Shown one piece after another: positions 1 to 64,000 of a DNA stretch of 64,000 nt. Location: contig NZ_MCVI01000001.1 of NCBI RefSeq assembly GCF_002873135.1, positions 129,565 through 193,564 of the forward strand, written 5' to 3'. A program made the position numbers and the translations under genes. The notes beneath the pieces are model-generated. The model saw only the letters and a program-made list of their open reading frames with translations, was not told the origin of the DNA and did not search any database. This DNA comes from Shewanella sp. 10N.286.48.A6. GTDB taxonomy: Bacteria > Pseudomonadota > Gammaproteobacteria > Enterobacterales > Shewanellaceae. The stretch's first letter is position 1. The number at the start of each line of letters is the position of its first letter.

Positions 1-174
1 ATTGATATATTAGATAACTCAAACTTTACCCCACTAGCCCCCCCTAGCACTTGTCCTAACAAACACAAAGCCAACGGCCGCGGCTTATGGATAATGCATC
101 AATGGATGGATCAGGTGCAGCAACAGGCAACGGTATTAGGCACTCACTTGAGATTAAGTATAAACTTGGGCTAA
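1..174 (+). CDS. C-terminal fragment of an RsbW-like serine kinase/anti-sigma ATPase domain
   Basis: The first frame is open from base 1 to a TAA at 172-174 and gives the last 57 residues of a protein cut by the window edge. It contains GRGLWIMHQWMDQV followed by THLRLSINLG. This matches the final G2 box, helix and strand of HATPase_c_2 (RsbW/SpoIIAB) domains. In this family the domain phosphorylates a serine of a STAS partner, and a STAS gene lies about 1 kb downstream. In Pseudomonas HsbR a similar domain ends a receiver-PP2C-kinase protein, while Vibrio SypE carries one at its N-terminus. Which architecture applies here cannot be seen. The family call rests on a short stretch. Confidence 0.62.
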   Translation: MDILDNSNFTPLAPPSTCPNKHKANGRGLWIMHQWMDQVQQQATVLGTHLRLSINLG

Positions 175-300
175 TGCTTTGGGCGGAATGTAAACCAATA
201 GCGACACAACTTTTATAAGCATTAGCGATAACAACATAGTTAATCCAGCTTTGCATGGCTAAGGATGCCAATTCGCCGATTTCAACTTACTGAATAATGT

Positions 301-639
301 TCAGTCCATTCGGGTAATAAAGGTTTGCTCGTCATCCACAAAAGCCACAAAGCCGCCGTGATAGATAAATACCCGACCACGCCCCTCAACTATGCAGGCA
401 AGTTGTGGGTTCAAATCTTCTTCGTTATCCTGACGTTGAAAAGTGCCAGTATCTGTGATTACGCCGCTGAGTGCAGGCAAATATCCATAAGTGCGCTTGG
501 CTTGATCAATCAGGTTCAATTCGCTGGCGGTTGAGAAGCAAAAGGGGATCGCACCAGCTTCTTCAATAAATAAAGTTTTAAGTTCTTCAAAAGCTGTAAT
601 CACCAGCCAGTCGATGCCGTTAACATGATGGATAAACAT
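301..639 (-). CDS. Small hypothetical protein, 112 aa
   Basis: I do not recognise this protein. It has no signal peptide or membrane segment. It is mildly acidic and carries patches such as GRGRVFIYHGGFVAFVDD near the C-terminus that look like paired beta strands. The start codon is preceded by a weak GAG about ten bases upstream. It is divergent from the STAS gene and lies between the ATPase fragment and the polysaccharide operon, so a link with either is possible but unproven. It is kept as a likely gene because of its globular composition and length. Confidence 0.55.
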   Translation of the reverse strand: MFIHHVNGIDWLVITAFEELKTLFIEEAGAIPFCFSTASELNLIDQAKRTYGYLPALSGVITDTGTFQRQDNEEDLNPQLACIVEGRGRVFIYHGGFVAFVDDEQTFITRMD

Positions 640-881
640 AGATTTTCTCGGTTATTCTAATGCGGATATTTTATCACTACTAGGAAAGAACCTAGTAGAT
701 ATTTAGTTGCTAAAGTTATGTCCAGACATTCATAAACCAACTTGAAATACGTCTTTGCCCAAATACAAGTTAGCAAACACTCTATATCAAACAATCCATA
801 TCAAACCAAAGCCGTTTTATCGAAAATTCATATTATCTGTACTTAGGCTGACCCTTCCCTGCAATATAAACTAAATCAATA

Positions 882-894
882 CTGCGAATTGCAA
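882..894. promoter_or_regulatory. Weaker copy of the TTGCA-N3-TGCAA palindrome
   Basis: The sequence is CTGCGAATTGCAA. The right half-site TGCAA is exact, and the left half CTGCG differs from TTGCA at two positions. Its centre is 44 bases (about four helical turns) upstream of the perfect copy at 926-938, which fits two activator dimers on one face of the helix. Function is inferred only. Confidence 0.4.
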
Positions 895-925
895 ATACTA
901 GGTCGTGAAGTTGTAATCAGTGCTT

Positions 926-938
926 TTGCATTCTGCAA
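926..938. promoter_or_regulatory. Perfect TTGCA-N3-TGCAA palindrome, candidate activator site
   Basis: TTGCATTCTGCAA is a perfect 5+5 inverted repeat with a three-base centre. It lies about 105 bases upstream of the -24 element of the STAS operon, a usual distance for a sigma-54 enhancer-binding protein. A second perfect palindrome of this form precedes the flippase unit. Confidence 0.5.
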
Positions 939-1040
939 CGACATAGTTTTAAACCGCAATTAAAGCTTAGCAATAAGCAACACACAGCCAGACGACAGCA
1001 AAACAAAACCTCAAACCACTGATTAATAACAACTAAATAA

Positions 1041-1058
1041 TTGGCACGCATCCTGCTA
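1041..1058 (+). promoter_or_regulatory. Sigma-54 (-24/-12) promoter for the STAS-wza-wzc-wzy operon
   Basis: TTGGCACGCATCCTGCTA carries the invariant GG at 1043-1044 and GC at 1055-1056 with the required ten bases between. It matches TGGCACG-N4-TTGCW at all but one fixed base. It lies about 120 bases ahead of the STAS start codon. Vibrio syp operons are also sigma-54 dependent, which supports the assignment. Confidence 0.7.
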
Positions 1059-1176
1059 ACTATAGATTAAGCAGAGGATAAATGATTAATCCACCCATTC
1101 AATTTTAGACGTCATTTATCTCATCACGATTTAGTTAATCAAAGTTAGCGCATCAATAGATGTTTAGGAGCAGGTT

Positions 1177-1572
1177 ATGAAATTTGAAATCAAAGTAGCC
1201 CAACATGCAAGTGTAGTAACATTACCTATCAGAATGTTTATGGCTCATACCCCAACTTACCGAGCGGCACTGGTTGATTATATTGATAGAGGCCATACCC
1301 GCTTAGTTATCGACATGCAGCATTTAGAGTACATCGATTCAAGTGGCTTATCTGTGCTTATCTCCGCCCGTAATCAAGCGCTTAATTATCAAGGCAACAT
1401 CGTATTACTGTCACCTAGTCCTGCGGTACGTTCATTAATTGAATTAACGCGCCTACACCATATTTTTGAGATTTTTGAAACTGAGGCGTTAGCGTTAGAT
1501 TTTTTGCGTCATAGCAGCATTGCTGAACCCTCTGACTTTGATGAACAAATCATCTCAGAGTTAGCAAGCTAA
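1177..1572 (+). CDS. STAS-domain protein, SypA-like anti-sigma factor antagonist
   Basis: This 131-residue protein is a single STAS domain. Residues 43-65 form the core beta strand and helix, with the signature D54-S55-S56-G57-L58. In Bacillus SpoIIAA and Vibrio SypA the serine at this site is phosphorylated by an RsbW-type kinase, which switches partner binding. SypA is also modified at Ser56. A good AGGAG lies just ahead of the ATG. It is the first gene of a polysaccharide export operon, as sypA is in Vibrio, and the tail of a possible kinase lies upstream on the same strand. I infer a cytoplasmic phospho-switch controlling polysaccharide production. The C-terminal 20 residues are acidic and extend past the domain. 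Confidence 0.85.
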   Translation: MKFEIKVAQHASVVTLPIRMFMAHTPTYRAALVDYIDRGHTRLVIDMQHLEYIDSSGLSVLISARNQALNYQGNIVLLSPSPAVRSLIELTRLHHIFEIFETEALALDFLRHSSIAEPSDFDEQIISELAS

Positions 1573-1611
1573 GCAGGAACCACTAGATCACGGACGTAAA
1601 GGGGAACAGAA

Positions 1612-2820
1612 ATGAACATATTCAAATCACTACTTTCTATCGCTATTATCGCAGGCTTAACCGCTTGCGTGACCCCTATGCAACCAGCTGAGCAAGATGT
1701 TTGTGATTTAGAGCAGCAACTCACTAGCTGCCATTACTTTGGCCAAAAAACGCCTTATAACAGAAAGGTCAGCGCTGTGACCTCAAACCATACGACTTTC
1801 CCTACTGCGCCAATTTTCGGTAATAAGTCGATGGTGGTTGATACCCAGCAAGCGTTGTCATTATCTGTAGGGGATAAAATTTCGGTAAAAATACTCAATG
1901 GTGATGAATTTAGTAAAGATGTGGAAGTAGATGCCGACGGCAATATCTATCTGCCTTATTTACCGCCAATTTCAGTTACAGGACTGACTCTTAATCAATT
2001 AAACAATCAAATCAGAAACATATTAATCGATGAAAATCTGATGTTGGCCCATGCGGTGCGTATCAGTATATTACCTATTAGCTGGGCACCTATTGAAATC
2101 ACCACCTCTGGCGCAGTATTTGAGCCAGGTCAGCACATGATCAACAAAAAACTCCCCATTGAACTTAAAGATGATGGCAGTAACTTTGCTGGTGACCAAG
2201 CCATTCAGCGTAATGTAGCCGCCGCGGTGAAGTCTTCTGGTGGGGTGCGCCCAGATGCTGATATTTCAGCAATTAAGGTCATCCGTAATGGTCAGGTTTT
2301 CAATATGGATTTACGTGGTATGCTAACGGGAGAGAAAGTACCAAACATGACTTTAATGGCTGGCGATCATGTACATGTTCCTTCGACGCATTCATTTAAT
2401 GATCAATTAGCCAGACCTTCTCAGTTGACAACACCAGGGATCAGGGTATTTATGTCAAACTTAACGCAACCTGCAAGTTCAAATAGTCAGTCAGCAGTAG
2501 ACCGTGAAGCAACACGCTTTCCTTACGGCACCCGCTTGCTAAATGGCGCCATTGCGGCCAACTGTGTCGGTGGTGCCCAAACCACCAATGCCAGTCGTTA
2601 CGTTATCCTAGTGACTAAAAATCCATTATCTAATCAAATAGATATTGTCGAACGCTCAATTGATGGCTTAATTCAAACGGCCTGGAATAATGAATCAAAC
2701 CCAGTATTACTCCCCGGTGATGGACTTGCCTGTTATGACTCTCGCGTAACTAATATCCGTGAAATAGCCAGAACAGTAACTGAATTGGTCGTGCCAACAA
2801 CCCTTATCGGATGGTTGTAA
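1612..2820 (+). CDS. Wza-like outer-membrane polysaccharide export lipoprotein (SypC-like)
   Basis: This 402-residue protein starts with a lipoprotein signal ending in LTAC, so Cys19 should be lipidated. Residues 85-140 match the Poly_export domain (SVGDKISVKILNGDEF, then DADGNIYLPYL). A soluble ligand-binding beta-grasp (SLBB) type region follows around 150-250. Wza-family proteins form the outer-membrane exit channel for capsule or exopolysaccharide. It is longer than many Wza homologues of about 380 residues, and the last 130 residues are less typical. It sits 39 bases after the STAS gene and 10 before the co-polymerase, so these genes are probably co-transcribed. Confidence 0.85.
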   Translation: MNIFKSLLSIAIIAGLTACVTPMQPAEQDVCDLEQQLTSCHYFGQKTPYNRKVSAVTSNHTTFPTAPIFGNKSMVVDTQQALSLSVGDKISVKILNGDEFSKDVEVDADGNIYLPYLPPISVTGLTLNQLNNQIRNILIDENLMLAHAVRISILPISWAPIEITTSGAVFEPGQHMINKKLPIELKDDGSNFAGDQAIQRNVAAAVKSSGGVRPDADISAIKVIRNGQVFNMDLRGMLTGEKVPNMTLMAGDHVHVPSTHSFNDQLARPSQLTTPGIRVFMSNLTQPASSNSQSAVDREATRFPYGTRLLNGAIAANCVGGAQTTNASRYVILVTKNPLSNQIDIVERSIDGLIQTAWNNESNPVLLPGDGLACYDSRVTNIREIARTVTELVVPTTLIGWL

Positions 2821-2830
2821 GGAGACAATA

Positions 2831-4402
2831 ATGAGCCAAGGAAACTGCAAAAGCGGCAAAGGCGAACAGAGCCAGAAACAAGCAGACTCTGGGGTAGGGG
2901 CGCACACAAGCTCCAGTGCTGATACTGACGTTAAGCTTGAAAATGAAACCCAAAGCGCACAAAACACTGACATCGAAACAGAGCAAGATTACGCCAGCTT
3001 TTCAGAACTTGCCTATTTATATTGGATTAAACGCGCCACATTAGAAGGCAGCCACTTAACCCCTAAAGCCCGTAAACGCCTGTACATCAAAACAGCCTTG
3101 ATATCACTGCTCATTGTCTGGCTGTTGGTGGCTGTTTTTATCGCGCTAACCCCCACCAAATACGAAAGTAAATGGGTGGTCATATTACCTGGGGTCGCAG
3201 CGGGGTCTTCCCTAAGCCTTGACAGCCTTGGTCAAGCAAGTAGCTCCAATAGCTCGCCTTATATGAGCTCGGCCATTGATCCAAGAGAGAATTTTAAAGC
3301 GATTTCCATGAGCAGCTTGCTGATGCAAACCGCTGCGTTTTATTTAAAAGTGCCTAGCAATGAAATACCAAAACCCAAACTTAAACTCCCCAGTCAAACG
3401 GGCTTAATGGAGTTTAGTATTAATGGCGCATCGCCAGAGCAAGCTCAAAAACGTGGCTGGGCTATGTATCGTTCTTTACAAGACATTCTTGATGATCTGC
3501 GTTTTGATGAAAATAGCCTGCGCGAGCGAGGTATTCAACGTAGCCTGAAAAGCTATAACGCCCGAGTAAAGCAAACACAAAAGCAATTACTGGATTTTCA
3601 ATCTGAGCGAGGCCTAATAACCCTTGATCAGTTTAAAGAGTTAGCCATCACCATTGAGCGCTTACGCCATAGTAAAGTGACCCTTTCAGCGTCACTGCAA
3701 GGTTTAAATGCCAGCTATGAACTCTATGAAAAACACCTTGGCATTAATGACTCACAAGCTGCGATTTTACTCAAACTCAACAATGATAAGCTGTTTCAGC
3801 AGTTACTTGAAAAACACAACACCGCCAATACCACTTACATTGAAAATGCTGGGCGCTTGGGTCGTCGTCACCCGACATTAGTCACCCTAAAAGCAGAGTT
3901 AGACAGTATCTTCGATAGTATGAAGCAGCGCTTTAATACCATTATTGGATTTCAAGATGAGAAAATTTTAATGATGCTAACGGTGGATGATGTTGATGGC
4001 CGCGCAGTGATGATGCAAGAGTTCATTACCATAGCCTCAAAACGACAAGCGACGCAATCAGAAGTAGATTCACTGATCGCGCAAATTGATCAGTGGGAGC
4101 TACGCTTGCAGCACAGTAACGATGATGCCGCCAAGCTTGCAGATTTACAACGTGAACACCAGTTAGCCACTACGGTATTAACCTCTGCGATGGCAAAATT
4201 GGATGTGGGTAAATCAGATATCTACTCGGCTTACCCCATGTTGCAATTATTTTCGCCGCCGAGTTTAGCTCATTCTCCCAATAAATTAGCCAGCATACTA
4301 ATTATCTTTGGTGGGTTAAGCGCTTCTTTCATGTTACTGCTAGGGTTGAGCATTTTATGGATCCGCAAACCATTGTTGCGCAAAATGTTGACGAAAAAAT
4401 AA
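2831..4402 (+). CDS. Wzc/Wzz-type polysaccharide co-polymerase without a kinase domain
   Basis: The 523-residue protein has a polar, Ser- and acid-rich cytoplasmic N-terminus of about 60 residues and a first membrane helix at about 88-107. A long periplasmic region with coiled-coil segments (about 220-300 and 390-460) follows, then a second membrane helix near 490-512. This is the layout of chain-length determinant proteins of the GNVR/Wzz group. It ends a few residues after the second helix, so the bacterial tyrosine kinase domain of full Wzc, with its Walker A motif and Tyr tail, is absent. The role should be control of polymer length and coupling of the Wzy polymerase to the Wza channel. 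Its end overlaps the next gene by 46 bases. Confidence 0.82.
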   Translation: MSQGNCKSGKGEQSQKQADSGVGAHTSSSADTDVKLENETQSAQNTDIETEQDYASFSELAYLYWIKRATLEGSHLTPKARKRLYIKTALISLLIVWLLVAVFIALTPTKYESKWVVILPGVAAGSSLSLDSLGQASSSNSSPYMSSAIDPRENFKAISMSSLLMQTAAFYLKVPSNEIPKPKLKLPSQTGLMEFSINGASPEQAQKRGWAMYRSLQDILDDLRFDENSLRERGIQRSLKSYNARVKQTQKQLLDFQSERGLITLDQFKELAITIERLRHSKVTLSASLQGLNASYELYEKHLGINDSQAAILLKLNNDKLFQQLLEKHNTANTTYIENAGRLGRRHPTLVTLKAELDSIFDSMKQRFNTIIGFQDEKILMMLTVDDVDGRAVMMQEFITIASKRQATQSEVDSLIAQIDQWELRLQHSNDDAAKLADLQREHQLATTVLTSAMAKLDVGKSDIYSAYPMLQLFSPPSLAHSPNKLASILIIFGGLSASFMLLLGLSILWIRKPLLRKMLTKK

Positions 4403-5637
4403 TATACAACAGCATTGTTTATAGTTATTTATTTTGGCTGTTTGGTGCTTTATATGTCATTGCACCTGTGATTGCATGGGTGCTATTTGCACGCTTACTT
4501 TATAAAAAAATTTCAGGTCAGCAAACATATAGAATTAGCATCAGCCATTATGTATGGGTGTTTGGCATGTTGTTCATGCTTATTGCCTTAGTGGTCGGCC
4601 ACCTCGATTTTGGCTTAGGTATTGGCAAATTAATTAAATCATCTATTGGCTGGGCCAAAGGCTGGGCCTTACTGGCAATATTTCCGCTTATTGGCTGCTT
4701 ATCTATTCGGCCTGAAATTATTTATCGCGCCTGCTGCAGAGTCTGCAAACATACTATTTTGCTGTTCCCGCTGTTTTTAATTGCTTGGAAAGTTGGCTTG
4801 CCCAGCACCTTATATGTGTCGCCACTGAGCATTATTGGTGGCCCAGGGCCTGAGTTTTTCAGCGTCAGTTTATATGAAATCGACCCTGGCAGCGGCGTTC
4901 CCCGCTGGCGTCTGTTTACCCCATGGGCACCGGCATTAGGCATGCTAGGTAACTTATATTTTATTTTTGCCGTACAAGAAAAGGATTCACGTTGGAAAAA
5001 GTGGGGCATTGCAGGCAGTTTACTGATGGTATTAATGTCGCAATCCCGTCTTGGCTTGGTGTGTTATTTCGCCTTAATCGGCTTTTTCACCCTATTTAAA
5101 CTTGTGCGCTCACCTTTACTGTACTTTTTACTTAGCCCGTTAATGTTACTTATTGGGGTTGTCGGTGAAGCCACTATCAACAAAATACAAATCAGTATTG
5201 CCGCCATAAAAGCTGCCCGCGCCGATTCAACTCGCGTTCGTCAAGCTTTGGCTGATATTGCCGTTGAAAGGTGGATGAATGAAGCGGTGATCTTTGGCCA
5301 TGGTATCGTTGAGCGAGGGCCGCACATGGTGGAATACATGCCCATAGGCTCGCATCATACTTGGTATGGATTATTGTTTGTTAAAGGCGTTGTCGGCGCT
5401 GTAGCGTTAGCAATTCCGATGTTAGTCACCTTCTTGATATTATTGATCCGATTATTTAGTCAGCCTATGGCCAGAGTCGGCATGGCAATTTTACTGATGT
5501 TAAGTTTATATACCTTCGGCGAGAATTTAGAAATTCTAGCCTATTTATTTTGGCCGGGATTAATTGTATTAGGTATGACGCTGCGAGCTGAAGAGCCTGA
5601 AGCCGTACTCAAAAAAGCCGCTGCCTTGAAGGACTAA
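4357..5637 (+). CDS. Wzy/O-antigen ligase-like polysaccharide polymerase (SypL-like)
   Basis: This is an integral membrane protein of 426 residues with roughly ten to twelve hydrophobic segments. A stretch SQSRLGLVCYFALIGFF near the middle, and SHHTWYGLLFVKGVVG near residue 330, resemble the conserved loop and helix of Wzy_C proteins. These proteins polymerise or ligate lipid-linked repeat units on the periplasmic face. In a Wzx/Wzy locus a polymerase role is more likely than LPS ligation. The ATG at 4357 lies inside the preceding gene in another frame, suggesting translational coupling. A later start after 4402 cannot be excluded, but no better ribosome site was seen. Confidence 0.78.
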   Translation: MDPQTIVAQNVDEKIIYNSIVYSYLFWLFGALYVIAPVIAWVLFARLLYKKISGQQTYRISISHYVWVFGMLFMLIALVVGHLDFGLGIGKLIKSSIGWAKGWALLAIFPLIGCLSIRPEIIYRACCRVCKHTILLFPLFLIAWKVGLPSTLYVSPLSIIGGPGPEFFSVSLYEIDPGSGVPRWRLFTPWAPALGMLGNLYFIFAVQEKDSRWKKWGIAGSLLMVLMSQSRLGLVCYFALIGFFTLFKLVRSPLLYFLLSPLMLLIGVVGEATINKIQISIAAIKAARADSTRVRQALADIAVERWMNEAVIFGHGIVERGPHMVEYMPIGSHHTWYGLLFVKGVVGAVALAIPMLVTFLILLIRLFSQPMARVGMAILLMLSLYTFGENLEILAYLFWPGLIVLGMTLRAEEPEAVLKKAAALKD

Positions 5638-5642
5638 TCATT

Positions 5643-5673
5643 GTGTTTTGTTACCTAAGTGGTAACAAAACAC
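5643..5673. terminator. 13-bp perfect stem-loop at the end of the first polysaccharide operon
   Basis: GTGTTTTGTTACC and its exact complement flank the five-base loop TAAGT, six bases after the wzy-like stop codon. There is no long U-run beyond the stem on either strand, so it may be a weak two-way terminator between convergent genes or an mRNA 3' end structure. Confidence 0.55.
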
Positions 5674-5702
5674 TGTCATCACAGCGGCTATGGCTTACGC
5701 CA

Positions 5703-6359
5703 TTAAATAATTTTTATCACTTGATCAAATGCAAGACGCGACTTAGGTAAGCTGGCATTGTAATCTTCATCACTATGATGGTAACCGATAGCTAAACCAA
5801 CATAGCATTCATAACCATCTAATTCTTCGGCAAAAATATCACCGATAAGTTTACTATCAACCCCTTCCATTGTGGTCGAGTCGATACCTAAACGGGCTAA
5901 AGTATGCAAGGTGTTACCCAGTGCAAGATAAGCTTGAGAGCGTGTCCACGCCTCGTTATTGCCCTGTGCATCGGTATTTAATTCAGCAAAAGAGTAACCA
6001 CCAAAAGCTTGCTCGCGATTTTCAGGTTTTGTGCGACCATCTTCAATGCCCTTATCAACCACTTTGGCATAATCGTCACGGGTATAGTGAGGGTTATGGG
6101 CAAATAAAATAATATGAGAACAGGCTTTAGCATGGGGCTGATTGAACTGATATTTATTGGCGAAAGTGTCGTGCATTCTTTGTTTTGCTGCATCACTTTC
6201 AAGCACAATAAACTTCCAAGGCTGTGAATTAATTGAAGATGCTGAAAGTCGCATCGCCTCACAGATCACCGCTAAATCTTCTTTTGAAACACGCTTTGAA
6301 GGATCATAACGCTTTGCTGTATAGCGATTGTTTAAGTCTTCAATAATTGGATGTGTCAT
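5703..6359 (-). CDS. NfsB-type oxygen-insensitive NAD(P)H nitroreductase
   Basis: The protein is FMN-dependent nitroreductase in type, about 218 residues against 217 for E. coli NfsB. Family landmarks are RYTAKRYDPSKRVSKED at the start, SASSINSQPWKFIVLES near residue 45, the GNTLHTLARLGIDSTTMEG region, and the ending LPKSRLAFDQV. The family reduces nitro compounds and quinones with NAD(P)H in the cytosol. I chose the ATG at 6359 because GGAG precedes it and the family begins there. An upstream in-frame ATG at 6380 is possible. The gene runs against the polysaccharide operons on both sides and has no evident part in polymer synthesis. Confidence 0.85.
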   Translation of the reverse strand: MTHPIIEDLNNRYTAKRYDPSKRVSKEDLAVICEAMRLSASSINSQPWKFIVLESDAAKQRMHDTFANKYQFNQPHAKACSHIILFAHNPHYTRDDYAKVVDKGIEDGRTKPENREQAFGGYSFAELNTDAQGNNEAWTRSQAYLALGNTLHTLARLGIDSTTMEGVDSKLIGDIFAEELDGYECYVGLAIGYHHSDEDYNASLPKSRLAFDQVIKII

Positions 6360-6830
6360 ATTTACTGTCTCCACTTTCATTAATATTCCCGGCTTTCATC
6401 CACGGGAAATGCAACTGCCGAATGCCATAAGTTATAAAGTATTCAATAAAATCATTACTTTGCTTAGCTAAGCTAAATAAACTCAAAACAAATGCTTATT
6501 TAATAAGTTACTTTTAACTTTTTATGTAAAAAACTATTATTAATTAAGCACTTTATATGGTTATAAGCTTATTTAACCCCGCCATAGCAAACAGAATTAA
6601 AATAACTTCCTAACGACATAAGAACGTTGATAATAGTCGCTAGGTCCCTATGCTTAAAGGGGCTAATAGTTGTTACATTATCAACAATTTTTTGGTAATA
6701 GATGATTAAACCCCATAGCATGCACAGCTATCACCCCTCTTTAAGCGCTAACCGCTAAAGTGACGCAGAAGTCAGCCCTTGATAAGAGCTGATAAAAATG
6801 GATAACACTCACATAGATAATGGCAGCTGG
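6360..6830. other. AT-rich intergenic region, 471 bases
   Basis: There is no convincing open frame. The region should contain the nitroreductase promoter on the right of that gene and the 3' end of the small lipoprotein transcript. A spaced inverted repeat (TTGATAAT near 6629 and ATTATCAA near 6680) precedes a run of T on the plus strand. The spacing is long, so I do not call it a terminator. Confidence 0.4.
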
Positions 6831-7208
6831 TTACTGAGATAACTTCTGCTGCACATACGCGCACCAAGCCTTAGAGTGTCGATTTGGCACATCAGTGTCG
6901 CCCCTTACACCTAACTTAAATTCAATCACCGACTGCCATTCATCTGAGCCTAAGTCAGGCCCATGACCTTGACCATCGCCTGAAATCAGTTGTTGATCTA
7001 CTTGCTTAAACCAAGCTTGAGTACACAAGCTACTTTCAACTGCTGCAGTTGATTGCGCACTTGATTGCGCACTTGATTGCATAGCCGATTGCTCAGTTTG
7101 CTGCTTTGGCACATCTTGGCTACAGCCTGATAAAGTTAATCCAGCTAACAAGGCTAAGCTCGCTGGCAGCAAACCCATGCTCATCAATAAAGAGGTCGAT
7201 TTGTTCAT
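6831..7208 (-). CDS. Small putative lipoprotein of unknown function
   Basis: This 125-residue protein has a lipoprotein signal ending in LSGC, and AGGA ahead of its ATG. A low-complexity linker rich in Gln, Ser and Ala (about residues 33-60) precedes a compact C-terminal part with three Cys/Trp landmarks (CTQAWF, DEWQSVIEF, AWCAYVQQKL). Two cysteines there could form a disulfide in the periplasm. The linker is coded partly by tandem 12-base repeats at 7051-7080. I do not recognise the family. It lies divergent from the flippase operon and may or may not belong to the polysaccharide system. Confidence 0.65.
   Translation of the reverse strand: MNKSTSLLMSMGLLPASLALLAGLTLSGCSQDVPKQQTEQSAMQSSAQSSAQSTAAVESSLCTQAWFKQVDQQLISGDGQGHGPDLGSDEWQSVIEFKLGVRGDTDVPNRHSKAWCAYVQQKLSQ
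7051..7080. repeat. 12-base tandem repeat inside the small lipoprotein gene
   Basis: GATTGCGCACTT occurs twice in full (7051-7062 and 7063-7074), followed by a half unit. On the coding strand it gives repeats of Ser-Ala-Gln-Ser in the linker. The reading frame is kept because the unit is a multiple of three. Confidence 0.75.
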
Positions 7209-7327
7209 TTGTCCATCCTGTTAGTTTTGCCTTTCACTCACTTGCCAATACACGCTGGCACCACTATTAGCTAGAGTGAATAGCTAAAGTGAATAGCTAA
7301 ATCAATCCTAAACGGGTTAACGCCATA

Positions 7328-7360
7328 CATCAAAGCAAACCAATGAAAAGCGCTTTGATG
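7328..7360. repeat. 9-bp perfect inverted repeat
   Basis: CATCAAAGC and GCTTTGATG are separated by 15 bases, just upstream of the palindrome at 7376. It could be a protein-binding site or a hairpin. There is no U-run to suggest a terminator. Confidence 0.4.
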
Positions 7361-7375
7361 CTCTCAGTTAAAGTA

Positions 7376-7388
7376 TTGCAAACTGCAA
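7376..7388. promoter_or_regulatory. Perfect TTGCA-N3-TGCAA palindrome, candidate activator site
   Basis: TTGCAAACTGCAA has the same arms as the site at 926-938 with a different three-base centre, which argues that the arms are what is conserved. It lies about 87 bases upstream of the -24 element at 7475-7476. Confidence 0.5.
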
Positions 7389-7472
7389 CGGCCCTATCTC
7401 AATTTGCTAAAACACCTCAGCAGCACTTACCCCATAAAATAAGAAAACCCAATTAAAACATACATATAAAAG

Positions 7473-7490
7473 TTGGCACGATAAGTGTAA
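7473..7490 (+). promoter_or_regulatory. Sigma-54-like promoter for the flippase-GT2 unit (imperfect -12)
   Basis: TTGGCACGATAAGTGTAA has a full -24 block identical to that of the STAS operon (TTGGCACG). At the expected -12 position it reads GT in place of the usual GC. The ten-base spacing is kept. The promoter may be weak or the call may be wrong. The identical -24 block and the palindrome upstream support it. Confidence 0.45.
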
Positions 7491-7572
7491 CTCCCCTTGT
7501 AAGCAGTCAGCTAGTCCTAATTTGAATTTGCAAACAAGATCAAATTAGCTAACAAGATCAAGGGTACAAATA

Positions 7573-8898
7573 ATGCAAACAACCACTAACTCACTAGGTC
7601 CTAAAACGACCGTCAATCAAATGCTGAATCAAGGCATTCGTACATTGGGTAAAAACCTAATGTGGTTGGCGAGTGCTCAGTTTAGTGGCCGTATTGTGAG
7701 ATTAGCAGCTAGCGTGATAACCGCGAGATTACTGACACCAGAAATCTTCGGTCAAGTGGCCATTACCTTAACCCTATTTGAATTAATTTGTACTCCAACT
7801 CGCCGCATTACTTCAGCAGCACTTATTCGCATGAATGATACCGAGTTTAAAGACAACTTAGCCAGCGCCAATGTGATTAACTTCGGCGCCTGCCTTATTG
7901 CCTTTGCACTAATGAGTTTAATCAGCTTACCACTGGCTTATTACTACCAAGACAGCCAACTTGTTCTGCCTATCTTGTTTGTTGCCAGTAGTTATTTATT
8001 ACTGCCATTTGGCATGTTGTACGCCACGGTGAACTTACGTAACAACAATATGCGTAAAGTGGCTAGCGCCAACCTTTGGCAAACCGTGGGCGATGGCATC
8101 TTAACTGCAATACTTGCACTGAGCGGCTTTGGCTTGTGGGCCATTATTATCCCTAAAGTGGTGATGGTATTGGTCTGGATTTACCTGCATAAAAATGGCA
8201 ATCCGTTACCGACTTTTACCCAAAAAGCATCCGTTAAAAATGTTAAATCAATCCTTAGCTTTAGCATTCCGGTGAGCTCAAGCGATTTGATTAACACCCT
8301 AAGACAAAGCATTGATTATCTGGTCATTGGTTACTTCATGGGGGTTGAGGCTCTGGGGGTTTACTTCTTTGCTTACAACGTCAGCTTGGGGATCAGTTTA
8401 GGGCTAGTTCAAAGCTTTGGTACCGCGTTTTACTCGCACCTTTGTAGCGACGATAAAATCGCGAGCAATGTAGCAAATAGCCAACAAGTTGCTAAGCAGA
8501 AGTTTCGTCACAGTGTGATGGCCATTAGCGCGATTACCGCCCCTATCATCATCTTACAAACAACACTTGCGCCCCTTTACGTGCCATTTGTATACGGTGA
8601 GCAATGGTTAACAACCGATGCCATTTCAGTGTTCATCTTCTTATGTTTAAGCGGCCTTGTTCGCCCAATGGCAGAAGCCGCCAGTCAGTTATTACTTGCC
8701 CACGGCCATAGCCGTTTAAATTTCAAACTCAATTTAGCTATCACCGCTTTGTTAACCCTGGTGATCAGTGTTGCAAGTCAGTTCAGCTTAAGCACAGTCG
8801 CACTGAGTGTGATGGTGACTTACTTAATTATTATGCCTTGGCTTTGCTGGTACAGCAGCCGTATCTCATTTAATCAACCAACTGTTACAAACAGTTAA
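7573..8898 (+). CDS. Wzx-type lipid-linked oligosaccharide flippase (SypK-like)
   Basis: This 441-residue protein is hydrophobic throughout, with about twelve to fourteen membrane helices. The N-terminal part has the Polysacc_synt signature SGRIVRLAASVITARLLTPE followed by FGQVAITLTLFEL. Such MOP-superfamily proteins move undecaprenyl-diphosphate-linked repeat units across the inner membrane. AAGGG lies eight bases ahead of the ATG. It starts a two-gene unit with the GT2 gene 10 bases downstream. Confidence 0.87.
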   Translation: MQTTTNSLGPKTTVNQMLNQGIRTLGKNLMWLASAQFSGRIVRLAASVITARLLTPEIFGQVAITLTLFELICTPTRRITSAALIRMNDTEFKDNLASANVINFGACLIAFALMSLISLPLAYYYQDSQLVLPILFVASSYLLLPFGMLYATVNLRNNNMRKVASANLWQTVGDGILTAILALSGFGLWAIIIPKVVMVLVWIYLHKNGNPLPTFTQKASVKNVKSILSFSIPVSSSDLINTLRQSIDYLVIGYFMGVEALGVYFFAYNVSLGISLGLVQSFGTAFYSHLCSDDKIASNVANSQQVAKQKFRHSVMAISAITAPIIILQTTLAPLYVPFVYGEQWLTTDAISVFIFLCLSGLVRPMAEAASQLLLAHGHSRLNFKLNLAITALLTLVISVASQFSLSTVALSVMVTYLIIMPWLCWYSSRISFNQPTVTNS

Positions 8899-8908
8899 GG
8901 AAAACATT

Positions 8909-9967
8909 ATGTCTCCTAGAATCTCAGTAGTAATGCCAGTTTATAACGTTGAACAGTTTGTTAAATCGGCTATTGAATCAGTATTAAAGCAAACCTATGA
9001 CAACTTCGAGCTATTGATTGTTGATGATCGCGGTGATGATAATAGCATGCAAATATGTAAACAATTTATCGGCGATCCAAGAGTACATATCATCCGTCAT
9101 CAAACCAACAAAGGTTTAGCAGCGGCAAGAAATACCGGCATCCGTCATTCATTAGGTGAGTTTGTGGCCTTTATTGATTCTGATGATTTATGGCACCCTG
9201 AAAAACTACAGCGCCATGTGGTGCATTTAGATAAGAACCCCAACGTTGGATTAAGTTTTTCACGCTCAAGCTTTATTGATTATCAAGGTAAGTTTATCGA
9301 TTTTTATCAAATGCCAAAACTTTTTGACATTGATGCTGCCCATTTATTATGCCGTAACCCTGTAGGAAATGGCTCAGCGCCGGTTATTCGCCGCAGCACC
9401 TTAAACGACATACGCTTTCAGCCAGCAAGCAGTAAAAATCGCCACAGCTGCTACTTTGATGAGAACTTCCGCCAATCAGAAGATATTGAATGTTGGTTAC
9501 GTATTGCTGCAACCACCTCTTGGGAAATTGAAGGGCTACCAGAGCCATTAACTTACTACCGCCTTAATCATGGTGGCTTATCAGCAAACCTTGAGAAGCA
9601 ATATGCCTCATGGGAGAAAATGATTGAAAAAGCCCGTGGTTTTGCTCCTAAATTATTAAAGCAACATGAAGAGTCTGCTCGCGGGTTCCAATTACGGTAC
9701 TTATCAAGACAAGCTATTCGAATCGGTGATGGCAGCGCTGCTGTAAAGCTGTTTAACCGCGCGATGAAAGCATCACCTAGCATTATAAGAAGTGAAACCT
9801 TTAAAACCGTCACCACCATGATTGCCGCATATGCGCAGTGGATAATACCTGCTTGGGGTTATATCGCTATCGAAGCTGTTGGGCAAAAATTTATCGGCAT
9901 TTTACAAAAACTACGTATTTCACGTGACGGCGTTTCAAGTGAATTTATGCAACAAAGTAAATTGTAA
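8909..9967 (+). CDS. Family 2 glycosyltransferase
   Basis: This 352-residue protein has a GT-A fold domain in its first 230 residues. It starts RISVVMPVYNVEQFVKSAIE, has VDD at 38-40, and carries the metal-binding FIDSDD at 89-93. It is an inverting, cytoplasmic enzyme expected to add a sugar to the lipid-linked repeat unit. The donor cannot be read from sequence. The last 100 residues are alpha-helical with a weakly hydrophobic stretch (about 290-312) that may touch the membrane. It is the only stand-alone glycosyltransferase of this locus. AAGGA precedes the start. Confidence 0.87.
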   Translation: MSPRISVVMPVYNVEQFVKSAIESVLKQTYDNFELLIVDDRGDDNSMQICKQFIGDPRVHIIRHQTNKGLAAARNTGIRHSLGEFVAFIDSDDLWHPEKLQRHVVHLDKNPNVGLSFSRSSFIDYQGKFIDFYQMPKLFDIDAAHLLCRNPVGNGSAPVIRRSTLNDIRFQPASSKNRHSCYFDENFRQSEDIECWLRIAATTSWEIEGLPEPLTYYRLNHGGLSANLEKQYASWEKMIEKARGFAPKLLKQHEESARGFQLRYLSRQAIRIGDGSAAVKLFNRAMKASPSIIRSETFKTVTTMIAAYAQWIIPAWGYIAIEAVGQKFIGILQKLRISRDGVSSEFMQQSKL

Positions 9968-9996
9968 CCCGCAGCTCTTATCTCATCTTCCCTGTT

Positions 9997-10039
9997 CTGG
10001 CTTTGCAGTGCGATTCGCATTCTGCAAAGTCAGCTTTTT
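9997..10039 (+). terminator. Rho-independent terminator after the flippase-GT2 unit
   Basis: A 12-bp stem (9997-10008 with 10022-10033, one G-U pair) encloses a loop that itself holds the small repeat TGCGA-T-TCGCA. CTTTTTATT follows. It begins 30 bases after the GT2 stop, so the next unit needs its own promoter, which is found at 10134. Confidence 0.8.
10015..10027. promoter_or_regulatory. Near-match to the TTGCA-N3-TGCAA palindrome, inside the terminator
   Basis: TCGCATTCTGCAA differs by one base from the palindrome and shares an 11-base core (GCATTCTGCAA) with the site at 926-938. It is 107 bases upstream of the -24 element of the third unit, close to the spacing seen for the first unit. 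It is also part of the terminator hairpin, so the likeness may come from that structure. Confidence 0.35.
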
Positions 10040-10133
10040 ATTGCAAGCCCCTTGCTAAAAACCCACCGAAAAAAACAGTTAAAAAACAGTTAAAAAAACA
10101 ATAATACACTATTAATTAGATACTTAACAAATA

Positions 10134-10150
10134 TGGAACAGTTCGTGCTT
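10134..10150 (+). promoter_or_regulatory. Sigma-54 promoter for the glycerophosphate unit
   Basis: TGGAACAGTTCGTGCTT has GG at 10135-10136 and GC at 10147-10148 with ten bases between. The -12 block GTGCTT is close to consensus. It lies 47 bases ahead of the chosen start codon of the fusion gene. Confidence 0.6.
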
Positions 10151-10196
10151 TAACAAGGTATCGAACGATTAATCATTGCATTTTATGAGGTACGGT

Positions 10197-12125
10197 ATGG
10201 ACGCTCATCAATCAGTAAACACTCAAACCCAGTCGCAGGCATCAGACTCAACCTTATTGTCAGTCCGCGCTTTTGATTGCTTTATGGCGATAATATTACT
10301 GGTTTTAATGCTACCAATAATGGTGTTTAAAACCTTAATACTTGCCTGCTCAAAGCAAGCTATTTTTGATGCTATCTACATTCATGTATCAGATCGCCAA
10401 GTTGCGCTGTATCAATTTAGCCAAGGGCGCTTTTCAAGACTGCCGTTTTTATTGGGGATCATTAAAGGCGATATTGGTTTTTTAGGCAGTGCCTTTGAGT
10501 ATTGCGTGTTTGAGCCAAGTTCAACCAATAGCCGCCCTGGTGTTTTTTCCATTGAAAAAATGCAGCGCAATATGGGGATTGAACATATCAATAATGCAGC
10601 CCCTGAATTTAGCAGCTTATTTCATTACCTAATTAACCTAAGTAAGTGCCTAATTTGCCGTTTAATTGTTGTCTCTACTGAGCTGAATTACCCTGAGCAA
10701 TTCAACTTACTTGGAGTCAATATTGATAATAATAAAATGGCTGACAGTGTTGAAAAACTGGTTAAAGCAGCGCAGCACTCTGTGGGCGATGAAACCCAAC
10801 ATTTTTCCTTTGTAAATGCAGACTGCTTGAACATTGCCTCAACAGACAGCTCTTATAAAAATATTCTCAATCAATGCCAGCAAGTTTTTGCTGATGGTAG
10901 CGGTATTCGTATTGCTTGCCAGCTACACGGTATCGGCCTTAAAGACAATGTGAATGGTACTGATATGCTGCCGTTACTGTGTCAACGCGCCAGTGAGCAA
11001 GGGATAAAACTGTTTTTCCTGGGGGCAACTGCTGGCACCACTGAAGAGGCGGCAACCAACCTTAAACAGCAGTACCCTGATTTACAGATAGTGGGCTGTC
11101 ATCATGGTTATTTAAATGAAAGCAACCAACAAGAGGTGATTGAGCAAATCAATCAATCAGGGGCGCAGCTACTACTCGTCGGCATGGGGGCGTCAAAGCA
11201 AGAACATTGGATTGAGCAACATAAATATCAATTAAAGGTGGGCGCAGCCGTTGGGGTTGGTGGACTGTTTGATTACTTCGCCAATAATGTTTCTCGTGCA
11301 CCTATTGCTGTCAGACAAGTAGGAATGGAATGGATATGGCGCTTAGCACAAGAGCCACAACGCATGTGGAAACGCTACGTGGTGGGTAACCCGCTATTTT
11401 TAGCGCGAGTGTTAAAGCAAAAACAACAGCTAAATTTGGCCTCAGCCACCAGCCAAGCTAAGGCTCAGCCGCTATCAGCTATTTCAAATCACAACCGTCA
11501 TTGGTACTTCTTTAAAATCAAATGTGGCCAATTTGCAAAACGCACATTCGATATTGTTGCTGCTAGCATTTTGCTAATTTTATTAGCGCCATTATTTGCG
11601 TTAACCGCATTAAGTATCCGAATTGAGTCGAAAGGGGCGATCTTTTTTTCACAAACACGCAGTGGCAAAAATAACCAAGCATTCACCATGTGGAAGTTTC
11701 GCTCAATGTATATTGATGCCGAGCAAAGGTTAGAAAAAATCAAAGAAAACAATGAAATGCAAGGTGGCGTCATTTTCAAAATGAAGCAAGATCCGCGTAT
11801 TACCACCATAGGAAAACTTATCCGCAAAGCTTCAATCGATGAGTTACCACAACTTTGGAACGTGTTAATTGGTGATATGTCACTAGTTGGCCCAAGACCT
11901 GCACTACCTAATGAAGTAAGCCAATATCAGTTAAGCGACCGTCGCAGATTAGGGGTAAAACCTGGCATCACCTGCATTTGGCAAGTTAGCGGACGCTCAG
12001 ATATTCCTTTTGATAAGCAAGTAGAACTGGACATTGATTACATCTACAAACAATCGCTTAAAGAAGATATCACACTGTTATTAAAAACTATTCCAGCTGT
12101 ACTTTTGGCGCGTGGCGCCTACTAG
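10197..12125 (+). CDS. Fusion: degenerate PGT-like domain + WecG/TagA transferase + WcaJ-type initiating sugar-phosphate transferase
   Basis: Three parts can be seen in 642 residues. Residues 22-130 resemble a shortened bacterial sugar transferase (helix RAFDCFMAIILLVLMLP, then LPFLLGIIKGDIGFLG), but S80-R81 stand where the catalytic Asp-Glu should be. Residues 170-400 are a WecG/TagA/CpsF domain with ADG (232-234), NGTD (253-256) and GMGASKQEHW (329-338), which adds N-acetylmannosaminyl-type sugars to a lipid-linked first sugar. Residues 447-642 are a complete WcaJ-like phosphoglycosyl transferase with D548-E549, LPQLWN and GPRP, which starts repeat units on undecaprenyl phosphate. I chose ATG 10197 because TGAGG lies six bases ahead; an ATG at 10185 lacks this. 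The first two steps of synthesis may thus sit in one chain at the inner membrane. Confidence 0.85.
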   Translation: MDAHQSVNTQTQSQASDSTLLSVRAFDCFMAIILLVLMLPIMVFKTLILACSKQAIFDAIYIHVSDRQVALYQFSQGRFSRLPFLLGIIKGDIGFLGSAFEYCVFEPSSTNSRPGVFSIEKMQRNMGIEHINNAAPEFSSLFHYLINLSKCLICRLIVVSTELNYPEQFNLLGVNIDNNKMADSVEKLVKAAQHSVGDETQHFSFVNADCLNIASTDSSYKNILNQCQQVFADGSGIRIACQLHGIGLKDNVNGTDMLPLLCQRASEQGIKLFFLGATAGTTEEAATNLKQQYPDLQIVGCHHGYLNESNQQEVIEQINQSGAQLLLVGMGASKQEHWIEQHKYQLKVGAAVGVGGLFDYFANNVSRAPIAVRQVGMEWIWRLAQEPQRMWKRYVVGNPLFLARVLKQKQQLNLASATSQAKAQPLSAISNHNRHWYFFKIKCGQFAKRTFDIVAASILLILLAPLFALTALSIRIESKGAIFFSQTRSGKNNQAFTMWKFRSMYIDAEQRLEKIKENNEMQGGVIFKMKQDPRITTIGKLIRKASIDELPQLWNVLIGDMSLVGPRPALPNEVSQYQLSDRRRLGVKPGITCIWQVSGRSDIPFDKQVELDIDYIYKQSLKEDITLLLKTIPAVLLARGAY

Positions 12126-12133
12126 GAGACCTT

Positions 12134-13528
12134 ATGCAAGCTATCGTATTTGCCAACCGCAATGGAAATGAATTAGCGCCGCTAAACCAGCAATATTGCC
12201 CAGCGCTATTACCGCTAGCAAACAAGCCTCTAGTGGAGTACACCCTAGAAGATTTAGCGGATGCAGGCATAAGCCAAGTCAAAATGGTGATTTGCGCTGA
12301 TGCAGAACAACTGGAAGCCCAAATTGGTAATGGCCAGCAATGGGGTTTGAATATTGAGTATTTTTTAAGTAAGCCACAAGAAGCAGTTAATAGCGTGCTT
12401 GCCAGAATGCATATCGATAACACCACCCAGGCATTAGTGGTTCGAGGCGATATATTAAGAAGCCCTTGCCTAGAGCGTTTTGTGGCATTTTCCAGCATGG
12501 TACCCACCAAATTTGTTCACGCAACAATGGAGCAGCGTAACCCTGGAATGATGATGCTACCCGCTGGCTGGAAACACAATCAATTGCTTAACTGGCCACT
12601 GCAAACCACAGCGGTAGATCATGATGATAGTATCGCCCAAGTGCTTCATGGTCAGTGCTTTTATTTAGACAGCTTATCAGGCTATGTGGCAGCCACTGAA
12701 TTTGTGATTTGTAGCAAAATATTTAGCAGTAAAGGTCGCAAACACCAAACAGGCTCAAGCAACCAAAGCCTTATGGTTGAAGCCCAATGCGAGCTGCCGC
12801 AATTAGATAGCGCCGAGGTGTATGGCGCAATTGGTGAATACACCAAAGTGTCTCATAAAGCTCAATTAACTGATGCGGTGGTGGTGGGAAAATACTGCTT
12901 TATTGAAGATAGCCAGATCCAAAACAGTATTATTTTGCCTAATACCTATGTTGGGCCGCAATTATCGGTTAACAATAAAATCATTTCCCAAGACTTGATG
13001 ATAGACCCACAAACCAGCAGTTGGAGCAAAATTGAAGATCAAAGTTTAATCGCCACATCGACCCAAAGCGCCAGTAATTACCACACGCTAATGCAGCGTG
13101 GACTAATGATGATGTTTTATATCTTACTGTCACCACTATTACTGACCTTATTTGTGGGCGCATTGATCATCAAGCCCAATAAACCACTGCTGACTGAAAC
13201 CGTGATTAACAACCACAATAAAGCCGTTAAAGCGCACAAGTTTAATTTTAACAACAAGTTTTTTTCACTACTGCCACAACTTTGGTTAGCAGCCAAAGGC
13301 GATTTAGCCCTATTTGGCGCATCCAGTAAACATAAGCATTTGCATGACAGCAACACCACTTATGGCGTCTATGGTCCGGTGCAATTGAACTTTGACCAGC
13401 ACACCCCTGATGAAGAAATACAAATGGTTGAAATGGAATTTGCCCAAGCGCAAAAGCCACTTTACCTAGCAAACATATTGCAGCAAAAGTTTCACAGCAA
13501 ACAAGCTGACATCATCATTAAAAGCTAA
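12134..13528 (+). CDS. Apparent double pseudoenzyme: nucleotidyltransferase-like + degenerate PGT-like protein
   Basis: This is a 464-residue protein. Residues 1-230 resemble sugar-1-phosphate nucleotidyltransferases (CPALLPLANKPLVEYTLEDL), but the loop that should read GxGTRL is ANRNGNEL (residues 7-14), so the Arg is replaced by Glu. The Lys expected in the PK motif is also absent. Residues 228-290 look like left-handed beta-helix repeats, as in GlmU/GMPP-like C-termini. Residues 321-456 have a membrane helix and the pattern FFSLLPQLWLAAKGDLALFG of bacterial sugar transferases, but S378-L379 replace the catalytic Asp-Glu. I infer a non-catalytic partner or scaffold for the fusion enzyme just upstream (8 bases). 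The domain likenesses are by eye. Confidence 0.7.
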   Translation: MQAIVFANRNGNELAPLNQQYCPALLPLANKPLVEYTLEDLADAGISQVKMVICADAEQLEAQIGNGQQWGLNIEYFLSKPQEAVNSVLARMHIDNTTQALVVRGDILRSPCLERFVAFSSMVPTKFVHATMEQRNPGMMMLPAGWKHNQLLNWPLQTTAVDHDDSIAQVLHGQCFYLDSLSGYVAATEFVICSKIFSSKGRKHQTGSSNQSLMVEAQCELPQLDSAEVYGAIGEYTKVSHKAQLTDAVVVGKYCFIEDSQIQNSIILPNTYVGPQLSVNNKIISQDLMIDPQTSSWSKIEDQSLIATSTQSASNYHTLMQRGLMMMFYILLSPLLLTLFVGALIIKPNKPLLTETVINNHNKAVKAHKFNFNNKFFSLLPQLWLAAKGDLALFGASSKHKHLHDSNTTYGVYGPVQLNFDQHTPDEEIQMVEMEFAQAQKPLYLANILQQKFHSKQADIIIKS

Positions 13529-13582
13529 ATTGATTTTAAATTAGAGATTGCAGCTAATTACTGATTAAAAAGGATATTCATT

Positions 13583-13987
13583 ATGAAAACCATCATTACA
13601 TACGGTACATTTGATTTATTCCACTTTGGCCATGTGAGATTATTTCAGCGCCTAAGCAAAATGTGCGATCAACTGATTGTTGGGGTTTCTACCGATGAAT
13701 TTAATGCCCTAAAAGGCAAGGCAGCTTTCTTTAGCTACCAGCAACGGGTAGAAATTGTGGCGGCTTGTAAATATGTATCAAAGGTCATTCCTGAGCATAA
13801 CTGGCAGCAAAAATCAGCTGATGTTAGCCGTTTTGATGTTGATATTTTTGCCATCGGCGATGATTGGCAAGGTGAATTTGATTTCTTAAAAAGCCAGTGC
13901 GAAGTCATGTACCTCACCCGTACCGACGATATTTCAACCACTGAGATTAAAAATAACCTCGCGGTTAAATCTGTTAATGCGGCCTAA
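13583..13987 (+). CDS. tagD: Glycerol-3-phosphate cytidylyltransferase, TagD-like
   Basis: This 134-residue protein matches TagD in length and motifs: nucleotide-binding HFGH at 14-17 within GTFDLFHFGH, GDDW near residue 92, and RTDDISTTEIK (RTxxISTT) near the end. The enzyme makes CDP-glycerol from glycerol 3-phosphate and CTP in the cytosol. The TagB-like transferase gene next door would use the product. AGGA lies ahead of the ATG. The symbol follows the Bacillus enzyme; other names are used in Gram-negative capsule loci. Confidence 0.9.
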   Translation: MKTIITYGTFDLFHFGHVRLFQRLSKMCDQLIVGVSTDEFNALKGKAAFFSYQQRVEIVAACKYVSKVIPEHNWQQKSADVSRFDVDIFAIGDDWQGEFDFLKSQCEVMYLTRTDDISTTEIKNNLAVKSVNAA

Positions 13988-14050
13988 GCTTATTAGCAGT
14001 TTAGTGCTAAACTTTGTATTTAAAGGAATTTACAGTCAAGGAGACATTGC

Positions 14051-15268
14051 ATGAGCCAATTTATTGCCAATAGCATCAAATATGTCATGACTCAAAGCGT
14101 ATATTTTTTATCTGGCTTAACGCCAAGAACGCGCAAAGCAGTGATGGGGTGTTATAAAAATAAATTTGCCGATAATAGCAAATACCTGTTTTTACATTGG
14201 CAGCGCACAAAAACGATCCGCGCGATTTGGATAAGTGGCGATGGCGATGTTATCAGCGCATTAAACCAACAAGGCTATGAGGCGTATCACCGCTGGAGCG
14301 CCAAAGGGATTTATCATGCGTTAACCGCTGAGTTTTATTTCTATACTAGTTATATTGGTGATATTAATCAGTATTTTGCTAAAGGTGCCACCAAGGTTAA
14401 TTTATGGCATGGCTCGCCGCTAAAACGTATTGAGTATGATATTAACAACGGCCCCTTATTAACGATTTATCACCCTAAAAGCCTGAGCGAAAAGCTTAAC
14501 TCTGCAAGTTTATACCACCAGCAAAAAGTAAAGCCTGATCATATGATTGCCCCCAGTGATTTAGTGGCCAACCTTTTTGCCAGCGCCTTTAACATCAACC
14601 TTAACCAAATGCTCAATTGCGGTAATCCGCGCACTGATTATTACAGCCACTACCCCGAATCAAATTCCTTAGCTGATGAACTTAAGCAAATTAATCACGC
14701 TGACAGTATTATTCTTTATGCCCCGTCATGGCGTGACGCCTCTGCCCTTGCTGAAAAACAATCGAATCCTTATTTGCAAGCATTTGATTTTGAGTTGTTA
14801 TCGGCTTATTTAGTTGCTAATAAGCAGCTATTTTTATTACGGCTTCACCCTAATGAAGCCCAACTTGGCAATGATATATCCAATTACCCTAACATTATTA
14901 ATATCAGTGATTGGCAAGATACCTATGAAATTATTAATGAGGTTGATCTATTAATTACCGATTATTCGTCTTTGTATATCGATATGCTGCAAAGCCAAGC
15001 GGATATTGTGTTTTATCAATTTGATCAGCAGCAATATAGTACTGACAGCCGCCAATGCTATGACTATGCAGCGTCTATTCCTGCTGCGGGTAGGGTGATA
15101 ACTGAATTTAGCCAACTTATGGCTTACCTTGCTACGTCGTTGGATAAAAACGATGCTAGTCAGCAAGCTGAGCATAAAAAAAATAGAGCTGAGTTATCTC
15201 AGCTCTATTGGCAATATCAACATATCAATGTGTTTGATTGTTTGGATGAATTTGTTAAGGCTAAATAA
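14051..15268 (+). CDS. CDP-glycerol glycerophosphotransferase, TagB/TagF family
   Basis: This 405-residue protein carries the family motifs in order: NLWHGSPLKRI (117-127, catalytic His120), YAPSWRD (223-229), RLHP (264-267) and LLITDYSSLYID (300-311). An amphipathic N-terminus suits a peripheral membrane enzyme. The family moves glycerol phosphate from CDP-glycerol to a sugar lipid (TagB, one unit) or extends a chain (TagF). Length near 400 fits TagB-like single addition better than the larger TagF. It follows tagD by 63 bases and ends the locus. Its 3' end contains the terminator hairpin of the opposing helicase gene. Confidence 0.87.
   Translation: MSQFIANSIKYVMTQSVYFLSGLTPRTRKAVMGCYKNKFADNSKYLFLHWQRTKTIRAIWISGDGDVISALNQQGYEAYHRWSAKGIYHALTAEFYFYTSYIGDINQYFAKGATKVNLWHGSPLKRIEYDINNGPLLTIYHPKSLSEKLNSASLYHQQKVKPDHMIAPSDLVANLFASAFNINLNQMLNCGNPRTDYYSHYPESNSLADELKQINHADSIILYAPSWRDASALAEKQSNPYLQAFDFELLSAYLVANKQLFLLRLHPNEAQLGNDISNYPNIINISDWQDTYEIINEVDLLITDYSSLYIDMLQSQADIVFYQFDQQQYSTDSRQCYDYAASIPAAGRVITEFSQLMAYLATSLDKNDASQQAEHKKNRAELSQLYWQYQHINVFDCLDEFVKAK
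15176..15209 (-). terminator. Rho-independent terminator of the SNF2 gene, inside the TagB-like coding sequence
   Basis: A perfect 12-bp stem (15182-15193 with 15198-15209, loop TTAT) is followed on the minus strand by a run of eight T. It lies about 100 bases past the helicase stop codon and within the last 30 codons of the convergent glycerophosphotransferase gene. Confidence 0.8.
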
Positions 15269-15304
15269 AACCCCATCAATGACTTACTAACAAGCGACTA
15301 GCGA

Positions 15305-18300
15305 CTAGCGAAGCAGTGACAGTAAATCATCTGCATTACCTGTCCACTGGCTTTTAGCGCTGCCTGCAAGAATGCTATCAGCTAGGCTTTGTTTGTGCTG
15401 CTGCATCTCTTGAATTTTTTCTTCTACCGTCCCTTGGGCAATCAGTTTATACACAAATACAGGGTTGAGCTGACCGATACGGTGCGCCCTATCTGTGGCT
15501 TGCTTTTCGGCAGCCGGGTTCCACCATGGGTCAAAATGGATCACGGTATCGGCGGCGGTTAAATTAAGCCCTGTGCCGCCCGCTTTTAGGCTAATCAAAA
15601 ACACCGGAATTTCACCTTCTTGGAAGGCGTCAATTTCAACCTGACGGTTACGGGTTTGCCCTGTAAGCTTGCTATAGCTTATACCTAAATCAATCAACTC
15701 TTGCTCAATTAGCGCCAACATACCGGTAAACTGGCTGAAAATAAGGATTTTACGGCCCTCTTCAACCATCTCGGGTACATTTTCAGTCAACCAAGTGAGT
15801 TTGGCGTTATCTTTGACGTACTGCGCTTGCTCTAGCTTCACTAAGCGTGGATCACAACAGGCTTGGCGTAGTTTAAGCAATGCATCTAAAAACTCAATGT
15901 GACTGCTTGATACACCTTGTTTAGCAAACAATTCACGTAATTTTTTCTCCATCACTAAACGGATACTTTCATATAAATTACGCTGATCTTTTTCTAACTC
16001 TAAGGTTTGAATGATTATGGTTTTTTCTGGTAGCTCCGACATTACTTCGCTTTTGGTGCGGCGCAGTAAAAACGGCGCAATACGATTGAGCAATATCGCC
16101 GATTTTTCAGTATCAGCTTGCTTTTCAATCGGGCCTCTAAATTCTTTATTAAAGTAATTATGCTGACCTAATAATCCCGGTAAACAAAAATCCATTAGTG
16201 ATTTTAACTCGCCTAAATGGTTTTCAAGTGGCGTACCTGATAAGCATAATCTAAATTGGCCTTTGAAGGTTTTAAGCGCTTGAGTGACTTTTGCTTGGGC
16301 ATTTTTAATCTGCTGTGCTTCATCTAAAATAATATGCTCAAAGCTGTATTCGCTATAGAACAATTCATCACGCAAGATCAAAGGATAAGTGGTCACAATC
16401 ACATCGTAATCTGCAATCTGCTCAAGTAATGCCTGACGTTTACTGCCGTGTACCACCAGCACTTTTAAACTTGGGGTAAACTTTTGTGCTTCTTTAAACC
16501 AGTTGCCCACTAAACTGGTGGGACAAACAATTAAACTGGGCCTAAATGCCCGTGGATTAACTGCGCTGCTTTGTTGCTTTGATTGTTTCGCTTTAAGTAA
16601 AAAAGCGAGCGTTTGCAGGGTTTTACCTAGCCCCATATCATCTGCAAGAATACCGCCTAATTGGTATTCTTTTAAGAAACACAGCCAGTCATAACCTTGC
16701 TTTTGATAGTCACGTAAGGTGGCATTAAGCCCTTCTGGCAGCGGCGCTGACTCTATGCCTTTAAACTCGGTAAGTTTATTGGCTAACTGTCTAACGCGCT
16801 CACCATTAAGTAACCGAATATCGCTTTCTGATAACTCATTCAATAAGTCAGCCCGATTGCGAGGGACTTCTAGTTGGTCGCCACCACCACGCTGGAATAA
16901 CTCTTGGATAACCGAAATAAGCGGTTTAATGGTTTTGGCTTTAATCTTCACAAAGCGGCCATTAGGCCCTGGCAGAATGAGCTCCTGCTCGTCATCTGGC
17001 TCGCCATTTTGCTGCAGCCAACGGGCAACTAAACTTAATAAAGGTACACTTTGGCCATCAATATCAGCATTAAGTGACAGTGAGAACCAGCCGCTGTCTT
17101 CATCATCGTCAAGGTCAACTTCAATGTCGGCTTCAACAATATTAAGGTCAAACTCTGGGGCAAACTCTACGTTATAGCCTAAGTCTTCTAAGGTCATCAC
17201 CCCAAAGGTGGTGAGCTGGGCCCACTCATTCACCATATCAGGCATTAAGCCTAAACTGTAAAAGCTACTGGCATGATTATAAGTCAGCAGGCTGTTATCA
17301 ATAAGTTGCAATTGCAAGCTTTGTAGTATCTGCACCACTTGCGCTTCTTGCTCAGGATCACGATGAATTTGATACTGGACTTTACCTTGCTTAATCAAGG
17401 TGATTTTTTCGCGAGCTAATTTGCCTGACAACAGCATATCGCCATAGCCAAACTGCAGCTGTAATACCGGCTGCATAACTGCGCTGTCGCTTAATTGCAC
17501 CATGGTAAAAGTCAGCTTTGCGACTAATGGCTGCTCAATTTCATAAAATTCAATTTCACTGGGTACAGGGACACTTTTAGGGGAAAAGTGACGCAACATT
17601 TTATCGCTGATATCGTCGACTTTATCTAATGGCACTGGCGGCATTTGTTGCAATAGCTTTAATTTTTCAACGCTTAAGTCAGTATCCAAATGACCAATCT
17701 TTAGATAGTCTAAATCCATAAACATCGGTGGATTGGTGGCAATAAACTCCCAGTTTTCAAGCTCAGGCATGGTCATACTGATTTGCGTATGACGGGTATC
17801 AGTTTCTTGCCAAATAAAGTCTGGGGTTAATGCGCGGGTCATCTGAATTGGGGTGCGGCTTTCTTCCCAAAAGCAACTGCCAAGTTGGATCATCTTATTT
17901 AATGCCAGTGCGCAAATTTCACCTTCAAGATAGATTTTTGAGGCACTTTTTGAAGACGATAATAATAAGCTGATGATTTGGCTATCTTCAGCGTTAATCC
18001 ACCATGGCAGATGATACTTCACATCATTTAACGCAACTTTACTGCCTTTGTTGTACTGCAGTTTTTTGTTTAATTTACTGCGTTTAAACTCAACAAAAAT
18101 ACCATGATGATCGCTTGATAACACAAAGATTATCCGTTCTTTATCTTCATCAACTTCGGTCTGTGTGAGGGTATCTTGCTTATCTAATTGTAAAATCCAT
18201 TGGCTAAGACGCTGCTCTTCAACTGGCTTTTTATCCACTAACGCCAGTAACGCTGCGGCAACGTGCTTACAATTGCTAGCAACAGGGCAAGTACAATGAG

Positions 18301-18535
18301 ATTTCATCACGATTTTATGATTGACATTGACCAAGCTGATGTCTTGACGATAAGGCTCGGTGGCGGTTCCTACCACATAGGATTCAACATTGTGGTTATC
18401 TTGACTGGCGTGAACGTCGAGTACCCGCCCTTCAATCAAATAATTCTGCGCCTTTTGCAGTTGAGTAGATGAAAATAGCTTAGCAACAAGTTCTAAGGTA
18501 ATTTTTATTGGAAGATTAAACAATTTGGCAGACAT
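15305..18535 (-). CDS. SWIM zinc-finger SNF2-family helicase-like ATPase
   Basis: This is a large protein of 1076 residues. A SWIM zinc finger is seen at C81-x-C83 and C89-x-H91. A long central region of unknown fold follows to about residue 590. The SNF2 motor has DDMGLGKT (Walker A, near 640), LDEAQQIKN (Walker B, DEAQ), and a helicase C-lobe ending in RAHRIGQ. Bacterial proteins of this type bind nucleic acid or RNA polymerase-associated DNA and translocate using ATP, but exact targets are mostly unknown. It has no operon partner: the antiporter gene upstream is 165 bases away. A start at ATG 18535 with GGAA ahead is suitable. Confidence 0.88.
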   Translation of the reverse strand: MSAKLFNLPIKITLELVAKLFSSTQLQKAQNYLIEGRVLDVHASQDNHNVESYVVGTATEPYRQDISLVNVNHKIVMKSHCTCPVASNCKHVAAALLALVDKKPVEEQRLSQWILQLDKQDTLTQTEVDEDKERIIFVLSSDHHGIFVEFKRSKLNKKLQYNKGSKVALNDVKYHLPWWINAEDSQIISLLLSSSKSASKIYLEGEICALALNKMIQLGSCFWEESRTPIQMTRALTPDFIWQETDTRHTQISMTMPELENWEFIATNPPMFMDLDYLKIGHLDTDLSVEKLKLLQQMPPVPLDKVDDISDKMLRHFSPKSVPVPSEIEFYEIEQPLVAKLTFTMVQLSDSAVMQPVLQLQFGYGDMLLSGKLAREKITLIKQGKVQYQIHRDPEQEAQVVQILQSLQLQLIDNSLLTYNHASSFYSLGLMPDMVNEWAQLTTFGVMTLEDLGYNVEFAPEFDLNIVEADIEVDLDDDEDSGWFSLSLNADIDGQSVPLLSLVARWLQQNGEPDDEQELILPGPNGRFVKIKAKTIKPLISVIQELFQRGGGDQLEVPRNRADLLNELSESDIRLLNGERVRQLANKLTEFKGIESAPLPEGLNATLRDYQKQGYDWLCFLKEYQLGGILADDMGLGKTLQTLAFLLKAKQSKQQSSAVNPRAFRPSLIVCPTSLVGNWFKEAQKFTPSLKVLVVHGSKRQALLEQIADYDVIVTTYPLILRDELFYSEYSFEHIILDEAQQIKNAQAKVTQALKTFKGQFRLCLSGTPLENHLGELKSLMDFCLPGLLGQHNYFNKEFRGPIEKQADTEKSAILLNRIAPFLLRRTKSEVMSELPEKTIIIQTLELEKDQRNLYESIRLVMEKKLRELFAKQGVSSSHIEFLDALLKLRQACCDPRLVKLEQAQYVKDNAKLTWLTENVPEMVEEGRKILIFSQFTGMLALIEQELIDLGISYSKLTGQTRNRQVEIDAFQEGEIPVFLISLKAGGTGLNLTAADTVIHFDPWWNPAAEKQATDRAHRIGQLNPVFVYKLIAQGTVEEKIQEMQQHKQSLADSILAGSAKSQWTGNADDLLSLLR

Positions 18536-18700
18536 GCATTATTCCATACGAGCAGTAGCAAAAGATGGCTACACAACAACGAGCGTAACCATCCATTCTA
18601 TGGAAGATGCCTGTAAAATTCTACCGTGACATGCGCTTTAATTATTTTTTTTAAGGCTAATATCATAGAGTGCGTAAGCTAATTGATGCTAGCCTTGCAA

Positions 18701-20653
18701 CTAGCCTTGTAATAAGTGCTCTTCAATGGCTTCAATTGCACGGGGTTTTCCTACCACCATCACAATGTCACGGCGCTCAAACACCCAATCATCCGGCGGT
18801 GGACTTATCTCCTCACCTTTACGTCTAACAGCTCGTGCTTCAACACTAAACTGCGACCAGTCAATATCGGTGAGTTTCTTGCCGATAGCATCTGCACCTG
18901 TATCTAACGCCACAGCATGCAGCAGTTCCAAGGTAAAGTCGGTTTCGGCGCCAGTGAAAAAACCATGTAAATATTGGTAGTGATTACGGCGCTCAGACTC
19001 TAAACGTTTAATAATTCTTGGTAGCGGCACGCCACATTTATACAGCACTTGCGACACCAGCATTAAACTGCCTTCGAGCTTTTCTGGAATAACTTGAGTG
19101 GCGCCAGCTTCTGTTAAATTTTCTAATTCAGCATCATCTGTAGTGCGAACAATAATTTTAGTTTCAGGGGCTAATTTACGTGATAATGCTAAGCAGTCTT
19201 CAACTTGCCTTGACTCACCAAAGGTGATCACCACCATGCTGGCTCGGCGAATACCAATTTGCTTTAACAAGCCCATTTTACAGGCATCACCAAAATAGAC
19301 CGGCTCGCCTGCAGCGCGGGCTTCAGAAACACGTTTGGGATCTAAGTCCAGCACCACAAATGGCACCGCTTCGGTTTTTAAAAAACGCGCAATGGTTTGC
19401 CCTACACGGCCATAACCTAATATTAATACCAAGTCGCCATCATCAGGGCTGGGTAAAATGAATTCTTCATCCATTTGATCTTTACTATTGGTTTTACCCT
19501 CAATTTTTGCCGCAATATCAACACAATGCCTGACTAACCAAGGTGCGATGGACATGGATAACACCGCCACCATCACTAAAATGGTACTCATTTGAGTTTC
19601 TAATAGCTGATAATTAACCGCCAAGGCTAATACCACAAAACTGAATTCGCCCACTTGAGCCAAACTGATAGCCGTACTTAATGCCACTTTAAATTGCTCG
19701 CCCCCAAGCTTTAATAAACCAAACACCACTAAGATTTTGGTCATTAACACTGCAATGAGGATTAATAAAATTTGCCACCAAAACTCAACAACAATAGCAA
19801 AATTTAATAGCATACCGATGGAGATAAAAAACAGTCCCATCAGTAAATCTCTAAATGGTCTAATATCCGCTTCTAACTGACGTCGATACTGACTTTCCCC
19901 TAACAGCATCCCCGCTATAAAGGCACCTAACGCCATGGATAATCCCAGCCACTGGGTAAACGCCCCAGTAACTAACACCACCACTAAGGTTGATAATACA
20001 AACAATTCGTTAGAGCGAGAGCGGGCTACTTCATCAAAAATACGCGGTAAAATCCATTTACCAAATGACATCAATGCTAAAAAGGCCAAAATACCAGTGA
20101 ACAGCCCCCAAGCGATTTCAACAGCGCCCATGGCTTCACTGCTAGGAGATAACAAAGGTAATACAATCAGTAGCGGTACCACGGCAATATCTTGAAATAA
20201 CAGCACACTGACAGAGAGCTCGCCATGTCGGCGACGCATCCAGCCTTGATCATTAACCAGTTTTAGCACAATCGCCGTTGATGATAGCGCCACAGCAGAG
20301 CCAATCACCACCGCAGCAACCATATTTTGACCGAATAAGTAGGCGACTAAACCGGCAATTAATGCGGTGAATGTCACCTGAGCACTGCCTAAACCGAATA
20401 CTGTGCGGCGCATAGACCAGAGCTTAGGAACCGAAAACTCTAACCCTAGGCTAAACATCAGCAGCACCACACCCAATTCTGCCACTGAATGCATTTGCGC
20501 TTGAGTAAACCAATGAAAGCCACTAGGCCCGCTGAAAACCCCGGTTAGCAGATAAGCTAAGATTGGCGGTAAACCAACTCGGCGTAACAAAGAAATTGCC
20601 ACAATCGCAATGACTAGCATTGAGAGAATATGGATGAAAATACTGTGCTCCAT
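18701..20653 (-). CDS. Kef/YbaL-type monovalent cation:proton antiporter (CPA2)
   Basis: This 650-residue inner-membrane protein has about twelve helices in residues 5-385 (Na_H_Exchanger fold). A Rossmann RCK/TrkA-N domain starting with GYGRVGQTIARFL lies near 415, and a TrkA-C domain fills about 560-648. This is the layout of KefB, KefC and YbaL. The family exports K+ or other cations in exchange for protons, gated by nucleotide or glutathione ligands on the RCK domain. Which paralogue this is cannot be settled by eye. It is divergent from the GGDEF gene. Confidence 0.87.
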   Translation of the reverse strand: MEHSIFIHILSMLVIAIVAISLLRRVGLPPILAYLLTGVFSGPSGFHWFTQAQMHSVAELGVVLLMFSLGLEFSVPKLWSMRRTVFGLGSAQVTFTALIAGLVAYLFGQNMVAAVVIGSAVALSSTAIVLKLVNDQGWMRRRHGELSVSVLLFQDIAVVPLLIVLPLLSPSSEAMGAVEIAWGLFTGILAFLALMSFGKWILPRIFDEVARSRSNELFVLSTLVVVLVTGAFTQWLGLSMALGAFIAGMLLGESQYRRQLEADIRPFRDLLMGLFFISIGMLLNFAIVVEFWWQILLILIAVLMTKILVVFGLLKLGGEQFKVALSTAISLAQVGEFSFVVLALAVNYQLLETQMSTILVMVAVLSMSIAPWLVRHCVDIAAKIEGKTNSKDQMDEEFILPSPDDGDLVLILGYGRVGQTIARFLKTEAVPFVVLDLDPKRVSEARAAGEPVYFGDACKMGLLKQIGIRRASMVVITFGESRQVEDCLALSRKLAPETKIIVRTTDDAELENLTEAGATQVIPEKLEGSLMLVSQVLYKCGVPLPRIIKRLESERRNHYQYLHGFFTGAETDFTLELLHAVALDTGADAIGKKLTDIDWSQFSVEARAVRRKGEEISPPPDDWVFERRDIVMVVGKPRAIEAIEEHLLQG

Positions 20654-20833
20654 AAAGGCATGTTCTCCGAGTCAATAAAATAACGATTAGATAAACAGTC
20701 TATTAACAAAGTGGCAAATTAACAATAACCTTATGAAAATGGTAAACAAAAAATAACAGGCATAGTTATTGCTTAATAAATTTATCAAACGAATAACAAT
20801 TAGAAACTTGAAATCATCATTGGGATAATAGCT

Positions 20834-21730
20834 ATGGACTACGCAGTAACGTCACAACCATACCCGAAGTTAACTATAAGTAAATCAGAAGCTTATTATA
20901 AAATAACCGATGAAGAACCTAGGCTTAATTTACTGGCAGTGTTACAGCAATTACACTCAAATTTAGACCCTGAAAGCGTTTTTGCCCGCTATGGCAAAAG
21001 CATCGGACAAGTTTTGCCGATCCGCGGCATCCAGCTTAATCACCAATTAAAACTTAATTGGGGTCGTTGCCAGGGACTAAGTATTCAGCGAGTGATCACC
21101 GGTTTTGGTGAGCCCTATAGCATTAAATATTACTTATCTACGCCACTGACACCAAGTCAAACAAGATTGTTAAACACCTTAGAAGAACTGTTCAATCAGC
21201 CATTACATAATGCCTACCAATATGCGCAGATGTCGAACCAAGCGATGTTTGATGCCCTGACTGGGCTAGGTAATCGCTATTATTATCGGCAAAGTATTAA
21301 GAGTGCACTGGCAAGAGCTAACCGAAAACAAGCTGATATTTCTCTGATTGTGCTGGACTTAGATAACTTTAAAAACCTCAATGATCAACATGGTCATAAA
21401 CTGGGGGATACGGTATTAAAAGAGTTTGCTGATTTATTAAATGATGCTATCCGCAATACTGACCAAGCATTTCGAATTGGTGGTGATGAATTTATAATTA
21501 TAGCCCAAGGAAAAGAACATACGATGACACCTTTGTGTGAACGTATTATTGCGGCAATAAATAGCCACCCATTAACCAGTGCATTTAAGGTGCAATGCAG
21601 TATTGGGGTGGCTGAGTTTTTACCACCACAAACCCAAGACAAACTTTATGAAACTGCAGATATGGCGTTGTATGCAGCAAAAGCCGCGGGTAAAAACGGC
21701 TTTAAATTAAGTATGCAAACAAACGCCTAA
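20834..21730 (+). CDS. Soluble GGDEF-domain diguanylate cyclase
   Basis: The protein has 298 residues and no membrane helix. The first 130 residues are an unassigned N-terminal part. Residues 131-295 are a GGDEF domain with FDALTGLGNR (139-148), the intact active site GGDEF at 216-220, and the inhibitory I-site RNTD at 207-210, five residues ahead. It should make cyclic di-GMP from two GTP and be product-inhibited. Cyclic di-GMP commonly promotes biofilm polymers, and a polysaccharide locus lies 5.6 kb away, but no direct link is shown. Its 3' end overlaps that of tilS by 24 bases tail to tail. Confidence 0.9.
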   Translation: MDYAVTSQPYPKLTISKSEAYYKITDEEPRLNLLAVLQQLHSNLDPESVFARYGKSIGQVLPIRGIQLNHQLKLNWGRCQGLSIQRVITGFGEPYSIKYYLSTPLTPSQTRLLNTLEELFNQPLHNAYQYAQMSNQAMFDALTGLGNRYYYRQSIKSALARANRKQADISLIVLDLDNFKNLNDQHGHKLGDTVLKEFADLLNDAIRNTDQAFRIGGDEFIIIAQGKEHTMTPLCERIIAAINSHPLTSAFKVQCSIGVAEFLPPQTQDKLYETADMALYAAKAAGKNGFKLSMQTNA

Positions 21731-23080
21731 CTCGTTATGGCTGGCAAGATAGCGTTTATCAACCCAAAAACCAATGGCGGCAACTAAGGTGTCATTGTAA
21801 AAAATAAGCGGTATTTTATGCCTTTGCCAAGGTGGCACGGCTAGCTCCTGCCAAACTTTTTTAAGCTCACGGCCTTTATCACGAAAATGCGGCTGACAGC
21901 GAATACTGCCTTTGGCGCCAAATGAGATAGTCACTTGCTCCGTTGTCGCTAACCTTAGTCTTACTCCCGTTTGCGTTAAACCAATAGCGCAGTCAGCTAG
22001 CTGATTCATCTGCACGGTTAAACTCAATTGCTTGCCAGTACACAATGACTGAATATTGCCAATCAACTCAACATCATCTGGCTTTTCATTACTAACAGGC
22101 ACCACAAATGCCTTGCCAGCAAAACGCTTTATTGAGTAATCACCACAAAAAATATCCACCTTGGCATCATCAGCGGCATAGATCAGCTGCTGTAAAATTT
22201 GTTCCAGCTGCGATTGAGACGGCAAATTAAACCCTAAAGATTGAATAAAGCCCCGCAGCAACAGGGCTTGCCATTGAGGTGTTTGGTCTGACAATTGCTG
22301 TAATTTAAAAGCGGGCAACTCAAATGGTGTTGCTGTATCAAGCCATGCGGGTAAGCGCGTATCAACTTCATCTTCAATCACTTGCTGCTGCTCAGCGCAT
22401 AATTTAGCACTGCGTGATGCGGTGGTGGCAATACTTGGCCAGCGAGCTTTTAATCTCGGAATGATGTCATGGCGCAGAAAGTTACGGTCAAATTGCTCAT
22501 CTTGATTACTTTCATCTTCAATGTGCTTAAGTTGGTTATCACTGGCAAAAGCTTCAATTTGCTGGCGAGTAACATCAAGTAACGGCCTAACAATCCAACT
22601 TTGATGATTAAATGGCTGCATGGCGCCCATGGCCGCTAAGCCCTTGGGCCCTTGACCACGTTTGAGGGCTAACAGTAAGGTTTCCAGTTGATCATCTTGA
22701 TGATGGGCGGTGAGTAATATATCGCCTTGGTTAAGGTATTTTTTGAAGACGTTATAGCGGGCATCTCTGGCGAGCGCCTCTAAACTTTGCCGCGCAGCTT
22801 TATTAATCGCTACACGTTCTATCTGAATGGGTAACTGATAGTGCTTAGCCTGAGTGAGACAATGATTGACCCAATGCTCTGCATTGTCACTAAGTCCATG
22901 ATGAACATGGACTAATAAGCAAGGGATATTAGGGTGCTGCTGGGCAAACTGGCTTAAACCATAGGCAAGGCATTCAGAATCAACCCCGCCGCTGTAAGCT
23001 AATACTAACTTAGCCTGAGGCTGTGCGTTTAATAGCACTAGCGCATGCGCTTGTATCGCTTTGCAAATATCTACGCTCAA
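21707..23080 (-). CDS. tilS: tRNA(Ile)-lysidine synthase
   Basis: The protein has 457 residues. The N-type ATP pyrophosphatase loop SGGVDS lies at about 29-34, and GQGPKGLAAM with the D/H-rich LTAHHQDDQLETLLLALKRG lies near 120-140. C-terminal TilS domains follow. It converts C34 to lysidine in the tRNA that reads AUA codons, an essential step. The start is TTG at 23080, with GAGG six bases ahead and no in-frame ATG nearby. It is the last gene of the long minus-strand block. Confidence 0.93.
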   Translation of the reverse strand: MSVDICKAIQAHALVLLNAQPQAKLVLAYSGGVDSECLAYGLSQFAQQHPNIPCLLVHVHHGLSDNAEHWVNHCLTQAKHYQLPIQIERVAINKAARQSLEALARDARYNVFKKYLNQGDILLTAHHQDDQLETLLLALKRGQGPKGLAAMGAMQPFNHQSWIVRPLLDVTRQQIEAFASDNQLKHIEDESNQDEQFDRNFLRHDIIPRLKARWPSIATTASRSAKLCAEQQQVIEDEVDTRLPAWLDTATPFELPAFKLQQLSDQTPQWQALLLRGFIQSLGFNLPSQSQLEQILQQLIYAADDAKVDIFCGDYSIKRFAGKAFVVPVSNEKPDDVELIGNIQSLCTGKQLSLTVQMNQLADCAIGLTQTGVRLRLATTEQVTISFGAKGSIRCQPHFRDKGRELKKVWQELAVPPWQRHKIPLIFYNDTLVAAIGFWVDKRYLASHNELGVCLHT

Positions 23081-23144
23081 TGGATGCCTCTATTGCCCAA
23101 ATGGCTCAGCAATGTGAGCCCGAAACCAAAGCCAGTTTGCTAAA

Positions 23145-26100
23145 TTAATTAAACACGATTTTGACGTTTTTAGAGCCCACTAGACTTTCAATTGCCAGCA
23201 TCAGTTCATCGGTTGGATTCACCCGCCATTCATCACCAAGGCGTAATTGGCCTGCTGCTTGTTGCTGCTGATAATTAATGATAACCGGCACACTGCCGTT
23301 TTTCCATGGCGTTAATGCTTGCTCAAATTGCTCAAGCCAAGTTTGATTGATGTCATCAGCAGTAATGTTTATTTCCACTGCATTGGCAAAGTGGCTACGA
23401 GCCTCGCCAATTTCAATGATGTTGCGGGCAGTCATGCGATTGCCACCAGCAAAATCATCAAAGCTGACCTCACCTTCACAGATCAAAATTTTATCTTTTT
23501 CAAGCAAGTGATTAAACTTTTCAAACGCTTCAGTAAATAGCATCACTTCTAAGCGTGAGCTTTTATCATCTAACGTCACCAGCCCCATTTTTGAGCCACG
23601 TTTGGTTACCATCACTCGAGTGGCAATAACTAGCCCCGCGGCCTTCATGGTTTTACCGCGGTCAGTCGGATGGACGTCTTTTAAACGCCCTGAAGTGTAC
23701 TGCTTCAGCTCTTTTAAGTATTGATTTATCGGATGACCTGTAAGGTATAAACCTAAAGTATCACGCTCACCTTCAAGCCAAACTTTATCAGGCCAAGGAG
23801 TACATTCAACAAAGTTTTGTTTATTGTCTTCTGGTTCAGAGTTAAGTAGGCCAAACATATCGTTTTGGCCAATAGCTTCAGCTTTGGCATGCTGGGCCGC
23901 GGCCAAAATCGCTTCTGGTAAGGTGGCAATCATCGCCGCGCGGTGCGGACCTAAACTGTCTAATGCACCGGCGCAAATCAGTTTTTCGATGACGCGTTTA
24001 TTGAGCTTTTTAAGATCAATTCGGGCGCAGAAATCAAATAAATCAATAAATGGTCCGTCTTTTCGGGCATTGAGAATCGATTCCACTGGGCCATCACCAA
24101 CCCCTTTAATCGCACCGATCCCGTAGACAATGTTAAGCTCGTCATCAACGGTAAATTTGAATAAGCCTTTATTCACATCCGGTGGAATAAGCGGTATGCC
24201 CATGCGTTCACATTCATCGACTAAGATAACGATTTTATCTGTGTTATCCATATCTGCTGACATTACCGCCGCCATAAACTCGGCAGGGTAATGGGTTTTA
24301 AGCCATAGGGTCTGATAGGAAACCAGTGCATAGGCAGCTGAGTGAGATTTGTTAAAACCATAACCGGCGAATTTTTCAACCAAGTCGAAGATCTTCATCG
24401 ACAGGTCGCCATCAACACCGTTATTGATAGCCCCCTCTTTAAAGGTGCCGCGCTGCTTTGCCATCTCTTCTGGTTTTTTCTTACCCATTGCACGGCGTAA
24501 CATATCCGCGCCACCTAGGGTATAACCGGCAAGAACCTGGGCAATTTGCATCACTTGTTCTTGATACAAAATAATGCCGTAGGTTGGTTCTAGTAGTTCT
24601 TTTAATGACTCATGTTGATATTTTTCATCTGGATAAGAGACCGCTTCACGGCCATGCTTACGCTCAATAAAGTTATCTACCATGCCTGATTGCAATGGGC
24701 CTGGGCGAAACAGTGCCACAAGTGCAATCATGTCTTCAAAACAATCGGGTTGCAGACGTTTAATCAAATCTTTCATACCACGGGATTCTAACTGGAATAC
24801 CGCTGTGGTTTCATAGCGCTGAAGTAATCTAAACGACTTAGGATCGGTTAAGTCAATGGCCTCAATCCTGACGGGCTCTTTGCCCTGCTTTGCTAGGCGC
24901 GGGTTAATCATTTGCAGCGCCCAATCAATGATGGTCAGGGTTCTTAAGCCTAAGAAATCAAACTTAACTAGCCCTGCGGTTTCTACATCATTTTTATCGA
25001 ATTGCGTTACTGGGTTTAAGCCTTCAGCATCACAATAAAGGGGCGAGAAATCAGTGATAACTGTCGGTGAGATAACCACGCCACCAGCATGCTTACCGGC
25101 ATTACGAGTAACACCTTCAAGTCGTCGACACATGTCAATCAGCTCACGGACATCTTCATCAGCGTTATACGCTTCTGGTAATGATGGCTCCACTTCAAAG
25201 GCTTTGGTCAGAGTCATCCCGGGCTCTGCAGGGATCATTTTTGTTAACCGTTCAACAAAACCATAGGGGTGACCGAGTGCACGGCCAACGTCCCGTACCA
25301 CAGCTTTTGCCGCCATGGTACCAAAGGTAATAATTTGTGATACCGCATCTCGGCCATACAATTCAGCAACGTGATCGATAACTTCATCACGTCTATCCAT
25401 ACAGAAATCGACATCGAAATCAGGCATAGAGACACGTTCTGGGTTTAAGAAACGTTCAAACAGTAAGTCGTACTCTAGTGGGTCAAGATCGGTAATTTTT
25501 AGTGCATATGCCACTAATGAGCCCGCACCAGATCCACGACCCGGTCCAACAGGAATATCGTTATCCTTACCCCATTGAATAAACTCCATTACAATAAGGA
25601 AGTAACCAGGGAAGCCCATTTGGTTAATCACTTTTAGCTCAATATCTAGGCGTTCATCATACTCGGGACGCTTTTCTAAACGTACCTGTTCATCAGGGAA
25701 TAAAAATTCCAGCCGCTCTTCTAGGCCTTTTTCCGACACTTCGACGAGAAAGTCTTCAATGGTCAAATCGCCCGTTGGGAAGTTAGGCAAGAAATATTCG
25801 TGTAAACGTATAGTCACATTACAGCGTTTGGCGATTTCCACACTGTTTGCCAGTGCTGATGGAATATCAGCAAATAACTCACACATTTCTTCTTCTGTGC
25901 GTAAGTATTGTTCTTTACTGTATTTTTTCGGTCTGCGAGGATCAGCTAAAGTAAAACCGTCATGGATCGCCACCCGTATTTCATGGGATTCAAAATCATC
26001 GGCCTTTAAAAAGACCACCTGATTGGTCGCCACAACAGGTAGATTGCGATCAGAAGCTAATTTTACCGCCATGTGCAGATAGCGTTCTTCATCAGCTCTG

Positions 26101-26621
26101 CCAGTTCGCAAAAGCTCTAAAAAGTAACGATCTTCAAAATGGGTTTGATAGAAATTTATCAGCTGATCAACTTGGGTTTGGTTACCTTTTAATAATGCCT
26201 TACCAACATCGCCTTCTTTCGCCCCAGAAATAATCAAAATGCCTTTATTAAACTTAATCAGCCACTCTTGATCGATAACCACTCGCCCATCTATTTGGCC
26301 ACGTAAATAGGCCTCACTGATGAGCTGGGTTAAATTTTGATAACCGTCGTTATCTAAGGCGATGATAGTTAAGGCGCAAAACTCTTTTTCAAAACCTGGG
26401 ACTTTCATCCAAAAATCAGCGCCAACAATCGGCTTGATCCCTGCCCCATGACAGCCACCATAAAACTTTACCAGACCACAAAAGTTATTTTGATCTGTTA
26501 TCGCTAGCGCCCCCATTCCAAGCTCTTCGGCTTTGGCAATAATAGGTTTAACTTTTGCCACGCCATCTGACATGGAAAAATCACTGTGAACGCGAAGATG
26601 AACAAAACGAGGATCGGACAT
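23145..26621 (-). CDS. dnaE: DNA polymerase III alpha subunit
   Basis: This 1158-residue protein is standard size for type I DnaE. The PHP domain opens with [20 protein letters not shown]. The catalytic [14 protein letters not shown] lies near residue 400, and the finger region [18 protein letters not shown] near 705. A helix-hairpin-helix/OB-fold region and the tau-binding tail follow. It is the replicative polymerase of the replisome. No clear ribosome site is seen ahead of ATG 26621. rnhB is 186 bases upstream. The 64-base gap to tilS leaves no room for accA, which often follows dnaE in this class. Confidence 0.97.
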
Positions 26622-26807
26622 AGATTATAGTATCTTTGAAATGCGTGATTAAAAGGAAAAAACTGCTAGCCAGATTAACAAACTAACCCCAAATTTAATA
26701 GAACAGATTAGGGCTATCATCGCTAAATAAGCCGATTAAACAGCGCCAATGCCGTAGGCAATACTTGGCAATGCTGTCTAATGCTATATTGTTATAACCA
26801 AAGCGGT

Positions 26808-27443
26808 TTAAGATTCAGATTTTGCCAGTACTGCCATGACTGGTTTAAAACTTTTGCGGTGTTCAGCTAATACCCCATGTTGTGCTAATGCTTCAAAATG
26901 GGCTTTAGTTGGGTAACCTTTATGATTGGCAAACCCATATTGTGGATATCTGGCATCAAGCTCAGCCATTTCCCTGTCGCGGGTTACCTTGGCAATAATC
27001 GATGCGGCGCTTATTGCTGCCACCAAGCCATCACCTTTGATAATGGCATGACTAACGATTCCAAACTCTGGACTACGATTCCCATCCACCAACACTCGCT
27101 CTGGGGTAATAGTTAAGCCTTGCACTGCCCGCTGCATAGCCAGCATGGTGGCATGGAGAATGTTAAGTTCATCAATCTCTAATGGGGATGCACGGCCGAC
27201 ACTAATGCATAAGGCTTTTTCACTGATTTCAGTAAATAGCAATTCACGGCGTTTTTCAGTTAATTTTTTTGAGTCATTTAAGCCTGATATCGGATTATTA
27301 GGGTCTAAAATAACTGCTGCGGTAACCACATCACCCACTAATGGGCCTCGGCCAACTTCATCAACACCCGCGACCACGCCGCGGCTAATGTATTCAACTT
27401 GTTCGGGGGTAATACCCTTTATTACTGCAGGAATACGACTCAC
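26808..27443 (-). CDS. rnhB: Ribonuclease HII
   Basis: This 211-residue protein contains the RNase HII signature [20 protein letters not shown] near residue 24, with the first two catalytic acids. GLNDSKKL and LVDGN motifs follow. It removes ribonucleotides and RNA primers from DNA. The start codon is GTG at 27443, with GAGG seven bases ahead. A terminator hairpin separates it from lpxB, so it may have its own promoter together with dnaE. Confidence 0.95.
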
Positions 27444-27463
27444 AAATCACCTCTAAAATTGCC

Positions 27464-27510
27464 ATAAAAAAACCTGCTTGAGCGAATAACATCACTCAAT
27501 CAGGCTTTAA
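27464..27510 (-). terminator. Rho-independent terminator between lpxB and rnhB
   Basis: On the minus strand a stem (CCTGATTGAG with CTCAAGCAGG, one mismatch, 27494-27503 and 27473-27482) is followed by TTTTTTTAT. It lies just after the lpxB stop, which suggests that the lpx operon can end here. Confidence 0.75.
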
Positions 27511-27522
27511 AAATTACTGAGA

Positions 27523-28665
27523 TTAATCGAGTAAGTTAATTACCGCGTCAGCAGCTCTATCGCTGGCATTGCAGCGTAAACTGCGATGAATTTGCTCAAA
27601 CTCTTGCTTAAGCGGCGTAAAATCTGCATTTAACTGCTCAATCACTGCAGCTGAAATATTCTCAGGATTACACTCATCTTGAACAATTTCAGGAATAAGC
27701 TTTTTGCCCGCGAGCAAGTTTGGCAAAGAGTAATGCTCAACTAACATCATGCGTTTAGCAATTTTGTAAGTCAGCGCATTAACCCGATAAGACATCACCA
27801 TAGGCCTTTTAACCAGCATGGCTTCAAGTGCTGCAGTGCCTGATGCTAGTAAAATAGCGTCAGCTGCGGCCATGACTTCCCTTGATTGCCCTTCAATTAA
27901 ATCGATAACCAAATCTGGTGCATACAGCTCAAGGGCGGCAATAAACTGCTCCTTACGGGCCTTATTAACCAGTGGCGTGACAAACTTAATATCTGGATAA
28001 GCTTGCTTAACAATCAGCGCCGCTTTAATAAAAGGTTCAGCTAACTGTTTTAGCTCACCACCGCGAGATCCAGGCAAAATGGCTAAATATTCTGCATTAG
28101 GGTCTAAACCCAGCAGTTTACGGGCAGCTAACTTATCGCTTTCAAGCGGAATATCATCCGCTAAAGTATGACCGACAAAGGTACATGGCACCTGATGTTT
28201 GTCATAAAACGCTTTTTCAAAAGGTAATAACGACAACACCATATTGGTGGCTTTTTCGATTTTGAAAATACGTTTTGGACGCCAAGCCCAGACCGACGGA
28301 CTCACATAATGGACCGTTTTTATGCCTTTATTTTTTAACTTGAGTTCAACCCCAAGGTTAAAATCTGGCGCATCAATACCAATAAAGCAATCAGGTTTTA
28401 CTGCACAAATTTGCTCAATCAAACTGGCGCGCACTTTAAGTAAACGCGGCAGCCTTGCTAACACTTCAACAATCCCCATAACGGCAAGCTCTTCAAACGA
28501 AAAAAAGCTCTCGAAACCAAGAGCCTCCATTTGAGGACCACCAATGCCAATAAAGCGCGCATCTGGGTAGTGTTTTTGTAGCGACTTAATTAAGCCTGCG
28601 CCTAAAATATCGCCGGAGATTTCTCCGGCGACCATAGCAAATATACGAGGGGTATTATTTGTCAT
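27523..28665 (-). CDS. lpxB: Lipid-A-disaccharide synthase
   Basis: About 380 residues. The GT-B enzyme starts with [20 protein letters not shown] and contains [13 protein letters not shown] and LPFEKAFY. It condenses UDP-diacylglucosamine and lipid X on the cytoplasmic face of the inner membrane. ATG at 28665 is the best start; the in-frame TTG six bases upstream would be unusual. It begins 8 bases after the lpxA stop. Confidence 0.96.
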
Positions 28666-28673
28666 TATCAATA

Positions 28674-29444
28674 CTATCGAATGATCCCGCGAGATGAACC
28701 ATTAATGAATTCAACCATGCCTTTAACGTATTCATCGGCTTCAGCGTCTTCAGTAATTTCAGCTAATGCTTCTTCAATCGTTAAATTTTTACGATATAGC
28801 GATTTATAGGTACGACGAATAGCATGTTGGGTTTCTTTAGTGAAACCTCGGCGCTTCAAACCTTCAACGTTCAGACCTCTTGGGATAGCTGGGCTACCGG
28901 CTGCCATCACAAATGGCGGCACATCTTGAAAGATGGTTGAAGAGCCTGCAGTAAACGCATGGGCACCAATATGTACAAACTGATGTACACCAGTCATGCC
29001 ACCTAAAATAGCCCAATCACCAACATGTACATGGCCTGCAATAGAAGCATTATTTGCCATGATAATATTGTCACCTAACACACAGTCATGAGCGATATGC
29101 ACATAAGCCATAAGTAGGTTATTTGAACCTATACGGGTTTCACTATTATCTTGAATGGTACCGCGGTGAATAGTCACGTTTTCACGAATGATATTATTAT
29201 CACCCATGATTAAAGTTGTTGGCTCACCAGCATATTTCTTATCTTGGCATTCTTCGCCAATTGAAGAAAACTGGAAGAAACGATTGCCTTTACCAATGAC
29301 ACTTGGGCCTTTGATAACGACATGTGAACTAACCCAAGTATCGTCGCCAATTTCAACGTCAGCGCCAATATAACTCCAAGGGCCAATCGTGACATTGTTA
29401 CCAATTTTTGCGTCTGGGTGAACGAATGCTAACTTATCAATCAC
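28674..29444 (-). CDS. lpxA: UDP-N-acetylglucosamine O-acyltransferase
   Basis: 256 residues from a GTG start, against 262 in E. coli. Hexapeptide repeats form a left-handed beta-helix. The catalytic His lies in [14 protein letters not shown], and HQFVHIGAH and the ending [10 protein letters not shown] fit LpxA. It performs the first acylation step of lipid A. The start GTG at 29444 shares bases with the fabZ stop (GTGA), a four-base overlap that points to coupled translation. The longer frame upstream of this start is not needed, because the family begins at IDKLAFVHP. Confidence 0.95.
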
Positions 29445-29902
29445 TTGTTGATCTCTCTGCGTGCACACATGATTTCGGCTGAACAGGCTAGCTCGCCATC
29501 GACGAATGCTTGTCCTTCAAATACACCAATTCCTCGGCGCTCTTTAATCATTTTAACGTGGAAATGAATCTGATCACCTGGAGATACCACCCGCTTAAAA
29601 CGTGCTTTATCAATACCAGCAAGTAAATATAAGACATCTGGTGATGGATCTGGACTCATGGTTTTAAATGCAAGCAAACCTGTTGCTTGGGCCATCGCTT
29701 CAATGATTAATACACCAGGCATTACTGGTTTAACTGGGAAGTGACCTTGGAAAAAAGGCTCATTAAAGGTGACATTTTTAATCGCATGTAAAGACTCACC
29801 TACGGTGTAATCTAGAACACGGTCAACTAACAAAAAAGGGTATCTATGAGGAAGATACTGAAGGATCTCTTCAATATCCATGGTATTTAATTGGTTTGAC
29901 AC
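29441..29902 (-). CDS. fabZ: (3R)-hydroxyacyl-ACP dehydratase
   Basis: 153 residues. The hot-dog enzyme starts near [20 protein letters not shown], which carries the catalytic His, and has [19 protein letters not shown] with the active Glu downstream. It dehydrates hydroxyacyl-ACP in fatty acid synthesis and competes with LpxA for substrate. GTG at 29902, preceded by GAGGAA at good spacing, gives a start that matches the family. An upstream ATG at 29923 lacks a better site. Confidence 0.95.
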
Positions 29903-29937
29903 GCTAATTCCTCGCAATGGCAATCATGCCATGACTT

Positions 29938-30957
29938 CTAATCTTGTATTTTCTTTTCAATCACTTTGACGCGATTAAATAATTCATCTAAATGACGGAA
30001 ACGAACAGTATTGCGACGCCATGATTTGTTATCCATTGCAATTGTAGCAGATGAATACAAACCTGGTTTACGAATTTCGCTTGTCACATTGGTGCTGCCA
30101 GAGACATGGGTGCCGTCTGCAACCTTCAAATGGCCTGCGATACCGCTACCGCCACCAATAATACAGTACTTACCAAGAGTCGCACTACCGGCTAGGAATG
30201 AGGTTCCTGCAATAGCGGTATTTTGGCCGACAACACAATTATGGGCAATTTGAACTTGGTTATCGATGATAACGCCATCATGAATTTCTGTATGAGATAA
30301 AGCACCACGATCTACTGTGGTATTGGCGCCAATTTCTACATTATCGCCAATTCTTACACCACCAGTTTGTGGGATTTTGATCCAGTTACCGCGCTCGTTC
30401 GCATAGCCAAAGCCATCAGAACCAATCACGCAACCAGAATGAAAAATACATTGCTGACCAACAATCACATCATGATAAAAAGTCACATTGGCTTTTAAAA
30501 TACAGCCAGAACCTATGATAGATTGCTCGCCAATAACACTACCTGCAGCAATTTGTACGTCATTACCAATAATGACATTGGCATCGATGACAACATTAGC
30601 CCCTATAGCGACATTCTCGCCCAGTTGCGCTGAGGCATCGATTTGTGCCGAGGGGTGGATACCTTTGGTAACTTTTGGGGTGGTATCTAAAAGTTGTGCT
30701 ACCCGTGCAAAGCCCACGTATGGGTCTTTTAACACTAAAGCATTGCCGCTGTAATCTTCGGCATCTTTTTCACTCAATAACACCGCACCCGCTTGAGAGG
30801 TCTCAAGCTGGGCACGATATTTACTATTGGCTAAAAAAGAAAGTTGATCTGAGGCGGCATCTTCTAGGGTCGCAACACTGGTGATCACCAAAGTGTCGTC
30901 GCCTTTAACAGATGCGCCTAATAGCTGACCAAGCTCTTTTAAAGTCACGGTTTTCAT
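29938..30957 (-). CDS. lpxD: UDP-3-O-(3-hydroxyacyl)glucosamine N-acyltransferase
   Basis: 339 residues, normal for LpxD. An N-terminal uridine-binding part (residues 1-100) is followed by many hexapeptide repeats, with the catalytic His region IDNQVQIAHNCVVGQNTAIA. A C-terminal helix follows. It carries out the third step of lipid A synthesis in the cytosol. Its ATG overlaps the skp stop by one base (TAATG). Confidence 0.96.
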   Translation of the reverse strand: MKTVTLKELGQLLGASVKGDDTLVITSVATLEDAASDQLSFLANSKYRAQLETSQAGAVLLSEKDAEDYSGNALVLKDPYVGFARVAQLLDTTPKVTKGIHPSAQIDASAQLGENVAIGANVVIDANVIIGNDVQIAAGSVIGEQSIIGSGCILKANVTFYHDVIVGQQCIFHSGCVIGSDGFGYANERGNWIKIPQTGGVRIGDNVEIGANTTVDRGALSHTEIHDGVIIDNQVQIAHNCVVGQNTAIAGTSFLAGSATLGKYCIIGGGSGIAGHLKVADGTHVSGSTNVTSEIRKPGLYSSATIAMDNKSWRRNTVRFRHLDELFNRVKVIEKKIQD

Positions 30958-31463
30958 TAGTTGCCTTTACTTAACGCTTGAACAACTTTATCACTGATAT
31001 CAGCATCTGGCTTAACGTAGATAACTGCACCACGTTGCAATACGATGTCATAAGACTCTTTTGCAGCAATAGTATTAATCGCTTCTTGTACTTTAACTAA
31101 AAGCTTGTTTTGCTCTTCACCTTGACGACGACGCATATCTTCATCAAGTGCTTTGCCTTTTAATTGGAAATCAGACTTTAGTGATTCCATTTCACGTCCA
31201 AGCTCAGTTTTTTGACTTTCGCTCATTAACGCGCCATCACGTTGTTGCTTTTCAACTAATGTACGCATTTGTTCTTGCATTTTTTGTACGTCAGCAACTC
31301 GATCACCAAACTCAGTTTTTAGTGACTGTGAAATTTGTTCACGTTGAGGCAGTTGCTCAAATACTTCGCCCATATCAACCACAGCAATTTTTTCAGCATG
31401 TGCCATCATAGGTGCACTTAAAAATGCCATTGTTACTAACGCGCGATTTAACATCTTTTTCAA
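30957..31463 (-). CDS. skp: Periplasmic chaperone Skp (OmpH family)
   Basis: 168 residues. The signal peptide ends AHA before EKIAVVDMGEVFEQLP, followed by a long alpha-helical hairpin (about 40-125) that forms the tentacles of the trimer. It holds unfolded outer-membrane proteins for delivery to BamA, coded just upstream. The start appears to be TTG at 31463, because AAGGAG lies six bases ahead and this gives a KK-containing signal peptide. An ATG three codons later is the alternative. Confidence 0.93.
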   Translation of the reverse strand: MKKMLNRALVTMAFLSAPMMAHAEKIAVVDMGEVFEQLPQREQISQSLKTEFGDRVADVQKMQEQMRTLVEKQQRDGALMSESQKTELGREMESLKSDFQLKGKALDEDMRRRQGEEQNKLLVKVQEAINTIAAKESYDIVLQRGAVIYVKPDADISDKVVQALSKGN

Positions 31464-31510
31464 AATAGACTCCTTGTTATTATCAGCAAAACTTGCTGAG
31501 TGTATTTGTT

Positions 31511-33994
31511 TTAGAACGTTTTGCCAATGTTGAACGAAAATATCTCTGTTTCATCATCTTCGTACTCTTTAATCGGCCAAGCCAAGCTAAACACCATAGG
31601 TCCCATTGGTGATAACCATTGGACGCTCATACCCCAAGAGGCACGGATCCGACCTGGGTCGCTATAATCTTCCAGTTTGTCAAACTCATCCGCTGGAAGG
31701 TATCTATACGAGTCATAATCAAACTCGGTATCCCATACGTTACCAGCATCAACAAAGAAACTAGTACGTACTGAATTAGAATAAGCCTCATCCAAGAAAG
31801 GCGTTGGAACAATCATTTCCACACTGGCAGTCGCAATGGCATTACCACCAATAGAACGACCAGAACTCACTTGAATTCGGTTAGGATCACCTGGCAGTGT
31901 ACAGCCGTCACCTGATGGATCTGGCGCACATGGCTCACTACCACGATATAAATAGAACGAACGAGGGCCGACAGAATTAGACTTAAAGCCACGTAATGAG
32001 CTACTACCACCTGAGTAATAGTTTTCCCAGAAAGGCAAAATTTGATCATTATCATTAAACTTACCATAACCATTGGCATAACCTAAGCGCGCTCGCGTTA
32101 GTAACACAAAGCTGTGGTTACGGGTTAATGGTAAGTAAAAGTTGGTATCAAAGTCAGTTTTAAAATACTGCAGATCCGACCCTGGAATGGTTGCTTTCGC
32201 ACTTAGGCGCTGCGATGAACCATCTGTTGGGAAGGTGCCGCGGTTTAATGTACTGCGATACCAACCACCATTTATCTCAAAGTTATCAAAGGCTAAATCA
32301 GAATTCGGGTCATCAGACTCACGGTAAACATTATAGAAACGTAATGCTTGTTCGTAAGCAGAGATTTCTGAAATCGCGTTATGACGATAGCCGATACCAC
32401 CATTTAAACGGTTATTTTCGTTTATCGGGAAGCCTGAGTTTACCGCGATGCCATAAGATTTATTCTTATAACGCTCAAGGTTAGCCTCGTTTGCATCAAA
32501 CTCGTTCCAGAAGATACTGCCGCCTAAGCTCACACCATCTTTAGTAAAGTACGGGTCAGTGTAAGAGAAGTTAACGTTCTTAGAATACTTATTGGTATTT
32601 AAGTTAATACCCGCTTGGTTACCCGTACCTAAGAAGTTACTTTGCTGTACACCAAACTGCAGACTTAAGCCTGATTCAGTACCATAACCCACACCGGCGT
32701 TAAATGAACCAGATGGCTGTTCTTTCACATTGAAAGCCACATCCACTAAGTCATCACTGCCAGGTACTTGTACGGTTTCAGTATCAACTGTTTCAAAGTA
32801 ACCTAAACGGTTTAACAATACTTTTGACTGCTCAACTTGAGCTGAGTTTAACCACGCACCTTCCATTTGACGTAGTTCACGACGCATTACTTCATCTTTA
32901 GTAACTGTGTTACCGCTGAAGTTAATTGAGCGCACGTAAACACGTTTACCAGGGTTAACATTAATGTTTAATGCAACCTCTTTGGTTTCGTCATTAATTT
33001 CTGGATATGTTTTAACTTCAGGATAAGCATAACCAAAACGGCCTAAATACTTGCTGTACATTTCTTCGGTGAAGGTAACATCACCACCGTTGTACATATC
33101 GCCTTCTTTGATCGGCAAGATAGCCTTCATCAACTCTTCACGGCCCATTAAATCACCGGTTAAGTTAACTTCAGAGACCTCGTACTTATCACCTTCATCA
33201 ACATTGATGGTGATGTACAAGCCTTTTCTATCAGGGGTCATTGCCACTTGGGTTGATGTTACCGCAAAGCGAATATAACCTTGGTTGTGATAGTAGGTTT
33301 TTACCGTTTCTAAATCAGCTTCAAGCTTTTGCTTTTGATAACGGCGCTCACCAAATAAGTCCCACCAAGCAACGTAATCTTTAAGCTCAAGTAAACCAAT
33401 TAATTCAGAATCTGAAAAAACGGTATTACCCACTACGTTAATTTGGCGAATTTCAGCCGCTAAGCCTTCAGTGAAGTTAAATTTAAGTTCAACACGGTTA
33501 CGAGGTAAGTTAATGACTTCTGCTTCAACTTTCGCGCCGTATTTACCCACACCGTAATAGAAATCTTGCAGGCCTTTTTCGATGCCTGACAACATGGTTC
33601 TATCAAGTGACTCACCGATTTTAATACCTGAGCCGTCTAAGCTTTCTTGTAACTGCTCATCTTTAATATCTTTGTTACCTTCAAAGGTAACAGCACTGAT
33701 AGTGGCACGCTCTTTAACGGAAACAAGCAATACGCCATCTTCATGGCTAACACTGATGGTTTCGAAGTTGGTTGAGGCATACAAGCTTTTAATGGCTTGC
33801 TGTAATTTTACTTGGTCTACCGTATCGCCCACTTTAACGGGCAGGTTTAGCAAGGCAGCACCAAGTGCGACTCGCTGTAAACCATCAATCTGGATGTCGG
33901 TCACTTCAAATGGTTGGAAAGTTTCCGCCATACCATTGCCTGAAAATGACGCGCCGACTAAAATCATCGAGGCAAAAAGTTTATTCAATCTCAT
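31511..33994 (-). CDS. bamA: Outer-membrane protein assembly factor BamA
   Basis: 827 residues. A signal peptide ends near residue 23 (GNGMAETFQPF). Five POTRA domains fill about 24-430, and a 16-strand beta-barrel ends in the expected aromatic (EIFSFNIGKTF). GSSSLRGFKSNSVGPR is the family lid/loop motif with the VRGF-like element. BamA inserts barrel proteins into the outer membrane. It lies between rseP and skp, the order usual for the class. Confidence 0.97.
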   Translation of the reverse strand: MRLNKLFASMILVGASFSGNGMAETFQPFEVTDIQIDGLQRVALGAALLNLPVKVGDTVDQVKLQQAIKSLYASTNFETISVSHEDGVLLVSVKERATISAVTFEGNKDIKDEQLQESLDGSGIKIGESLDRTMLSGIEKGLQDFYYGVGKYGAKVEAEVINLPRNRVELKFNFTEGLAAEIRQINVVGNTVFSDSELIGLLELKDYVAWWDLFGERRYQKQKLEADLETVKTYYHNQGYIRFAVTSTQVAMTPDRKGLYITINVDEGDKYEVSEVNLTGDLMGREELMKAILPIKEGDMYNGGDVTFTEEMYSKYLGRFGYAYPEVKTYPEINDETKEVALNINVNPGKRVYVRSINFSGNTVTKDEVMRRELRQMEGAWLNSAQVEQSKVLLNRLGYFETVDTETVQVPGSDDLVDVAFNVKEQPSGSFNAGVGYGTESGLSLQFGVQQSNFLGTGNQAGINLNTNKYSKNVNFSYTDPYFTKDGVSLGGSIFWNEFDANEANLERYKNKSYGIAVNSGFPINENNRLNGGIGYRHNAISEISAYEQALRFYNVYRESDDPNSDLAFDNFEINGGWYRSTLNRGTFPTDGSSQRLSAKATIPGSDLQYFKTDFDTNFYLPLTRNHSFVLLTRARLGYANGYGKFNDNDQILPFWENYYSGGSSSLRGFKSNSVGPRSFYLYRGSEPCAPDPSGDGCTLPGDPNRIQVSSGRSIGGNAIATASVEMIVPTPFLDEAYSNSVRTSFFVDAGNVWDTEFDYDSYRYLPADEFDKLEDYSDPGRIRASWGMSVQWLSPMGPMVFSLAWPIKEYEDDETEIFSFNIGKTF

Positions 33995-34024
33995 AGAGCA
34001 CTTCTAATTATTTGTGTTCCCTGC

Positions 34025-35395
34025 TCAGAGTCTGGAAAAATCATTAAAGAGTGCAACACTCATCAACAATAACAGCATCGCTGCGCCAAACCTGAATCCT
34101 ATGTCCTGTACCTTCTCCGGTACAGGCTTACCCGTAATCACTTCGATAAAGTAATACAGCAAGTGTCCCCCATCGAGCACTGGCAAAGGCATTAAATTAA
34201 TGATGCCTAAGTTCACACTGATGAGTGCGATAAACCCAAGAAAGTACACAAATCCATAGTCTGCACTGGTACCAGCACCTTGAGCTATAGAAATAGGACC
34301 ACTTAAGTTTTTCACCGACACATCGCCGGTAAACAGTTTTCCAATCATCTTAAAGCTGACAACCACCAGTTGCCATGTTTTATCAGCGGCTGCTGTGAAG
34401 GAATCTACTATGCCATACTCAAGCTGGAAGCGCATACTTTCCGGCCAATCAATTTGAGTAGGACTTACCCCGACCATGCCAATCATTTGGCCTGCAGCAT
34501 TGGTTTGTGCTTGCGGGGTGACATTAAGGGTTAATGCTTGATTATCACGTAATATTTTTAGCTGCACCGTTTTATCGGCAGACTTTTGTATCACATCTAC
34601 AAACGCATTCCAATCGCGGTATGGTTTACCATTGATGGTAGTAATTTCATCGCCAACCTGCATACCAGCATATTCTGCCGCGCTACCTTTGGTGATCAAG
34701 GCTATTATAGGTTCAATGGCTGGGCGATAAATACCTAAACCAATTGCACTAATTGGCGATTCTTTATCGGGGTCAAATGTCCATTGGCTAATATCAAGCG
34801 TATGGGATTGACCAATCTGGGCATCTGTGACGGCCGCATTAAGCGGTGTTAGACTGATCTCTAACGAATCGCCGCCAATATGACTCACTAACGCTAAATT
34901 AACTTCTTCCCAGTTTCTGACTTTTTGACCAGATACCGATAAAATTTGCATTGGCTCTTTAATGCTTATCTGCGCCGCAGGAGTATTGGCTTTGGTGGTA
35001 TCAATAACAGGCTTTAAAGAAGGTACGCCAATGATGTACATAAGGTATAAGGCAACAATGGCGAACAAAAAGTTGGCCATGGGCCCGGCTGCCACAACCG
35101 CAATACGCTGCCAAACGGTTTTTCGATTAAAAGCTTGGTCGAGTAATTCCTCTGGGACTTCTTCTACTCGCTCATCAAGCATTTTGACATAACCGCCAAG
35201 CGGGATCATCGCCACAACGTACTCAGTGCCGTCTTTACCAACCTTGCGCCAAATGGCTTTACCAAAGCCAATAGAAAAACGTTCGACTTTTATGCCGCAA
35301 CGGCGTGCAACCCAAAAATGTCCGTATTCATGAACTGTAATCAAAATACCTAATGCGACAATAAATGACCCTAGGTTCCATAAAAAATCTAACAT
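34025..35395 (-). CDS. rseP: Site-2 zinc metalloprotease RseP
   Basis: 456 residues. The zinc motif HEYGH is in the first membrane helix (about residues 22-26), and LDGGH in the third (near 404). Two PDZ domains lie in the periplasmic loop (about 120-310). RseP cuts anti-sigma RseA and remnant signal peptides within the inner membrane, linking envelope stress to sigma-E. It begins 14 bases after dxr. Confidence 0.96.
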   Translation of the reverse strand: MLDFLWNLGSFIVALGILITVHEYGHFWVARRCGIKVERFSIGFGKAIWRKVGKDGTEYVVAMIPLGGYVKMLDERVEEVPEELLDQAFNRKTVWQRIAVVAAGPMANFLFAIVALYLMYIIGVPSLKPVIDTTKANTPAAQISIKEPMQILSVSGQKVRNWEEVNLALVSHIGGDSLEISLTPLNAAVTDAQIGQSHTLDISQWTFDPDKESPISAIGLGIYRPAIEPIIALITKGSAAEYAGMQVGDEITTINGKPYRDWNAFVDVIQKSADKTVQLKILRDNQALTLNVTPQAQTNAAGQMIGMVGVSPTQIDWPESMRFQLEYGIVDSFTAAADKTWQLVVVSFKMIGKLFTGDVSVKNLSGPISIAQGAGTSADYGFVYFLGFIALISVNLGIINLMPLPVLDGGHLLYYFIEVITGKPVPEKVQDIGFRFGAAMLLLLMSVALFNDFSRL

Positions 35396-35409
35396 TGTTC
35401 TCCTAAGAA

Positions 35410-36600
35410 CTAGTTAATTGATTTAATTGCTTCATGAGCAATAGCACGTGCTTGTGCATCTAACTGTACAATATCTTCAATCGTCGATAACGACGACTGC
35501 GGCACTTTTAATAAACACGCTTCATTAACTTTAGCGATGTCAGTGAACTTGATTTGTTCAGCTAAAAAGGCTGCTACGGCAATTTCGTTAGCGGCGTTAA
35601 GTACTGTTGTCGCCTCTTGCCCTTGCTCACAAGCCTGCATTGCTAAGCCTAAACATGGGAAACGATTGAAGTCAGGTTCACAGAAGCTCAATTCTCGGAC
35701 TTTGAAAAAGTCCAAAGGTTCAACTCCAGCGTTAATTCTTTCAGGAAAAGACATACAATGGGCAATAGGTGTACGCATATCTGGGTTACCCATTTGTGCG
35801 AGCACTGAACCATCTCGATATTGCACCATAGAGTGAATCACACTTTGCGGGTGAATAACCACTTTCAATTGCTCAGCCTTAGTATTGAATAACCAGCGCG
35901 CTTCAATAAACTCAAGACCCTTGTTCATCATGGTGGCTGAATCGACTGAAATTTTAGGTCCCATTGACCAATTAGGGTGATTACACGCTTGTGCTGGCGT
36001 CATGGATTGAAGCGCGGCTAAATCGGCGGTTAAAAATGGGCCACCAGAGCCTGTCAGTAAAATATGCGAAATACCAGATGCGGTTAAATCACAGTGCCCA
36101 AGGTTGGCTTGAATATCGGCAGGTAAGCACTGAAAAATAGCATTATGCTCACTATCGACCGGCAGTAGGGTCGCGCCACTTTGCACTGTAGCCTGCATAA
36201 ACAATTCGCCAGACATGACTAAGGCTTCTTTATTTGCCAGCAATACCCGTTTGCCCGCTTTAACTGCGGCAAAGGTTGAAACAAGACCTGCTGCGCCGAC
36301 AATCGCGGCCATAACCGTATCAACTTCAGAAGCCGTGACAAGACCTAATAACGCATCCTCACCTGTTGTCACCTTAGTGGCAATATTAGCAGGTATACGC
36401 TGCTGCAGCGCCTTAGCTGCAGATTCATCGACCATATGTGCATATACTGGTTTATGCTCGATACATAATGACAACATTTTATCGACGCTGGCATTGGCAA
36501 CGAGACCATAAACCGCATATTGCTGTGGGTTTTGGCTAATAACACTTAACGTACTTGACCCAATGGAGCCAGTAGCGCCTAAAATGACCATATTTTGCAT
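35410..36600 (-). CDS. dxr: 1-deoxy-D-xylulose-5-phosphate reductoisomerase
   Basis: 396 residues. The NADPH-binding start is [30 protein letters not shown] lies in the metal and substrate site, and [21 protein letters not shown] matches the family. It commits carbon to the MEP isoprenoid pathway, which supplies undecaprenyl carrier made by the neighbouring uppS product. Four bases separate it from cdsA. Confidence 0.97.
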
Positions 36601-36604
36601 TGTA

Positions 36605-37462
36605 TTAAATCCAGAATGCGATGTAGATAAGAGTGAAGATCGGTAGTGCAGCCGTTAAACTGTCCATTCTATCGAGTACTCCACCATGGCCTGGTAAAAT
36701 AGTACCTGAATCTTTTATATCAGCAGCACGTTTAAACATGCTTTCAGATAAATCACCAAAGGCTGAAGCTAAAGCGGTTATCAGCGTAACGGTAATCACT
36801 AAAGCTAATTCTTGTTCTGGTGAGTAATACATCACCCCACATGCGACGACCAAGGTTGCTAATAAGCCACCAATCAAACCTTCAAGGGTTTTATTAGGGC
36901 TAACATTGGGCATCAATTTATGCTTACCAAATGCGCGACCAGCAAAATAAGCACCTGTATCAGCGGCCCAAACAACTAACATGACTAAAAAGACTAAGGT
37001 GCCGCCAAAATAAGGGTCAACATTACTGCTGATTGATTTGAGCGTAATGAGGGCAACAAAACAGGGAATAAGTGTTAGCTGACCAAACATCGACTTCAGC
37101 ATTGGGCTGTTTTTCCATATGCTGTCAGTTTTAGGAAATGAAATAACTAAAAGTGCGCTTAAAAACCACCAAAAAGCACCAATAGCAATAATAGAGACAA
37201 AAATAGGGTGTAATTGGCCTTTAAGCCACATTGCATCCACAGGTACGATAAAGTTTAACGCTAATAAAATAACGGTGACTGTGACGGTAAATGTCCACTG
37301 GGTCACTTTACACTCAGGGTCAATAAAGCTGCCCCACTCTTTTGCGCCGATCATGAATACCGGCACCAAAACCCAAGCAAAATACTCTGCAGGCAGAAAG
37401 AAAATGGCCCCTATAACGAGAGGAAGTAACCATAATACTGTTATAATTCTTTGTTTTAACAA
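36605..37462 (-). CDS. cdsA: Phosphatidate cytidylyltransferase
   Basis: 285 residues with about eight membrane helices. The family signature is seen near the C-terminus ([20 protein letters not shown] followed by GVLDRMDS). It makes CDP-diacylglycerol for all phospholipids at the inner membrane. The start codon is TTG at 37462 with GAGG eight bases ahead. Confidence 0.95.
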
Positions 37463-37482
37463 AAGTTTAGCCTCTTAATTCT

Positions 37483-38307
37483 TTATATAGCGCGAATTTC
37501 TTCGATTTGACTGCCTGTCAAACCAAAGCGGCGCTGTCTACTGGCAAATACAGCAAGGGCATCTTTAAACGCTTGCTCATTGAAATCTGGCCATAAGGTG
37601 TCAGTAAAGACTAACTCCGCATATGCAGCCTGCCATAAAATAAAATTACTGATGCGGTAATCACCGCCTGTCCGGATCATCAAATCAACTTCATTTTGTC
37701 CGTGCATGCACAGTTGTTGATTTAATAAATCTTCAGTTAACTCATCGGATGCTAAATCACCTTGGGCGACTTTATCCGCTAACTTTTGTGTCGCTTGTAA
37801 AATATCCCAGCGGCCACCATAGTTAGCAGCAACATTAAGCACTAAACCAGTATTGCCTGCCGTTTTTTGTTGTGCTTCATGGATCTGTTTTTGTAAACGT
37901 GCAGAAAAGCGGCTGATATCACCGATAATATTTAAACGCACTTGATTATTATGCAGTAGTTTGATTTCGCGCTGTAATACAGTGAAAAACAATTCCATCA
38001 GCAAACTGACTTCTTTATCAGGACGACGCCAATTTTCACTGGAAAAAGCAAACAAGGTTAACGACTCGATTTGTAACTGGCTCGCCACACTGACAGCCCG
38101 ACGCACGGCCTTTACACCGGCCTTGTGGCCGAACACTCTTGGTTTACCTTGTTGCTGAGCCCAGCGGCCATTGCCATCCATAATGATGGCAACATGTTTA
38201 GGCAACGACTGTTTAACCACATCAGATAATTGCCCAGGCAATTGCTCTGATGAATCAATATCGGTATCTAATTGTGTTTCTGGCTCAAATCCAACAGTGG
38301 ATGACAT
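37483..38307 (-). CDS. uppS: Undecaprenyl diphosphate synthase
   Basis: 274 residues, about 20 longer than usual because of an acidic N-terminal extension before [18 protein letters not shown]. The extension may be real or the start may lie further in. The catalytic Asp in IMDGN and the C-terminal [20 protein letters not shown] are present. It makes the C55 carrier used by peptidoglycan, O-antigen and the exopolysaccharide enzymes at the left of this window. Confidence 0.95.
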
Positions 38308-38330
38308 CTATTACAACCCTTTCAAATAGA

Positions 38331-38361
38331 CAAACGCCGTGTAGTATAACCTTACACGGCG
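38331..38361 (-). terminator. Stem-loop after frr
   Basis: A 9-bp stem CGCCGTGTA (38335-38343) pairs with TACACGGCG (38353-38361) and is followed on the minus strand by TTTGTC. The U-run is short, so partial read-through into uppS is likely. Confidence 0.6.
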
Positions 38362-38390
38362 CTTCAACTCTAGCTTTGCTATGAGGAGAA

Positions 38391-38948
38391 TTAGACTTCC
38401 ATCAATTCTTTTTCTTTAACAGCTAGAATTCCATCAATATTCTTGATGCTAGCATCGGTGAACTTCTGAATTTCATCTTCGCTACGGCGAACATCATCTT
38501 CAGTACACTCTTTTGCTTTCTCAAGCTTTTTAATTTCGCTGATAGCATCACGGCGAACGTTACGGACTGCAACACGGCCATTTTCAGCTTCACCACGAAC
38601 CACTTTGATGAAATCTTTACGACGCTCTTCAGTCAATGCTGGTAATGGAATACGCATTGAGTTGCCGGCAGTCATTGGATTTAAGCCTAAATCAGAGCTC
38701 ATAATCGCTTTTTCTACAGCTTGCACCATAGTAGCATCAAATACAGTTACATTTAGCGTACGTGAGTCTTCGATACCAATATTAGCAACTTGCTTAAGTG
38801 GTGTCATAGAACCGTAGTAAGAAACCTGAATTGAATCAAGTAAACTTGGGTGAGCACGGCCGGTACGCACTTTGGCCATTTGGTTTTTAGTTGCTTCAAC
38901 ACATTTGCTCATACGTTCTTGAGCATCTTCTTTAATTGTATTAATCAC
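38391..38948 (-). CDS. frr: Ribosome recycling factor
   Basis: 185 residues from GTG at 38948, the standard length. The start fits the family ([20 protein letters not shown]) and AGGA lies eight bases ahead. [19 protein letters not shown] and the ending helices are typical. It splits post-termination ribosomes with EF-G. A longer frame begins further upstream but has no support. Confidence 0.96.
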
Positions 38949-39057
38949 GTTAAATATCCTTTTGGTCACAAACACTTAATACCTGAACGGCACCTTGATA
39001 ATGGTACACGGGTTGCCCTATGTCGATACCCGTTCAAGTTAAATTTCTAAGCCTGAT

Positions 39058-39795
39058 TTAGCTTGATTTTTTAGCGCTAATATACGTGCCTTCTTCTTCA
39101 CCCATGATAACACGGCGCAATGCACCTGGCTTATTCATGTTGAATACTAATATTGGCATGTTGTGGTCACGGGCTAGCGTAAATGCTGCTAAGTCCATTA
39201 CCTTAAATTCGTTTTCTAACACTTCGTTGAAGCACAGGGTGTCGTATTTAACCGCTTCTGGATCCTTCATTGGATCAGCTGAATAAACACCATCAACTTT
39301 AGTGCCTTTAAGTACAACTTCAGCTTCAATTTCAATGCCGCGTAAGCAGGCTGCTGAATCGGTTGTACAGAATGGATTACCGGTACCCGCTGCAAAAATC
39401 ACAACACGACCCGATTTTAATAAACTGATTGCTTCAGCCCAGTTGTAGTCATCACACACACCTTTTAAAGGAATGGCTGACATCAAACGTGCATTTACAT
39501 AGGCACGGTGCAGTGCATCACGCATTGCAAGGCCGTTCATTACGGTTGCTAACATGCCCATATGATCGCCAACAACACGATTCATACCAGCTTGCGCTAA
39601 GCCTTCACCACGGAATAGATTACCACCACCAATTACAACCCCAACTTGAATACCTAACTCAACCAGTTCTTTGACTTCTTGAGCCATACGATCAAGTACT
39701 TTAGGGTCAATACCGAAGCCTTCTTCGCCCATCAAGGCTTCACCACTTAATTTTAAAAGAACGCGTCTAAATGCAGGTTTTGGATTGGTGCTCAT
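39058..39795 (-). CDS. pyrH: UMP kinase
   Basis: 245 residues. An amino-acid kinase fold starts [19 protein letters not shown], with [10 protein letters not shown] in the phosphate loop and [13 protein letters not shown] following. It phosphorylates UMP in pyrimidine supply and is usually activated by GTP and inhibited by UTP. It sits between tsf and frr as in most proteobacteria. Confidence 0.97.
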
Positions 39796-39810
39796 AACTT
39801 TTTCCTAATT

Positions 39811-39837
39811 ATAACAAAACCGCAGCGGTTGCTGCGG
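39811..39837 (-). terminator. Terminator or attenuator between tsf and pyrH
   Basis: The stem CCGCAG (39820-39825) pairs with CTGCGG (39832-39837). On the minus strand TTTTGTTAT follows. It should let most ribosomal-type transcription stop after tsf. Confidence 0.7.
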
Positions 39838-39862
39838 CTTTAGGGTATGAAGAGATGTTGAA

Positions 39863-40714
39863 TTACGCTTTTTTAGTAGCGGCGATTTGTGCAGCAACTT
39901 CTGCAGCGAAATCTTCTTCTTTCTTCTCGATACCTTCACCCACTTCTAAACGAATGAAGTTAGATACTGTTGCGCCTTTCTCTTTAAGAATATCGCCAAC
40001 AGTTTTCTTAGGCTCCATGATGTAAGCTTGACCAGTAAGAGAGATCTCACCAGTAAACTTCTTCATACGGCCAATAACCATCTTCTCAGCGATTTCTTGA
40101 GGCTTACCTTCGTTCATCGCGATTTCTACTTGAAGCGCTTGCTCACGAGCAACAACATCAGCAGGTACGTCAGTTGGATTAACGAATTCAGGCTTAGAAG
40201 CAGCAACATGCATTGCGATGTGCTTAAGTGTTTCAGCGTCAGCTTCACCCGTTACAACAACACCGATACGGTCGCCGTGACGGTAAGTCGCTTGAGTAGC
40301 GCCATCGATGTACTCGATACGACGAACGTTGATGTTTTCACCGATTTTAGCTACTAAAGCAACACGAGTTTCTTCAAACTGTGCTTTTAGCTCTTCGATT
40401 GTTACTTTAGATGCAGCAGCAACTTCAAGTACTTCGTTAGCAAATGCTAAGAAGTTACCGTCTTTAGCAACGAAATCTGTTTGGCAGTTAACTTCTAATA
40501 ATGCTGTGTAGCCTTCAGCTTGCTTGATTAGAATTGTACCTTCAGCAGCAATGTTACCTGCTTTTTTAGCAGCTTTTGCAGCACCGCTCTTACGCATGTT
40601 ATCAATCGCTAGCTCGATATCACCGTTAGTTTCAGTCAATGCTTTTTTACAGTCCATCATGCCAGCGCCAGTGCGGTCACGAAGTTCTTTAACTTGGGCA
40701 GCAGTAATTGCCAT
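39863..40714 (-). CDS. tsf: Translation elongation factor Ts
   Basis: 283 residues. TDR-type start [20 protein letters not shown] and the core [18 protein letters not shown] match EF-Ts. It exchanges GDP for GTP on EF-Tu. It follows rpsB after a strong hairpin, the classical rpsB-tsf arrangement with transcript attenuation between them. Confidence 0.97.
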
Positions 40715-40752
40715 TGTTAAGTCCTCAAATTTGATTCGTTTAATATTTCATC

Positions 40753-40780
40753 TATAAAACAGGGGCCTAAAGGCCCCTGT
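40753..40780 (-). terminator. Strong hairpin between rpsB and tsf
   Basis: A perfect 9-bp GC-rich stem (40759-40767 with 40772-40780) has a four-base loop and is followed on the minus strand by TTTATA. Such a partial terminator between the S2 and EF-Ts genes is well known in enterobacteria. Confidence 0.75.
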
Positions 40781-40829
40781 TCACCAATTAATTATTGGCA
40801 AATAAGGGAGATGGTAACCATCAACCTTA

Positions 40830-41558
40830 TTAAACAGTTTCTACGAAACCGTCTTGCTCAGCTTGAACAGCTAAATCTTGACCACGGCCTGAGTTAGCAG
40901 CTGCAGCAACAGAAGAAGTGTACAAACGGATAGAACGCATAGCATCATCGTTACCAGGAACGATGTAGTTAACGCCATCTGGAGCAGAGTTAGTATCAAC
41001 AACAGCAACAACTGGGATACCTAAGTTGTTAGCTTCTTTAATAGCGATATGCTCGTGGTCAGCACCGATAACGAATAATACGTCAGGTAAGCCGCCCATG
41101 TTTTTGATACCACCAAGAGATTTTTCTAACTTCTCTAGCTCGCGAGTACGCATTAACGCTTCTTTCTTAGTAAGCTTGTCGAAAGTACCGTCAACAGACT
41201 GGCTTTCTAGCTCTTTAAGACGTTTGATTGACTGACGAACAGTTTTCCAGTTAGTCAACATACCGCCTAACCAGCGGTGATCAACGTAGTACTGGTCACA
41301 AGAGATTGCAGCTTCTTTGATAGCTTCGCCAGCAGCGCGCTTAGTACCAACAAAAAGAACTTTACCTTTCTTAGAAGCAACATTGCTAATGAAAGCTAAA
41401 GCTTCGTTGAACATTGGTACAGTGTGCTCAAGGTTGATGATATGAACACCATTACGTGCACCGAAGATGAAAGGTTTCATCTTAGGATTCCAGTAACGAG
41501 TTTGGTGACCGAAGTGAACACCAGCTTGAAGCATGTCGCGCATTGAAACAGTAGTCAT
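40830..41558 (-). CDS. rpsB: 30S ribosomal protein S2
   Basis: 242 residues. [39 protein letters not shown] and the [16 protein letters not shown] region are diagnostic. In related bacteria S2 represses its own mRNA through the leader, so the 5' leader here (up to about 41650) may carry that structure, though I did not model it. Confidence 0.98.
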
Positions 41559-41888
41559 TTTATATACCTTAATTTTGGGGGTTAGACCTCCACGGATCCC
41601 ATACCTTCGACCCTTGCCTAAAATAGACTAAGAGCACCCCGAAGAATGTGTCGATACGTGTGTGATTTAGTATTTAGTTAAATTGCCATCTATAACATGT
41701 ATAATGGCCGCCATATTTTACTCTTAGTGAAGCAATAAGTGAAGAAAGCTTTGATGCTTAGTTCACTTTTATGTTTCGTTAAGACTTATACATAACGGCG
41801 CGCTTTATATCATAACTGGGTAAAAAGTACAAATTTTGCCACATTTTAAATGCGCTTTTTTGACAGCGACAACGGTAAGAGAAAATTC
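41559..41888. promoter_or_regulatory. Divergent rpsB/map control region
   Basis: This 330-base gap lies between rpsB (minus) and map (plus). A perfect TATAAT is at 41700-41705 on the plus strand, but the -35 region is weak. On the minus strand an extended -10-like TGTTATAGA lies near 41690-41698. A plus-strand inverted repeat (AAGTGAA 41737-41743 with TTCACTT 41762-41768, then TTATGTTT) lies in the map leader and could be an attenuator. The GC-rich stretch at 41578-41630 is in the rpsB leader. The assignments are tentative. Confidence 0.4.
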
Positions 41889-42680
41889 ATGAGCATAGTT
41901 ATCAAGACAGCAGAACAAATCGAAAAAATGCGTGTAGCAGGTAAATTAGCCGCTGACGTGTTAGAAATGATAGCCCCACATGTAAAAGTGGGAGTAACGA
42001 CAGATGAGTTGAATGAAATCTGTGCTAAATACACTGAAGAACATGGAGCTATCTCTGCACCGCTGAACTATCACGGCTTTCCAAAATCAATCTGTACTTC
42101 GGTAAATGAAGTCGTGTGTCATGGTATTCCTGGCCCTTACATATTAAAAGACGGTGACGTGCTCAATATCGATATCACAGTGATCAAAGATGGCTTTCAT
42201 GGCGACACCTCTAAAATGTTTTTAATTGGTGATGTTAGCCCTAAAGACAAACGTCTAGTTCGTATTGCTCAAGAAAGCCTTTATTTAGCCATTAAGAAAG
42301 TCAAGCCGGGTGCTAAGTTAGGTGAAATTGGCACTGCTATCGAAAAGTTCATTAAAGCCAGTAAATCTGGTTTAGACAAATACTCAATCGTGCAAGATTA
42401 TTGTGGTCACGGCATCGGTGAAGGCTTTCACGAAGAGCCACAAGTGGTCCATTATAAAAACAACGACAAAACGGTTTTAAAAGAAGGCATGTGTTTCACA
42501 ATCGAGCCAATGATTAATGCTGGACGCTACACAACGGTTTTAGATAAAGAAGATAACTGGACAGTGACCACTTCAGATGGTAAAAAATCAGCACAATGGG
42601 AACACACATTGCTAGTGACTAAAACCGGAGTCGAAGTACTCACACTACGTAATGAAGAAGAATTCCCAAGAACGCTTTAA
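41889..42680 (+). CDS. map: Type I methionine aminopeptidase
   Basis: 263 residues from ATG 41889, chosen because SIVIKTAEQIEKMRVAGKLA is the usual family start. An in-frame ATG at 41850 is not needed. Metal ligands are seen in DVLNIDITVIKDGFHGDTSK, HGIGEGFHEEP and CFTIEPM. It removes initiator Met from new proteins. It is divergent from rpsB, as in many relatives. Confidence 0.96.
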   Translation: MSIVIKTAEQIEKMRVAGKLAADVLEMIAPHVKVGVTTDELNEICAKYTEEHGAISAPLNYHGFPKSICTSVNEVVCHGIPGPYILKDGDVLNIDITVIKDGFHGDTSKMFLIGDVSPKDKRLVRIAQESLYLAIKKVKPGAKLGEIGTAIEKFIKASKSGLDKYSIVQDYCGHGIGEGFHEEPQVVHYKNNDKTVLKEGMCFTIEPMINAGRYTTVLDKEDNWTVTTSDGKKSAQWEHTLLVTKTGVEVLTLRNEEEFPRTL

Positions 42681-42702
42681 TTTTTAGGTAAAAAGGACGT
42701 CA

Positions 42703-45282
42703 ATGAACACTGCGCTGGTAGCTAAAAACACCCTAGTCGATCTAAACCAGCGCTTATTGGCGCAATTTGCTCAAAAGCAGCCAATAACTGAACTCGTCAA
42801 AGAGCGATGTGTATTTGTTGATGAGCTATTAAAACAAGCTTGGCAATCGTTTTATACTAATGATCAGACGATTGCGCTCATTGCGGTGGGTGGATACGGC
42901 CGCGGTGAATTACACCCCCACTCTGATATTGATTTACTGATCCTGACCCAAACCGAAGCCAAGAACCTGCAAGCCCAAGAGCTTATCAGCCAATTTATCA
43001 CTTACCTTTGGGATTCTGGCTTAGAGATCGGTCACAGTGTGCGCACCATTGAGCAAACCCTTGAGCTTGGCCTTAGCGATATCAGCACTGCTACTAACCT
43101 GCTTGAAGCTAGATTGTTATCAGGTGACGAAAGCTTATTTGATCAATTATATGACGCGATTCGTGAACATGATTTTTGGCCTTCTGACACATTCTTTCTT
43201 GCAAAAAAACAAGAACAGCAATATCGACATGCTAAAGCCAATGCCTTTGATTTAGAACCCAATATCAAGTCATGTCCCGGTGGCTTACGCGATATTCAAA
43301 CTATAGCATGGGTGGCTATGCGCCACTTTGACGCCGCGTCATTACAAGAATTAGTCGGCTACGACTTTCTTGAGCCCATTGAATTAACCGAGTTACTGGA
43401 ATGTCAGGATTTTCTCTGGCAACTGCGTTTTTCACTGCACATGATTGCTGGCAGAGATGAAAATAGGCTGCTGTTTGACTTACAAAGACAAGTTGCCGCA
43501 GCAATGGGTTATGAGGATGGGACTCAGCTCGCGGTCGAGCAAATGATGAAACGCTATTACCGCACAGTAAGACGGGTAATGGAATTAAATGAGATGTTGC
43601 TGCAGTTATTTAAGCGTGCAACCTTGCATCAAACTGCGCCGTTAACCATTCAGCCAATCAATGAAAACTATCAGCGCCGTGGTCACTTCATTGAAGTGCT
43701 CGATAATCAACTGTTTGAGCAACAACCTGAACAAATTATTAATTTATTTTTGTTAGTGGCCAAAAATTCTAATATCCAACGCATTTATGCCCCAACGCTG
43801 CGGCTTTTACGTAAAGCACGACGTGGCCTTAAGGGGCCACTACAAGATAACCCAGAGTGCAGAAAATGCTTAATGAGTATTTTAAAGCACCCTCGTGGCA
43901 TAACAGCTTTATCCTTGATGCATAAACACGGCATATTATCTTCATACTTACCCGCATGGCGTAACATCGAAGGTCAAATGCAGTTTGATTTATTTCATGC
44001 GTACACGGTTGATGAGCACACTCACCGCTTACTGCTCAACATTGACCGCTTTTCGCAAACTGAGCAGATAGATGAATTCCCCTTAGGCGCGATTTTAATT
44101 AATCAGTTGCCTAAAAAAGGCTTATTAGTTTTAGGCGCTATATTCCATGACATTGCTAAAGGACGAGGCGGCGATCATAGTAAGTTAGGCTCTAAAGACG
44201 CGCTGGATTTTTGTAAGCTTCATGGATTAAACGATCATGACGGCCGTTTAGTGGCTTGGTTGGTTGAAAACCATTTAGTGATGTCAGTCACCGCACAGCG
44301 CCGTGATATTTCAGATCCTGATGTGGTGGCCGTTTTTGCAGATAGAGTCCAAGATGCGGTGCATTTAAGTTATTTATATTGCTTAACTGTGGCCGATATT
44401 TGCGCGACAAACCACAAAGCATGGAATAATTGGAAAGGCTCGTTACTGCGGGATTTATATTTTTCAACTCAGCGCGTGTTAGCCAGAGGCAAAGAAAAGC
44501 CCATTGATGTGGCTGAGCGAGTCCAAGAAACCAAACAAAAAGCGCAAAAAGAGCTGCTACGACGTGGCGTAAAACAAAAAAATATTGATGCGTTATGGCT
44601 AAGGTTTAAAGACGATTACTTTTTACGTCATCAACCTAATCAGGTTTCATGGCATACAGAAGCCTTGCTGAAACACGACAAGCAAAAACCATTGGTGCTT
44701 ATTTCAAAGCATACGACCCGTGGTGGCAGCGAGCTGTTTGTTTACGCCAAAGATAAACCCAAGTTATTTGCCACTGTTATGGCGGTGTTAGACAATAAAA
44801 ACATTAATGTTCATGATGCTAACGTTATGACATCAAATGATGATTACGCCTTAGATACATTCGTTATCCTAGAGCAAGATGGCGAACCAATCAGCCAACT
44901 TTCCCGCATTCAGTCGATTAAAAAGTCACTTGAGAAGGCGTTAGCAGCACAAAAACCTAAACCGTCAAAATTTAGAAAGCTGTCACGGATCATGAAACCT
45001 TTTAATGTTCGTACCCAAGTAAGTTTCCTACCTGGGACTAACCATGATACAAGTATGATGGAACTAATCGCATTAGACTTCCCGGGCTTATTAGCCAGCG
45101 TCGGAGAAGTGCTGCATCGCTGCGATATCACCTTATTATCAGCTAAAATTACCACCATTGGAGAGCGCGCCGAAGATTTCTTTATCTTACAAAATAATGC
45201 CGGCAGCGAGCTCAATGAAACGCAACAAGCGCAACTATCTGAAGCCCTCTTAGGAGCGCTTTCAACACCTTTACCACAATAA
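42703..45282 (+). CDS. glnD: Bifunctional uridylyltransferase/uridylyl-removing enzyme GlnD
   Basis: 859 residues, normal length. The nucleotidyltransferase domain has [19 protein letters not shown] near residue 65. The HD domain has [16 protein letters not shown] near 480. Two ACT domains fill about 675-859. It modifies PII in response to glutamine and so sets nitrogen assimilation. AAGGA lies ahead of the ATG, 22 bases after map. Confidence 0.97.
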
Positions 45283-45300
45283 ACTAATCGGGAGAAAGTA

Positions 45301-46125
45301 ATGGAGGCATTACGCCAACGCATAGAAGCTGCATTTGAGGCTCGTCAGGACATCACACCTAGCACGGTAGAGCCAAGTGTTCGTGCAGATATCGAAACTG
45401 TTATTAGCATGCTAGACAAAGGTCAGGCTCGCGTAGCAGAAAAGATTGATGGCGAATGGCATGTACACCAGTGGTTAAAGAAAGCGGTACTGCTTTCTTT
45501 CCGTATCTTTGATAATCAAGTTATCGACGGTGGTGATACCAAGTACTTTGATAAAGTGCCGCAGAAGTTTGCTGACTACACAGCTGAACGTTTCAAAGAA
45601 GAAGCAATTCGTGTTGTACCACCTGCAACGGTTCGTAAAGGCTCATTTATCGGTAAAAATACCGTATTAATGCCTTCTTATGTCAACTTAGGTGCATTCG
45701 TTGACGAAGGTACTATGGTCGATACATGGGCGACTGTGGGTTCTTGTGCACAAATTGGTAAGAACGTACATTTATCTGGCGGTGTGGGCATTGGTGGCGT
45801 TCTAGAGCCACTACAAGCAGGTCCTACTATCATTGAAGATAACTGTTTCATTGGCGCGCGCAGCGAAATCGTTGAAGGCGTAGTTGTTGAAGAAGGCAGT
45901 GTTATTTCAATGGGCGTATACATCGGCCAAAGCACACGTATTTTTGACCGTGAAACAGGTGAAGTACATTACGGACGTGTACCAGCAGGCTCTGTTGTTG
46001 TTTCTGGTAACTTACCTTCTAAGTGCGGCACTTACAGCTTATATGCTGCTATTATCGTTAAAAAGGTTGATGCGAAAACGCGCGGAAAAGTGGGTATTAA
46101 CGAATTACTGCGTATCGTAGATTAA
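45301..46125 (+). CDS. dapD: Tetrahydrodipicolinate N-succinyltransferase
   Basis: 274 residues, standard. A helical N-terminal part is followed by hexapeptide repeats ([20 protein letters not shown], then [20 protein letters not shown]). It catalyses a step in the diaminopimelate/lysine pathway. It lies 18 bases after glnD, with GGAG ahead of the start. Confidence 0.97.
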
Positions 46126-46142
46126 TCGTTAGTCACCCAATT

Positions 46143-46169
46143 AAAAGGGCTTCTACTGAAGCCCTTTTT
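46143..46169. terminator. Bidirectional terminator between dapD and the GNAT gene
   Basis: An 11-bp perfect stem AAAAGGGCTTC (46143-46153) and its complement (46158-46168) has a four-base loop, with A- and T-runs on both sides. It serves convergent genes. Confidence 0.85.
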
Positions 46170-46204
46170 AATGGGTAAAATCTACCAACTGATTATAAAT
46201 TAGC

Positions 46205-46702
46205 TCATTTAATGATTAATTTTTCCATTGGTATACAAGCAAGTTTAAGGCCTCTTGGGGAATGGTAAATTGAATGCTTGTCACCTTTAAAACCACAAGC
46301 CCGATAAAAATCAGCTGCATTTAAAGAAGCATCCAATATTAATTTTTTACAGCCTGCTTCAATTGCGACGGTTTCGAGTTGTTGTAACATCGCCCTGCCA
46401 ACACCTTGACCAAAAGCACTGGGGTGCACAAACATCCCATCGACCATGCCAGTAGCAACCGCGAGTCTTTTGTCGGCATCATGGTTAACGTCAATCATGC
46501 CAACACCTACCACTGCATCATTGACCATAGCAACATAGCCGTGCTCAGAAAATGCATCGGCAAATGCTATTGGCAGCTCACCATCAGTCCAAACAGCTAG
46601 CATAGCCTCATCATAATGCCCTTTGCATTGGGTTAGTATCGCTTGATTACGAATTTCAAATGCCACCTTGGCATCATGGCGCTGCGCTTTTCTGATCTGC
46701 AT
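46205..46702 (-). CDS. GNAT-family N-acetyltransferase
   Basis: 165 residues. The acetyl-CoA loop is VHPSAFGQGVGRAMLQQLE, preceded by the beta strand GMVDGMFV and followed by ILDASLNAADFYRACGFK, all typical of GNAT. The substrate is not evident. GGAG lies ahead of the start. The 14-base tandem repeat is upstream, between it and the CBS gene. Confidence 0.85.
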   Translation of the reverse strand: MQIRKAQRHDAKVAFEIRNQAILTQCKGHYDEAMLAVWTDGELPIAFADAFSEHGYVAMVNDAVVGVGMIDVNHDADKRLAVATGMVDGMFVHPSAFGQGVGRAMLQQLETVAIEAGCKKLILDASLNAADFYRACGFKGDKHSIYHSPRGLKLACIPMEKLIIK

Positions 46703-46783
46703 CCTTGCTCCGTGTAAATATCATGCTTAATCATTACACATTATTGTTTTACTGATATAAAAACAACACATCAAGCTTGATAA

Positions 46784-46839
46784 ATTGACCTTGATTAATT
46801 GACCTTGATTAATTGACCTTGATTAATTGACCTTGATTA
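46784..46839. repeat. Four perfect tandem copies of a 14-base unit
   Basis: ATTGACCTTGATTA is repeated four times without change (starts 46784, 46798, 46812 and 46826), with degenerate flanking copies on both sides. It lies in the gap between the CBS gene stop and the GNAT start. Being in noncoding DNA, the copy number could vary between strains. Confidence 0.9.
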
Positions 46840-46856
46840 ATCGACGTTAAGTGCGG

Positions 46857-47432
46857 TTAACTCGCGGCTTTCAGTTTTTCGACATTATCGGCAATCTCCA
46901 TAAAGCTGGGATTTAAATTCACATCAATGGGGAGTTTTAAGGTTCGTACAATATCATTAGCCGAAATTAAGCCACGAATAACGTGGGCTCGCTCGTCAAC
47001 TACTAAACAGTGCTGATGCTGGGAATGCTTCAGCGTTTCAATGACATCAATAATTCGCGCTTTAACCAGTTCCACATAATCAATGGCTTTTAGCTTATTT
47101 TTTGGCAACATAAAGTCACTCAATAAAAGTTGATCTCGCGAAAAACCTGCGGCGACCTGCTTAAGCATTTCTTGGCTATGAAGCATTTGTAAACTCACCA
47201 GCCCCATAAAATGCCCTTGTTGATCAATGACAATTTTTAACCTGACATGGGATTGTTTCATTAAATGTTCAACGTCTACCGCAGCGGTATTCATTTCAAT
47301 TACAAAAGGTTTTAGCAGGCTAAAATCAGTAAACACCGCAGCGGCGGCTGAATAAATATTGATATGCTCAGACACTTCAGGGCGGGCAAGCTCATCGACT
47401 TTGTCAACTGAATATAAATTTAGTGTTTTCAT
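46857..47432 (-). CDS. CBS-domain protein
   Basis: 191 residues from ATG 47432, which has AAGGAAG seven to eight bases ahead. The longer frame to 47459 has no such site. Two CBS motifs can be traced (about 60-90, HVRLKIVIDQQGHFMGLVSL; about 135-165, HQHCLVVDERAHVIRGLISA). CBS pairs bind adenine nucleotides and act as energy or nucleotide sensors. No enzyme domain is attached, so the target is unknown. Confidence 0.82.
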   Translation of the reverse strand: MKTLNLYSVDKVDELARPEVSEHINIYSAAAAVFTDFSLLKPFVIEMNTAAVDVEHLMKQSHVRLKIVIDQQGHFMGLVSLQMLHSQEMLKQVAAGFSRDQLLLSDFMLPKNKLKAIDYVELVKARIIDVIETLKHSQHQHCLVVDERAHVIRGLISANDIVRTLKLPIDVNLNPSFMEIADNVEKLKAAS

Positions 47433-47700
47433 TAAAAACTTCCTTTTTTGACAAAACAACCGATATTTCTGGGTGTTATCGAGCCTAATTGAGGGAAGTT
47501 ATCAAGCTTATTACAATTAAAGCTTCTAAATTATAATCACTTGCAATGACTTCATAGTTTAATTTGCCACTATCAGGTTTTGGCATAGGCAAACTTGATA
47601 GTGGTATACGACGGCTTAATTTAGACAGGTTAACCTGTAAATTATAGTGCAAAATGTATAATTTAAAGGTTTAAAACAATTATAAGCTCTTTGGTTGACC

Positions 47701-48237
47701 TTACTTTAAACGCTCAGGTTGAACCATCAGGCTATTGGCTTCATCAGACAACCAAATTTCGCCATCAGTAATACTCACCTGCAATTTCATGTTGCGGTTA
47801 ACAAACACTTCCATTGCTGCAACACTTTCTTCAGCTATATTAAATACACTTAAGTTTTTATAGCGTTGCAGTGCTTGTTCATTTTGCTTCCACCAAATAG
47901 GCACACTGCGACCACTGTAGGTGATTAACTGAACCTGCTTTGACCGACCACAAGCTTTACGCAGCCACTTCTCATCAGCTTGGCCAAATTCAATCCATAA
48001 ATTGATTTCATCAGATAAGCTTTTTTCCCATAGCTCAGGTTCATCTTCAACACAAAGCCCTTTGCTAAATTGCAGCGAGTCCGACGCATTCATAATAAAC
48101 GCTAAAATTCTCACCATCATGCGGCTATCCGTTTCTGAAGGATGCTGGGCAATGGTAAGTTGATGATTGGCATAGTAATGTCTATCCATATCAGCGATTT
48201 GAATTGTTGCTTTATAGACGGTAGCTTTAGGCGCCAT
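47701..48237 (-). CDS. yaeQ: YaeQ family protein
   Basis: 178 residues. ATVYKATIQIADMDRHYYA, then LAFIMNASDSLQFSKGLCVE and DEINLWIEFGQADEKWLRKA, are highly characteristic of YaeQ, a PD-(D/E)XK-fold protein. Its function is uncertain: it was linked to suppression of rfaH defects in enterobacteria, which was later questioned. Start ATG 48237 fits the family. A terminator-like hairpin ends only 13 bases upstream. Confidence 0.93.
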   Translation of the reverse strand: MAPKATVYKATIQIADMDRHYYANHQLTIAQHPSETDSRMMVRILAFIMNASDSLQFSKGLCVEDEPELWEKSLSDEINLWIEFGQADEKWLRKACGRSKQVQLITYSGRSVPIWWKQNEQALQRYKNLSVFNIAEESVAAMEVFVNRNMKLQVSITDGEIWLSDEANSLMVQPERLK

Positions 48238-48250
48238 GGGAGTTCCATAC

Positions 48251-48301
48251 AAATAAAAAAACCGAGTCTAACCTGTTTAGCACAAGTATGAAACTCGGTT
48301 T
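48251..48301 (-). terminator. Terminator hairpin just ahead of yaeQ
   Basis: AAACCGAGT (48259-48267) pairs with ACTCGGTTT (48293-48301) around a 25-base loop. On the minus strand it is followed by a long T-rich run to 48251. It ends the siroheme synthase transcript and lies almost against the yaeQ ribosome site. Confidence 0.7.
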
Positions 48302-48366
48302 AGAATATGTTTTTAGCTCAGTCAATTTACCATTAAGCTAGGCAGTAAATATCCCCACAAAAATGG

Positions 48367-49293
48367 CTATAAAGCCCCAGGTTGAAGATGCTTCGCCATG
48401 GGGAAATGTGCTTTAAATTTTTTTAACTTTTCAGTGTCTAGCACCAATAGCATGCGCTCGCCATGGTGATATTTTGCTGCAATTTCACTGAAATTAGGGA
48501 CAGCTTCGCGGCTAGCATCACGTCTTATAAGTTCATTAATATCGGTACTAACGCCATTTTCAGTCAGCGGACTGTCCCGATAAATTACTTCAATTTTCTG
48601 CAATAATGGCATAGCGGCAATAGGCAATAAGGCCGCGTTATCGTTTTCATCTAACAATAATATTTCGCCATCGGCAGCTAAACTGCTAAATGCATCTTGA
48701 TAATGAGCTTCTGTCACACTATCAAAACGATCACTGTTTAGTTTAAAGAATCGCTCCCAAAATAAACGTCTATCTTTACCAGAACTGATTTTTTGCTGCA
48801 CTTCAGTGCGCTTTGACGCAACAAAATCAAATAGAGGGCTCAATGACTGGGGCAATAGCGTTTCAAGTCGGGAACGAATAGTGCGAGCAAACACTGGCGC
48901 GGCGCCAGCGGTACTGATGGCAACGACTAAGCGACCTCTGTCGACGATAGAAGGTGTTATAAAGCGGCAAAAACTGGGATTATCAACCACATTGACCCAA
49001 ATGCCTTTTTGGGTGGCTAAAACGGCATAGTCTTTATTGAGTTGTTCATTGGCTGTGGCCATGTAGATCACATCATAATCAGCAATATCAGCTGCTTCAA
49101 TAACGCGCCTATGTAATCGAATTCGCCCTTTTTGATGATAGCTTTGAATTTCTTGAGCGATATCCGGGGCAATAACAGTAATGTCAGCTTCGGTGCGTGA
49201 CAGCAAATCAAGCTTTCTAGTGGCCACTTCTCCGGCACCAACAACTAGTACCTGTAAATTTTTGGTATCCACAAATAATGGAAAATACTGCAT
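48367..49293 (-). CDS. Precorrin-2 dehydrogenase/sirohydrochlorin ferrochelatase (CysG N-terminal type)
   Basis: 308 residues. It starts MQYFPLFVDTKNLQVLVVGAG, the Rossmann NAD site of CysG-B/Met8. WVNVVDNPSFCRFITPSIVD and ISTAGAAPVFARTIRSRLE are the usual core. The uroporphyrinogen methyltransferase half of CysG is missing, so a separate methyltransferase gene should exist elsewhere. A C-terminal extension of about 100 residues is not recognised. It makes siroheme for sulfite and nitrite reductases. Confidence 0.92.
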   Translation of the reverse strand: MQYFPLFVDTKNLQVLVVGAGEVATRKLDLLSRTEADITVIAPDIAQEIQSYHQKGRIRLHRRVIEAADIADYDVIYMATANEQLNKDYAVLATQKGIWVNVVDNPSFCRFITPSIVDRGRLVVAISTAGAAPVFARTIRSRLETLLPQSLSPLFDFVASKRTEVQQKISSGKDRRLFWERFFKLNSDRFDSVTEAHYQDAFSSLAADGEILLLDENDNAALLPIAAMPLLQKIEVIYRDSPLTENGVSTDINELIRRDASREAVPNFSEIAAKYHHGERMLLVLDTEKLKKFKAHFPMAKHLQPGAL

Positions 49294-49418
49294 CGATCAC
49301 TCGCGAAATAATTAAGATAATCAACTATAACCAGTTAATAGTGCCATTGTCATCGTCTTATTTAGTATCAATAATAATGATTCAATCTTAAGACTTTTAC
49401 AGCGGTAAAAGGTCAATG

Positions 49419-49736
49419 TTAGTTGTGGGTGGTACTTTGTGGCGAGCTGCATTGCCAGCACAGTTCAAAACTGCCTTCATTCATCTCATGACATTGAAGG
49501 CATTGCCATTGCGGACAGTCCATATTATGAGACTCTAACAGCGTTTTAGCTTGCTCGAGTTGATTTTGACAAACCCAGATATCCACAGTTTGCATTTCAG
49601 TGGGTAACTCACCAACACCACCGAGTAAAGCTTCACCGGTCAATTCTACCAATATGCCATTTGTTTCAAGCAGCCCTTTCCAAGTATGCGCTTGGAGTAA
49701 ATTACCGCCCGTTAAGAGTACTTTTCTATTGTCCAT
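49419..49736 (-). CDS. DUF2007-type protein with zinc ribbon
   Basis: 105 residues. The first 65 fit DUF2007 (putative signal-transducing, PII-like fold; LLTGGNLLQAHTWKGLLETN). The C-terminus has CLQC at 79-82 and CWQC at 93-96, a probable zinc ribbon. AGGA lies ahead of the start. The function is unknown. Confidence 0.82.
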   Translation of the reverse strand: MDNRKVLLTGGNLLQAHTWKGLLETNGILVELTGEALLGGVGELPTEMQTVDIWVCQNQLEQAKTLLESHNMDCPQWQCLQCHEMNEGSFELCWQCSSPQSTTHN

Positions 49737-49865
49737 TATTATTCCTACTGCATTGCTCTGATGGCAAATTTTTAATCATCGTACTTGTAAATGGTTCTTG
49801 CTGTCGAGCATTGATTAAACTTTATACTCATTATATGCTCTTGATAGCCTTTAAAGGAGAATCAT

Positions 49866-50264
49866 ATGAATCTGCAAATATCCGGTGTATTTCAAATTAC
49901 AAATTGGGATGAAGCCACAGATATAGAACACCCTGATGGTGCTAAGCAAACCTCAGCAAGTATTAGCCAAATGTACTCAGGCGATCTTGAAGGTGTCAGC
50001 CAGCCCAAATATATCATGTGTTATACCGCAGATGGCAAAGCAGTGTTTTGTGGTTTTGAAAACGTGGAAGTCAGCATTAATGGCAAGTCCGGCAGCTTTG
50101 TATTGCAGCACAATGGTAAGTTTGAAAGTGGTGTCGCCAGCAGTGACTTCATTATCGTGCCAAATTCTGGCCAAGGCGAGTTGATTAACATTGCTGGTAA
50201 AGGCGCATTTACTTCTGGTGAAAAAGGCCAAGCTGAGTACCAAATGGAATTAAGCCAAATATGA
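49866..50264 (+). CDS. DUF3224 family protein
   Basis: 132 residues. The pattern of beta strands, with FQITNWDEATDI at the start and GKGAFTSGEKGQAEYQMEL at the end, fits DUF3224, a small beta-barrel family of unknown role. It has no signal peptide. AAAGGAG precedes the ATG. Its stop overlaps the start of the next gene by four bases. Confidence 0.85.
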   Translation: MNLQISGVFQITNWDEATDIEHPDGAKQTSASISQMYSGDLEGVSQPKYIMCYTADGKAVFCGFENVEVSINGKSGSFVLQHNGKFESGVASSDFIIVPNSGQGELINIAGKGAFTSGEKGQAEYQMELSQI

Positions 50265-50512
50265 TGGGGTTTTCTATTAGCCGCTTACACTCTTCGGTTG
50301 GCATAATTAAAGCTACTGGGCAGTGGGATGCTGACACTATTTCAGGCACTAAATTTACTCAGTTAGAACAAATGTCCACTGATGGCTGGGTTGCATTGGA
50401 TATTCATCACCCGACTAACAGCCAGTTCATTGCATCCATTAAAGCTGAAGTTTATAGGCACTTGTTATCCCAGCAAGTTATCCCTGCAAGCAGCTTAAAC
50501 ATCAGTAATTAA
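50261..50512 (+). CDS. Small protein of unknown function, coupled to the DUF3224 gene
   Basis: 83 residues, family not recognised. The ATG at 50261 overlaps the TGA of the DUF3224 gene (ATGA), the classic sign of translational coupling, and a terminator follows closely. The N-terminal strand pattern (VGIIKATGQWDADTI) is globular. There is no signal peptide or membrane helix. A paired function with the DUF3224 protein is inferred from the overlap. Confidence 0.7.
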   Translation: MMGFSISRLHSSVGIIKATGQWDADTISGTKFTQLEQMSTDGWVALDIHHPTNSQFIASIKAEVYRHLLSQQVIPASSLNISN

Positions 50513-50536
50513 ATTTAAGAAATACATTCCAATAAT

Positions 50537-50563
50537 AAAGCCACTCGATTGAGTGGCTTTTTT
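50537..50563. terminator. Bidirectional terminator between the DUF3224 pair and secF
   Basis: AAAGCCACTC (50537-50546) pairs perfectly with GAGTGGCTTT (50551-50560) around GATT, with a T-run following. The complementary A-run (AATAATAAAG) serves the minus-strand sec operon. Confidence 0.85.
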
Positions 50564-50579
50564 GTGTTGCGGCTTAAGA

Positions 50580-51527
50580 TTAAGGCATCATTGAAGGTTG
50601 ATCAGCACCTTCTTTCTCAATCTCAACTGGCATCATATGCTCGCGACAAATACCCAATTTAATGGCTAAGTAACTTGCCACGTAAATAGATGAGTAAGTA
50701 CCAACAAAAATACCACACAGTAGCGCCGTTGCGAAACCATGGATCATGCTACCGCCCTTAAGGAATAGCGCAATCACCACCACTAAGGTAGTACCTGTAG
50801 TAATAATAGTACGGCTCATTGTCTGCGTGATAGACGTATTAACCACTTCATCAGGACCGCCTTTACGCATCTTCAAGAAGTTCTCGCGGATACGGTCATA
50901 GACTACGATGGTATCGTTCAACGAGTAACCCACTACCGTAAGCAAACCTGCTAATACCGTTAAATCAAACTCTAATTGTAAAATAGAGAAAATGCCTAAG
51001 GTGACGATGACATCGTGAGCAAGTGCGGCAACAGAGCCCATTGCTAAACGCCATTCGAAGCGGAATGATACGTAAATGAGAATACAAATTAACGCCACAA
51101 TCACGGCTAAGCCGCCTTGCTCTGCTAACTCTTTCCCCACTTGAGGGCCAACAAATTCAACACGCTTTTGAATAACGTTGGCATCAATAACTTGAGCACC
51201 GTGCACAATCGCAGCGACTTGATCATCACTTTTTAGATCATCACGAACAGGTAAACGTACTAAGATATCTCGGCTTGAACCGAAATTTTGCACTACTGCT
51301 CCGTCAGCGCCATCAGTACTGTATTCAGCACGTAGCTCTAATAAGTCTACTGGTTTTGAAAACTCTAACTCAACAACCGTACCACCAGTAAAATCAAGAC
51401 CCCAGTTGATGCCTTTTGTGCCTAATGACACAAAAGAAGCCACCACCAAAATCATTGATAAAACACTGATTGGCATTGCATGTTTTAGAAAGTTGATCGT
51501 TTTCTTTACTGAAAATATTTGTAACAT
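50580..51527 (-). CDS. secF: Protein translocase subunit SecF
   Basis: 315 residues from ATG 51527, chosen because AAGGAG lies seven bases ahead and the family begins near LQIFSVKKTINFLKHAM. Six membrane helices are seen, with GLDFTGGTVVELEF after the first and the conserved VGYSLNDTIVVYDRIRENF. It acts with SecD to use proton motive force in protein export. It starts 10 bases after secD. Confidence 0.96.
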   Translation of the reverse strand: MLQIFSVKKTINFLKHAMPISVLSMILVVASFVSLGTKGINWGLDFTGGTVVELEFSKPVDLLELRAEYSTDGADGAVVQNFGSSRDILVRLPVRDDLKSDDQVAAIVHGAQVIDANVIQKRVEFVGPQVGKELAEQGGLAVIVALICILIYVSFRFEWRLAMGSVAALAHDVIVTLGIFSILQLEFDLTVLAGLLTVVGYSLNDTIVVYDRIRENFLKMRKGGPDEVVNTSITQTMSRTIITTGTTLVVVIALFLKGGSMIHGFATALLCGIFVGTYSSIYVASYLAIKLGICREHMMPVEIEKEGADQPSMMP

Positions 51528-51537
51528 GGTCAACTCC

Positions 51538-53391
51538 TTAAATTGATAGTTTCTTAACGCGTTTACCACCCCACATGAGATTCACGATAACGCGCGTTCC
51601 CACGATAGAAGTAAACATTGACGTTGCAATACCAATCATCAGAGTAATTGCGAAACCTTTAACCGCGCCCGTACCCACAGCAAATAAAATTAATGCCGTC
51701 ATAAAGGTGGTAATGTTTGCATCAGCAATGGTTGAAAATGCATTGGCGTAACCTTCATGAATCGCTTGTTGAACACTGCGTCCAGCAAGTAACTCTTCAC
51801 GGATACGTTCGTAAATCAGCACGTTACCATCTACTGCCATACCAACGGTCAATACCATACCGGCAATACCAGGCAGGGTTAATACGGCACCTGGGATCAT
51901 TGACATCACGCCAACAACCATCACTAAGTTAGCGGTAAGTGCTAAGTTTGCGATAACACCAAATGCACGGTAATAGATAAGCATAAAGACTAAAACAACT
52001 GCCAAGCCCCAAATCATTGCTTGGATACCATTTTCAACATTTTGTGCACCAAGACTTGGACCAATAGTACGTTCTTCTACAATCGTCACTGGCGCAATAA
52101 GCGCACCTGCACGAAGTAATAACGCTAAGCTTTGTGCTTCAGAATGATCAAGACCGTTAATAACGAAATTTCGGCCTAGACGAGCTTGAATGGTAGCAAC
52201 TGAAATAACTTCTTCAATTTTAGTCATTTTCACTGAGCCATCAGGGTTGCGAATACCGCTATCCTTATACTCAATAAATAAAGTCGCCATTGGGTTACCA
52301 ATGTTGTCTTTAGTGACGTTAGAGAAGATGTTGCCACCTTTAGCATCTAAGTTAATCGATACTTGTGGGCGACTATATTCATCAAAAGAAGGTTGGGCAC
52401 CGGTAATATGATCACCAGTTAACATCACTTCTTTTTTCAGCACCGCAATGCCACCTGAACGACGAGGAAATACCTCTGAGGTCGCAGGTACGCGGCCATT
52501 TGCTGCTGCGCTTTGATCAGTGTTTTGATCAACCATGCGAAATTCAATTGATGCTGTAGCACCTAAAATTTCTTTTGCACGCGCAGTGTCTTGTACACCT
52601 GGCAGTTCAACAATAATACGTTCAGCGCCTTGACGCTGTACTACCGGCTCAGCAACACCCAGTTCGTTAACACGATTACGAATAGTCGTCATGTTTTGCT
52701 GTAGTGCTTCTTCCTTAATTTGACTAAGGTAGCTATCACTCATGGTGGCATACAGGGCAAAGTTTTCACCGCTGCTACCATCATTAAATACCATTTCATT
52801 ATTATTGCGAGACTTTAAGAAGCGTTCTGCTTTGGCTAAGTTTTCAGCATCACGGAATTTAATCTCAAGGCCTTTTGCAGTTTTACGAACACCTGCGTAA
52901 CGAATTTTCTCTTCACGCAATTGGCTTCTAAAATCAGCAATTTTGGCTTCTTCCATCTTACGAATAGCTTCGCCCATATCCACTTCCATTAAGAAGTGAA
53001 CACCGCCGCGTAAATCCAAACCAAACTTCATTGGTGATCCACCAAGAGCTTCAAGCCACTCAGGTGTCGCCGGCGCTAGGTTTAATGCAACGGTATATTT
53101 ATCACCTAATGAATCAGCAATGGCTTCTTTAGCAAGCAATTGCTGCTCAGAATTTTGAACACGGACAAGTAATTGCCCATCTTCGAGCTCAGAGCGCTTT
53201 ACCGCAATGCCTTTACTTTCAAGTAATCCGTTTACTGTCGATAGAGTTGAAGTTGTCACTTCTGCACCACGAGTCGCTACGACTTGTACTGCATGATCCT
53301 CACCAAATAGGTTTGGAGTTGCGTAAAAAGCACCAATGGCGATGACTAGCATCACCATGATGTTCTTCCACATTGGGTATTTATTTAACAC
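51538..53391 (-). CDS. secD: Protein translocase subunit SecD
   Basis: 617 residues, standard. One N-terminal helix is followed by a large periplasmic domain ([19 protein letters not shown] near residue 120) and five C-terminal helices with [18 protein letters not shown]. It is the partner of SecF in late steps of Sec export at the inner membrane. Confidence 0.97.
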
Positions 53392-53408
53392 ACCTGAGCC
53401 CTCTTGGC

Positions 53409-53741
53409 TTACAACGACTGGATAGAGCCTTTTGGCAATACCGCTGCAATATAGTCCTTTTTAATGGTGATCTGACTGGTTTCATTAATGCTTAATAAAA
53501 CATAATCACTATCATCGCTGATTTTAGCAATCTTGCCTAAAATGCCACCGCTTGTAAGCACTTCATCACCTTTACTTAATGCAGACATTAAGTTTTTGTG
53601 CTCTTTTACACGCTTAGACTGCGGACGGAAGATCATGAAGTAGAAGATCAAGCCAAAAATAACTAGCATGAAAATCAGTTCCATGGTGCCGCCACCTTGA
53701 GGAGCGCCTGCTGCGTTTGCGTATGCATTTGAAATTAACAT
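53409..53741 (-). CDS. yajC: Sec translocon accessory protein YajC
   Basis: 110 residues. A single membrane helix (about 20-38, [20 protein letters not shown]) and the sequence [20 protein letters not shown] match YajC. It associates with SecDF. It lies between tgt and secD, as in E. coli. Confidence 0.96.
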
Positions 53742-53778
53742 ATTACTCTCTTCTTATTTTCTAAAAAAAATCAGTCAA

Positions 53779-54900
<1,122 letters not shown>

Positions 54901-54993
54901 TCACCTTGCCAGATAAACAGTCTGACTCGCTGTTGTTTCATTAAGACATGAGGGCAAATGTTGCAACTTCAAGTGAGGCTACAAAATAAACCC

Positions 54994-55026
54994 AAAAAAA
55001 TACCCACCTCTGTGGGCGGGTATTTT
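54994..55026. terminator. Stem-loop between queA and tgt
   Basis: AAAATACCC (54997-55005) pairs with GGGTATTTT (55018-55026), with an inner CCCAC/GTGGG option. On the minus strand a T-run follows, so it can end transcription after queA in part. Confidence 0.7.
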
Positions 55027-55042
55027 AGATCAAAATCAATCG

Positions 55043-56083
55043 TTACGGGGCTTTTTTCGTTAAAAACATGGCATCGCCATAGCTAAAAAAGCGGTATTTG
55101 TGCTCAATCGCATGCTGATAAGCCTTCATCACATTTTCATAACCCGAAAATGCGCTGATTAACATAATCAAGGTTGACTCTGGTAAATGAAAATTAGTCA
55201 CCATGGCATCAATAACTTTGAACTGATATCCTGGATAAATAAAAATATCGGTATCGCCTTTAAATTCCGTCAACGGGTCATCACCACAGGCTTTCGCAGC
55301 GCTTTCTAATGAACGCACTGATGTAGTGCCTACAGCAACAACGCGTTTGCCCGTCGCTTTAGTTTGAGCAATTAAGTCGACAACCTCTTGGCTAACTTCA
55401 GCCCACTCAGAATGCATCACATGTTCATCGATGGTATCCACTCGCACTGGCTGAAAAGTACCCGCGCCTACATGCAAGGTTACAAAAGCGATATTAACGC
55501 CTTTGTTTTTTAGCGCCTCAAGCATGGCATCATCAAAGTGCAAACCTGCTGTAGGTGCTGCCACAGCGCCGGGGGTTTGGTTATAAACCGTTTGATAGCG
55601 CTCTTTATCAGCATCCTCATCGGGACGATCGATATACGGCGGCAAAGGCATATGACCAACTTCTTCAAGTACTTCTAAAATGGTTTTATCATCTTCAAGG
55701 GCTAACTCAAATAAAGCGTCATGACGGGCTAGCATTTTCATTTTGTAGCCACCGTCAACAATAATCATAGAGTCAACTTTAGGAGACTTAGAGCAACGAA
55801 CATGGGCAAGAATACGCTTATCATCAAGCATTCTCTCCACCAACATTTCCAATTTACCACCGCTTGCTTTTTGACCAAACAAACGTGCTGGAATAACACG
55901 GGTATTATTAAATACCATCAAGTCACCGCTATTCACTTTCGACAGGACATCGGTAAATTGCTTATCGGCCAACTCACCTGAATTGCCATCTAAGGTCAAT
56001 AAACGCGAAGCATTTCGCTCAGCCATTGGATATCGAGCAATAAGCTCATCTGGTAATTCAAAAGAAAAGTCTGCTACGCGCAT
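55043..56083 (-). CDS. queA: S-adenosylmethionine:tRNA ribosyltransferase-isomerase
   Basis: 346 residues. [19 protein letters not shown] at the start, [19 protein letters not shown] and [13 protein letters not shown] are diagnostic. It converts preQ1-tRNA to epoxyqueuosine-tRNA. It is the first gene of the queA-tgt-yajC-secD-secF set. Confidence 0.97.
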
Positions 56084-56266
56084 TTTCGATACTCTTTTAT
56101 AGACAATAAAAACCGCGCTAGTCTAGGACTAGTAACTGCTAATATCAAGCAAAGGGTATGAAATAGTGATCGATTAATGCACGCCAGCGGCTAATGGCTA
56201 ACGCCAACATTAAAATCAGTTGGGGATCTGGCTTAAGCGCGGCGTTTAAAAAACCACGAAATAGGG

Positions 56267-56464
56267 TTATTTTGAATTCGCTGATTGTACATTTGCTAAA
56301 TTATCATCAACTTCAGATACTGATGAAAACAAATTTTTATCGGCAGAATTACATAAACTGTCAGGTTTAAAAGAATGGCTTTCAATCTTGAGGTCTATGT
56401 CAACTTTTTTACGTTTTTTAGCAGACTGCTGCCTTAATACTGATTTTATCCAGTTTTTCATCAT
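56267..56464 (-). CDS. Possible small basic-to-acidic protein, 65 aa
   Basis: It is not recognised. A basic N-terminus (MMKNWIKSVLRQQSAKKRKK) precedes an acidic, Ser/Asn-rich tail with low sequence complexity. AGGGA lies about nine bases ahead of the ATG pair. It might be real, or the region may hold another short frame. Confidence 0.35.
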   Translation of the reverse strand: MMKNWIKSVLRQQSAKKRKKVDIDLKIESHSFKPDSLCNSADKNLFSSVSEVDDNLANVQSANSK

Positions 56465-56648
56465 CCATGATCCCTACAGCCCAAATTTCAACAGGCATAA
56501 AATATCTTCCATAAGTACAAATTGTAAATAATAGCCATGACTTTTAAAGAGAAATCTATATGATGAATCTTACAGTCAGTTGTTACTATATTTCCAATTT
56601 TGTTGTTTAGTATCATACTGTAAATTTTCAAAAATAAAAGTACAAAAT

Positions 56649-57245
56649 ATGAACTTTCTAGCGCACCTACATTTAGCTGATATTAGCGACAGCCACTTAG
56701 CAGCCAATCTTGCTGGAGACTTTGCCAAGGGCGATATAAAACACTTCCCAAAGCATTTGCAACAAGGTTTATGGCTACATCGACAAATCGATCAAATTAC
56801 TGACAGCCATGAATTAATCACCGATTTAATCAAATTATTTCCAAAAAGTTCACGCCGTGTGGCGCCAATTTTAATTGATTTAGTGTTTGATCATTACCTT
56901 GCGTTCTACTGGGATGAGTATCATCAGCAATCGTTATCTGAGTTTACTCAAAAGGCATACCATAGCCTGCAACATACCGCCGAACTGCCGGAAAAGCTGC
57001 AATTGATCATCCCAAAAGTCATCGAACAAGATTGGTTAATGAGCTACCAAACAAGAGCTGGGCTAAACAAAGCAATTGAAGGTGTGAGTCAACGTATTTC
57101 AAAACCTGAGCTTTTTAAGACGGCCATCAGCGACGTTGACAAGTTATATGTTGAAATTGAGATTGCTTTTCGTACTTTCTATCCACAGTTAATGGCCTAT
57201 AGCCGTATCTATAGCCGTAAGACACCTGAACAATACCTGCCATAA
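56649..57245 (+). CDS. acpH: Acyl carrier protein phosphodiesterase (AcpH-like)
   Basis: 198 residues from ATG 56649, chosen because MNFLAHLHLADISDSHLAAN is the family start. The HD-related motif (LWLHRQIDQITDSH) and DLVFDHYLAFYW follow. AcpH removes phosphopantetheine from ACP. The longer frame upstream lacks family likeness. Confidence 0.9.
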   Translation: MNFLAHLHLADISDSHLAANLAGDFAKGDIKHFPKHLQQGLWLHRQIDQITDSHELITDLIKLFPKSSRRVAPILIDLVFDHYLAFYWDEYHQQSLSEFTQKAYHSLQHTAELPEKLQLIIPKVIEQDWLMSYQTRAGLNKAIEGVSQRISKPELFKTAISDVDKLYVEIEIAFRTFYPQLMAYSRIYSRKTPEQYLP

Positions 57246-57261
57246 CTGATTTGCCGCAATC

Positions 57262-57290
57262 AAATAGCCGATTAATTGAGGCTATTTTAC
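57262..57290 (+). terminator. Terminator after acpH
   Basis: AAATAGCC (57262-57269) pairs with GGCTATTT (57280-57287) around ten bases, with TTAC following. It is moderate in strength. Confidence 0.55.
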
Positions 57291-57369
57291 TTTAGCGGTT
57301 GATATCCATTACTGCAGCGCCGTTTATTTGCTAAAATAGTCACCTATTTTTGTAAACCGATGCGACTAA

Positions 57370-58026
57370 ATGCAAATTTTTGACTACCAACCACCTAGTA
57401 TTCCATGGCTTGATATCCGTTATAAAGACCGAGATATCATTGTTATTAATAAACCTGCCGGCTTATTAGCAAATCCTGGCAAAGCTGCCAATACCCATGA
57501 TTGTGCTATTACTCGTTTACAAAAACTCTACCCTGAAGCCATTTTGGTACATCGCTTAGACTGCGACACCTCTGGCATCATGGTATTTGCCCGCAATAAA
57601 AAAGCCGAGTCTCATCTTAAAACTCAGTTTCAAGATAGAAAAACCAAGAAAGTTTATATCGCTGAAGTAGATGGTGTTATGGGCGCTGACAGTGGCACGA
57701 TTGATTTATCGTTAGCTGGCGACAAAGAAAACCCACCATTTCAAGTGGTATCAGATCAAGGTAAATCAGCGATTACTCACTATGAAGTCATCGAGCGTTT
57801 TGCAAATCATACCTTGGTTAAGTTGATGCCAGAAACAGGCCGTACTCATCAGTTACGTGTTCATATGCTAGCACTTAACCATGTGATACTTGGTGATAAC
57901 TTTTACGGTGATGACATTACAGCTAAAGCCAAAAAGCGCCTTAGCTTGCATGCGCAAATGCTGACAATTATTCACCCGTACACTCAAAAGCAACGCACTT
58001 TTTTTAGCAAACACCCTTTTTGCTAA
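57370..58026 (+). CDS. rluA: RluA-type pseudouridine synthase
   Basis: 218 residues, close to E. coli RluA (219) in length and in the start PPSIPWLDIRYKDRDIIVIN. The catalytic Asp lies in HRLDCDTSGIMVF (about 57-70), and GRTHQLRVHMLALNHVILGD is present. RluA modifies U746 of 23S rRNA and U32 of some tRNAs. There is no S4 domain, as expected for RluA. Another member of the family is the main alternative. Confidence 0.85.
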   Translation: MQIFDYQPPSIPWLDIRYKDRDIIVINKPAGLLANPGKAANTHDCAITRLQKLYPEAILVHRLDCDTSGIMVFARNKKAESHLKTQFQDRKTKKVYIAEVDGVMGADSGTIDLSLAGDKENPPFQVVSDQGKSAITHYEVIERFANHTLVKLMPETGRTHQLRVHMLALNHVILGDNFYGDDITAKAKKRLSLHAQMLTIIHPYTQKQRTFFSKHPFC

Positions 58027-58064
58027 AAACAATTTAACTGGCGCTAAAATAAGTATGCAGATAC

Positions 58065-58092
58065 AAAAAAACCGACAAGTTGTCGGTTTTTT
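58065..58092. terminator. Bidirectional terminator between rluA and sstT
   Basis: AAAAAACCGAC and GTCGGTTTTTT frame the loop AAGTT (core stem 58071-58076 with 58082-58087), with A- and T-runs on both sides of the stem. Confidence 0.88.
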
Positions 58093-58133
58093 ATTATCTC
58101 ACATTAGAGGTTGAAGCTTTTTAAGCTTAACCC

Positions 58134-59357
58134 TTAACCGTTTGCTTTATTCTCAGCCGCTTCACAAGCTGCAGCGGTGAATACCACATCCGTTGAGCTA
58201 TTTAGCGCAGTTTCCGCAGAATCTTGAATAACGCCAATAATAAAGCCTACAGCAACAACTTGCATCGCCACATCATTAGAGATCCCAAACAAGCTACACG
58301 CAAGCGGAATAAGCAGTAATGAGCCACCAGCAACGCCTGAAGCGCCACATGCCGATACTGCAGCAACCACACTTAATAACACTGCTGTTAAGAAGTCAAC
58401 TTGAATACCTAAGGTATGAGCAGCTGCAAGAGTCAGTACGGTAATAGTAATTGCCGCGCCGCCCATATTAATGGTTGCGCCTAATGGGATTGACACTGAG
58501 TAAGTATCTTTATGCAGCTTTAACTCTTCACATAAAGCCATATTCACTGGAATGTTGGCAGCACTTGAACGGGTGAAAAACGCCGTTACGCCACTTTCAC
58601 GTAAACACTTAAACACTAATGGATAAGGGTTACGTTTGATTTTTACGTAAACCATAATCGGGTTAACCACTAAAGCAATAAAGGCCATAGCGCCTACCAA
58701 TACTACAAGTAATTGCGCATAGCCTGCTAATGCATCAAAGCCTGTTGCCGCAATGGTGCCCGACACTAAGCCAAAGATACCAATAGGCGCAAAGCGGATC
58801 ACAAAGCGTACGATTGTGGTTACGCCATCGCTTAAGTCTGAAATAACTTTTTTTGTCGACTCATTGGCGTGGTGTAAAGCAATACCTAAACCAATACTCC
58901 AGGCTAAAATACCAATATAGTTACCGGTAAGCAGTGCATTCACTGGATTATCAACAATTTTAAATAACAAGGTATTTAACACTTCTGCGATACCTTGAGG
59001 AGGATTAGTCCCCTCAACGCCGCCAACAAGTACTAATGTTGTCGGAAAGGCAAAACTAAACAGTACTGCAGTTAACGCGGCAGCAAATGTGCCCGCTAAA
59101 TACAAACCAATAATAGGACGCATATTGGTATGGGCATTTTTCTTTTGATTTGCAATTGATGATGCCACCAGTACAAACACTAAGATCGGTGCGACTGCTT
59201 TTAATGCTCCAACAAATAAATCACCAAGGAAGGAAACCTGCCCTGCTGCTGAAGTTGAAAATGTGGCGAGAAGAACACCCAGTACAATACCGGCGAGAAT
59301 TTGTAACACTAAACTGCCATTAGCTAATCGCGCTAACAGTGATGGATTTTGATTCAT
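58134..59357 (-). CDS. sstT: Sodium:serine/threonine symporter
   Basis: 407 residues, in the DAACS (SLC1-like) family. [40 protein letters not shown] and [12 protein letters not shown] match SstT closely. It takes up serine and threonine with Na+ at the inner membrane. It is a single gene with terminators on its downstream side. Confidence 0.95.
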
Positions 59358-59606
59358 TGCTTGACCTATATTTTTATATTTATGGCTTTTATTAAGCTCT
59401 AATATTTGTGACTTTTTAAAAATCGAATAACGGGATTTTAATAAGCTCTGATAGGTATATATCGGATGGGATGGCTAAAGTCTAGTTTCGCTGCAAAATG
59501 ATGCACTAATATTACCGTACATTCCCAAACAAACCACATTTAGCCAACATGTGATGAAATTTAGCGCGTTTCATTATTGGCAAATTATTGTATTAGATGA
59601 AAATTG

Positions 59607-60485
59607 TTATTTTGCCCCTCGGAGAATAGCATCAATTAATTCATGGGCATCAAATTTTGTTAACGCTTCATCGGCGCCAACTTGTTTAGCCTGGCTGACA
59701 CTAATTTCACTGGATAAAGAGGTATGTAAAATAATATAGGCATTGGCAAGTTGCGGGTTATTTTTGACTTCAAATGCAAGCTCATAACCATCAAGTCCTG
59801 GCATTTCAATATCACTAACTAACAAATCTATAGGTTTTTGGTTATCTGCAGCCCGCTGCATGATCTGTAGTGCATCATGGCCATCTGCGGTGACAGAATA
59901 AGGGATATTGATAGAATCGAGTGCATCTGAAAGTTGCTTTCGAGCGACTTTAGAATCATCCACTAATAAGATATTCAGTGGCTTTAATTTCTCTCGTTGA
60001 ATATCTGTCAAAATAGCTCGATTAGCGGCGGGATCATAGGGGAATAATTTTGCCATTAATAACTCGACATCCAACAATTGCACTAATTTGCCATCAAGGC
60101 GAGCAACCCCAGTAAGAAAAACCTGATGGCCTAAGTTCGCTGCCGGCGCCTCAATATCTCGCCAGTTACACTCAATTATTTTGTCAATTCCTCTAACCAA
60201 AAAGCCTATCACCATTCGCTGGCAATCAGTGATGATAATATTGCATTTATCATAGTCGCTTGGATCTATCGGCTTAAAACCAATCGATGCAGCCATATCA
60301 ATCACCGCAATGGTTTTACTGCGTATGGTTGCTGCACCTAATATTGACGGATGGGATTTCGGAATAACCGACAAACGCGTGTACGGGACAATTTCGCGAA
60401 CTTTTAAGGTGCCCAAAGCAAACTGCTGAGTATGGGAAAGGTGAAACAGTAACAATCCTTGTGACTGGCTTGCTTTACTTTTCAT
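59607..60485 (-). CDS. cheV: CheV-type chemotaxis coupling protein
   Basis: 292 residues. A CheW-like domain at about 8-150 (FALGTLKVREIVPYTRL) is joined to a receiver domain at 170-290 with acid pocket D176-D177, phosphoacceptor D225 in SDIEMPGLDGYE, and the conserved Lys in LTKF. It couples receptors to CheA and adapts by phosphorylation. It stands alone, not in a chemotaxis cluster. Confidence 0.93.
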   Translation of the reverse strand: MKSKASQSQGLLLFHLSHTQQFALGTLKVREIVPYTRLSVIPKSHPSILGAATIRSKTIAVIDMAASIGFKPIDPSDYDKCNIIITDCQRMVIGFLVRGIDKIIECNWRDIEAPAANLGHQVFLTGVARLDGKLVQLLDVELLMAKLFPYDPAANRAILTDIQREKLKPLNILLVDDSKVARKQLSDALDSINIPYSVTADGHDALQIMQRAADNQKPIDLLVSDIEMPGLDGYELAFEVKNNPQLANAYIILHTSLSSEISVSQAKQVGADEALTKFDAHELIDAILRGAK

Positions 60486-60598
60486 AATATTGCCGATTAA
60501 AACTGATTATTTAAAGTTAACCACAGCCTTTTCGTCATATCAAATTCAAATCTGAATTTCGGGGGTTAAGTCGCTAATTTGCTTTATCAATTAGAAAA

Positions 60599-62230
60599 CT
60601 ACAGCTGGGACTCTATTGGCAACAATGCTAAAAAATCAGCTAAAAACTTACGCCAAAAGCCAGCACCGGGCTCTGCATAAATAATTTTATGATGCTGATG
60701 GTCAAGCCACACCAGCTCGCCATTTTTTAACACCACTTCATAAGCTTTATCATTTGCTGACAGCGCAAGCCCTGCAAGGATCTCTTTAGCCAGCATCTCA
60801 TTATCAATAATTAAGCCCATTTCGGTGTTGATCAGTGCTGAGCGGGGATCAAAATTAAACGAACCAACAAAGAGTGTTTGCTCATCAATAATAAAGGTTT
60901 TGGCATGTAAACTCGTGCGACTGCTACCTTTCCAACTGGTTTTTTTAGATTTTTGGCCCTTGGCATTGCCTTTTACTTCATAAATCTTAACCCCGCCTTC
61001 AATGAGTTTTTGGCGGTACTGCTGATACCCTGCATGAACCGCTAATACATCCGTTGCAGCTAAACTGTTAGTCACTATGGTGACCTCTTTACCCCGTTTT
61101 ACTTCATTGATTAATGCATGGGTTGCCGCATCGCCTGGGACAAAGTAAGGCGAGACAATCAGTAATTGATGCTGCGCTTGCTCAAAAAAATAACTTAAGT
61201 CATCTAATAAAATGCTGTCATTAGGGTTTCTTTCAAGTTTATTTGGCGGATCATACACCACTTGGGCTTCGCCCCAATACCACTGTAACCCTTGATTTTG
61301 CAGGCGATCTAATAAGGTATTTTTTTCTAAACGAGTAACATATTCATCGGTCATTAAGCTCTTCTCAAGAATGCTTGCTCTGGCATCCAGTTTCGCTAGC
61401 ACGTTATCTTGCTCAGGATTTGTATTATTGCCTTGATATGGCTCAGCGGCCTTTACCAATTGCTCAATGCTATTAACTTGGGCCGAGTTCCAATAAGTAT
61501 CAAATTGGGTTGATACCTTATCAACAGCGTCGCCAATGGCCAGTAAATCAAAATCACCAAAATCGACATTCTCATCTGCTGAAAAGTATTCAGCGCCAAT
61601 ATTTCTCCCCCCAACCACTGTCACTAAATTATCAATGGTCAGTGATTTGTTATGCATACGATGATTGAGGCGGCTAAAGTTCCATAAAAATGCCAGTCCA
61701 CGATACTGACGTTCATAGGATGGATTAAACAAACGCACTGAAATATTAGGGTGAGTTGCAATGGCCATTAAGCCATCGTCGCCATTTGCTGTGGTTAAAT
61801 CATCCAGCAACACCCTAACTCGCACCCCGCGCTGAGCGGCTTTATAGAGAAATAAACTGAGGATTTTCCCGGTTTCATCATTGCGATAAATGTAGTATTG
61901 CAAGTCGATGCTTTCAGTGGCTGCTTCAATCATGGCTAAACGAGCAATAAAAGCATCAATGCCATCACTAAGGGGGTTAACTCCCGTTAAACTTAACTCT
62001 GCTTGAGTATCATCATTGCTTTGGCTGCTAGTTTGAGAGTACTGAAGTGAAGAGTACTGAGGTGAGGACTGCTGCAGTTGAGATTGAATGTATTGTGCTA
62101 AAGGAGAGTCAGTGACAGGCGCGAGTTTATACTGCTGAGAAAGAGGCTTGAATTCAGCGCGATTGGCGCAGCCAATGAGAGTTAAACACAATACACAACA
62201 AACGAATATGACAGAATTGTTTTTGGGCAT
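60599..62230 (-). CDS. PLD-family lipoprotein, cardiolipin synthase C-like
   Basis: 543 residues. A lipoprotein signal ends LIGC, with Cys21 lipidated. A Ser/Gln-rich linker (about 52-75) precedes two phospholipase D motifs, H193-x-K195-x4-D200 and H442-x-K444-x4-D449. ClsC (YmdC) of E. coli has this fold and makes cardiolipin with phosphatidylethanolamine as donor. The lipid anchor places this one at a membrane surface outside the cytosol. An alternative is a phospholipase D-like hydrolase. Confidence 0.85.
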   Translation of the reverse strand: MPKNNSVIFVCCVLCLTLIGCANRAEFKPLSQQYKLAPVTDSPLAQYIQSQLQQSSPQYSSLQYSQTSSQSNDDTQAELSLTGVNPLSDGIDAFIARLAMIEAATESIDLQYYIYRNDETGKILSLFLYKAAQRGVRVRVLLDDLTTANGDDGLMAIATHPNISVRLFNPSYERQYRGLAFLWNFSRLNHRMHNKSLTIDNLVTVVGGRNIGAEYFSADENVDFGDFDLLAIGDAVDKVSTQFDTYWNSAQVNSIEQLVKAAEPYQGNNTNPEQDNVLAKLDARASILEKSLMTDEYVTRLEKNTLLDRLQNQGLQWYWGEAQVVYDPPNKLERNPNDSILLDDLSYFFEQAQHQLLIVSPYFVPGDAATHALINEVKRGKEVTIVTNSLAATDVLAVHAGYQQYRQKLIEGGVKIYEVKGNAKGQKSKKTSWKGSSRTSLHAKTFIIDEQTLFVGSFNFDPRSALINTEMGLIIDNEMLAKEILAGLALSANDKAYEVVLKNGELVWLDHQHHKIIYAEPGAGFWRKFLADFLALLPIESQL

Positions 62231-62364
62231 TGATGGCTTCCTTTCAATTTGACTCAGGTTTTACTGGGGCTCTATTATCAGGCAGCCTTTTACACTATGG
62301 TTTAAGCGTATTGCTAACATGACCGCTATCATAAGCCGTCACAGATGCGCTGTATAACTATGGT

Positions 62365-62835
62365 TTAATCTTGCAGCGCATACAAGACATCAAATACAAA
62401 TTGATCCCAACCTTCAGCGCTAAAAGCAATGTCTCTTACACTGCGCACTTGACTCACAGCATGGACTGGCGCTGCGCCATTATCCATTAAGTAATACGCC
62501 ATCATGATGCCCGTGCGGTCTTTACCGGAGCGGCAATGGATAAGTACCGCAATATTTTGCGCTTCACACTCTCTGATAAAGGCCAACGCTGTTGGCATTT
62601 GCGCAACGCAAATAGCCTCATCACCCTCTTGCGGTGGGATATTATTTGAAAAAGGAGTGCAGCAATATTTTAGCCCTAACGCTTCTATGGCGGCAGCAGC
62701 GACCTCCTCACCATCATTGACCGATAAAATAGCGCCAATACCTGCCGCTTTTAATTCCGCTAAATCCCAAGGGTGTTTATTAGGGCCACTGCGACCTGCA
62801 ATGACCCCCTCTACTAACCAAAATAACTGCTTCAT
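62365..62835 (-). CDS. Cysteine-based protein phosphatase, dual-specificity type
   Basis: 156 residues. The P-loop HCRSGKDRTG (H100, C101, R107) is intact, with FSNNIPPQEGDE upstream supplying a candidate general acid. The size fits a single DSP/PTP domain without a signal peptide, so it acts in the cytosol. The substrate is unknown. It lies 134 bases upstream of the PLD gene with no clear operon link. Confidence 0.85.
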   Translation of the reverse strand: MKQLFWLVEGVIAGRSGPNKHPWDLAELKAAGIGAILSVNDGEEVAAAAIEALGLKYCCTPFSNNIPPQEGDEAICVAQMPTALAFIRECEAQNIAVLIHCRSGKDRTGIMMAYYLMDNGAAPVHAVSQVRSVRDIAFSAEGWDQFVFDVLYALQD

Positions 62836-62895
62836 AAAAACGTTAATACTCTTGTTAACTATGAAATGGGGCGTTCTCTCGGGACTAAGGCTGAA

Positions 62896-64000
62896 TTAGT
62901 CTTGTTCAGGTTTTTTAATATGAGCCCAAAAATCGACATTGACTTCGGCTTTCTTTTTACGCTTTTTCTTACCTGTGCCTTCAGGTTTTGCCATTGGCTT
63001 ATCAAGCTCTAACAAGTCATCAGGCATTTGCTCATCGGCTTCAAAGCCAGCAACTTGCTCACGCTCTAAACGCAGGGCATTTTTTTTCTCAATCACTTTA
63101 AAATGATGGTAATCCGCATGGGCTAATAATGATATCGCTAAACCAACTTCACCGGCACGACCACTTCTGCCAATACGATGCATGTAATCAGCAGGACTTC
63201 TTGGTAAATCGAAATTGATAACCACTGGGAGCTTATCAATGTCTAAACCACGTGCGGCGATATCGGTGGCAATTAATACCTCAATCTCACCTGACTTAAA
63301 TCCATCTAGCACACGATTACGGGCGCCTTGGGCTTTGTCGCCATGGAAAACTTCAGCGCTAATACCCCGTTTTGATAGTTTTTCAGCCAAGTGCTTACAG
63401 CTATTTTTAGCATTAACGAAAATCAATGCTTGGCGCCATTTATGCTCTTTGATCAAATGGGCTAATAATGCGGTTTTACTTTCACGGTTTACGGTAAATG
63501 CCCGTTGCACTAAGGTGCTTTCTTCGGCGCTTTGCAACTGAATGTCTACTGGCTCAACCAGTAAACTCGCCGTAAGGGTGCGAACTTCCTCTGGGAAAGT
63601 TGCTGAAAACAACAGTTTTTGCTTTTTCTCAGGCATTAATTTTAATATTGAAGCCAGCTCGTCAGTAAAACCAAGGCTTAACATACGATCGGCTTCATCA
63701 AGCACTAAGGTTTTTACCTTATCAAGCTTAATGGCGTTACTTGAGATTAAATCTAATAATCGCCCAGGAGTTGCCACAAGTACATCTGCGCCGCCGCGAA
63801 GGGCCAGCATTTGAGTATTCACTGACACGCCGCCAAACACGGCAACGGTTTTAATGGCGCCATTAAAATGCACCGCATAGGATTTAACGCTATCGGCGAC
63901 TTGCTTTGCAAGCTCGCGGGTCGGCACTAAAATCAACGCTGAAACAAAGTTACCTTTATTTTTTGACGCCCCAGCAGACTGACTTAACTGCTGCAAAATC
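62896..64000 (-). CDS. RhlE-like DEAD-box RNA helicase, 5' end cut by window edge
   Basis: The frame stays open through base 64000, so the Q motif and Walker A lie outside. Visible motifs are PTRELA, GG, TPGR, DEAD (VLDEADRML), SAT (FSATFPE), ARGLDI and HRIGRSGRAG. The C-terminal tail is basic (KKKRKKK). RhlE-group proteins unwind RNA in ribosome assembly or decay. The likeness to RhlE (VFGGVSVNTQMLALRGGADV) is strong, but SrmB or another paralogue cannot be excluded. Confidence 0.88.
   Translation of the reverse strand, partial: ILQQLSQSAGASKNKGNFVSALILVPTRELAKQVADSVKSYAVHFNGAIKTVAVFGGVSVNTQMLALRGGADVLVATPGRLLDLISSNAIKLDKVKTLVLDEADRMLSLGFTDELASILKLMPEKKQKLLFSATFPEEVRTLTASLLVEPVDIQLQSAEESTLVQRAFTVNRESKTALLAHLIKEHKWRQALIFVNAKNSCKHLAEKLSKRGISAEVFHGDKAQGARNRVLDGFKSGEIEVLIATDIAARGLDIDKLPVVINFDLPRSPADYMHRIGRSGRAGEVGLAISLLAHADYHHFKVIEKKNALRLEREQVAGFEADEQMPDDLLELDKPMAKPEGTGKKKRKKKAEVNVDFWAHIKKPEQD

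Follow-up and report, generated by a model that had tools for sequence, protein, structure and literature searches.

The gene at positions 12134 to 13528 (forward strand) of the 64,000-nucleotide stretch of Shewanella DNA analyzed here, hereafter the window, encodes a 464-residue protein that belongs to a conserved family of pseudoenzymes under purifying selection. Its N-terminal half is a pseudo-nucleotidyltransferase and its C-terminal half a pseudo-phosphoglycosyl transferase (PGT; the term refers throughout to the monotopic enzymes), with a left-handed β-helix between them. Because both pathway folds of the protein lack catalytic residues, a membrane helix is predicted in it, and its constant neighbor carries GT26 and active PGT domains, we favor, by a modest balance of probability, its being a non-catalytic, membrane-anchored accessory subunit of a PGT-GT26 initiation complex that acts as scaffold and/or nucleotide-sugar sensor. 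Sensing in particular we grade below the accessory-subunit reading, and the physical complex, membrane insertion, ligand binding, and direction of regulation that go with it are what we infer.

The open reading frame starts at ATG, and its layout is supported by Pfam matches, a structural model, and alignments of 63 Shewanella rows and 48 other loci. Pfam finds NTP_transferase at residues 3 to 119 (E 5.7e-10), within a pseudo-nucleotidyltransferase domain of about residues 1 to 225 (12134 to 12808, +), and the hexapeptide family LbH_EIF2B at residues 231 to 309 (12824 to 13060, +; E 2.2e-6), the latter with 28.1 bits and thus below the curated cut-off of 54. Across 27 family members, NTP_transferase is matched in all 27 and the β-helix family in 26 at E ≤0.01. 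The remaining domain, the pseudo-PGT, spans about residues 313 to 450 (13070 to 13483, +). An AlphaFold2 model built from a 27-row alignment (mean pLDDT 86.6) contains a nucleotidyltransferase-like domain, β-helix strands, a helix-break-helix (residues 319-331 and 333-346), and a small α/β domain. Its top Foldseek matches are tlr0611, VTC1, the GMPPA/GMPPB complex, and subunits of eIF2B, and those to GMPP, eIF2B, and tlr0611 support the N-terminal assignment; the 50 matches listed include no PGT. The sequence-only reading that drew attention to this gene recognized both halves and overlooked the β-helix that separates them. The closest named record that we found is from Shewanella sp. UCD-KL21, with 95% identity across the full protein.

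In alignments with RmlA, GGSGTRL falls on NRNGNEL, and the lysine of SKQLLP falls on Pro23 of CPALLP. Residues of the GGSGTRL region and the PK lysine are catalytic in RmlA, and the nucleotidyltransferase signature residues contact phosphate. ANRNGNEL (residues 7-14; 12152 to 12175, +) thus takes the place of the GxGTRL signature, and Pro23 (12200 to 12202, +) stands opposite the catalytic lysine. No GTR within the first 25 residues and no lysine at position 23 occurs in any of the 63 Shewanella and 48 other rows; in Shewanella, position 23 is Pro in 57, Ala in 5, and Ser in 1. The substitutions are themselves conserved, in the pattern ADRxGxEL. Arg9 and Glu13 are each present in 63 of 63 aligned Shewanella rows and in 46 and 41, respectively, of the 48 loci outside the genus. 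Asp106, opposite the Gly-Asp of RmlA, is also kept, in 63/63 Shewanella rows and 46/48 other loci, which leaves room for some activity. Asp179, assigned by eye as the second metal aspartate, is Asp in 50 of 63 Shewanella rows and Asp in 20 and Glu in 20 of the 48 elsewhere; Trp154 is placed by eye, unconfirmed, at the position of the RmlA EKP lysine. A direct comparison with active nucleotidyltransferases covered residues 5 to 118 only, the motif filter keeping 4 of 26 loci. Together with the Pfam match, these alignments and homologue rows bear out the proposal that the N-terminal half is like a sugar nucleotidyltransferase that has lost GxGTRL and the PK lysine.

Evidence for the C-terminal fold comes from family profiles, which are required because the PGT is invisible to a Pfam scan of the single protein: the whole protein returns none, and the window domain alone gives a marginal Bac_transf match (E 0.043). 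A profile of 27 C-terminal domains searched against all PDB sequences yielded seven matches up to E 10, every one a PGT, including PglC (E 5e-7) and WbaP (E 0.0025). Individually, 23 of the 27 domains match Bac_transf at E ≤0.1, the best at 6.9e-10. Aligned by hhalign to the active PGT encoded in this operon, the domain family gave a probability of 95.2 (E 2.6e-8), against 0.1 to 4.3 for 20 column shuffles, 1.2 for the reversed template, and 0.3 for GT26; with the membrane helix removed, the value was still 89.4.

The Asp-Glu dyad of PglC aligns in this profile with the residues "ar" directly before LPQL, and the window protein has Ser378-Leu379 at the position of the dyad (13265 to 13270, +), as hhalign and the homologue rows also place it. 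Relative to active PGTs, some 40 residues immediately before the dyad are absent as well. Asp-Glu occurs at this position in none of the 63 Shewanella rows (one of them gapped there) and in none of the 48 other loci (two of them without the domain). Position 378 in Shewanella is Ala in 34, Ser in 26, Lys in 1, and Arg in 1; outside the genus, it is Arg in 42, Ala in 4, and absent in 2, and position 379 is Tyr in 24, His in 13, Lys in 5, another residue in four, and absent in 2. The suggestion that the C-terminal half has a PGT fold with Ser-Leu for the dyad therefore stands. The predicted re-entrant membrane helix (13088 to 13171, +) breaks in the model at Ser333-Pro334, and Pro is found at position 334 in 84 of 111 family rows. 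According to PMC6133551, a Ser-Pro motif makes the PglC helix re-entrant, and a branched residue followed by Pro is suggested to serve too. Residues 319-331/333-346 would, as predicted in the model, form the helix-break-helix that marks PGTs.

The gene is present in 65 of 129 Shewanella genomes. Two copies, L096 (genome G049) and L097 (genome G074), are omitted from the 63-row table. Read by eye, the G049 copy, re-fetched as L123, lacks both motifs; the G074 copy (L097:5898-7490) has an interrupted frame, 233 residues followed by another frame, as a result of decay or sequencing error, and its separate pieces likewise lack both motifs. L001-L003, which come from named contigs of the same kind, were left out of the counts. 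Beyond Shewanella, orthologues occur in other families and orders within the class and on an Azospirillum plasmid; in the rest of the phylum, there is one divergent relative, G780. Four targeted searches were positive in 17/40, 19/151, 17/42, and 2/75 genomes, partial matches included. Earlier sparse tallies outside Shewanella are lower bounds, with four to five candidates scored per genome, and most matches of one broad earlier search were ordinary nucleotidyltransferases over residues 1-125. The L240 copy is highly divergent, with uncertain alignment in the N-terminal columns. A Christiangramia match (L004) was rejected as a relative, as it falls in a separate hexapeptide acyltransferase-like gene. 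The Azospirillum orthologue (L121:8001-8927) consists of pseudo-nucleotidyltransferase and β-helix without the pseudo-PGT and adjoins a pseudoPGT-GT26 gene, an active PGT, and a GT2 gene; the pseudo-PGT is missing from L239 too, and this domain is thus not always needed.

Ratios of dN/dS are about 0.14 for the window and G087, 0.05 for L037/L038, and 0.13 for L044/L045; in two more pairs, synonymous sites were saturated. By domain, in order, the window and G087 give about 0.19, 0.02, and 0.20. Catalytic residues missing across homologues together with these low ratios argue for a conserved pseudoenzyme family, not decay. The outcomes that had been named as counting against the sequence-only reading were unrelated folds and close homologues with intact sites; we looked for both and found neither, and the missing residues proved consistently missing in the 63 Shewanella rows and, where the domains exist, in the 48 other loci.

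Immediately upstream lies the gene for a protein of pseudoPGT-GT26-active PGT architecture (10176 to 12125, +), delimited by its open reading frame, Pfam, hhalign, and PDB profiles. This is the active PGT that the sequence-only reading had correctly placed there, having overlooked a second dead PGT at the N terminus of the same protein. The length of 642 residues given for this fusion needs correction: the open reading frame has 649 codons from TTG, and 642 fits an internal ATG. The GT26 (WecG/TagA) domain (10884 to 11378, +) matches at E 1.5e-60 and has Foldseek similarity to TagA; the active PGT domain (11538 to 12104, +; Bac_transf E 1.3e-67 for the protein) carries its dyad at Asp555-Glu556 (11838 to 11843), and Asp-Glu is present there in 63 of 63 Shewanella rows. 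The model of this protein is poor across much of the active PGT (block means 26-75).

Its N-terminal 150 residues or so are PGT-like and lack the Asp-Glu dyad, the dead domain itself covering residues 26 to 168 (10251 to 10679, +). Searched against the PDB, a profile built from 27 of these domains matches PGTs and nothing else (PglC at E 1.9e-13), 26 of the 27 match Bac_transf at E ≤0.1, and hhalign gives 98.6, against values up to 2.5 for shuffles, 4.1 for the reversed template, and 0.1 for GT26. Asp-Glu is found in none of the 63 Shewanella rows. In 27 non-Shewanella domains of this type, the GPR of the PRP block is retained (P in 24, R in 27), and Arg or Lys occupies the lost Asp position in 22. 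A basic residue is usual at that position in both dead PGT types among the non-Shewanella copies (L127, L201-L240). In 69 chosen rows, both types are missing the same roughly 40-residue stretch. This shared gap would fit a single inactivation of both pseudo-PGTs, a point on which the alignments are only suggestive; with the basic residue at the lost Asp position, it would fit one inactivation followed by specialization.

In all 63 Shewanella loci examined, the next gene upstream is the one for GT26-PGT (62 called directly; in L090, the open reading frame is over-extended). A genus-wide search with a profile for the N-terminal pseudo-PGT gave the identical 65 of 129 Shewanella genomes, neither gene ever occurring alone. 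Both pseudo-PGT genes are adjacent in one operon, so this agreement in 65 of 65 genomes does not amount to 65 independent events; with the adjacency, it supports the proposal that the 464-residue protein partners the active PGT without being catalytic itself. In other families, the usual order is pseudoPGT-GT26, active PGT, and the orthologue of the 464-residue protein, often with overlapping reading frames; matches to nps or pgt with E above 1e-5 were discarded in the scan that showed this order. Upstream sequence of more than 3.5 kb is available for 42 loci outside Shewanella; of these, 28 have an active PGT within 2.5 kb, 28 have GT26, and 26 have pseudoPGT-GT26. The other 14 of the 42 have no active PGT within reach, which counts against the accessory-subunit reading. 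All 30 active PGTs found across the 48 non-Shewanella loci have Asp-Glu. When 16 genomes were re-searched with the upstream protein as query, G578, G684, and G1237 had a full pseudoPGT-GT26-PGT fusion elsewhere in the genome (E 2.5e-236 or better), unlinked to the gene. The same re-search gave no pseudoPGT-GT26 match in G1250, G1251, G1255, and G1269 (PSE), where PGTs and GT26 of varying quality are present, no GT26-PGT match in G1086, and a generic PGT only in G1052. These genomes, like the copies without the pseudo-PGT and the retained Asp106, also speak against the accessory-subunit reading.

Other neighbors point to a polysaccharide locus. A Wzx-type flippase gene (7573 to 8898, +) and a GT2 glycosyltransferase gene (8909 to 9967, +), both identified by Pfam, lie upstream in 62 and 60 of the 63 Shewanella loci, respectively. 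Downstream are genes for a glycerol-3-phosphate cytidylyltransferase (TagD; 13583 to 13987, +; TIGR01518 above cut-off), found in 49 of 63, and a CDP-glycerol glycerophosphotransferase (TagF/TagB-like; 14051 to 15268, +; E 1.3e-48), found in 62 of 63. These TagD-type and TagF/TagB-type genes (13583-15268, +) adjoin a TagA-family GT26 in a Gram-negative organism, and the polysaccharide of the locus may carry glycerol-phosphate in the style of teichoic acids. A STAS-domain gene (1177 to 1572, +) heads the export genes; within the stretches read, a STAS gene is upstream in 11 of 63 related loci. Pfam identified no sugar nucleotidyltransferase among the operon genes scanned in the window; in place of an active paralogue of the kind that GMPPA has, the conserved neighbor is a PGT-GT26.

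As an accessory subunit, the protein would serve the initiation of a Wzx/Wzy-type polysaccharide. Its C-terminal pseudo-PGT would put the re-entrant helix into the inner leaflet and dock beside the active PGT, and the pseudo-PGT of the neighboring protein would anchor GT26 at the membrane. The nucleotidyltransferase/β-helix part, resembling GMPPA and eIF2B epsilon, might oligomerize and/or bind a nucleotide-sugar, and it could thereby scaffold or tune sugar-phosphate transfer, perhaps reporting NDP-sugar supply. A bolder version, possible though doubtful, is a widespread Proteobacterial initiation complex with three PGT folds of which one is catalytic: one dead copy would carry GT26 to the membrane, and the other a dead nucleotidyltransferase/β-helix that would gauge the supply of nucleotide-sugar and gate the active PGT accordingly, as a bacterial counterpart of GMPPA acting at the first step committed to the membrane.

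Some of the same evidence could describe a pure membrane scaffold, in which pseudo-PGT and nucleotidyltransferase/β-helix hold GT26, PGT, and later enzymes together without ligand sensing. The pairing of two dead PGT domains with a single active one, the helix-break-helix geometry, and the loss of phosphate-contact residues from the nucleotidyltransferase signature are all in keeping with it. However, Arg9, Asp106, and most of the RGD block (outside L240-like copies) are fixed over a large divergence, beyond the needs of a spacer, and Azospirillum retains the nucleotidyltransferase/β-helix without the pseudo-PGT; we regard this explanation as unlikely, if worth keeping in view. The conservation of ADRxGxEL and Asp106 could be read as the mark of a changed but active enzyme, whose altered site catalyzes another reaction, for example through Asp106 or through the Arg that replaces the lost Asp in 42 of the 46 copies from outside Shewanella in which the domain is present. 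Such an enzyme would have lost both nucleophile/phosphate sites and the 40 or so residues before the dyad, and its dyad position varies even within Shewanella, from Ala and Ser to single cases of Lys and Arg, so that we give this reading rather little weight.

An acyltransferase, with the hexapeptide domain modifying sugars and the remainder serving as anchor, would account for the hexapeptide-type matches in 22 to 26 of 27 members, yet the helix is short and of the non-enzymatic GMPP/eIF2B type. We rejected activity of this kind, which now seems very improbable, because the 27-row alignment holds no invariant or nearly invariant His. Least credible of all is that two enzymes have decayed sporadically or that the gene is a pseudogene: the interrupted frame in G074 is one genome, whereas identical losses recur over many families at low dN/dS, and on these grounds it was rejected.

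A search of open-license PMC papers for a pseudo-PGT, a catalytically inactive PGT, or an inactive priming enzyme found no paper. Dead paralogues acting as regulators are already known, as are PGT fusions; what is new, as far as could be seen in that literature, is a PGT-GT26 module with dead PGT domains among its conserved parts. How nucleotide-sugars and undecaprenyl phosphate are rationed among competing polysaccharides at the PGT step is described as poorly understood in parts of PMC12802240, which gives one answer in the form of a response regulator. A conserved subunit of dead PGT and dead nucleotidyltransferase beside one defined active PGT would offer a second, more direct handle on this rationing: a dead two-fold membrane protein kept by Shewanella and many other bacteria next to initiation enzymes suggests a regulator or scaffold of the first step. 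The family also carries a warning for annotation, as such genes could easily be named sugar nucleotidyltransferase or sugar transferase, though neither site is intact.

Among known systems, GMPPA is described in PMC11228364 as a paralogue that is non-catalytic, binds GDP-mannose, and regulates GMPPB. The 464-residue protein shares its nucleotidyltransferase and β-helix layout, with a Foldseek match to 7d72, and differs in that the proposed regulated partner is PGT-GT26 and not a nucleotidyltransferase, in its membrane PGT-fold tail, and in its other substitutions. The epsilon and gamma subunits of eIF2B likewise combine pseudo-nucleotidyltransferase and left-handed β-helix and provide the best β-helix Pfam match as well as Foldseek matches, but eIF2B is a cytosolic translation factor with no PGT domain. 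With PglC (small), WbaP (large), and the Bi-PGTs, the C-terminal domain shares a predicted re-entrant helix and the LPQL and G-rich blocks, and PGTs are its sole sequence relatives in the PDB by the 27-domain profile up to E 10; unlike catalytic PGTs, it has neither the Asp-Glu dyad nor the roughly 40 residues ahead of it. PMC10942596 describes WbaP as a homodimer and the Bi-PGTs as a class in which a functional domain is fused to a catalytic PGT. By that definition, the 464-residue protein, whose PGT part is dead, falls outside the class, and the upstream GT26-PGT fusion falls within it. In Myxococcus xanthus, contact with phosphorylated EpsW (EpsW~P) activates the PGT EpsZ, and EpsW~P is suggested to stabilize the EpsZ dimer (PMC12802240); here too a non-catalytic protein is proposed to act on an initiating PGT, although EpsW is an unrelated, phosphorylation-dependent response regulator. 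Finally, the locus resembles the teichoic-acid genes TagA/TagD/TagF in having GT26, TagD-type, and TagF-type genes side by side, and differs from them in being of the Wzx/Wzy type with a monotopic PGT.
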